A stretch of DNA of 32,416 nucleotides from contig JAFLUI010000017.1 in NCBI GenBank assembly GCA_022508825.1, positions 1-32,416 of the forward strand, in the 5' to 3' direction. Below the pieces are notes generated by a model. It had not been told where the DNA came from, did no database searches, and saw nothing but the letters and a program-made list of their open reading frames with translations. Origin of the DNA: Oscillospiraceae bacterium. Lineage in GTDB: Bacteria > Bacillota > Clostridia > Oscillospirales > Ruminococcaceae. Each line of letters begins with the position of its first letter. Positions within the stretch are counted from its first letter, which is position 1. The position numbers and the translations under genes are program-made. This document shows, piece after piece, positions 1-32,416 of the stretch.

Positions 1-539
1 ACGTAAAAAATAAAAAGTTCCGCAAGTTTTCCCTGGGAATGAAACAGCGTCTGGGGATAGCCCTTGCGGTCATGGACAACCCAGACCTTATCATTCTTGA
101 CGAGCCTATCAACGGTCTTGACCCGGTGGGAATCAGCGAACTTCGTGATACATTCAAAAAGCTGAGCACTGAAAACAGAGTCACCCTCATAATTTCAAGT
201 CACATCCTTTCGGAGCTTCACATGGTTGCAAACCGTTTCCTTTTCATCGACAAGGGAAAGGTCCTTAAGGAAATAACCAAAGAGGAGCTTGACCGGGAAT
301 GTATGCGCTGTCTTTCCATAAAGACAGGCGACACCAAACGGGCAGCGGTCATTATTGAGGAGAACGGAATAACCGATTACAAGGTCATAGACGATTCGGA
401 AATACGCGTTTACAGCGGAGCAAAGCCTGACGAGCTTAACAGGCTGCTTATCAAGAATGATGTAAACGTATCCGGAATTTCCGAGAGCGGTATTTCATTA
501 GAGGATTATTTCAAGTCACTGGTAGGAGGGGAAGAATAA
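1..539 (+). CDS. ABC transporter ATP-binding protein, 3' part only (5' end outside window)
   Basis: The reading frame is open from the left edge (first full codon at base 3), so the apparent ATG at 39 is internal. The visible part holds the signature motif FSLGMKQRLG, Walker B LIILDEP followed by the D-loop NGLDP, and the H-loop histidine in ISSHI, then an accessory C-terminal region of about 90 residues. Walker A must lie upstream. This order and the GMKQRLG signature fit the BcrA/CcmA-type ATPases of ABC-2 exporters, which move peptides, antibiotics or lipids out of the cell. Its stop overlaps the start of the membrane subunit by one base (TAATG), so the two are translationally coupled. The substrate is unknown. 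A sensor kinase follows, which suggests an antibiotic- or stress-responsive exporter. Confidence 0.93.
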   Translation, partial: VKNKKFRKFSLGMKQRLGIALAVMDNPDLIILDEPINGLDPVGISELRDTFKKLSTENRVTLIISSHILSELHMVANRFLFIDKGKVLKEITKEELDRECMRCLSIKTGDTKRAAVIIEENGITDYKVIDDSEIRVYSGAKPDELNRLLIKNDVNVSGISESGISLEDYFKSLVGGEE

Positions 540-1375
540 TGATAAACATGATTAAAGCCGATTTTTACAGAGTCCTGAAAGGAAAAGGAATATATTTTTC
601 ATTTGCAATAATAATCATATTGATCGCCGTCAGCATTTATTTTGTAGAGCCGGGAACATTCGGAGTCCGTGTAGAAACAGGAACAGTATTTGAAAACGTA
701 TTAAGCGATATGAGTTATGATGAAATAAACGAACTTAGCATGAATGAATACAGGCGTATAATGCTGGATACAGAAGGCTATGCACTGGACAAAGAAATTC
801 TTGCATATAATATTAATCTTTATTATCCGTTTATTTTTATTGCAGCGATATTTATTACTGCCGATTTTTCGGGAAGCTGCATTAAAAATACCCTGTCTTC
901 ATCTATAAGCAGGAGAAAATACTTTTTTTCCAAGCTTGCAGCTGTATTTATATGCTGCCTGATACTATTCTTTCTGAATACTTATATCGTTTATTTTGCA
1001 AACATAATTTTTAACAGCAAAAATCTGGCTTCCGATATAGGAACTGTAACAAAAATAACTCTGCTTCAGATACCGCCTATACTGGCAATTGTAAGTATGC
1101 TCACAGGCATTGCTTTTATGCTGAAAAGAACCGCTTCTTACAACGGAGTAACTATTCCGTTTATGATGGTCATTCAGCTCCTTCTGATGTTATTATCGGC
1201 TTTATTTAAAATTCCACAGGAGATGTTTAACTATGAATTGCAGGGCATGATCGTAAAGCTTGCGATCGATCCTTCTCCGGAATTTGTCCTGAAAAGCTAT
1301 GCAGTATGTGCGGCAATAATCGTCCTGTTTAATTTTGTTGGATGGATGTGCTTTAAAAAAGCGGAGATAAAATAA
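539..1375 (+). CDS. ABC-2 type membrane subunit
   Basis: A 278-residue hydrophobic protein with one N-terminal membrane segment (about residues 18-36), a roughly 60-residue polar loop and then about five more membrane segments ending in WMCFKKAEIK. This is the layout of ABC-2 permeases of the bacitracin/lantibiotic export type. It overlaps the upstream ATPase stop by one base and has GGTAGGAGGGGAAGA as its binding site. It should form the membrane pore for that ATPase. I cannot name the substrate. A histidine kinase gene follows after 16 bases, so the three are likely one transcript. Confidence 0.85.
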   Translation: MINMIKADFYRVLKGKGIYFSFAIIIILIAVSIYFVEPGTFGVRVETGTVFENVLSDMSYDEINELSMNEYRRIMLDTEGYALDKEILAYNINLYYPFIFIAAIFITADFSGSCIKNTLSSSISRRKYFFSKLAAVFICCLILFFLNTYIVYFANIIFNSKNLASDIGTVTKITLLQIPPILAIVSMLTGIAFMLKRTASYNGVTIPFMMVIQLLLMLLSALFKIPQEMFNYELQGMIVKLAIDPSPEFVLKSYAVCAAIIVLFNFVGWMCFKKAEIK

Positions 1376-1391
1376 AAAAGGAGGCGGCAGA

Positions 1392-2288
1392 ATGTTTACT
1401 GCTCTTGTAATAATTATAATTGCAGCGGTGATTCTGCTGCTTCTTCTTATACTGCAAGGATATGAAATAAAAAGCATTTCCCGCCAGATAGATGAAATAA
1501 GATCCAAGGATACAAACGAGCTTATCCATATTTCCGGAGGGGACAAAGCTTATGCCAGGCTTATCAATGAGATAAATGCCCTGCTTCTTGAAATGCGGAA
1601 GGTAAAATTTAATTATAATAAAAAAGGTCATGCTCTTGAGCAGATGATGACGAATATTTCCCACGATCTGCGGACTCCCCTTACCTCCGCTATGGGCTAT
1701 ATCGGGATAATCAAAAGCTCCGATCTGCCGCAGGAGGAAAAGGAACGCGAGATCGGAATCATTGAAAAACGTCTTATCCGTCTTGAAGATCTGATAAACT
1801 CTTTCTTTGAGTTTTCAAAAATCATTTCCTCAGACACCCCTCCGGAAATGTCAGAAATAAATCTCAATGCCGTTCTGGAGGAGTCTGTAGTCCACTATTA
1901 CGACGATTACTGCAGTCAAGACAGGAAAATAATTCTGGACTGTGAAAATTCCAAAATAAAAATTTTTTCAAACAGGAATATGCTTATGAGGATATTTGAC
2001 AATCTTATAGGAAACGCCTTAAAGCATGGCACGGGAGACCTTTCTGTGGCTGTGACCCGTTCCGACACGATCTGCATCCGATTTGAAAATGAGCCTGTTG
2101 ACTCGGACATTAACACAGACCGTATTTTCGAGGAATTCTACACCACCGATATCTCCCGCACCAAGGGAAACACCGGTCTCGGACTTGCCATCGCCAAGCA
2201 GTTTACCGAAATGCTGGGAGGAAAAATTTCCGCTGAATATAATGGAAAGCTATTTTCCCTGACTATTCAGCTGCCTGCCGCCATTTAA
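1392..2288 (+). CDS. Sensor histidine kinase, short-sensor type next to ABC exporter
   Basis: 298 residues with a single N-terminal membrane segment (about 4-22) and almost no extracytoplasmic sensor region. The H-box NISHDLRTPLTSAMG has its histidine near residue 91, the N-box FDNLIGNALKHG is near 202-213 and the G2 box GNTGLGLAIAK near 259-269. The usual G1 motif (DxGxG) is replaced by ENEPVDSDIN, a substitution I recall from clostridial and lantibiotic-type kinases, so the protein is probably still active. With the preceding exporter genes it resembles cell-envelope stress systems in which the transporter itself senses the drug. The response regulator is not in the window; it could lie upstream of the ATPase. 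The site AAAGGAGGCGGCAG sets the ATG start. Confidence 0.92.
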   Translation: MFTALVIIIIAAVILLLLLILQGYEIKSISRQIDEIRSKDTNELIHISGGDKAYARLINEINALLLEMRKVKFNYNKKGHALEQMMTNISHDLRTPLTSAMGYIGIIKSSDLPQEEKEREIGIIEKRLIRLEDLINSFFEFSKIISSDTPPEMSEINLNAVLEESVVHYYDDYCSQDRKIILDCENSKIKIFSNRNMLMRIFDNLIGNALKHGTGDLSVAVTRSDTICIRFENEPVDSDINTDRIFEEFYTTDISRTKGNTGLGLAIAKQFTEMLGGKISAEYNGKLFSLTIQLPAAI

Positions 2289-2301
2289 ATAGTATAACAG
2301 C

Positions 2302-2344
2302 AAAACAGGACGCCGCACTTATTGTGCAGCATCCTGTTTTTTTT
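2302..2344. terminator. Intrinsic terminator between converging genes
   Basis: Arms AAAACAGGA (2302-2310) and TCCTGTTTT (2332-2340) enclose an inner GCAC/GTGC stem, with eight T residues at 2337-2344. It serves the plus-strand kinase gene best. Because both arms carry A/T tracts it can also end the minus-strand operon that stops at 2369. Confidence 0.85.
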
Positions 2345-2368
2345 CGCAGAGTTATGACATGAAGATAT

Positions 2369-4981
2369 TTATCTGCTTTCTGCAATGTAGTTGGAAACAC
2401 GGTTCTGGATGATTCCCGCTACTTCTTTGGCAGACTTCTGTCCCTCAAAATAAGGACCTGTTTCCTCGGAAATAATTTTTGTGATGTTGGTATCATAACG
2501 GTAAACGTTGTCCACCGACTTGAGGAAGTCCATTACCTTCTGATTGTCCTCATCGGTGTTTACGCCTATGTTGATGCTCTCTCCGCCGATCCAGTAGGTG
2601 TTGTCGTAATATTCCTTGTTGCCGTCCTGATCTGTCCAGTAGGGACGCTCCTTTGCAGCCTCTGCAAGCTTTTCAAGAGAGGATATCTTGATAGGGAAGG
2701 AATATGAATTTCTTGATGTATACTGATCCTGATATTCGTCAGAATAGAAGTATTTTATGAACTCCCACGCACCCTCTTTGTTGTTTGCCTTGGAGGTTAT
2801 CGCCATGGTAGTGTATGCATTGATAGCAGAGCCGCTTCCGGATGCTCCGGGCATACCCTTGAAGGTTATAGGCTCACCGTATTTTCCCTGCTCCATATCT
2901 CTTATGCTGGAGAACTGGCTCAGATAGTAGGTCTCAAAGAGACGCTTTCCGCTGCGGAGCTCGTTCTCTTCTTCCTGCCAGTCGTGATTTGAATAGTAAT
3001 TATCCCAGTAATCATCGGGAAGCTTTGTCTGGAAACGGTTGCAGAACTCAAGGAGCTTCACAAAATTATCGCTGTCAAAATAACACTCCCCTGTTTCTTT
3101 ATTTATATAGCTGCTGTAGCAGTAATAAATAAAGTCGTTAAGAACTCCGCTCTTTGTTGAATACTCAGGGAATGCGGTCTTATCAGGGTTGGCATCCACA
3201 AAGCTTATAAATTCGTCCATTGTCCAGCCGGGGGTATCCCCTACTACCGAGGTCTTGCCCACAAGAGTGGAGACTGTGAATGTGGGAACTATCTCATAAA
3301 GCTTGCCGTTCACCTCATATGCCTTAAAGATGTTTTCAAGATAGTCTGACCTGTTCATATCAGGGTCGTTATCTATAAATTCATAGATGTCAGCAAAAAG
3401 TCCCTTTGCTATATAGCTGTCAACAGGAAGCTCGTTGTTAAGGATAATTATGTCAGGCAGATTTCCTGCGATCATGTCGTTATTCATTTTTGTTACGCCT
3501 TCATTGTATCCGTAATCATAGTAGGAGGTAAGCTCCACCTCATATTCAAGACTGTGCTTGTTAAAATCAAGGATATGACGCTTAACGTCCATGTCAAGAT
3601 ACATTGAGTAAAGCTTGATAAGCTTCTTGTCGGGGAGGGTCTCCGGGGGAATCTCCGTCATAATTGAGAGTATCAGGGAGTTGCCTCCGCCCCAGCTGTA
3701 TGAGCCGCCGCCCAGATAGGTATAATCATATGTCAGACAGAGTATCCTTCCGTCAGGCAGAACAGTTGTAGTGCCTGTCTGCAGTGTGGAGGTATCCATG
3801 CCCGATTTGAGCCAGTCGATTATCATTTCTGTATTGCCTGTTTCGATATCGTATCCCGCCAGACCCGAGTCACGGTTAATGAGAAGGTCATATTTTTCCG
3901 TGCCGTTCATAAGCGAACCGCTGAGCTCGTACTTATACTCAGCGCCAAACTGCTGATTTTCGATGTCGATCTCAACTATTTTGTTATCGGATTTCCATTC
4001 TCCGTTTTCCTCATAACTTCTGCCGATATATGTAACGTATCTGCCGTCACCTGCCCTGTATATGCCGCTCATCCAGGAGTTATCGTCCTTATTTTCATTA
4101 GTCATTTTCTTGACGATCGCGCCTGATGAATCTATCATATATATGGTATTTTCACACATTGTCAGATACTTACCGCCGCCTATAGAAACAATGGTGTCAA
4201 TATAGTAGTAATCTTTATCCTTGTTGTCGTCGGCAATGGCTTTAAGACTTGACTCAAAAGCAACCTCTCCGTTCTCGGAGTATTTTACAAGATAATAATT
4301 GGTCTCGGTCGCTCCCGTGTTCATATCCCAGCTGTACTCCTGATAAAGAGTAATAAGTCCGCCGTCTGCGTCTGCAGCAGCGCTTGACATATACCTGTTG
4401 GTATTATCACCGGAATTTCTGTCCTGATCGCTTACAAGCACTACCTCTTTTTCCAGAACGCCGTCAAGGGAAACTATCTGCATCTTTGTTTCGCTGTGCC
4501 ATTCCTCATATACTTCTGCCACTGCTTCCTCTGCAGCAGGTTCTGCCGATGTTTCTGCTGATGTTTCAGCAGTATCCCCTGTCTCAGCTTCAGTCCCGTC
4601 AGACGCTGCATCGGACCCATTATCGGCATCCGACCCTTCATCAGATACGGACTGCACCTCGTCTGCAGCGTCGCCGAAAACGGCTGCCGCTGTCACGGCG
4701 ACCGCCACATCTCCGCTCGCCGCCGGAGCTGTGTCATCAGCAGGGAGATCTGCAGGGTCTTTTTTCTCGGACCAGGAATGCTCGCCTATAAAATAAAGCT
4801 TTTCGTTGGAGTAAAGCACCTGGCTTATATAATCCAGTCCCTCCGGAAGCGTGATCGTTTCTGTTGAGTAAACATGATCCTTTGACGCGATCGCATCTCC
4901 CTTTTTGCCGCAGGATGAAAATGTTGCTGCCACTGTCACAGCCATTGCCGCAGCAACAGCAGCTGATATGATTCTTTTCAT
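2369..4981 (-). CDS. Large extracellular solute-binding lipoprotein with extra N-terminal domain
   Basis: I place the start at ATG 4979-4981, giving 870 residues, because GAAAGGAAG lies just before it and MKRIISAAVAAAMAVTVAAT is a clean lipoprotein signal ending in FSSC (Cys about 24). An upstream ATG at 5014 would add 11 charged residues. Residues about 77-159 are an Ala/Asp/Glu/Thr-rich linker. Residues about 160-440 contain repeated Tyr/Gly/Asp strands such as YYLVKYSENGEV and NTIYMIDSSGAI, resembling beta-propeller blades. Residues about 450-860 match family 1 sugar-type binding proteins (NDMIAGNLPDIIILNN; NGKLYEIVPTF; PGWTMDEFISF; NNKEGAWEFIKYF). It is about twice the usual 420-450 residues. 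It is the last gene of an operon with MalF/MalG-like permeases, so it should deliver a ligand to them; carbohydrate is the likeliest class but is not shown. Confidence 0.9.
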   Translation of the reverse strand: MKRIISAAVAAAMAVTVAATFSSCGKKGDAIASKDHVYSTETITLPEGLDYISQVLYSNEKLYFIGEHSWSEKKDPADLPADDTAPAASGDVAVAVTAAAVFGDAADEVQSVSDEGSDADNGSDAASDGTEAETGDTAETSAETSAEPAAEEAVAEVYEEWHSETKMQIVSLDGVLEKEVVLVSDQDRNSGDNTNRYMSSAAADADGGLITLYQEYSWDMNTGATETNYYLVKYSENGEVAFESSLKAIADDNKDKDYYYIDTIVSIGGGKYLTMCENTIYMIDSSGAIVKKMTNENKDDNSWMSGIYRAGDGRYVTYIGRSYEENGEWKSDNKIVEIDIENQQFGAEYKYELSGSLMNGTEKYDLLINRDSGLAGYDIETGNTEMIIDWLKSGMDTSTLQTGTTTVLPDGRILCLTYDYTYLGGGSYSWGGGNSLILSIMTEIPPETLPDKKLIKLYSMYLDMDVKRHILDFNKHSLEYEVELTSYYDYGYNEGVTKMNNDMIAGNLPDIIILNNELPVDSYIAKGLFADIYEFIDNDPDMNRSDYLENIFKAYEVNGKLYEIVPTFTVSTLVGKTSVVGDTPGWTMDEFISFVDANPDKTAFPEYSTKSGVLNDFIYYCYSSYINKETGECYFDSDNFVKLLEFCNRFQTKLPDDYWDNYYSNHDWQEEENELRSGKRLFETYYLSQFSSIRDMEQGKYGEPITFKGMPGASGSGSAINAYTTMAITSKANNKEGAWEFIKYFYSDEYQDQYTSRNSYSFPIKISSLEKLAEAAKERPYWTDQDGNKEYYDNTYWIGGESINIGVNTDEDNQKVMDFLKSVDNVYRYDTNITKIISEETGPYFEGQKSAKEVAGIIQNRVSNYIAESR

Positions 4982-5022
4982 TGATAACTTCCTTTCATAG
5001 AATCTTATTTTCAAGTATGCCG

Positions 5023-6105
5023 TTAAACGGCTGCGCTTGTCTGCTTTTTCTTTTTTTCCTTGGGACGCTCCCTCCTTCCCTTTTTAAAGTCGTTATATTT
5101 TCGCTTTATAGCGTCAATAGCTTTTTTAATCAGCTTTTTCCTGCCCCGTATAAGCTTTGCAATAAGGTATGTAACTGTCGAAACGGGAACAGCCAGTCCG
5201 ATGATCTGCAGCACAAGCAGCAGCGCAGACTTGTCCTCGGTGATGCGGGCTGCATTTTCCCAGTACGGATACACCACTGCCTTGTCTACCACAGAACGCA
5301 TACCGAAATTCTTTATTATACCGAAACGGTTTTTCAGGCTGTACCGTGACGAATTTTCAACCGCCAGACAGGTATCGTCGCTTGCGGACAAAGCTTCCTT
5401 TATCATCCGGGCTCCCGCGCCTTTTACAGGACTCGGCAGACAGGCTTCATAGCATTCATACCGGGGAGTCTTCCCCAAAAGCTCGTACCCCTGATATGAC
5501 ATAAATATTCTCGGCTTTTCTCCGTATACCTTTTTCACATCAGAATTGTCACTTTGTCTGAAAACCCCTGCTATAAAAAAGTATTTTCCATTGATAATGA
5601 CAGGCTTTCCGGCTATATCCGAGGAACCGTACAGCCTCCATGCAAGGACATCATCTATCACGACCCTGTCCTGCATAACGTCATTGTCCGAGAAATAGCT
5701 GCCGTAAAGAAGCTCCTGAGGGTGGAACAGAAAGAAATCCCCTCCCACAGCGAACATCGACGTATCAGCGGAAGCAGTCTCGGTGGACACCGTTATTTTT
5801 TCCTGAGCCGTGGAAAAAGCGTCCGCCCAGAGCCTTGTGCCCTCCTTTTCCGGGGACAGAGAGTTTTCGACCAGCTTTTTTTCCATATTTGTACGGGTCA
5901 TGAAGACAGTGTCTATAGTCATGGCGGCGGAAGGCTCAAAATAAATGCTTACCTGAGCGTAAGGCATACTTCCGTCAGACCAGCGGGAGACCGTCTGCTG
6001 ATCGGGGAGGGAGCCCTTCAGCTTCAGGAAAAACAGCGTCATCGCTCCGAAGAACAGCAGAGCCAACATATTGACTATAGCAATAACTATCCACTTAGCT
6101 TTCAT
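5023..6105 (-). CDS. MacB periplasmic-core-domain membrane protein lacking FtsX permease domain
   Basis: 360 residues with a membrane segment at about 5-27, an extracytoplasmic part to about 293, a second membrane segment at about 294-317 and a very basic tail (many Lys/Arg) in the cytoplasm. The middle part has the hallmarks of the MacB periplasmic core domain: VGGDFFLFHPQELLYGSYFS, then RVVIDDVLAWRLYGSSDIAG, then GKPVIINGKYFFIAGVFR. A full MacB-type permease has four membrane segments including the FtsX domain; here only two are present and there is no ATPase. It lies next to a MacA/HlyD-like adaptor, the natural partner of such a domain. The nearest Shine-Dalgarno-like site (GGGAGG) is about 21 bases from the ATG, unusually far, and no in-frame ATG, GTG or TTG lies between. 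Confidence 0.8.
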   Translation of the reverse strand: MKAKWIVIAIVNMLALLFFGAMTLFFLKLKGSLPDQQTVSRWSDGSMPYAQVSIYFEPSAAMTIDTVFMTRTNMEKKLVENSLSPEKEGTRLWADAFSTAQEKITVSTETASADTSMFAVGGDFFLFHPQELLYGSYFSDNDVMQDRVVIDDVLAWRLYGSSDIAGKPVIINGKYFFIAGVFRQSDNSDVKKVYGEKPRIFMSYQGYELLGKTPRYECYEACLPSPVKGAGARMIKEALSASDDTCLAVENSSRYSLKNRFGIIKNFGMRSVVDKAVVYPYWENAARITEDKSALLLVLQIIGLAVPVSTVTYLIAKLIRGRKKLIKKAIDAIKRKYNDFKKGRRERPKEKKKKQTSAAV

Positions 6106-6215
6106 GTATGCGCAGAGCCCTGCTTTCCTCCCTTCTCTATATTTCAGATTTTAAGTTTATAAACAATACCCTGAGTTTTTAAACAAAACTTGCGGTGCAA
6201 ACCGTCAGTGTGATC

Positions 6216-8177
6216 TTACTTTGACTCCAGACGCACCTGATCGCCCGGGTCAATAGGCGCCGTAGAGATGGTTATGATGAAATCTCCGTTCATTATATCT
6301 CCGGAAATTGCCGAGGAGGTATCGTCAGATGCAAGGACCTCCACATTTATTCTCTCCGCCATATAGCGGTTGCCCAGAGGACTGCTCTTTGAACGCACCG
6401 CAAGCACGAACTTGCCGTTATTGTCCTCGCGTACCGCACTGTTGGGGACTATGTACTCATACCGCTGTCCCTTGGAGCCCATTGCGATATTCAGGCTCTG
6501 TCCGGGAGCAACGTCTCCCGTTACCGAAAATGTAAGTATCCTGCTTCTTGCCGGATTTGAAGTATCGGGAGTGATGGACAGCAGCTTTGCAGAGGCATCT
6601 CCGTAATAGAAATACTCTATGTCAGCCTCGTCCCCTACCCTGACCTTTTTGGACTGCTCAACGGAAGCGGTTATTTCAAGGGTGTAGCCCTTTTCCGTCA
6701 TTTCTATGGACGCAGCAACAGAGTCCCTTGCAGCTTCCTCACCTGCCGAAAAGCTCAGAGCAGCTATTTTTCCTCCTACCGGAGCGGTTATTTCAGCGCC
6801 TACAGAATTCTTTTTGAGCCGCTCCACCTCATCTTCAGCGTCATCGACAGCAGCCTGCAGCTCCTGGATATTAAGAGCGTCCTTGCCTGCAGTCACTGCA
6901 TCGCTGCGCTGCTTCTGTGAAAGAGCTATCTTTGACTTTTCAAGTGCATTTTCAGCATCGCGGATCTTGGTTTCCTGCTCCTCTTTGGTCAGAGAAGACT
7001 TTTTCTCCGCCTCGGCAAGCTCAGCCTTAGCGTCCTCCAGTCTTATGTTTGCATCGTCTATCTTATCCTGGATACCGTCTATCTTATTCTGGACAGCGTC
7101 AGCCTTTGATTTTGCATCCTGCTTTATAGACGCTATAATATCTTCCAGAGCCTTTTTAGCAGCGTCGTATTTCTTATTGTTCATCTCCAGAGTGGTTTTT
7201 TCGGCATTAAGCTTCTGTTTATTGCTTGAATATGCCGCAGACTCTGAAAGGACATTATCATAATCTTCCTTAAGATATTTAAGATCAAGCTCATACTGCT
7301 CCAGAGTAGACTTAAGTGAGTTTATGACTGAATAATCCGGATTCTCCTTCATATACTCATCATTGAGCTCCTGCTGCACCTTGCTGATCGCCATCTCCTT
7401 CTCCTCAATAGCGCGCTTTGCAGCAGTTATTGCGCTTTGATTGCCGCCTGCAGCTATATTGCCTTCATACTCGGCTATTTTATCCTCAGTGTCTTTCTTT
7501 GTTTTTTCTGCCTTTTCAAGATCAGCCTTTGCCTTTGTTATTTTAGCATAGTCTTCCGCACTGAGGGATGCATAGTCCTCAGCAGCAAGGACAGTAAGGA
7601 CATCATTGTACTCCTTTATATCCTTTTCAAGATCCTTTATATCCTTTTCAAAATTCTTGATCTCCGATTCGATCCCACGCACCTTTTCCTTTGCCTTATC
7701 ATAAGCAGCGGAATACTCCGATATCTTCGGAAGCTCAGCCTTAAGCAGGGCGATATCCTCCTCCTGCTTTTCTATATCAAGCTCGTCTGCCCTGTAGTCA
7801 TATCCCACCGAGAGCAAAGCCTCCTCATAGGACTTCTTGGCAGCTCTCAGAGTTTTTTCCGCCGCCGTAAGCTCTGCACTGTCGTTGTCCTCCAGCTTGT
7901 AGATGACCTGACCCTTTTCCACAGTGTCACCTGCTTTGACCTCTACCGAAGCGATCTTTCGGGTCTCCCCCATTTTCAGTTCATAGGTCTGGTTAGCCTT
8001 GACCTCTCCTGTGCCTCTTATCTGCTCGGAGAGAGTGCCGCTTTCCACGTATTTTGCGGATACCTCCGGCAGAGAGTAATTCATTATAGTATTGGAGAAA
8101 AAGGTCAGCAGAAGCATAATTATCAGGAATATGATAATAGCGTTTTTCACCCATTCTCTGCGCTTGTTTTCGTTCAT
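6216..8177 (-). CDS. HlyD/MacA-family periplasmic adaptor-like protein with very long coiled coil
   Basis: 653 residues. A membrane anchor at about 12-33 precedes the first lipoyl half-motif (about 60-97, KIASVEVKAGDTVEKGQVIYKLED). Then about 350 residues of Ala/Glu/Lys-rich heptads form coiled coil, and the second lipoyl half follows (about 460-482, GAEITAPVGGKIAALSFSAG). Beta-barrel and membrane-proximal domains end the protein (VRVGDEADIEYFYYGD; YIVPNSAVREDNNGKFVLAV). This is the membrane-fusion-protein fold. The coiled coil is much longer than in MacA-like adaptors. GAGGAG about 11 bases before the ATG supports the start. It lies between the MalG-like permease and the MacB-core protein, so it may link them. 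What it exports or scaffolds is unknown. Confidence 0.9.
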   Translation of the reverse strand: MNENKRREWVKNAIIIFLIIMLLLTFFSNTIMNYSLPEVSAKYVESGTLSEQIRGTGEVKANQTYELKMGETRKIASVEVKAGDTVEKGQVIYKLEDNDSAELTAAEKTLRAAKKSYEEALLSVGYDYRADELDIEKQEEDIALLKAELPKISEYSAAYDKAKEKVRGIESEIKNFEKDIKDLEKDIKEYNDVLTVLAAEDYASLSAEDYAKITKAKADLEKAEKTKKDTEDKIAEYEGNIAAGGNQSAITAAKRAIEEKEMAISKVQQELNDEYMKENPDYSVINSLKSTLEQYELDLKYLKEDYDNVLSESAAYSSNKQKLNAEKTTLEMNNKKYDAAKKALEDIIASIKQDAKSKADAVQNKIDGIQDKIDDANIRLEDAKAELAEAEKKSSLTKEEQETKIRDAENALEKSKIALSQKQRSDAVTAGKDALNIQELQAAVDDAEDEVERLKKNSVGAEITAPVGGKIAALSFSAGEEAARDSVAASIEMTEKGYTLEITASVEQSKKVRVGDEADIEYFYYGDASAKLLSITPDTSNPARSRILTFSVTGDVAPGQSLNIAMGSKGQRYEYIVPNSAVREDNNGKFVLAVRSKSSPLGNRYMAERINVEVLASDDTSSAISGDIMNGDFIITISTAPIDPGDQVRLESK

Positions 8178-8221
8178 AACTTATTGACTCCTCATTGAAT
8201 TTATAAAATCTTAACAGTTAT

Positions 8222-8312
8222 TCACCCGCCCCCCTTGAGGGGGGCTCAGAATACGCAGTTTACAAAACCGCCCAACAGTGGGGGGTGACTCTGCCCGCGG
8301 GGGCTTCCCCGC
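8222..8312. repeat. GC-rich palindromic block between permease and adaptor genes
   Basis: The 140-base gap is far richer in G and C than its neighbours. It holds GCCCCCC/GGGGGGC with loop TTGA (8228-8245), GCGGGG/CCCCGC with loop GCTT (8297-8312) and an outer inverted pair TCACCC (8222-8227) with GGGTGA (8283-8288). No T-tract follows either hairpin on the minus strand, so they are not standard terminators. They could be a dispersed palindromic repeat, or an mRNA-processing or stability element that sets different levels of the permease and adaptor messages. Confidence 0.55.
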
Positions 8313-8317
8313 CCTGC

Positions 8318-9232
8318 TCAGCCTTTGATGCCGCCCGAATATGCGATGCCCTCAACAAGGTATTCCTCGCCGTAGAGGAATATCAGCAGAGTAGGTATCA
8401 TGTAGATGGTCGCCACAGCAAAGGCAAGACCTATCTCTCCCGAGTTTATCTGGGACAGGAACACCGACAGCGGATACAGATTTGTATCCGACAGCAGTAT
8501 CAGCGGCTGCTCCACCATGTTCCAGTAATCTATAAATACCAGTATGGCAACGGAAAATAACGCACTTTTGCACAACGGCATACAGATGTACATGAATATC
8601 TGCAGCTCCCCTGCTCCGTCAAGCTGCGCCGCCTCAATAACAGAAAACGGTATCCTGCGCATTATCTTGGACAGTATGAACACCGCAAAGGGAGTGAATA
8701 TTCCCGGAAGGATGATCGCCCATCTGGTGTCCAGTATCTTAAGCCAGTCCGACACCAGATAGTTCGGCACCAGCGTTACCTGATAGGGCATCAGCATCAC
8801 AACTATGTATACAAAGAAAATTATCTCCTTGAGCCTGCCCTTAAGTCTTGCAAAGGCATACGCCGCAAGAGAGGCGGTCACAAGCTGGAATACCACGATT
8901 GGAACTACCAGTATCACCGAGTTCCAGAATTTCAGCAGATAGTCGGGACTTTTAAAAAGCACCGTATAATACTGACTGAAGCTCACCATATCGGGAATAA
9001 ACTTAAGATTTATAGTCTTTGAAACAAATACCTTGCCGCCCTCCTCGGTAGTTGCGAAGATAGCTCCGTAATTGGCGTTTATCTCCGATGCGCTCATAAA
9101 GGAGTTTGCGATAGTAAGCACCGTAGGCGTGAGGAACGCCAGAGCAGCAGCGGCGGCAAACAGCGTAAGTATCATCATTATAAGCTTCTGGCGCCATTTT
9201 GGGATGCGCCGGAGCTTTTTTTTATCGCTCAA
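8318..9232 (-). CDS. Carbohydrate-type ABC transporter permease, MalG-like
   Basis: 304 residues with six predicted membrane segments. The cytoplasmic EAA loop is clear at EAAQLDGAGELQIFMYICMP, the site that docks the ATPase in MalG/MsmG-type permeases, and the protein ends in the usual GIAYSGGIKG-like tail. The periplasmic loop after the first segment is longer than in many homologues (about residues 50-90). Its ATG overlaps the stop of the MalF-like gene by four bases (ATGA), so both halves of the pore are co-translated. No ATPase gene lies in the operon; in many Firmicutes a shared MsmK/MsmX-type ATPase encoded elsewhere serves such pairs, which is my inference here. Confidence 0.93.
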   Translation of the reverse strand: MSDKKKLRRIPKWRQKLIMMILTLFAAAAALAFLTPTVLTIANSFMSASEINANYGAIFATTEEGGKVFVSKTINLKFIPDMVSFSQYYTVLFKSPDYLLKFWNSVILVVPIVVFQLVTASLAAYAFARLKGRLKEIIFFVYIVVMLMPYQVTLVPNYLVSDWLKILDTRWAIILPGIFTPFAVFILSKIMRRIPFSVIEAAQLDGAGELQIFMYICMPLCKSALFSVAILVFIDYWNMVEQPLILLSDTNLYPLSVFLSQINSGEIGLAFAVATIYMIPTLLIFLYGEEYLVEGIAYSGGIKG

Positions 9233-10119
9233 TCCTCCACGTCCTCTCCGAATTTGTTTTCAGCAATAAACAGCGCTCCTATGATGATTATCATGATGAT
9301 AGCCATCATGATCGCCGCCGAAGACAGCTTCTGATAGTCTATATTCCTGAACATATTGTTCATATAGTGCTGGAGCATATAAAGGCTGTCGTATGGATAG
9401 TCTCCCGTCAGCAGATATACCTCCCGGAACACCTTAAAGGAATTTATCAGCGAAAGTATGGTCACAAAAAGTATGGTGGGAGACAGATATTTCAGCTTTA
9501 TGCGAAAAAATCTGTACGCCGCGCCTGCACCCTCCAGAGTCGCCACTTCAAGCAGATCCTTTGGTATAGCGTTTATTGCCGACAGGAACAGTATCATGTT
9601 GTATCCCAGGTTTTTCCACAAAAACAGCACTACAATGACCACCTGTCCTTTGGTGGATTTGAGCCAGTCTATCTTGTCGATGCCGAAATTTGACAAAAAT
9701 TCGTTTAACGCTCCGTTGTAGTGGAATATGACCTGCCATATCAGCACTATGGACGCCACAGGCACCATCATCGGACACAGAAAGCTTGTACGGAACTGGC
9801 TCACAAAGGGTATTTTGCAGTCCAGAAGCAGCGCCAGAGCAAGGGACAGTATAACTGCCAGAGGCACCGCTACAAGAGAAAAGGTCAGAGTATTAATTGA
9901 CGCTCTGCGAAAGGCAGTATTTTTCATTACGCTTATGTAATTATCCAGAAAGACAAAATCCTTGTTTATGGGATTATCTACCATAGAATAGAATATTATC
10001 ACGAAAAAGGGTATTATAAAAAATACCAGAACCCCCGCCAGACTTGGCGCAAGACACAGATACGGAAAAGCCGCATCGCTTTTAAGAAGCTTTTTTATGT
10101 CGTTTTTTTTCCTTTTCAT
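9229..10119 (-). CDS. Carbohydrate-type ABC transporter permease, MalF-like
   Basis: 296 residues, first gene of the minus-strand operon. A basic N-terminus (MKRKKNDIKKLLKSD) leads into the first membrane segment FPYLCLAPSLAGVLVFFIIP, typical of the MalF/LplB/UgpA group. Five further segments follow, with an EAA loop EVATLEGAGAAYRFFRIKL. AGAGGAT seven bases before the ATG supports the start. It pairs with the MalG-like subunit by a four-base overlap. The likely substrate is an oligosaccharide or glycan product, inferred from the family and the binding protein at the end of the operon. Expression should start at the promoter at 10169-10197. Confidence 0.93.
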   Translation of the reverse strand: MKRKKNDIKKLLKSDAAFPYLCLAPSLAGVLVFFIIPFFVIIFYSMVDNPINKDFVFLDNYISVMKNTAFRRASINTLTFSLVAVPLAVILSLALALLLDCKIPFVSQFRTSFLCPMMVPVASIVLIWQVIFHYNGALNEFLSNFGIDKIDWLKSTKGQVVIVVLFLWKNLGYNMILFLSAINAIPKDLLEVATLEGAGAAYRFFRIKLKYLSPTILFVTILSLINSFKVFREVYLLTGDYPYDSLYMLQHYMNNMFRNIDYQKLSSAAIMMAIIMIIIIGALFIAENKFGEDVED

Positions 10120-10168
10120 AAATTATCCTCTTGACCTTAAATACATATTTTTCTGCTTGACATTGTTA

Positions 10169-10197
10169 ATTATAGCACATATAAAATCAATTTTCCA
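10169..10197 (-). promoter_or_regulatory. Promoter of the permease/adaptor/binding-protein operon
   Basis: On the minus strand TGGAAA (10192-10197) lies 17 bases before a perfect TATAAT (10169-10174), with TGC directly before the -10, an extended -10. This leaves a leader of about 40 bases before the MalF-like ATG. The weak -35 is what one expects at an activator-dependent promoter. Confidence 0.65.
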
Positions 10198-10211
10198 TTA
10201 AATTAGAAAAC

Positions 10212-10249
10212 TGTAATCGTTTTTTAAACATTTGTAACCGTTTTGAAAC
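10212..10249. promoter_or_regulatory. Direct repeats 21 bp apart, candidate activator site
   Basis: TGTAATCGTTTT (from 10212) and TGTAACCGTTTT (from 10233) match at 11 of 12 bases and start exactly 21 bp apart, two helical turns. Both continue into an AAAC run. They lie about 50-90 bases upstream of the likely start of the permease-operon transcript, where AraC-type or response-regulator dimers commonly bind. The regulator is not encoded next to them. Confidence 0.5.
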
Positions 10250-10305
10250 CCTTTTATTTATTTAATACAATAAAATCATTTTTATTCTGTTTTCCCAGCC
10301 CAATA

Positions 10306-10334
10306 TTGACAAATGGGGAAAAATGTGTTAATAT
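10306..10334 (+). promoter_or_regulatory. Promoter of the YhfC-like membrane protein
   Basis: A perfect TTGACA (10306-10311), 17-base spacer and TAATAT (10329-10334), about 45 bases before the ATG at 10380. Confidence 0.7.
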
Positions 10335-10379
10335 AAATACGCAGCATTATTGCTGTATCACTTAGGGGGAGGATATTTT

Positions 10380-11237
10380 ATGATAGCTCAAAATACAATT
10401 ATGGCGGTGCTTATAGGAATCGTCATCACAGGCGTGATACCTTTGCTGGGAGGTCTCATCCTGCTTGCAATGGGGAAAATAAAGGGGTCAAGCTTCTGGG
10501 CAGGAGTGCTTGCGTATATCATTGCAATGATAGTCTACTCTATTGCTTCCGGAATATATGCAGCGACGACAATGGATCTGAGCAATTTAGCAAGCATGAC
10601 AACAGAGATCTCAGCAATTGCAATAATTGTAATGTCTCTGCTCTTATCAGTATTCATGGCGCTTTCCATGGGCATATGCATAGCAGGATGCATGAAGCTC
10701 CGTACATTCCAGGCTGCGGTGTCCTGCGGACTTGGCTTCGGGGTAAGCTATATGCTGACTAATGCCATTGGTCTTGTATCGATATATTTCCAGTTCGTGC
10801 AGATAAACAGCGGAGCCTTTGACGCTACATACAGGGCAGCTATTGAAAACGGATTTATGACCAAGGAGGACTTCAATCTATTGAAATCCCAGATGATAAA
10901 CACTCCGGTATCCGACATAGTGCTTAGCACTGTCAACTCAGTCATTTCTGCGCTTTTATATGTTGCCATAGCAATATTTATCATGAGAGGGGTATGCTCG
11001 AAAAACACCTTTACGGGAATTGCCGCATCAACTCTTGTAATGGCAGCGTCTTCACTTCCGTCAGCACTTGATAACATTTACCTTGCAATGACTATAGGAT
11101 CGGTGATATCTGCTGCTGCCTTTGTTTTTGCTCTCACCATGAAAAATAAGATAGTACCTCCGCCGAAGCCTGCGGCGATGGTAAATGACCCCTTCCTGCA
11201 GGCGGTGGAAAGCTCCCGTCAGGACGATGGAAAATAA
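10380..11237 (+). CDS. Polytopic membrane protein resembling YhfC, catalytic motifs not seen
   Basis: Start chosen at ATG 10380 (285 residues), because GGGGGAGGATATTTT lies just before it; an in-frame ATG at 10350 lacks a binding site. About seven membrane segments are visible. The order of segments, with a basic MKLRTFQAAVSCGLGFGVSYM stretch between the third and fourth, parallels the YhfC group of predicted intramembrane metalloproteases. The expected EE..GR and H-G-x-x-E motifs are not present (ALSMGICIAGC and GLGFGVSYM stand in their place). It is therefore either a degenerate relative or an unrelated membrane protein; function unknown. The C-terminal tail is Pro-rich and polar (PPPKPAAMVNDP). 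It is a single-gene transcript between its own promoter and a strong terminator. Confidence 0.8.
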   Translation: MIAQNTIMAVLIGIVITGVIPLLGGLILLAMGKIKGSSFWAGVLAYIIAMIVYSIASGIYAATTMDLSNLASMTTEISAIAIIVMSLLLSVFMALSMGICIAGCMKLRTFQAAVSCGLGFGVSYMLTNAIGLVSIYFQFVQINSGAFDATYRAAIENGFMTKEDFNLLKSQMINTPVSDIVLSTVNSVISALLYVAIAIFIMRGVCSKNTFTGIAASTLVMAASSLPSALDNIYLAMTIGSVISAAAFVFALTMKNKIVPPPKPAAMVNDPFLQAVESSRQDDGK

Positions 11238-11252
11238 CTCTTTGCCAAAATA

Positions 11253-11295
11253 AAAAGAATCCCGCACTCGATTTTTCTGAGCGCGGGATTCTTTT
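11253..11295. terminator. Bidirectional intrinsic terminator
   Basis: Thirteen-base perfect arms AAAAGAATCCCGC (11253-11265) and GCGGGATTCTTTT (11283-11295), with a short inner CTC/GAG pairing. A/T tracts on both sides let it end the plus-strand membrane protein gene and the minus-strand triplet of YcdB/YcdC-SLH genes. Confidence 0.9.
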
Positions 11296-11307
11296 ATTTA
11301 TTCCATT

Positions 11308-13563
11308 TTACTTTTTATCAGCGGACAGGAGAAGGAGGTAATCATATACCATCTGTACCGCCTCGGCGCGGGTCACCTTTTTGCTGCCGTTAAATATGCC
11401 GTTTCCTTTGTCTATGAAGCCCTTTGCATAGGCGATGGCAATGGAGCCGATATTTTCATCGGTGCTCTTTACGTCGCTGAATGGGGTCTTGAAAATTCCG
11501 GTAAGCTCTGCGATGCCGCCCTTGTCATAGAACTCGGCGAATATCACTGCTGCCAGCTCTCTTGTAAGGGTACGGGGAGGTTTTGCTCCCTCCTCAACAT
11601 CATAAGCCACTGCATATCCTCCGATAGCGGAAGCAAGGAGATCTCTGAACTCATGATCGGTCACCTCTGCGTTGGGGTCGAATTTATTTTCATAGGACAG
11701 GACGATGCCGTATCTCTGGAGCGTAAGTATAGCCTTTTCCTGCGGGATGCCCTTGATATCCGTATACTTTATATCGTTTGCGGATACCCTGCTGCTTATA
11801 GGCTCGCCGCTCCAGTAGCAGAGCTTTCCTGTTTTAGCGTTAAGATAGAAGCTGTCCATCCTGTAGATCAGATAGGTCTTGACGGAGCCGTTCTTTGCTA
11901 CCCAGCCGTCATAGTAATAATTGAACTTCCTTTGCTGATAAAGCTTGTCAAAAGCCTGCTCGGGAGTGAGGATATCATCCGCAGAGGGGAACGCCGCCTC
12001 AGTATGACTTGCTCTGTATGATGTTACCTCGCCGTTTGAGTCAACACCTACATATATGCCGTCGCCGCTTACCCGGATATCGTTTACATAGCGGTTGTAT
12101 CTGAATGTCCTGGAGGACTCATATTCCTCTGTCTCAACCACCTTTCCGTCAGAGGTCTTTGCTCTGCCTTTCCATACCTGAACAGGACTGTCATTTCCCT
12201 CGTCTGCTCTGTATTCCTTTATGATGTCCTTGCCTAAAGCCTTTGAAGCCTCGTCTGCAGCTGCCTTAGCCTTTGCCACATTCAGTCTGGGAAGCTCGGC
12301 GCCTCTGGTGTATTTGTCCATGTAAATTATCTCTCCGGTCTCCGCATCAAGCTGTACATTTATATATTTGTATCCGTCATAGCTGTTTTTCAGAGCGTCC
12401 TTTATCTTGTAATTTACGGTTATGTAGAATCTTTCTTCTTCCTTCTCCTTATCGGGAGTGGCAGTGCCCTTGTCATAGTCAAGGACCATTATGGGGTCTT
12501 TGACAGTGGAAATATTGTAGCTGTCCAGCGCATAATCATCGGTAAGAGCCACGAATTTGTCCTTTTTAAGAAGCTCTGTTACCTGCTCCTTGGTGAGAAG
12601 ATTTTCGTCCTGCTGGATCTTTTTAAGCTCCGCCTCGGTGAAAATGACTTCATCCTCGCCATATCCTGCATCGGCAGAAGCATCGTCATCAAATTCAAGC
12701 GAATCCTCCGTGACTGCATACATAACGCTGGAAAGTCTTGCTCCGTCAGCGTCTCTCATGTCATCCCAGATGGTAGAGGGCTGTCCTGTGAATGCGTCTA
12801 TCTCGGAAAACATATCGGGGTCATAGACGATACGGGCTGTGACCTTCTTGGTCTTCCAGTCTGTTGTGAGCTTGTAATAGGGAGTGAGGTTACAGAGATT
12901 TTTGTAAGCCTCCTGTATCTCAGCCTCTGTTTTTGCCGTTTTTGGGTCGTCAAATTTTGCGTTGTCTGCCCATGCAAGAGAGAAGCTCTGCAGCTCGCCC
13001 GTGTCCTTGTCGACGGTGACGCTTCCGCGGTTGTCCTTTACCTCCACACCGTTTTCATACCGCTTGATATTTACAGTGGCATTGCTTAAATTAAGGCTGA
13101 AATATCCAAGCTCATATTTTACCTTGTCCGCAACGGACGGGTCAAGCTGTTTTACGTATCCCTTTGCCTTTTCAAGAATCTGCTCCTCTGTGAGCTTTGC
13201 AAAACGTGGCTCGTAGGAATTATTCCTGCCAACGCTGTAATCGTAGCTTACGATGATATCTCCTACAATTGATACCTCAAGATATTTGTACCTTTCCGCA
13301 TTATTCGGAGTAGTCCATCTGAAGGTAAAGCCCTTTGTGCCGTATGCCTGTGAGGTACTGTAATGGAATTCGGTCAGCTCCTCCGGGACAGTCACCCTCT
13401 TTTTTACCGTGGTGAGAGCTGCCTTCATAGCCTGATCGTTCTTGTCGGAGGTGGCTGTCACCGACCCTTGCGCCGCTGCCGTGACCGCAGGAGGCACAAC
13501 AGCTCCCGCCATCATTGCCGCCATAACAAGAGCGGCAGTTTTTGCGATAGTTTTCTTTCTCAT
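11308..13563 (-). CDS. Secreted YcdB/YcdC-domain protein with C-terminal SLH region, paralog 1
   Basis: 751 residues. A Sec signal peptide (MRKKTIAKTAALVMAAMMAG, likely cut after about residue 30) precedes two related alpha/beta modules of YcdB/YcdC type. The first spans about 50-270 (EVSIVGDIIVSYDYS; ENGVEVKDNRGSVTVDKDTG), the second about 340-590 (YINVQLDAETGEIIYMDKYT; YVNDIRVSGDGIYVGVDSNG; YYYDGWVAKNGSVKTYLIY). Residues about 596-751 are S-layer-homology-like (YTDIKGIPQEKAILTL; TPFSDVKSTDENIGSIAIAY; GSKKVTRAEAVQMVYDYL), which should tether it to wall polymers. The binding site AAGGAAGG fits the ATG. It is third in a tandem of paralogs and ends at a strong terminator. YcdB/YcdC-like domains resemble PepSY-type folds; the ligand is unknown. 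Confidence 0.9.
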   Translation of the reverse strand: MRKKTIAKTAALVMAAMMAGAVVPPAVTAAAQGSVTATSDKNDQAMKAALTTVKKRVTVPEELTEFHYSTSQAYGTKGFTFRWTTPNNAERYKYLEVSIVGDIIVSYDYSVGRNNSYEPRFAKLTEEQILEKAKGYVKQLDPSVADKVKYELGYFSLNLSNATVNIKRYENGVEVKDNRGSVTVDKDTGELQSFSLAWADNAKFDDPKTAKTEAEIQEAYKNLCNLTPYYKLTTDWKTKKVTARIVYDPDMFSEIDAFTGQPSTIWDDMRDADGARLSSVMYAVTEDSLEFDDDASADAGYGEDEVIFTEAELKKIQQDENLLTKEQVTELLKKDKFVALTDDYALDSYNISTVKDPIMVLDYDKGTATPDKEKEEERFYITVNYKIKDALKNSYDGYKYINVQLDAETGEIIYMDKYTRGAELPRLNVAKAKAAADEASKALGKDIIKEYRADEGNDSPVQVWKGRAKTSDGKVVETEEYESSRTFRYNRYVNDIRVSGDGIYVGVDSNGEVTSYRASHTEAAFPSADDILTPEQAFDKLYQQRKFNYYYDGWVAKNGSVKTYLIYRMDSFYLNAKTGKLCYWSGEPISSRVSANDIKYTDIKGIPQEKAILTLQRYGIVLSYENKFDPNAEVTDHEFRDLLASAIGGYAVAYDVEEGAKPPRTLTRELAAVIFAEFYDKGGIAELTGIFKTPFSDVKSTDENIGSIAIAYAKGFIDKGNGIFNGSKKVTRAEAVQMVYDYLLLLSADKK

Positions 13564-13616
13564 AAAAAACCTTCCTTTTAATTTATTATAGATTTTATTG
13601 ATTTGAAACGATCATG

Positions 13617-15878
13617 TTATTTACTTTGCGATGACAGTAAAAGTATATGATCGTATATCATCTGCATAGCTTCGGCACGGGTGATCTTTCGGCTGCCGTA
13701 AAATTTTCCGTCTCCCTTGTCAAAGAAGCCATACGAATATGCCACAGTGATGGCTCCCGCATTTTTGTCCGAGCTCTTTACATCGCTGTATGGAGTTTTG
13801 AAAATACCCCTGATATTTGTTATACCGCCGGTGTCGTAGCATCTGGTGAAGATGACCGCTGCCCCTTCTCGTGTAAGAGCAGTCTCCTTCATGACATTTT
13901 TGTCGATATCAATATCGTTTGCCTCCAAGTCCAGAGCTTTTATAAGAAGGTTTCTGAACTCGTACTCTGTTATATCTCCTGTGGGATCAAACTTGCTATC
14001 TTTTGTCAAAACGATATTATATTTCTGCAGCATAAGGATAGCCTTCTCCTGCGGGATACCCTTGATGTCCGTATATTTTACCTCATCGTCTGATTTCTCG
14101 TCCTTTTTCACAGGCACGCCGCTCCAGCTGCATATCTGTCCTGTTTTTGCATTGAGATAGAAGCTGTCCGTTCTGTAGATCAGATAGGTATGTACCGCGC
14201 CGTCCTTTCCTACCCAGCCGTCATAGTAATAATGGAAATCCTGCTGTGTATAAAGCTTGTCAAGCGCCTGATCCGGCGTAAGGATATCAGCGGATGGAAA
14301 TACCGCTTCGGTATAGGTGGAGCTGTATTCCGTAACTACGCCGTTCCCGTCCACTTCCACATATATGCCGTCCCCGTCCACCTGAATGCCGTTTACATAG
14401 CGTGCATATCCGAATGTCCTGGAGGTCTCATAGTGTTCTGTCTCCACGGTCTGTCCGTCCTTAGCCGTCACAGTGTTTGTCCACACCTTGACAGGAGCGC
14501 TGTTGCCCTCGTTTGCCTTGTACTCGCCAAAGATGTCACCGTCAAATGCTTTTGCAGCCTCGGCTGCAGCGGCGCTTGCTTTTTTAACATCAAGCTTGGG
14601 GCGATCACCATTCAGCCCCCATTTCTCCATTGAGATTATTTCTCCCGTTCCTGCATTAAGGTACACATATACCGTTTTATATCCCTTGAATTTATCCTTG
14701 ACTGCGTCCTTGACCTTGTATGTAGCGCTGACATAGAAATTTTCTTCTTCCCTGCTCTTATCGGGATAAGCCACACCCCTTGCATTGTCAAGAACCATCG
14801 GATACTCTTTTCTTGAAGATACTGCATAGCTGCTTACCTCATAGTCATCGGTGAGAGCCACGATCTTATCTTTTTTAAGAAGCTCGAAGACCTGCTCCTT
14901 TGTAAGAAGACTTTCCTCCTGCTGGATCTTTTTAAGCTCCTCCTCCGTGAACATGGAGTCATCACCGTCATCGGCTGCTCCTGCATAGGACGAAGCGTCG
15001 TCATAATCATCATCTGTGATGCCGTAGAGGATAGAAGAAAGCTTTTTGCCCCCTGCTTTGTACATATCCTCCCATATGGTGGACTTCTTTCCTGTAAATG
15101 CGTCTATTTCGGAATAAAAGTCAGGGTTATAGACGATACGGGCGTAGACCTCCCCTGTCTGCCAGTTTTTATTTATAACGTAATAGGGAGTCAGCTTGCA
15201 GAGCTTTTTGAAATCCTCCTGTATCTCAGCCACTGTTCTGGCATTCTTTGAGTCTGCAAATTTAGCGTTATCCGCCCAAGCGAGGGAAAAATACTGCAGC
15301 TCGCCGGTATTTTTATCAAGATACATCTTGCCGTAATTGTCCTTTACAGGCACACCGGTCTCGTATCTTTCGATAGTCACACTTGCCGAATTTGAATAGA
15401 GACTGACATGACCCAGCTCCAGCCTTGCATTATCGCCAATAGACGGATTAAGCCGTTTAAGATGCTCCTTTGCTTTTTTTAGAAGCTCCTTCTCTGAAAG
15501 CTTAGCAAATCCGAATCCGTTCTCCTCCGACTTATCGCCGTAATCATAAGGCTCATAGCTGACAATGATATTTCCCACAATGGAAATATCAAGCTGTTTG
15601 TAAGCTTTGACATCATCAGGAGTATGCCATGTTAAATTGAACGCCTTTGTGCCGTACTCTTCAGCGTTGCTGTAATAGAATTCAGACATCTCCGCAGGGA
15701 TATCCACCCTCTTTTTTACAATGGTGAGAGCCTCCCTCAGAGCCTTGTCGCTTTCGTTGGACTCGGTAGAGACCGTCCCTCCCGACTCTGCCGAGACATA
15801 AGCAGGCACGGACGTTCCCGTCATCATCACCGCCATAATAAGAGCGGCAGTCCTTGCAAGTGATCTTTTCATAGCCAT
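13617..15878 (-). CDS. Secreted YcdB/YcdC-domain protein with C-terminal SLH region, paralog 2
   Basis: 753 residues, colinear with paralog 1 over its full length: signal peptide (KRSLARTAALIMAVMMTGTSV), two YcdB/YcdC-type modules (ETGVPVKDNYGKMYLDKNTG; VYVYLNAGTGEIISMEKW; YVNGIQVDGDGIYVEVDGNG; YYYDGWVGKDGAVHTYLIY) and an SLH-like end (YTDIKGIPQEKAILML; TPYSDVKSSDKNAGAITVAY; GSRKITRAEAMQMIYDHI). AAGGCTTCT just before the ATG at 15878 supports that start; the next Met, two codons on, aligns with the MKRS start of paralog 3 and is an alternative. Only 53 bases separate it from paralog 1 and no terminator is seen, so they should share a message. An acidic insert (DDDYDDASSYAGAADDGDDS) joins the two modules. 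Confidence 0.9.
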   Translation of the reverse strand: MAMKRSLARTAALIMAVMMTGTSVPAYVSAESGGTVSTESNESDKALREALTIVKKRVDIPAEMSEFYYSNAEEYGTKAFNLTWHTPDDVKAYKQLDISIVGNIIVSYEPYDYGDKSEENGFGFAKLSEKELLKKAKEHLKRLNPSIGDNARLELGHVSLYSNSASVTIERYETGVPVKDNYGKMYLDKNTGELQYFSLAWADNAKFADSKNARTVAEIQEDFKKLCKLTPYYVINKNWQTGEVYARIVYNPDFYSEIDAFTGKKSTIWEDMYKAGGKKLSSILYGITDDDYDDASSYAGAADDGDDSMFTEEELKKIQQEESLLTKEQVFELLKKDKIVALTDDYEVSSYAVSSRKEYPMVLDNARGVAYPDKSREEENFYVSATYKVKDAVKDKFKGYKTVYVYLNAGTGEIISMEKWGLNGDRPKLDVKKASAAAAEAAKAFDGDIFGEYKANEGNSAPVKVWTNTVTAKDGQTVETEHYETSRTFGYARYVNGIQVDGDGIYVEVDGNGVVTEYSSTYTEAVFPSADILTPDQALDKLYTQQDFHYYYDGWVGKDGAVHTYLIYRTDSFYLNAKTGQICSWSGVPVKKDEKSDDEVKYTDIKGIPQEKAILMLQKYNIVLTKDSKFDPTGDITEYEFRNLLIKALDLEANDIDIDKNVMKETALTREGAAVIFTRCYDTGGITNIRGIFKTPYSDVKSSDKNAGAITVAYSYGFFDKGDGKFYGSRKITRAEAMQMIYDHILLLSSQSK

Positions 15879-15912
15879 AGAAGCCTTTCCCTTTCATCCT
15901 GATTTTTTACAT

Positions 15913-18153
15913 TTATATTGCCGACCCTGATACAAAGTCAACGTAATCATATATCATCTGCATAGCTTCGGCACGGGTGAGCTTTTTGCTTCCGTTGAAC
16001 CTGCCGTCCCCCTTGCCTATAAAGCCAAGAGTATAGGCTGCATATATCGCTCCTGCGTTTTTATCGGTGCTCTTTACATCGCTGAATGGAAGCTTGGGGT
16101 TTTTCTTAAGCTTTGCAATTACATCCTGATCGTAATATTCCGTAAATATGACCGCCGCTCTTTCTCTTGTAAGATCATCATTTTTAGAGCGCCAATCAAT
16201 TTCCGAATCAGCCAATCGCTCTCCGATAACCTGTTTAAGCAGCTTCCTGAAATCTGACTCGGTTATCTCCCTTGACGGATTAAACTCCTCATAAAACCCA
16301 TCATAATCTGCATCTTCCATTAAGACTCCGTATTTTTTCATAGTGATTATCGCCTGTTCTTCCGGGATACCGCTGATATCTATGTATTCCCCTTTTTCTG
16401 CGGAAACTTCCCTATAAAAAGGTCTGCCGTTAAAGAAGCACAGGTCTCCTGTCCTTGCGTCAAGAAAGAATTCCGGCATTTTATACACCAGATATGTTTT
16501 TACAGAGCCGTCATCAGCCACCCATCCGTCATAATAATAATCCATATCCCTATGTTCAAAAAATCTATCAAAAGCCTCCTCCGGCGCAAAAATATCATCA
16601 GGAAACGCCGCCACAGTATAGGTGGGGTGATACCATGTTATAACACCATTGGAATCGACAGCCACGTATATATCATCTCCGTCGACCCTTATTCCGTTCA
16701 CATAGCGTGTGTATTTAAACGACCTGACGGACTCGTATACCTCTGTTTCAACGATCTCACCATCTGAATTTTTTCTGTTTTCTGTCCGCAACAGCCTGAC
16801 AGGAGCATTATTTTTTTCGTCCGCCCTGTATTCATTCATGATATCTCCGCTGTACGCCTTAAGTACCTCATATGCAGCAGCATCAGCCTTTTTAACATCA
16901 AGCTTTGGACGCTCTCCATTAAAATCTTCCTTGCTCATTGAAAGTATCTTTCCTGTTTCAGCGTCAATCTCAGCATTTATTTTCTGATATCCATTATACG
17001 TTGACCGGAGCTTTTCCTTCAGAAGATATTCAACGCTTATGCGGAATCTTTCTGTCTCGTCCCCTTCCTCTGGATATGCCTTCCCGGCTTTCTTGTCAAT
17101 TATCAGCTTCGGAGCATCATCCGAATGGACCGTATATCTGCTTATCTCATAATCATCGGTGAGAGCGACAAACTTATCTTTTTTAAGAATCTCGGTCACC
17201 TGCTCCCTTGTGATACTGACCTCATCCTCCTTGATTATACTCGTCCATGAGGTGAAAACCGGTGCATAATCAGGGTAATCGTAATAGTCGTCCCCGTCGT
17301 CTTTCTGACCCATAACATCGGAAATGCTTCTTCCCCATGCCTCCTCCATATCATCCGGTAAAGCAGAGGGCTGTGCAGTATATGCATTTATCGGGGCGGT
17401 CATGTCAGGAGAATAAACAACATATGTAGTTACTGTGCTTGACGGTTTCCACTCCTCAAGCTTATAACAGGGAGTAAGCGCATAACGCCTTCTGTACATA
17501 TTACGGATATCGGACTCTGTTTTTGCCGTTTTAGGGTCTGAAAACTCAGCGTTTTCTATCCAGGACAGGGAAAAGCTCTGCAGCTTTCCCGTATCCATAT
17601 CAAGAGAGATGCTTCCCTTGTTGTTCCTTACATAAACGCCGTTTTCGTAACGCTTGAAATTAATTACTGCCGACCGGGTCTCAGGCACATAATGGCTGAC
17701 TTCAAACTTTACATTGCCGTCCATGGACGGATTATACTTCTTTATATACGCCTTGGCTCTTTTGAGGAGCACGTCCTCTGTAAGCTTCGCAAACCGCAGT
17801 CCGGACTGAGCGGTGTCATCGTCGCCTTTTTCCGTGAGCTTATAGCTGAAAATGATATCTCCCAGAACAGTGACCTCAATAGACTTGTATTTCTTTGATT
17901 TTGAGGGAGTATGCCATTCGAGCTTATACCCATATGTATCATTGATATTGCATCCGCGGATGTAAAACTCAGACAGTCCGCTTGGAATGTTTACCCTGCT
18001 TTTTACAACAGCAAGAGCATCCTCCATGGTCATGTCGGTTTCGTAATAGTAGTCCAGCATTCCCGACATAGCCGAAGCCGTGCTGGGAATTGCAGTTCCC
18101 GTCATCATCACCGCCATAATAAGAGCGGCAGTCTTTGCCAATGATCTTTTCAT
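15913..18153 (-). CDS. Secreted YcdB/YcdC-domain protein with C-terminal SLH region, paralog 3
   Basis: I start it at ATG 18153 (746 residues): AAAGGAGAAAGGAACAT precedes it and MKRSLAKTAALIMAVMMTG is the same signal peptide as in paralog 2. The open frame runs 47 codons further upstream, across the likely promoter, so that extension is not coding. It has the same order of two YcdB/YcdC-type modules and an SLH region, but is the most diverged: GCNINDTYGYKLEWHTPSKS in module one, an extra loop before the SLH part (MEDADYDGFYEEFNPS) and FSDVKSTDKNAGAIYAAYTL near the end. It is first in the transcript, 34 bases ahead of paralog 2. Role unknown; surface display is inferred. Confidence 0.9.
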   Translation of the reverse strand: MKRSLAKTAALIMAVMMTGTAIPSTASAMSGMLDYYYETDMTMEDALAVVKSRVNIPSGLSEFYIRGCNINDTYGYKLEWHTPSKSKKYKSIEVTVLGDIIFSYKLTEKGDDDTAQSGLRFAKLTEDVLLKRAKAYIKKYNPSMDGNVKFEVSHYVPETRSAVINFKRYENGVYVRNNKGSISLDMDTGKLQSFSLSWIENAEFSDPKTAKTESDIRNMYRRRYALTPCYKLEEWKPSSTVTTYVVYSPDMTAPINAYTAQPSALPDDMEEAWGRSISDVMGQKDDGDDYYDYPDYAPVFTSWTSIIKEDEVSITREQVTEILKKDKFVALTDDYEISRYTVHSDDAPKLIIDKKAGKAYPEEGDETERFRISVEYLLKEKLRSTYNGYQKINAEIDAETGKILSMSKEDFNGERPKLDVKKADAAAYEVLKAYSGDIMNEYRADEKNNAPVRLLRTENRKNSDGEIVETEVYESVRSFKYTRYVNGIRVDGDDIYVAVDSNGVITWYHPTYTVAAFPDDIFAPEEAFDRFFEHRDMDYYYDGWVADDGSVKTYLVYKMPEFFLDARTGDLCFFNGRPFYREVSAEKGEYIDISGIPEEQAIITMKKYGVLMEDADYDGFYEEFNPSREITESDFRKLLKQVIGERLADSEIDWRSKNDDLTRERAAVIFTEYYDQDVIAKLKKNPKLPFSDVKSTDKNAGAIYAAYTLGFIGKGDGRFNGSKKLTRAEAMQMIYDYVDFVSGSAI

Positions 18154-18238
18154 ATGTTCCTTTCTCCTTTTTATATCTATAAAACGGACATATTTTACCC
18201 CTTTGATATAAATACAACTCAGCTCTCCGATTTTTTTC

Positions 18239-18268
18239 ATTATAACATAAATTTGTATAAAAGTACAA
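18239..18268 (-). promoter_or_regulatory. Candidate promoter of the YcdB/YcdC-SLH triplet
   Basis: Minus-strand TTGTAC (18263-18268), 18-base spacer and perfect TATAAT (18239-18244), followed by a leader of about 80 bases to the ATG at 18153. The region is A/T rich, so chance matches are possible. Confidence 0.55.
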
Positions 18269-18324
18269 TAAGACAAATATTTCTTTGTGCACATCTACAA
18301 AATAGAAATATTTTTTTATTGCTA

Positions 18325-18353
18325 TTGACAAATCGTGTCGGGCTGTGTATACT
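18325..18353 (+). promoter_or_regulatory. Promoter of the GntR/ABC cassette
   Basis: TTGACA (18325-18330), 17-base spacer and TATACT (18348-18353). The -10 lies inside the left arm of the inverted repeat listed next, so a bound repressor would block it. Confidence 0.85.
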
Positions 18354-18381
18354 GTATATAGTAGGTATACACAGTATACAC
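18343..18381 (+). promoter_or_regulatory. Inverted-repeat operator, probably autoregulation by the YtrA-type GntR
   Basis: CTGTGTATAC (18343-18352) and GTATACACAG (18365-18374) form a perfect 10-base inverted repeat with a 12-base spacer. A third half-site GTATACAC follows at 18374-18381, one base after the second. GntR-family repressors of the YtrA group typically bind palindromes at their own promoter. Position over the -10 and just upstream of the repressor gene supports autorepression. Confidence 0.7.
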
Positions 18382-18393
18382 TGACAGACGCAA

Positions 18394-18410
18394 GCGGCAA
18401 AATCTGCCGC
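18394..18410 (+). other. Small leader hairpin before the GntR ribosome binding site
   Basis: GCGGCA (18394-18399) and TGCCGC (18405-18410) with loop AAATC form a perfect six-base stem that ends two bases before AGAGGAGG. It may affect translation start or message stability; no T-tract follows, so it is not a terminator. Confidence 0.5.
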
Positions 18411-18429
18411 AAAGAGGAGGGATAGATCA

Positions 18430-18813
18430 TTGAATTTATTTATAAACGCCGCAGGAGACAAGCCCATGTACGAGCAGGTCAAGGACGGCATTAAGGAGGC
18501 TATACTTAAAGGGGAGCTGAAAGCCCACGACCTTATGCCCAGCGTAAGACAGCTTGCCGCCGACCTTAACGTGAGCATGATAACTACCAAAAGAGCCTAC
18601 GCCGACCTTGAACGGGAGGGTCTTATATACACAGTTGCGGGAAAAGGCACCTTTGTAAAATTAGAGGACATCACCGTCATACAGGAAAAAAACATCGGGG
18701 AGGCTATGGAGGAGTTCCGCAAGCAGACAGAGCTGCTGAAAAAACTGGACGTTCCCCTCGAACGTCTTGAAAGTGAAATAAGATCAATTTATGGAGGTAA
18801 TGATAATGAATAA
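18430..18813 (+). CDS. GntR-family transcriptional regulator, YtrA type
   Basis: 127 residues starting with TTG, fixed by AGAGGAGG about nine bases before it. The N-terminal winged helix-turn-helix (about 10-75) has the GntR pattern: PMYEQVKDGIKEAILKGEL, MPSVRQLAADLNVSMITTKRAYADLEREGLIYTVAGKGTFV. Only about 45 mostly helical residues follow, the short dimerisation tail of the YtrA subgroup, rather than a FadR or HutC ligand domain. YtrA regulators usually repress an ABC transporter encoded just downstream, and that is the arrangement here: its last codons overlap the ATPase gene by eight bases. The perfect inverted repeat over the promoter is its probable operator. Confidence 0.95.
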   Translation: MNLFINAAGDKPMYEQVKDGIKEAILKGELKAHDLMPSVRQLAADLNVSMITTKRAYADLEREGLIYTVAGKGTFVKLEDITVIQEKNIGEAMEEFRKQTELLKKLDVPLERLESEIRSIYGGNDNE

Positions 18814-19681
18814 CATTCTTGAAATAACAGGGCTTTCAAAAAGCTATAAGGATTTCACTCTTGATAATGCAGGCTTTTCTATCGAGCCGGGAACAGTGAT
18901 GGGACTTATCGGTCAGAACGGAGCAGGCAAGACTACCATCATACGTCTCATTATGAACATGACAGCCCGTGAAAGCGGCAGTATAACCGTCTGCGGTCTT
19001 GACAATCTGGGGGACGAGATTGCCGTCAAAAACAAGATAGGCTTTGTCTCCGACGAGTGCTACCTGTACTTCAACACCACCCTTTCACGGACGGCAAAAG
19101 CCTGCGCCGCCGCATATGAAAACTGGGACGGGAAAAAATTCTCCGGGCTTCTTAAGAAATGGGGTCTCTCCGAAAAGAAAAAGGTAATGACCTTTTCAAA
19201 GGGAATGCAGACCAAAGCAATGCTGGCAGTTGCCCTCTCCCACGGCGCAGAGCTTCTCATCCTTGACGAGCCCACCGCCGGACTTGACCCTGTGGCAAGG
19301 ATAGAGGTACTTGACATCCTCCGGGAATTTGTCTCGGACGGCAAACGCTCCGTGCTGTTCTCCACACACATCACAGGAGACCTTGACAAGATCGCCGACG
19401 TGATAACCCTTATCATAGACGGAAAGATTCAGGAGTCCACAAGCATCGACATGATAGAGGACAAATACGCCGTAATAAGCGGCTCAAACGACAAGCTCAC
19501 CCCCGAAAACGAGCCCTTAACCATCGGTCTGCGGAAGCTCAATACCGGCTTTGAAGCTCTGGTAAAGCGTGAGGATCTTTCTAAATTCAAGGGAGTATCC
19601 ACAAAAAATCCAAATGCGGAAAATCTGCTGACCTTTTCCATATGGGAGCATAACAAAAATAAGGAGGCGGAAAAAATATGA
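18806..19681 (+). CDS. ABC transporter ATP-binding protein of the YtrA-type cassette
   Basis: 291 residues from ATG 18806, chosen because GGAGG lies eight bases before it. Walker A is GQNGAGKTT, the signature region FSKGMQTKAMLAVALSH, Walker B LLILDEP with D-loop AGLDP, and the H-loop FSTHI. The signature lacks the classic LSGGQ form but FSKGM is frequent in ABC-2 export ATPases. About 80 residues of accessory domain follow (ITLIIDGKIQESTSIDMIED onward). The start overlaps the repressor gene, and the stop overlaps the next gene by four bases (ATGA). It should power the two membrane proteins that follow. The exported compound is unknown; such cassettes often respond to cell-wall antibiotics. 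Confidence 0.95.
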   Translation: MNNILEITGLSKSYKDFTLDNAGFSIEPGTVMGLIGQNGAGKTTIIRLIMNMTARESGSITVCGLDNLGDEIAVKNKIGFVSDECYLYFNTTLSRTAKACAAAYENWDGKKFSGLLKKWGLSEKKKVMTFSKGMQTKAMLAVALSHGAELLILDEPTAGLDPVARIEVLDILREFVSDGKRSVLFSTHITGDLDKIADVITLIIDGKIQESTSIDMIEDKYAVISGSNDKLTPENEPLTIGLRKLNTGFEALVKREDLSKFKGVSTKNPNAENLLTFSIWEHNKNKEAEKI

Positions 19682-20445
19682 CCGTCACCGAAAGAAAAAG
19701 AGCCGCCCGGTTCGAAAAAGTCGCCCGCACATACGGCTCAATAGGAAACGTAAACAGAATGCTTGTATTTCTTATAATAGCTGTATTGATAATCGACGCT
19801 GCCATCTTCCCGGTTGCAGCTGCCGAAGACCAGCTTTTTGTTATCTTTTTTATACATGGCTTTATGCTGTCACTGATGTCCGAACTGGTCGTTTTGATGA
19901 ATACATACTTCATAGGCGATACATCATTTATAGCTGACACAGGCAATATTACATTAGCAGGCTCTGCATATTCGGGGAAATTTCTCTGTACCCTCCCCTT
20001 TGAAGCAAAGGATCTTTTTAATCTCCGTTTCATACACTTTGAAAAGCAGCTTTCTATGGTTGCCGTATCTATGATATTTCTGCAGATAGCAGCGGAGTTC
20101 CTGCGGGCAATGGGCTACACCATGGAACCGGAGTATATCGGAGTATCCTGTCTGTCAGCTATCTTTTTTGAAGCGCTCCTGCTTATAGTCACGCTTACCG
20201 GAATGAAGTCCCACTATGCAATAATAATGATATTTGCACCTACGCTCCCTCTGATAATTTTCTGCGAATATATGGACGGTCTTTCAGAGCAAGAAGCTGC
20301 CGAAGCAATAAAAATATTCAGTCCCCTTAATATTTTTTCGGGAGTACCCGGTATAATCCTTATGATAATTGCCGCCGCTGCTATGGCATTTATCGGCGAG
20401 CTTTGTCTCAAACATAAAAAAGACGTGTCATGGAACATAAAATAA
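19678..20445 (+). CDS. ABC-2 type membrane subunit of the GntR/ABC cassette, first
   Basis: 255 residues with a basic amphipathic N-terminus (MTVTERKRAARFEKVART) and six predicted membrane segments. The ATG overlaps the ATPase stop by four bases and AAGGAGGCGG precedes it, so it is co-translated with the ATPase. No sequence family stands out by eye. Order and topology suggest one half of the transporter pore, with the next gene as the other half. The segment TFFIGDTSFIADTGNITLAG-like stretch in the second loop is polar, typical of the pause between segments two and three of ABC-2 subunits. Confidence 0.8.
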   Translation: MTVTERKRAARFEKVARTYGSIGNVNRMLVFLIIAVLIIDAAIFPVAAAEDQLFVIFFIHGFMLSLMSELVVLMNTYFIGDTSFIADTGNITLAGSAYSGKFLCTLPFEAKDLFNLRFIHFEKQLSMVAVSMIFLQIAAEFLRAMGYTMEPEYIGVSCLSAIFFEALLLIVTLTGMKSHYAIIMIFAPTLPLIIFCEYMDGLSEQEAAEAIKIFSPLNIFSGVPGIILMIIAAAAMAFIGELCLKHKKDVSWNIK

Positions 20446-20458
20446 GAAGGTGATGAAA

Positions 20459-21133
20459 ATGAAACTATCCTTTATGCAAAAAGTAAAATTGTCCTTCGCT
20501 CTTGAAGGACCGTATGTAAAACTGTTTACTGCAGTTATGCCCGCAGTGTATCTTTCGTGGCTGCTGGTTGGCGCCCCCGATTCATTGGAAATGTCAAATA
20601 TTTTTTATTGGGTATGTATGCCGATGTACGGATTGTGTATGTCCGCATATCTTATGATGTCCTACAACTTTCAGGGGCTCAGATTTTTTAAAACACTTCC
20701 GGTCACAAATAACGATATTTCTGACATATCTGCAATATCACTTGTCACAACAGCAATCACCGCCGTTCTTGGTCAGACAGTCCTGACAGCCTTGACTTCC
20801 CATCTTTTCCTTATGCCTTACTTTTTATGCATGGACGCTGCAGTGACAGCGATAGCATCCGTTTATGCACCGTTCTATATGAAAACCACTTATACAAGGC
20901 TGATTCGTAATGACGAAGAAGAATACAAAAAGAAAACGTCAAAGTCAATTATTATGCTGATCGCATATTTTATCGCAGAAGCAGCAATATCGACCCTGAT
21001 AATATGTCTGGCAGTCAAGGATGACATCTCCTCTGCGGGGATATGGCTTGCAGTTATATCCGGAGTGTCACTGATAATTTTCGTATTCTCAATGATAGTG
21101 TGCCGCAGAATGAATATCAGCGTGGAGTGCTGA
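20459..21133 (+). CDS. ABC-2 type membrane subunit of the GntR/ABC cassette, second
   Basis: 224 residues from ATG 20459, placed eight bases after AGAAGG; GTG 20450 and ATG 20453 are in frame but lie on or too near that site. Six membrane segments are predicted, with a cytosolic basic/acidic loop (TRLIRNDEEEYKKKTSKS) before the fifth. It sits 13 bases behind the first membrane subunit and should be the second half of the same transporter. The cassette ends here: no terminator is obvious, and the next gene has its own consensus promoter. Substrate unknown. Confidence 0.8.
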   Translation: MKLSFMQKVKLSFALEGPYVKLFTAVMPAVYLSWLLVGAPDSLEMSNIFYWVCMPMYGLCMSAYLMMSYNFQGLRFFKTLPVTNNDISDISAISLVTTAITAVLGQTVLTALTSHLFLMPYFLCMDAAVTAIASVYAPFYMKTTYTRLIRNDEEEYKKKTSKSIIMLIAYFIAEAAISTLIICLAVKDDISSAGIWLAVISGVSLIIFVFSMIVCRRMNISVEC

Positions 21134-21151
21134 AAAAATGTCTCCCCTCTG

Positions 21152-21180
21152 TTGACAAAATCTCAGATATAGTCTATAAT
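21152..21180 (+). promoter_or_regulatory. Perfect consensus sigma-A promoter
   Basis: TTGACA (21152-21157), 17-base spacer and TATAAT (21175-21180) match the vegetative consensus exactly. About 25 bases later comes the ATG at 21205, so the leader is short. This makes the following gene a separate, probably strong transcription unit. Confidence 0.88.
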
Positions 21181-21204
21181 TTTATCAGCAAAGGAGGGCA
21201 GCAT

Positions 21205-22062
21205 ATGAATAAAAATACCCCAAAAACAATATTATATATCTCATTTATTCCCTACGGACTTGTTTTGCTGTTCGGGATCTATTCTGCCATTGGAGGAATA
21301 AACTTTTTCGGAATGACCTACGGATCTGAGGGATTTATTTTAGGGATGCTTGTCGCATTTATATTTATGTGTGTGTTTCCCATTATACCGGTCTGCTTTG
21401 TTTATCAGATCGCATATTTGCTGCGTCATGTAATAAAGCCGCTTCAGAATGTCAGCATAAAAAAATATATTGCCGTTATTGTCGGGATAGTCGTCATTGT
21501 GGCAGCAGTGATCTTATTCAATACTTTCAGATATGATATACAGGAAACGACAGACGGCTTGCAGGCACGGGAAATGCTCTCTAAGGCTGAGGAAAAGATC
21601 GAATATAATAAAAGCACTTATTATACGGACGGTATCTTCGGCATTGAGAACATTATCCATAACACGGTGCTGATAGATTATGACCAGCCTGAAATAGGTC
21701 TGATAAGGGGCAGCATTACAGACGAATATATAAGCATAAGACTTTCAAAAACCACCGCAGACAGCGATATTATCCGTCAAATGGACAATGATTATTTTGT
21801 CCAGTCGGTCACACAGTTAAGCTCTCCCGGAAAAAGAATGATAACCCTTGCCACAGACGAAAAAGAGTATCGCCGCACCATTGCGGTCATTCTGGAAATG
21901 GCGGACGGTTCGCTCTATTACGCCGAAGACCTTACAGACAGGAACGGCGGTTATGGAATGTATGCAGGTCTGGACAGTCTGGACGGATTTGCCGGCACAT
22001 ATTCGGAAGAGACAAGAGAAATGCACCTCCCGAAGCTTTCCGAATTTGGACTGCCCGGATAA
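21205..22062 (+). CDS. Uncharacterised membrane protein with extracytoplasmic domain
   Basis: I start it at ATG 21205 (285 residues), just after AAAGGAGGGCAGCAT; the open frame further upstream runs through the promoter and the end of the previous gene. Three membrane segments are seen in the first 115 residues (ILYISFIPYGLVLLFGIYSA; GFILGMLVAFIFMCVFPIIP; YIAVIVGIVVIVAAVILFNT). A polar domain of about 165 residues follows (ETTDGLQAREMLSKAEEKIE onward), with several beta strands and a YAEDL/GMYAGLDSLDG stretch. I recognise no family. It stands downstream of the ABC cassette but is read from its own perfect promoter and ends at a strong terminator. Confidence 0.8.
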   Translation: MNKNTPKTILYISFIPYGLVLLFGIYSAIGGINFFGMTYGSEGFILGMLVAFIFMCVFPIIPVCFVYQIAYLLRHVIKPLQNVSIKKYIAVIVGIVVIVAAVILFNTFRYDIQETTDGLQAREMLSKAEEKIEYNKSTYYTDGIFGIENIIHNTVLIDYDQPEIGLIRGSITDEYISIRLSKTTADSDIIRQMDNDYFVQSVTQLSSPGKRMITLATDEKEYRRTIAVILEMADGSLYYAEDLTDRNGGYGMYAGLDSLDGFAGTYSEETREMHLPKLSEFGLPG

Positions 22063-22080
22063 AAATAAAACAGTATGATA

Positions 22081-22117
22081 AAAAGCCTGAGAAGCAGTGT
22101 GAACTTCTCAGGCTTTT
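22081..22117. terminator. Strong bidirectional terminator
   Basis: Fourteen-base perfect arms AAAAGCCTGAGAAG (22081-22094) and CTTCTCAGGCTTTT (22104-22117) with a nine-base loop. It lies between the converging membrane protein gene and the Hsp20 gene and can serve both. Confidence 0.93.
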
Positions 22118-22120
22118 AAA

Positions 22121-22546
22121 TTACCTTATCTCAAGACGCTTTGTTTCGGGAACAGCGGGAGTCTTCTTTGGCAGATTCACAAACAGGATGCCGTTTTTGT
22201 ACTCCGCATCTATCTGCTCGGAATTGATGCCCGAGATATCAAAGCTCCTCTGATACGAGCCGTAGGAGCGTTCTCTGCGGACGTACCTGCCGTTCTCGTC
22301 CTTCTCGTTCTTCTCTGAGCTGCGCTCTGCGGAAAGTGTGAGGAAACCTCCGTTGATGTCCAGCTTGATGTCCTTTTTGTCAAAGCCGGGAAGCTCCGCT
22401 TCAAGGACGAAGCGCTCCCCCTCGTCACGGATGTCCGTCTTGCAGGAATTGACCTGTTTTTCCTCCCCGAAGAAATCTCTTTCAAAATCATGGAATGCGT
22501 TGAAAAGGTTGTAGCTTTTTCTTTCAAAAGGTGTAAGTGCAAACAT
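22121..22546 (-). CDS. hsp20: Small heat-shock protein, Hsp20/alpha-crystallin family
   Basis: 141 residues, normal for bacterial Hsp20. After a short N-terminus (MFALTPFERKSYNLFNAFHD) comes the alpha-crystallin domain at about 34-132: CKTDIRDEGERFVLEAELPG, DIKLDINGGFLTLSAERS, RRERSYGSYQRSFDI and the closing AEYKNGILFVNLPK, which carries the conserved A-x-x-x-N-G-I/L-L core. The tail holds an alternating hydrophobic LEIR end. It is an ATP-independent holdase that keeps unfolding proteins soluble. AGGAGG seven bases before the ATG fixes the start. A CIRCE operator lies upstream at 22865-22891, so the repressor HrcA probably controls it, but a 195-base palindromic block lies between them. Confidence 0.96.
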   Translation of the reverse strand: MFALTPFERKSYNLFNAFHDFERDFFGEEKQVNSCKTDIRDEGERFVLEAELPGFDKKDIKLDINGGFLTLSAERSSEKNEKDENGRYVRRERSYGSYQRSFDISGINSEQIDAEYKNGILFVNLPKKTPAVPETKRLEIR

Positions 22547-22587
22547 ATAAATACCTCCTAAAAATTAATATCATTTTTTCCGTCGTA

Positions 22588-22781
22588 ATACTGTTCTTAC
22601 TCTAAATAATAGACTTTGTCTATTATTTAGAGTGCCGCCTTAACAGGCGGCTGCCAAAACCTATGGTTTTGGCGAGAACGTATTGAACGGCTTCTTAGGC
22701 GGCTATGCCGCCTCGCTGTATACTATGTATACAGCGTCCTAAAACATAGACAATGTCTATGTTTTAGGTTAAGAATAGTAT
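22588..22781. repeat. Block of six perfect hairpins inside an outer inverted repeat
   Basis: The outer arms ATACTGTTCTTA (22588-22599) and TAAGAATAGTAT (22770-22781) pair over 12 positions with one G/T. Inside, in order, are perfect stems: 16 bp at 22599-22633 (loop TTT; its first base overlaps the outer arm), 7 bp at 22634-22651 (loop TAAC), 9 bp at 22653-22673 (loop TAT), 7 bp at 22697-22713 (loop TAT), 10 bp at 22714-22736 (loop TAT) and 14 bp at 22738-22768 (loop AAT). Five of six have a three-base loop closed by C-G. Only 22674-22696 is unpaired. The rest of the gene-free stretch 22547-22871 holds the Hsp20 ribosome binding site and the candidate promoter and CIRCE listed nearby. No coding capacity is seen. 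Confidence 0.9.
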
Positions 22782-22803
22782 AAAGTTATTATTCCCTTTA
22801 CAC

Positions 22804-22832
22804 TTAATATAATAAAGCCCTTAGATGTTCAA
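22804..22832 (-). promoter_or_regulatory. Tentative promoter of the Hsp20 gene
   Basis: On the minus strand TTGAAC (22827-22832) lies 17 bases before TATTAA (22804-22809), or 15 bases before TATATT (22806-22811). The area is A/T rich and neither pair is a good consensus. If used, the leader would be about 250 bases and carry the whole palindromic block. Confidence 0.3.
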
Positions 22833-22864
22833 ATAATAAACAAATTGTGAAAATCAGATGAAAG

Positions 22865-22891
22865 TTAGCACTCACCTATTGCGAGTGCTAA
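22865..22891 (-). promoter_or_regulatory. CIRCE heat-shock operator (HrcA binding site)
   Basis: TTAGCACTC (22865-22873), nine-base spacer and GAGTGCTAA (22883-22891) match the CIRCE consensus exactly on both arms. HrcA binds CIRCE to repress chaperone genes. The Hsp20 gene is the only chaperone downstream in the right orientation. The element sits about 320 bases from its ATG and overlaps the last codons and the stop of the preceding gene. Confidence 0.95.
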
Positions 22892-23486
22892 CAAATTCGC
22901 TGCAAGCTGATTGCATATCTGCGTAATTAGATTTGTATGTTACCGTATCATACCCGCCAAACCGCCGGTCAATTCTGGCAAAGGCAATAGTCTGCTTCAA
23001 AGCAGCCGCGCTTGTAGTGATGATTCTTTTTATTCTGTCCTGCCATATCGTATATTCGGTTATAAGATTTTCTATAACCGAGATATATGTGTCCGTTACG
23101 ATAAACTGTGCCATAAGTGACTCGTCAGCTTCAAAGCCTTCATATTCAGACTTTATCCGCTGAGACGTTTCGGACGCCTGCTTAAGCTGTTTCTGCAGTA
23201 CCGTAAGTGTATTAGACACCACGGTACCGTGATTTTTTATCCTTGATATCGACGTCTGCAGGCTTGGAGACAGGTCAGCAAGCTTTCCCCAGTACGCCTC
23301 TATCTTCATGTTATTGAAGTACCCTCCTTTTGTAAAGTCGATCTTGGAGGGGTCCAGCACATTTACAAGCTGTCTGAACTGCTCAACATCCTCGGTCAGG
23401 ACCATTGTTATATTGTCCTTATTGCTGCAGGTGTCTATAGTTTTCTGCAGCTCCATGTTCATCTCGGTCAGTTCGTCCACAAACAT
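22872..23486 (-). CDS. Uncharacterised helical soluble protein, last gene of the VWA operon
   Basis: 204 residues, with no signal peptide or membrane segment. Most of it is predicted helix with heptad-like spacing (TLTVLQKQLKQASETSQRIKS; FIVTDTYISVIENLITEYTI; RIITTSAAALKQTIAFARID). GGGAAGTGAG before the ATG supports the start. It follows the VWA protein gene by 77 bases on the same strand. The order of a two-TM helical protein, a VWA protein and a soluble helical protein recalls XpaC/TelA-type gene pairs, but I cannot match it to TelA by motif, so no function is assigned. The last codons and TGA stop are read from the left half of the CIRCE element. Confidence 0.82.
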   Translation of the reverse strand: MFVDELTEMNMELQKTIDTCSNKDNITMVLTEDVEQFRQLVNVLDPSKIDFTKGGYFNNMKIEAYWGKLADLSPSLQTSISRIKNHGTVVSNTLTVLQKQLKQASETSQRIKSEYEGFEADESLMAQFIVTDTYISVIENLITEYTIWQDRIKRIITTSAAALKQTIAFARIDRRFGGYDTVTYKSNYADMQSACSEFVSTRNR

Positions 23487-23563
23487 TTTTTCTCACTTCC
23501 CAACTATGTATTCCTGTCACCTTTAAAAGGCTTCTCCAACTGATAAAATCATAAAGCCCCTCA

Positions 23564-25273
23564 TTACAGATTTGCATTAAACAGATTTTTCAGCTTGTAG
23601 ATAACATCATCGGTAGTTGCATTGATACAGGTTGCTTCATTCAGAGCAGCAATGGTCTCAAGCTCAGGGATGTTTTCATTATAACCGATAGTATATACGG
23701 GTATCCGATAATACTCCAATGCAGGAGCCACAGCATTATATGTGGCACCGCCGTTGGACAGTCCGTCGCTGAGAAGGAATATCATAGGCTGCACATCTGG
23801 ATTCGTCTCCATAAACTCGTTGAGCATCAGCACTGCCTTTGCAACTGCGGAATATGTAGCCGTTGTGCCGTTTGCAAGAAGTCCGTCAACAGCACCCTGG
23901 AAATAAGACTGCTGATTTATGTCGAACTGTGCGATAGGAAGATCAACGTTTACATCGGTGCCGTAGCTTATGACGCCGATATAATTGCTTGAATTGATGT
24001 ATTTGAGGGAGTTTGTAAGAGAGTCCTTAAGAAGCTTCAAAGGCTCTCCTGCCATTGAACCCGAAGTATCAAGCACAAACACCGCTGCAATAGGTTTTGT
24101 AGCGTTTTTCTGCTTTTTCCAGAGCTTCTGTATCTGGAGCCATGTCTTGCCGTCTGTTGCAGGGATGCCGGATGTATAGTCATCAAGCTGATTGAATCCA
24201 TAGTCGGAAGCGGACTTCTGCGCCTTATCCGTCATGCAGTAGTCATTGAACAGCTTTACAGCGCTCTTCTTTTCCTCGGAAATATTGCCTATAGTGTACA
24301 GAGGGTTATCATGACGCACTCCGTAAGGAATGAACTCATAGTTATTTTTCAGATCGGGAGTATTATAATAGGTCTGATATTCCAGTATCATGCTTGTGAA
24401 GGTGTTGTTCTCCGCTGCATCTCTCATCTGCATGGTGTTGAAGGCAACGAACGGTACATTGTACTGGAAAGCATTGAATCCGCTGACAGCAGCTTCACTC
24501 AGAGGATTTGTACTGTCATAGTTATACAGCGCAGCTGCAAGGAAATTCAGTCCGCTGGTGCTTGCAAAAGGATTTGTATAGCCTGCGGTTATAGTTCCCG
24601 CTTCGGTAGCCGATACGATCGCCTTTATATCTGCCGTTCCGTAGGTCTGCGCAAGAGTGTCCATTGTAGACTTGCTTATAAGCACCCCTGCCACATTGCC
24701 CACGATGCGGGGATTGATGCACTCTGTCCTGACGCCCTCTGCCTGCAACATATCAGCCCAGAATGAAGCGGAGGGAGAGATAGCGTCAGGCACAGCAACA
24801 GAGGGGATTATGTAATCAAGCTGTGTACCTGACGAAATGGAGCGGAGCCTTACTCCCACGGACTTTCCGTCGACAGTCTGGTTTGCACCGTTGAACTCCT
24901 CTGCCATGTCCCGCATCCAGCTCTCCACGCCTGTGCCTCCCTTTTCGGGAGAGGTCCAGACCTCGATGATGATATCCTTGCGGCTTGGCTCTGCAACAAC
25001 GGGATATGCCGTGTCAATAGGGGGAAGCTCAATGGCAGCATCGATCTCATCATAGGAGATAGCCGCCTTTGAAGGTGTCTTTGATGTTACCTTTACTGCG
25101 CTTACAGCCGTTTCAAGCATTGCTACAGGATCCTGTCCTGCCAAAGGCGCGTCACGGCGTCCGCCGGCATCACCGGAGTCGGAATCACCGCCTCCCGATA
25201 CCACAGCAGCAATAATTACACCTATGATGACAACCACAGTAGCAGCAATAATAATTGGAAGCTTATTATTCAT
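23564..25273 (-). CDS. Membrane-anchored protein with solute-binding-like region and VWA domain
   Basis: 569 residues. A membrane segment at about 5-26 leads into a Gly/Ser/Asp linker, so the rest should face outward; no lipobox Cys is seen. Residues about 95-385 look like a periplasmic binding fold (KDIIIEVWTSPEKGG; VGVRLRSISSGTQLDYI; PDAISPSASFWADML; AGYTNPFASTSGLNFLAAAL; AVKLFNDYCMTDKAQKSASD). Residues about 393-569 are a von Willebrand A domain with a complete metal site: DTSGS at 402-406, the Thr of NGTTATYS near 470, and the Asp of LLSDG at 503. AAAGGAGG precedes the ATG, which overlaps the stop of the upstream gene by one base. VWA domains with this site bind partner proteins through a metal ion; ligand and partner are unknown. 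Confidence 0.9.
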   Translation of the reverse strand: MNNKLPIIIAATVVVIIGVIIAAVVSGGGDSDSGDAGGRRDAPLAGQDPVAMLETAVSAVKVTSKTPSKAAISYDEIDAAIELPPIDTAYPVVAEPSRKDIIIEVWTSPEKGGTGVESWMRDMAEEFNGANQTVDGKSVGVRLRSISSGTQLDYIIPSVAVPDAISPSASFWADMLQAEGVRTECINPRIVGNVAGVLISKSTMDTLAQTYGTADIKAIVSATEAGTITAGYTNPFASTSGLNFLAAALYNYDSTNPLSEAAVSGFNAFQYNVPFVAFNTMQMRDAAENNTFTSMILEYQTYYNTPDLKNNYEFIPYGVRHDNPLYTIGNISEEKKSAVKLFNDYCMTDKAQKSASDYGFNQLDDYTSGIPATDGKTWLQIQKLWKKQKNATKPIAAVFVLDTSGSMAGEPLKLLKDSLTNSLKYINSSNYIGVISYGTDVNVDLPIAQFDINQQSYFQGAVDGLLANGTTATYSAVAKAVLMLNEFMETNPDVQPMIFLLSDGLSNGGATYNAVAPALEYYRIPVYTIGYNENIPELETIAALNEATCINATTDDVIYKLKNLFNANL

Positions 25274-25983
25274 TATTTTGTTCCTCCTTTGATACTTGCA
25301 TAGTCCTTTGTTTCCTCTATCAGCTTAAGCATCTGCTCTTTTGCGCCTGCATCGCCGATATCTCCGAGACGGATAAGCTCCAGCATAAGATTATCCACCT
25401 GTGACAGTATAGACTCGTTCTGTCCTATATAGTTCTGCATTTCACTCTCGAATGTAATTGCAGTATTGTTTTCATTCGCCCACTTGCTGTCAAAGGTATC
25501 GGCTCTGGTCTTTATGCTCTGACAATTGCGGAGATAGACCTTCATTACGTCAGATATCCTCTCCTTGTACGTGACATAGGTCAGATCCGTTCTTGAAAAG
25601 GTGTCCAGCAGCAGGTTATCGATATTTTTCAGCTTTCCCACCATTGCTTCCGCCAGTTCTCCCAGCTGCCGTACCTCATCGTTGATGCGGCGGTCGCCCT
25701 TATGAGTAAAGGCTTTTGCATACTGATAATAGGCAAGCAGCCGCTCTTCTATGCTCTCCTCCTTTACAGACTTATCTGCAATAGCCTTCAGATGAGCCAG
25801 ATCATCCTTCTTTACAAAGTAAAATGTCAGGTATAGTATCAAAGCCGTAAGCAGGATAAATATCACTATGCCCGCTGCCCTGCCGTTCTGATATGACATG
25901 ATATTTATAGCTTTTCTGCTGAATAACACCGCAATTGCGATGATATACCCAAGGTAACACAATGCCAGCTTTAATTTAAGCAC
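25273..25983 (-). CDS. Two-TM membrane protein with long helical cytoplasmic part
   Basis: I prefer GTG 25983 (236 residues), since AGAAGGGCGG lies six bases before it; ATG 26001 is in frame but has no clear site. Two membrane segments (about LALCYLGYIIAIAVLFS and AAGIVIFILLTALILYLTFYF) form a hairpin, followed by about 170 residues of helix rich in charged residues (EERLLAYYQYAKAF; VRQLGELAEAMVGKLKNIDN; ISDVMKVYLRNCQSIK; SQVDNLMLELIRLGD). The layout is like XpaC-family proteins, but the family motifs are not evident, so this is only a resemblance. It is 41 bases behind the GGDEF response regulator and overlaps the VWA gene by one base, so it probably works with the VWA protein at the membrane. 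Confidence 0.82.
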   Translation of the reverse strand: MLKLKLALCYLGYIIAIAVLFSRKAINIMSYQNGRAAGIVIFILLTALILYLTFYFVKKDDLAHLKAIADKSVKEESIEERLLAYYQYAKAFTHKGDRRINDEVRQLGELAEAMVGKLKNIDNLLLDTFSRTDLTYVTYKERISDVMKVYLRNCQSIKTRADTFDSKWANENNTAITFESEMQNYIGQNESILSQVDNLMLELIRLGDIGDAGAKEQMLKLIEETKDYASIKGGTK

Positions 25984-26024
25984 CTTCCGCCCTTCTTTCA
26001 TTTCATATTAGCTGCTTACTTCGT

Positions 26025-27410
26025 TTACTTTTTCCCGATGACACCGCCCTTGCCGTCCATCTGAGCGATACCGTAGTCTACTCTCAGCTTTCCGCCTGTG
26101 TAAAGCTTATTGAAGCACTCCACGATACGCTCAGCCACCATATCACCGTTTTCGGTGTTGGTATCCATAAGGATGACGATTATCTGCTTTCCCGAATATC
26201 TGGTGGAAACATCCGAACGTCTCAGAGATGTATATATCGCCTTTTCAAGCAGCTCAAGGGCAAGCTCTGTTTCCGCTGTATCGGGCTCCTCATTTTCATT
26301 TTCACTTACGGTGAAAAGAAGGGTGCGGACCTCCCTGCCGCTTCGGTCAATAAACCGTCTGATGAAATTGTATACATGATTGAAGCTCTCAAAATCCAGA
26401 AGATAAGCTCCCTTGCCGCTGTCTGCCCGGCTCATAAGATCCTGCAGATATTTAAGGTCAACTGTCCTTCCTCCCCTGTCATTTTCCGACTGTACCCTGT
26501 CACTGAAAAAGTGATAGGAGTTTTTGCCGTTCTGCTTCACATAATACAGAGCCTTATCCGCAGAATTGTAAAGCTTGGCAAATTCGGTGCCGTCATCGGG
26601 AGCCTGAGCAATACCGATGGATACCGACGTATTGGTATCGAACTTACAGTCCTCTATCTTTCTGCACAGGTCAGAGATGATATCCGCTGCACGGCTGCTC
26701 AGTTCAGGCTTTGAAGTCACGTTTTTTACAAAGACCACAAACTCGTCTCCGCCGATACGGCAGAGCACATCGTCCTCTGCGGAAAACTCCCTGAGAGTAT
26801 CCGCAAACATTTTCAGAGTCTTATCACCTGCGATGTGTCCATAATTGTCATTGATAGCCTTGAAATTGTCCATATCTATCATAAACAGAGCACCCGCGGT
26901 CCCGTTTTCAAGCAGACCGTTTACCGTTTCCTCTGTATACGTTCTGTTCCAGAGCCCGGTAAGAGTGTCCTTACTGGACTTGCTTTTTATATCTGATACC
27001 TCACGGATCTTTTGCTCAAGCCTGTCCGCCAGACTGCGGCGCAGCTCCTCCAGCTCAAGGATCCTGCCGATTCTTGACAGCATGACCTCCGGAACAAAGG
27101 GCTTTGCAATAAAATCAATTGCCCCCTCCCGGAAGCATCTGGTCTCAGTCTCGGGTTCGCTGTCTGCAGTAAGGAATATCACAGGTATGCTCAGGCAGTG
27201 TTCCATTTCACGTATCCTTTTCATTACCTCAAAGCCGTCCATTTCCGGCATATTTATATCAAGCAGTATGATGTCACATTCGCCGCTTTCCAGATACGTA
27301 AGCGCCTGCTGTCCCTTCATGACGGGAACTACCTTGTATTTATCGCACAGTACCTTTCTTGCTGACGCAAGGTTCATTTTATTGTCGTCCACCACAAGTA
27401 TCGTTTTCAT
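26025..27410 (-). CDS. Response regulator with GGDEF diguanylate cyclase and degenerate second GGDEF
   Basis: 461 residues. The receiver (1-120) has acidic DD at 8-9, the phosphoacceptor Asp51 in LLDINMPEMDGF, Thr81 and Lys103 (AKPF). A helical linker leads to the GGDEF domain (about 145-310), with KDTLTGLWNR, DMDNFKAINDNYGH and an intact GGDEF at 220-224, so it should make cyclic di-GMP from two GTP. The RxxD inhibitory site five residues before is absent (AEDD). Residues about 325-455 resemble a second GGDEF without catalytic residues: LRRSDVSTRYSGKQIIVILM, where SGKQI stands for GGDEF. AAAAGGAG precedes the ATG. It follows the DegV gene by 41 bases. The hybrid kinase two genes upstream is the obvious phosphodonor through its Hpt domain. 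Confidence 0.94.
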   Translation of the reverse strand: MKTILVVDDNKMNLASARKVLCDKYKVVPVMKGQQALTYLESGECDIILLDINMPEMDGFEVMKRIREMEHCLSIPVIFLTADSEPETETRCFREGAIDFIAKPFVPEVMLSRIGRILELEELRRSLADRLEQKIREVSDIKSKSSKDTLTGLWNRTYTEETVNGLLENGTAGALFMIDMDNFKAINDNYGHIAGDKTLKMFADTLREFSAEDDVLCRIGGDEFVVFVKNVTSKPELSSRAADIISDLCRKIEDCKFDTNTSVSIGIAQAPDDGTEFAKLYNSADKALYYVKQNGKNSYHFFSDRVQSENDRGGRTVDLKYLQDLMSRADSGKGAYLLDFESFNHVYNFIRRFIDRSGREVRTLLFTVSENENEEPDTAETELALELLEKAIYTSLRRSDVSTRYSGKQIIVILMDTNTENGDMVAERIVECFNKLYTGGKLRVDYGIAQMDGKGGVIGKK

Positions 27411-27451
27411 ATTAAGGATGCTCCTTTTATGGTCTGATATGGCAGTATACC

Positions 27452-28309
27452 TTAATTATACACAAACAGCACTCCCACCGTGCCTGTACCGCAGTTGCTG
27501 GATATGGTCGCAGAAGCCTTTGTTACTATTATTTCCTCAAAGCTGCACAGCTTTTCAGACTCTGCCTTTATCTGTGATATCATTTTCACCGGACAGCCTG
27601 CATGAGTGATGAACAGGCGTTTTGTTTCTATTCTGCTGCTGTGCCTCAGCTGTCCCCTTACATATCTTATTATTGCCTTTTCATAATTGCCTATCCTGAC
27701 AGCCTTAAGAGTTATATTTCCGTTTTTCACCGTAAGGACAGGGTGGAGCTGAAAAGCCGAACAGATATTTCTGACACCTTTGCTTACCCTTCCGTTTCTG
27801 TAAAGATAGTCAGCATTCAGAGTTATAAAAGTAGTGGATATCTTACTTTTTATATCCTCTGCAGCGTTTGTGATCTCAGCAGCGGTTTTCTCGCTGTCCC
27901 TCATTTCAACAGCCTTTATGACCATGTATCCGATGCCGGTGGACAGATGCTCCGAGTCAATGACCGTGACCTTTTTTCCGTCCTCCCCCATAAGCTTCAG
28001 CGCAGCCCTCGCATTCTGACAGGAAAGGCTGATCTGACTGCTGACAGACACATGAACGATCTCATCATACTTTTCCAGGGCTTTTTCAAAAAAGATCTTG
28101 TACTCCTCCGGCTCGGGAGCGTTTGTCTCAGCCTTCTCACCGCCGTTTTCCAGATACTCCAGAACATTTGCCGATGTTATTTCGTATCCGTCCCTGAACC
28201 TGCCTGTCTCTGTAGTTATGTAAAAATATACTGTGTCTATATCGTTTGCTTCAAGATATTCCTCCGGAAGATCACATACACAGTCTGTGGTTATCCCGAT
28301 CTTATGCAT
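27452..28309 (-). CDS. DegV-family fatty-acid-binding protein
   Basis: 285 residues from ATG 28309, set by AGGAGG nine bases before it; the TTG at 28315 is too close. The DegV landmarks are present: KIGITTDCVCDLPEEYLEAN at the start, VSVSSQISLSCQNARAAL, DSEHLSTGIGYMVIKAV, YLYRNGRVSKGVRN and HPVLTVKNGNITLKAVRIG. In the family, one fatty acid chain is held in a tunnel and FakB members hand it to the kinase FakA. The usual SGTY-type motif is replaced by SLSC here. Placing it between a hybrid kinase and a cyclase gene is unusual; it may act as a lipid sensor or simply share the transcript. It is close-packed, 32 bases behind the kinase gene. Confidence 0.9.
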   Translation of the reverse strand: MHKIGITTDCVCDLPEEYLEANDIDTVYFYITTETGRFRDGYEITSANVLEYLENGGEKAETNAPEPEEYKIFFEKALEKYDEIVHVSVSSQISLSCQNARAALKLMGEDGKKVTVIDSEHLSTGIGYMVIKAVEMRDSEKTAAEITNAAEDIKSKISTTFITLNADYLYRNGRVSKGVRNICSAFQLHPVLTVKNGNITLKAVRIGNYEKAIIRYVRGQLRHSSRIETKRLFITHAGCPVKMISQIKAESEKLCSFEEIIVTKASATISSNCGTGTVGVLFVYN

Positions 28310-28341
28310 CAGCAAACGCCTCCTGTTATACTATAATTATA

Positions 28342-31089
28342 TCATAAATTTGCTTTTTCTTCAAGCTTTACAAGCTCATTTTCCGCAGCTTCATATTCGA
28401 AGTCCTCAGCAAGAGCGGCAGCCCTGCCGAAATAATTCTTCAAAGGCTCCCCCTCAAATGAGTACCCCGCTGTTTCGGAAGCGACCGCTGCCGCTGCATC
28501 CGAGTCAAAGCTCTGACAGGCAGCTTTGGCCTTTTCTATGTACTCCTTAAGCTCAGAAGCGGATATTTCGGACAGCTCCGCTGCATCGGACTCGGACTCA
28601 GCCTCTGCCTGCTGCTCATCGGGGATGTCATCCGTCATACCCAGATATTCCCGTCCCGCATCTGCCGCCTCTTTGTAAAGCTTAAGAAGCTCGCTGTTTT
28701 TCTTTTCTGCAGAATCCAGATCTCCCGCCTTGCCCATAGCTTCAAGCTCCTTTGCAAGCTCAGACAGCTTAACGGCGCCTATACTGAGGGATGTGCTTTT
28801 CAGCGCGTGTACCTCTATGACGTAATTTTTGACGTCCTTCTGCTCAAACAGCTCTCCGATCTGCTGTATCTTTTCCCCGCTCTTTCTGACGTATAGGGAA
28901 AGGATATCCCTGTAATCCTCCTCGCTGCCGCCTGTGTAGGAAAGACCCTTTTCAATATCCAGCAGCGGTGATCCGTTCCCGCCGGACTTATCGCTCTTTC
29001 TCCTGTCAGTCTTTCCGAAATAGGCTTTTGCAGGGGACTGCATATATTCCCTTGGAAGATGGCTTCTGAGCACCCTGTCAAGAGCGGTCAGCTCAATGGG
29101 CTTTGCAAGGAAATCATTGAAACCGGAGCTCAGGAACATTTCCCTTACACCGCTTACAGCGTTTGCCGTCAGGGCAACTATGGGCAGCTTTTTGTAGTAC
29201 TCCCCCTCCATTTCCCTTATGAGCCTGGTTGCTTCCACGCCGTCCATTTCAGGCATCATATGATCCATAAATACAAGGTCTATGTCCTTTGAACGGAGCA
29301 TATTTATCGCCCCGGGACCGCTCTGAGCAGTCACTATCTGCATATTATAGGGACGCATCAGACCCGTTGCCACCTTCAGATTTATTGCGTTGTCATCCAC
29401 GATAAGCACCCTTGCCCTGGGAGCGATAAAGCGTATATCCGCACCCCTGCGCTCATTGAGGTTAACGACCATTTTCTCATTATTCAGCGCAGAAACTATG
29501 GGAATCACATAAAACGGTCTGTAGATACTCTTGATATTCTCAGGCAGCCGCATCGCATCGACCCTGTTCTGAATGACGAACACCTGTATATTTTCATTTT
29601 TCGCCATTTCTATAAATGTATCGCTGCCCTTCAGGTACTCCTCGCCGTTTGTAAAAATATGGGTGATCTTTCCTTCGGACACAAGTTTTTTGAGCTCATC
29701 GATACCTTCAGCATATCTGAAATCGGTCCCCAGCCTGCTGCCTGTTTCAAGATAAAGCTGCTTATGCTTCCGCACAAAATCCTTATCTCCGAAATATGCT
29801 GCAGCATGGATACTGTCAGGCTTGTTCAAAGCGGCAAAGGGTCTGGCATCGCTGACTTTAAGCGGGATAACAAAGCGGAACTCCGTTCCCGAGCCGTATA
29901 TGCTGTTTACGCTTATAAATCCCCCCATATTGGCTATAAGACTTTTTGAGATGGCAAGACCCAGACCCGTTCCCTCAACGGAGCGGTTCTTTTTGGTATC
30001 CACCTGACGGAAGCTTGTAAAAAGCTTTTCTATGTTCTCCTCGGTGATGCCTATGCCTGTGTCCGCCACAGAAACAAACAGGTTGATGCCGTAATCCTGT
30101 ATTGTACGGGATACTGTCAGGGTAATGGTGCCTCTTTGGGTAAACTTTATGGCATTGGTCATAAGGTTGATGATGATCTGTCTTATGCGTACCTCGTCTC
30201 CCACAAGACCTCTTGGGATATCAGGATCGGCATTTACCAGAATATCTATATTTTTTATCCCTTTCCTTGCCTCGGACATATTTATCACGTCGTTGAGGAC
30301 TGACGCTATGTTGAATTCAGCTTTGATAAGCTCCATATTTCCCGAGTCTATCTTTGAGAAATCAAGGATATCATTGATAATGGAAAGCAGGTTTCTTCCC
30401 GAGGTCTGTATATTGAAGCAGTTTTCCCTGACGGTCTCACTCAGATCGTTTTCGCGGAGGATAAGCTCGCACATTCCTATGATAGCGTTCATGGGAGTAC
30501 GTATCTCATGGCTCATATTGGCAAGAAAGTCAGACTTGTACTGTTCTGCCCGTCTTGCATCCTCAACGCTTGAAAGCATGAGCTCCCTGTATCTGTTCAT
30601 CCCGACAACAAAGATTATAAGGAACACCTGCGCCGTACATATAACAGATACTCTTACTATAAATTCGGTTATATGAAGAGAGGTGTCAAGCGCGATCGAG
30701 TCCAGCACAAATACATGGTAAGCAATACCGCTCACTATCAGCACCATGTATGTGATAAGTATCTTTTCATCCCGATAGACAGCCAGAATTATGGCTGCCC
30801 CCAGGAAAACCGACAAGGACGGATATAGTCTTCCCTCCGAAACACTGCATAAAAAAATATTTGAGAAGGAAAAAAGCATCATAAACGCAGACTGGAGCTT
30901 TATAGGAGCTTTATGATAAAACACCAGAAAGGTAAGTATTGCCAGATGTATAACCAAAACCGCTGTTATCCATAATGCCCAGCCGCTGAAATATGCCATG
31001 ATCTCCATCATTATCGAGCAAAGCGTATAAACTGCCCATGCTGCCTTGCCTGCAAATTTTTTATCGGTTATTATATGGAACAGTTTCAT
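28342..31089 (-). CDS. Hybrid sensor histidine kinase with receiver and Hpt domains
   Basis: 915 residues. About six membrane segments fill residues 15-165. Then come HisKA (H194 in SHEIRTPMNAIIGM), HATPase with IIINLMTNAIKFT, VADTGIGI and GTGLGLAISKSL (about 300-410), a receiver-like region without phosphoacceptor (about 425-540), a full receiver (560-680; DD at 566-567, Asp609 in FMDHMMPEMDG, Lys663) and an Hpt domain with His761 in VHALKSTSLSIGA. It is therefore able to pass phosphate His-Asp-His to a separate regulator, most likely the REC-GGDEF protein two genes on. About 95 residues after the Hpt are acidic and helical and of unknown role. AAAGGAG lies 12 bases before the ATG. The sensed signal is unknown; the sensor is in the membrane itself. 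Confidence 0.95.
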   Translation of the reverse strand: MKLFHIITDKKFAGKAAWAVYTLCSIMMEIMAYFSGWALWITAVLVIHLAILTFLVFYHKAPIKLQSAFMMLFSFSNIFLCSVSEGRLYPSLSVFLGAAIILAVYRDEKILITYMVLIVSGIAYHVFVLDSIALDTSLHITEFIVRVSVICTAQVFLIIFVVGMNRYRELMLSSVEDARRAEQYKSDFLANMSHEIRTPMNAIIGMCELILRENDLSETVRENCFNIQTSGRNLLSIINDILDFSKIDSGNMELIKAEFNIASVLNDVINMSEARKGIKNIDILVNADPDIPRGLVGDEVRIRQIIINLMTNAIKFTQRGTITLTVSRTIQDYGINLFVSVADTGIGITEENIEKLFTSFRQVDTKKNRSVEGTGLGLAISKSLIANMGGFISVNSIYGSGTEFRFVIPLKVSDARPFAALNKPDSIHAAAYFGDKDFVRKHKQLYLETGSRLGTDFRYAEGIDELKKLVSEGKITHIFTNGEEYLKGSDTFIEMAKNENIQVFVIQNRVDAMRLPENIKSIYRPFYVIPIVSALNNEKMVVNLNERRGADIRFIAPRARVLIVDDNAINLKVATGLMRPYNMQIVTAQSGPGAINMLRSKDIDLVFMDHMMPEMDGVEATRLIREMEGEYYKKLPIVALTANAVSGVREMFLSSGFNDFLAKPIELTALDRVLRSHLPREYMQSPAKAYFGKTDRRKSDKSGGNGSPLLDIEKGLSYTGGSEEDYRDILSLYVRKSGEKIQQIGELFEQKDVKNYVIEVHALKSTSLSIGAVKLSELAKELEAMGKAGDLDSAEKKNSELLKLYKEAADAGREYLGMTDDIPDEQQAEAESESDAAELSEISASELKEYIEKAKAACQSFDSDAAAAVASETAGYSFEGEPLKNYFGRAAALAEDFEYEAAENELVKLEEKANL

Positions 31090-31115
31090 TTCAAGCCTGC
31101 ACTCCTTTTTTCACA

Positions 31116-31155
31116 AAAACAGCGGCTGCCGTTTATCTTCGGTGACCGCTGTTTT
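31116..31155 (-). terminator. Terminator after the HD-GYP gene
   Basis: Arms AAAACAGCGG (31116-31125) and CCGCTGTTTT (31146-31155) enclose a partly paired loop; on the minus strand the last arm is followed by one more T and then GTG. It separates the HD-GYP sensor gene from the hybrid kinase operon, although some read-through is possible as no promoter is obvious in the 76-base gap. Confidence 0.75.
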
Positions 31156-31165
31156 ATGCAATTTC

Positions 31166-32416
31166 TCAATCACCTATCCTGCCTTCTTCGATCAGTGCCA
31201 GCAGCGCCTGCACATATTTCTCATTCAGCTGAGTTCCCGATACACGCTTCATTTCATTTATGACATCTTCAAGCGGCATCTTCTTTCTGTAGGGTCTTGT
31301 TGAATGCATAGCATCAAAAGTATCTGCCACAGCGATCATTTGTGCCACCTCGGGGATCTCATCTGCTGTCTTTCCGTTAGGATATCCCTTGCCGTCCATT
31401 CTTTCGTGGTGGTACCCTGCACCCAAAGCAAGCTCCGGCATGATCTCAACCTCTTTAAGGATATCATAACCATTAGAGGCGTGCTTTTTCATTATCACAA
31501 ACTCTTCATCTGTAAGCCTGCCGGGTTTATTCAGGATCTCGTTTGGTATGGTAATTTTTCCTACATCGTGCATCAGACCGATGTTATAGATATTTTCGAT
31601 CTCTGCCTCGCTGTATCCCGATCTTTCTGCTATCATTTTTGTATATTCCGCTACACGGAAGGAGTGACCGTTGGTATATTCATCTTTTATGTCAATGGTT
31701 TTTGCAAACGCCTGGATCATCTGTCTGATGAAGATCCTGTCCTCCTCCTCTTTCTTCAGCAGCTTTGCCATCTGATGACGGGTATAAGCTTTAGTAATAA
31801 AGAATATTATCACAGCGACCGCTGCCAATATGATCAGCCAGAACCATGCCTTCTCATAAAACGGCTTTTCCACTACAACATTTACGGCAATGGTGCTTAC
31901 CGGCTTTCCGGTCATGACATCAATGATCGACATATGGAAAACATACTCGCCGCTGTGAGGGCGTGTATACTCTATAGGCTTCATATCATGCTTGGCAACA
32001 ATGATCGGTTTGTCATCAAAGCCCTCCATATAGTAGCACACCTGAGGATCATGTGCATATGTCATAGCGTAAGCGTGTATCGAAAGACGCTTACAGTCGG
32101 AAGGAATGACGATGGGTTCTCCTTCTCTGACATATACCTCTTCGTCGTCTATTGTTATGAACGGAACAGTCAGCTTAGCATCATTCTTACCATTTCTCGC
32201 TGTGTTGATATTGATACTGCTGACACCCGATCCGCCTGCAATATACAATGTTCCGTCCGGTGAAATGTAATTTCTGGAGTTAGCTGTTGCGATACTTGGC
32301 AGTCCATTGCGGATATCATAAAAGGAATATACCAGATCTTCATCAGAGAGCAGAGTATCGCCGTTGACAAAATAGATACCGTTGCTGCTTAAAATCCAGA
32401 TGCCGCCCTGATTGTC
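31166..32416 (-). CDS. Propeller/Y_Y_Y sensor with HD-GYP phosphodiesterase output, 5' end outside window
   Basis: The frame is open to the right window edge, so the TTG at 32248 is internal, not the start. From the edge inward there are propeller-type repeats (GGIWILSSNGIYFVNG; YDIRNGLPS; YISPDGTLYIAGGSGVSSI), a Y_Y_Y-like domain (SIHAYAMTYAHDPQVCYYME; HSGEYVFHMSIIDVMTG), one membrane segment (AWFWLIILAAVAVIIFFITK) and a cytoplasmic HD-GYP domain with MHDVGKITIPNEIL, the downstream HH in GYHHERMDGKGYP and ADTFDAMHSTRPYR. The HD pair and GYP are intact, so it should hydrolyse cyclic di-GMP. Propeller plus Y_Y_Y sensors in gut anaerobes usually read external glycans. With the GGDEF regulator nearby, this locus encodes both synthesis and breakdown of the messenger. 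Confidence 0.93.
   Translation of the reverse strand, partial: DNQGGIWILSSNGIYFVNGDTLLSDEDLVYSFYDIRNGLPSIATANSRNYISPDGTLYIAGGSGVSSININTARNGKNDAKLTVPFITIDDEEVYVREGEPIVIPSDCKRLSIHAYAMTYAHDPQVCYYMEGFDDKPIIVAKHDMKPIEYTRPHSGEYVFHMSIIDVMTGKPVSTIAVNVVVEKPFYEKAWFWLIILAAVAVIIFFITKAYTRHQMAKLLKKEEEDRIFIRQMIQAFAKTIDIKDEYTNGHSFRVAEYTKMIAERSGYSEAEIENIYNIGLMHDVGKITIPNEILNKPGRLTDEEFVIMKKHASNGYDILKEVEIMPELALGAGYHHERMDGKGYPNGKTADEIPEVAQMIAVADTFDAMHSTRPYRKKMPLEDVINEMKRVSGTQLNEKYVQALLALIEEGRIGD

Follow-up and report, generated by a model that had tools for sequence, protein, structure and literature searches.

A probable family of gene-less mobile DNA elements with a twin-cloverleaf fold in Oscillospiraceae/Ruminococcus-type bacteria

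The leader of an hsp20 gene in an Oscillospiraceae bacterium contains a compact block of six hairpins, at positions 22588-22781 of the stretch that we analysed, and the question is whether such a block is mobile DNA, a structured RNA or a palindrome cluster that arose where it stands. The stretch, called here the window, comprises the 32,416 nucleotides of contig JAFLUI010000017.1 (assembly GCA_022508825.1, positions 1-32,416, forward strand), and the bacterium's own genome is denoted G000. In our view the block is probably a member of a new family of mobile DNA elements in Oscillospiraceae/Ruminococcus-type bacteria, elements that are about 175-200 bp long, carry no genes and are non-autonomous. 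A literature search, necessarily partial, did not find a named repeat family of this kind in this bacterial group.

All six hairpins described in the original prediction are present at their positions. The block itself is real as well, but its limits were slightly short, the element proper being 22586-22783 (TAATAC...GTATAA). DNA folding of the region 22570-22800 gave -71.6 kcal/mol, versus -18.6 ± 3.3 kcal/mol for dinucleotide shuffles (z = -16.3, 0 of 200 shuffles), and the minus-strand RNA fold of the hairpin block gave z = -14.3. The parts of the window copy, each with the evidence on which it was placed, are the following.

22586-22783, plus strand: whole element, 198 bp, TAATACTGTTC...AAGAATAGTATAA (alignment of 62 copies with common ends; ends tabulated for 76)
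22586-22588, plus strand: left TAA, target triplet (left-end TAA in nearly all copies; empty site of genome G001, where ...GTAA adjoins AACG...)
22587-22597, plus strand: 5' arm of stem P1 of cloverleaf I, AATAC-GTTCT with a bulged T, which could also pair with the 3' end (predicted structures, covariation)
22599-22633, plus strand: hairpin H1, 16 bp, loop TTT (covariation; loop AAA or TTT among copies otherwise identical)
22634-22651, plus strand: hairpin H2, 7 bp, loop TAAC (covariation)
22653-22673, plus strand: hairpin H3, 9 bp, loop TAT (covariation; loop inversions)
22675-22684, plus strand: 3' arm of P1, AGAACGTATT, closing cloverleaf I (covariation, predicted structures)
22685-22691, plus strand: linker GAACGGC, unpaired and conserved, its ACG invariant between subfamilies (alignment)
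22692-22696, plus strand: 5' arm of stem P2 of cloverleaf II, TTCTT (P2 99% paired, 3 covarying pairs)
22697-22713, plus strand: hairpin H4, 7 bp, loop TAT (loop not inverted in any close pair compared)
22714-22736, plus strand: hairpin H5, 10 bp, loop TAT (covariation)
22738-22768, plus strand: hairpin H6, 14 bp, or 15 complementary bases counting the innermost pair, loop AAT (covariation; loop inversions)
22771-22775, plus strand: 3' arm of P2, AAGAA (covariation, predicted structures)
22776-22783, plus strand: 3' tail TAGTATAA, unpaired, complementary to the 5' end (alignment, predicted structures)
22781-22783, plus strand: right TAA, second copy of the target triplet (copy ends; empty site; matched triplets in the divergent copies L269 and L280)

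The original prediction had proposed to search the host and related genomes for the block, and this search returned dispersed copies, so the block is not unique. The loci examined yielded at least 76 copies in which both ends are present; full copies are typically 175-200 bp long, start with TAATACTAAT and end with AATAGTATAA. The element has no coding capacity, occurs in many dispersed copies and lies under the size bound of about 600 bp for miniature inverted-repeat elements (MITEs). In G000, copies were found on contigs C68 and C157 by genome search and divergent ones on C113 and C173 by a covariance model; the relatives G001, G002, G003, G007, G009 and G025 have several to many copies each. 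When the genome collection was scanned with a sequence pattern, 88 stretches were returned, mostly true copies, which belong to metagenome-assembled Ruminococcus, Oscillospiraceae and Clostridia genomes; the few matches in other phyla were discarded as chance matches. The covariance (RNA) model, used with strict filters that may miss weak copies, placed the element in 12 of 298 genomes and in 8 of 126 genera of the host's family, most genomes being empty and the carriers being mostly metagenome-assembled. The distribution over genera is patchy and of a mobile type. Collections of phages, plasmids and viral contigs gave zero matches to the element.

Some copies are reduced. Two mini-elements, L243 (G000:C195, around 11597-11660) and L259 (G025:C22), have the 5' arm of H1 fused to the 3' arm of H6, leaving a single hairpin between intact element ends, so that the C195 copy is an internally deleted one. 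Two copies of G003 (L221 and L247) have lost the second domain by deletion between the near-direct repeats GGAATTAGTAT and GGAAATAGTAT. Near another copy, at L056:769-852 on the minus strand, there is a match to the NiCo riboswitch (E = 3e-13).

At the locus of the window copy, two features of the gene have to be considered.

22121-22546, minus strand: hsp20, with the element antisense in its leader (Pfam HSP20, E = 6e-20)
22864-22892, minus strand: operator of hsp20, upstream of the insertion, an inverted repeat GTTAGCACTC-N9-GAGTGCTAAC that we take to be CIRCE (also present in most relatives' leaders)

On one side of the element lies the CIRCE-linked promoter region of hsp20 and on the other the ribosome-binding site of the gene. 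When the hsp20 loci of relatives were compared, as had also been proposed, the block was missing from the orthologous leaders of genus-mates, in most of which CIRCE and the promoter region align. The window copy stands downstream of CIRCE in what is presumably the 5' untranslated region, and it would lengthen the leader with a very stable fold; hsp20 transcription would read the element in antisense and include it in the 5' leader as a highly stable segment. Any effect of the element on hsp20 expression is putative and incidental. Three further observations concern this locus. The closest hsp20 relative, G002, has no element upstream of the gene and has a copy just downstream of it (L295:2479-2672, corresponding to G002:C26:5478-5671). 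About 100 nt upstream of hsp20, the leaders of genus-mates (L166-L172) have in common a conserved segment around ACCAATGGGT that contains a tiny open frame, and this segment is missing in the window leader, at the element's place. CIRCE overlaps the 3' end of an upstream minus-strand ORF, 22872-23486, which is without a Pfam match.

The mode of insertion was examined at the ends of the copies. In an alignment read by eye, which gave the only clean empty site, the site ...TTTCGTAAAACGAAAG... of G001 corresponds to the filled site ...TTTGTAA[TACTAAT...AATAGTATAA]AGCGAAAG... of G003, so that one TAA became two; further empty sites were sought for 14 loci in 21 genomes and no additional clean one was found. 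The L118 copy interrupts a coding sequence and, as read from the sequence, skipping the insert together with one TAA restores the frame ACC TAT AAA GGC. The left TAA doubles as the stop codon of the gene upstream in about 17 copies. Dispersed copies, fixed ends and empty orthologous sites agree with the non-autonomous mobile element that had been suggested among other readings.

Concerning the target, TAA is found on both sides of the element and a single TAA when the site is empty, on few data points. Read in the orientation of the element, the left triplet of the main family is TAA, and intact copies never have TTA there, hence insertion is locked in orientation. Such a lock is atypical of ordinary terminal-inverted-repeat elements that duplicate their target, and in this respect it counts against our reading; together with the folded shape, it may be compatible with a single-strand route. 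Two divergent copies have matching triplets of other kinds, TGA/TGA in L269 and TTA/TTA in L280, pointing to a possible 3-bp TNA duplication, although the two triplets are unequal in some copies (e.g. TAA/TAG or TAA/TTA). The ends TACTAATTCC and TACTATTTCC, similar to terminal inverted repeats, match at 9 of 10 positions, but the internal arm pairs better with the 5' end.

The consensus fold consists of two tandem cloverleaves, each a stem with three hairpins, with the linker GAACGGC and the tail TAGTATAA; precisely, domain I is formed by P1 and H1-H3 and domain II by P2 and H4-H6. In 62 aligned copies, 95.4% of the cells of this two-domain structure are paired and 44 pairs covary. The covariance model and the compensatory-change test that had been proposed at the outset gave 423 double changes, versus 126 ± 9 when shuffled, and the long-range stems P1 and P2 are among the covarying ones. 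The outer 12-bp inverted repeat that had been described around the hairpins (22588-22599/22770-22781, ATACTGTTCTTA/TAAGAATAGTAT) is present, but it has one mismatch, a G opposite a T. The 5' arm has in fact two competing partners, either the 3' end or the internal arm 22675-22684; the internal closure is paired in 93.8% of cells with 5 covarying pairs, the outer closure in 84.8% with 2. The multi-branched wheel that the original prediction drew from the outer repeat is therefore not the fold of the family, its outer helix being weaker in covariation, while in the window copy itself wheel and twin cloverleaf are nearly isoenergetic (-68.2 and -67.9 kcal/mol, respectively).

Among minimum-energy DNA folds, the shape [[][][]][[][][]] was obtained for 58 of 65 main copies, 13 of 17 divergent copies and none of 185 mononucleotide shuffles. 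The divergent subfamilies (C113/C173 of G000, and those of G041, G176, G180, G310 and G320) have little in common beyond a start TAATACT or similar, the linker ACG(GC) and the end TAGTAT. Since the hairpin sequences are unrelated between subfamilies and the fold is kept, it is the shape that is conserved.

The loops of the hairpins change in a particular way, i.e. as a whole, to their reverse complement. By numbers of copies, H1 has AAA in 34 and TTT in 13; H3 has TTT in 12 and AAA in 8, TAT in 9 and ATA in 6, TGC in 6 and GCA in 2, TGT in 5 and ACA in 2; H6 has TTT in 37 and AAA in 14. There are pairs of copies with 0 differences elsewhere in which only the loops are inverted (AAA/TTT), and between L081 and L128 the loops of H1, H3 and H6 are flipped simultaneously. 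In 29 nearest-neighbour contrasts, with a divergence of 1.8% per site and the pairs of copies not being independent, exact inversions were 10 for H1, 6 for H3 and 5 for H6; at that divergence the chance of three independent substitutions is about 6 in a million. H4, the shortest stem, had zero inversions. Judged from these alignments, loop flips appear to be far more frequent than point mutation.

Inversion of whole loops with homogenisation of the arms is the footprint of template switching in replication (PMC8794818; for quasipalindromes, PMC7202029), and both were seen between copies, a signature of the template switching that had been considered for the palindromes. Template switching could account for the perfect arms of H1-H6, and it alone, with no selection on the fold, may be responsible for some of the perfect pairing. 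The arms of P1 and of P2, about 75 nt apart, are less easily made in this way, and for this reason we additionally infer selection for the fold.

To explain the mobility, we searched for an enzyme, covering the families Y1, DDE_Tnp_1, RVT_1 and rve. The respective genes were found in 4 of 12 carriers for DDE_Tnp_1, 2 of 12 for RVT_1 and 8 of 12 for rve; both DDE_Tnp_1 and rve are missing in G001 and G002. Y1_Tnp (PF01797) was present in 0 of 7 main carriers (G000, G001, G002, G003, G007, G009 and G025, several of them 96-100% complete) versus 32 of 100 relatives. These four families were rejected as mobilisers, being absent from many carriers. Within this coverage, no transposase with ends matching the element was found in the host or relatives, and a search for an autonomous element through the right ends in G000, G001, G003 and G025 returned full copies, deletion derivatives and chance matches only. 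An insertion sequence of G000, presumably IS1182-like, was discarded as the source, its ends being unrelated. The related genome G053 has 33 matches to Y1 transposase, many cut at contig ends, a recent expansion.

These results bear on the strongest of the alternatives, a classical MITE, that is a DDE insertion sequence reduced by internal deletion, with TACTAWT terminal repeats and a 3-bp TNA duplication, moved in trans by the transposase of the parent sequence, in which the hairpins are incidental. The two ends resemble terminal inverted repeats and the triplets on either side, including the TGA and TTA pairs of divergent copies, are as such an element would have them; nevertheless, the twin cloverleaf is kept between subfamilies with almost no common sequence, insertion in the main family is one-way, DDE_Tnp_1 and rve are distributed as above, the IS1182-like ends do not correspond and the four genomes revealed no larger element sharing the right end. 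We regard this reading as unlikely, although it keeps a real chance.

Much less can be said for a structured RNA, a regulatory leader or small RNA dispersed by chance and with a fold acting after transcription, which we consider very unlikely in spite of the strong RNA fold, the covariation and the 5' leader location in the window. Selection on an RNA tolerates G.U pairs on the transcribed strand. In the 3,808 cells of the seven helices there were 3,639 Watson-Crick pairs, 42 G.T, 50 A.C and 77 others, while G.T made up 10% in nine tRNAs encoded by the same loci; in the helices G.T, at about 1%, is no commoner than A.C, hence RNA-type tolerance is seen on neither strand. Moreover, the loops flip to the reverse complement, the genes around the copies have all four orientations (right neighbour on the plus strand in 43 cases and on the minus strand in 29), the window copy is antisense, the distribution is patchy and Rfam scans of the window and of main and divergent copies gave no credible match and none at gathering score. 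Double Watson-Crick changes, G.T as rare as A.C and inverted loops favour the DNA-level structure that the original prediction preferred over RNA, and the alignments point to stem pairing being kept at the DNA level, including by template switching.

A single-strand element like IS200/IS605 or REP/RAYT, in which a Y1 HUH transposase reads subterminal hairpins, has a slimmer chance still. Orientation-locked insertion beside a short target, the many hairpins and the lack of clear long terminal inverted repeats are what it would show, but Y1_Tnp is missing from the main carriers and there is a second TAA at the filled site, while the known family duplicates no target. A non-mobile palindrome cluster grown in place via template switching, which had been offered as the alternative to mobility, would fit the loop inversions and the perfect arms but is negligible, because the unit inserts whole, with identical fixed ends, at TAA in many unrelated loci, and empty orthologous sites were seen; the dispersed copies with common ends already refute it as sole explanation.

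For the mobile twin-cloverleaf element we propose a mechanism in which a trans-acting enzyme would recognise the folded strand (or a cruciform), the linker and the ends, and insert the element at TAA. Template switching at the hairpins during replication would keep the arms perfect and invert the loops, so that the arms could drift freely and selection for mobility would keep the shape. The 5' end is complementary both to the internal arm and to the 3' tail, and these two exclusive closures could be different steps. In a more far-reaching version, which we consider possible rather than likely, the element would be recognised mainly by its folded single-stranded shape (two cloverleaves, GAACGGC and TAGTATAA) while hairpin sequences turn over, the mover would belong to a class of enzymes that has so far had no connection with small repeats, and the 5' end would switch between two-cloverleaf and closed-wheel forms. 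In a circular or single-stranded form of the element, the junction would read AATAGTATAATACTAAT.

Among known systems, BOX, RUP and SPRITE of Streptococcus pneumoniae are interspersed repeats, BOX being made of boxA-(boxB)n-boxC modules (PMC3049150). As for our element, they are small, dispersed, intergenic and highly folded, with a proposed mobilisation in trans, and BOX is modular; by description, the two cloverleaves, the fixed linker and tail, the TAA orientation lock and a shape kept while sequence turns over set our element apart from BOX. Bacterial MITEs (Correia, ERIC, Nezha) are likewise short, with ends like terminal inverted repeats, duplicated target bases and strong secondary structure, but in our case no matching-end transposase was found, the internal architecture is conserved and the orientation to the target is one-way. 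PATEs derived from IS200/IS605 and REP/BIME with RAYT also have folded hairpins and oriented insertion beside a short target; the element differs from them in that main carriers are without Y1 transposase and the target triplet is on both sides. GC clusters of yeast mitochondria are short palindromic mobile units with AG or ACT duplication, for which the enzyme is not established (PMC4478555); they share palindromes, a tiny target duplication, merger and shuffling, but they are tens of nucleotides long, mitochondrial and without a twin cloverleaf. Template-switch hairpins show the same arm homogenisation and loop inversion, described in RNA genes or reporters (PMC8794818, PMC7202029), whereas here inversion is frequent among the copies of a mobile DNA repeat.

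RNAs commonly conserve shape without sequence, but for mobile DNA repeats this has hardly been described, and the missing preference for G.T argues that DNA itself is the folded molecule. With many near-identical copies per genome, natural template-switch inversions can be counted, and their apparent rate is well above that of point mutation. Twin-cloverleaf elements are abundant in some uncultured gut bacteria, where they are found in promoters, in leaders and at stop codons, and the family is a concrete target for finding a new recombinase. Elsewhere in the window, at 11308-18294 on the minus strand, there are three tandem paralogous genes of about 750 aa each, for similar secreted proteins.
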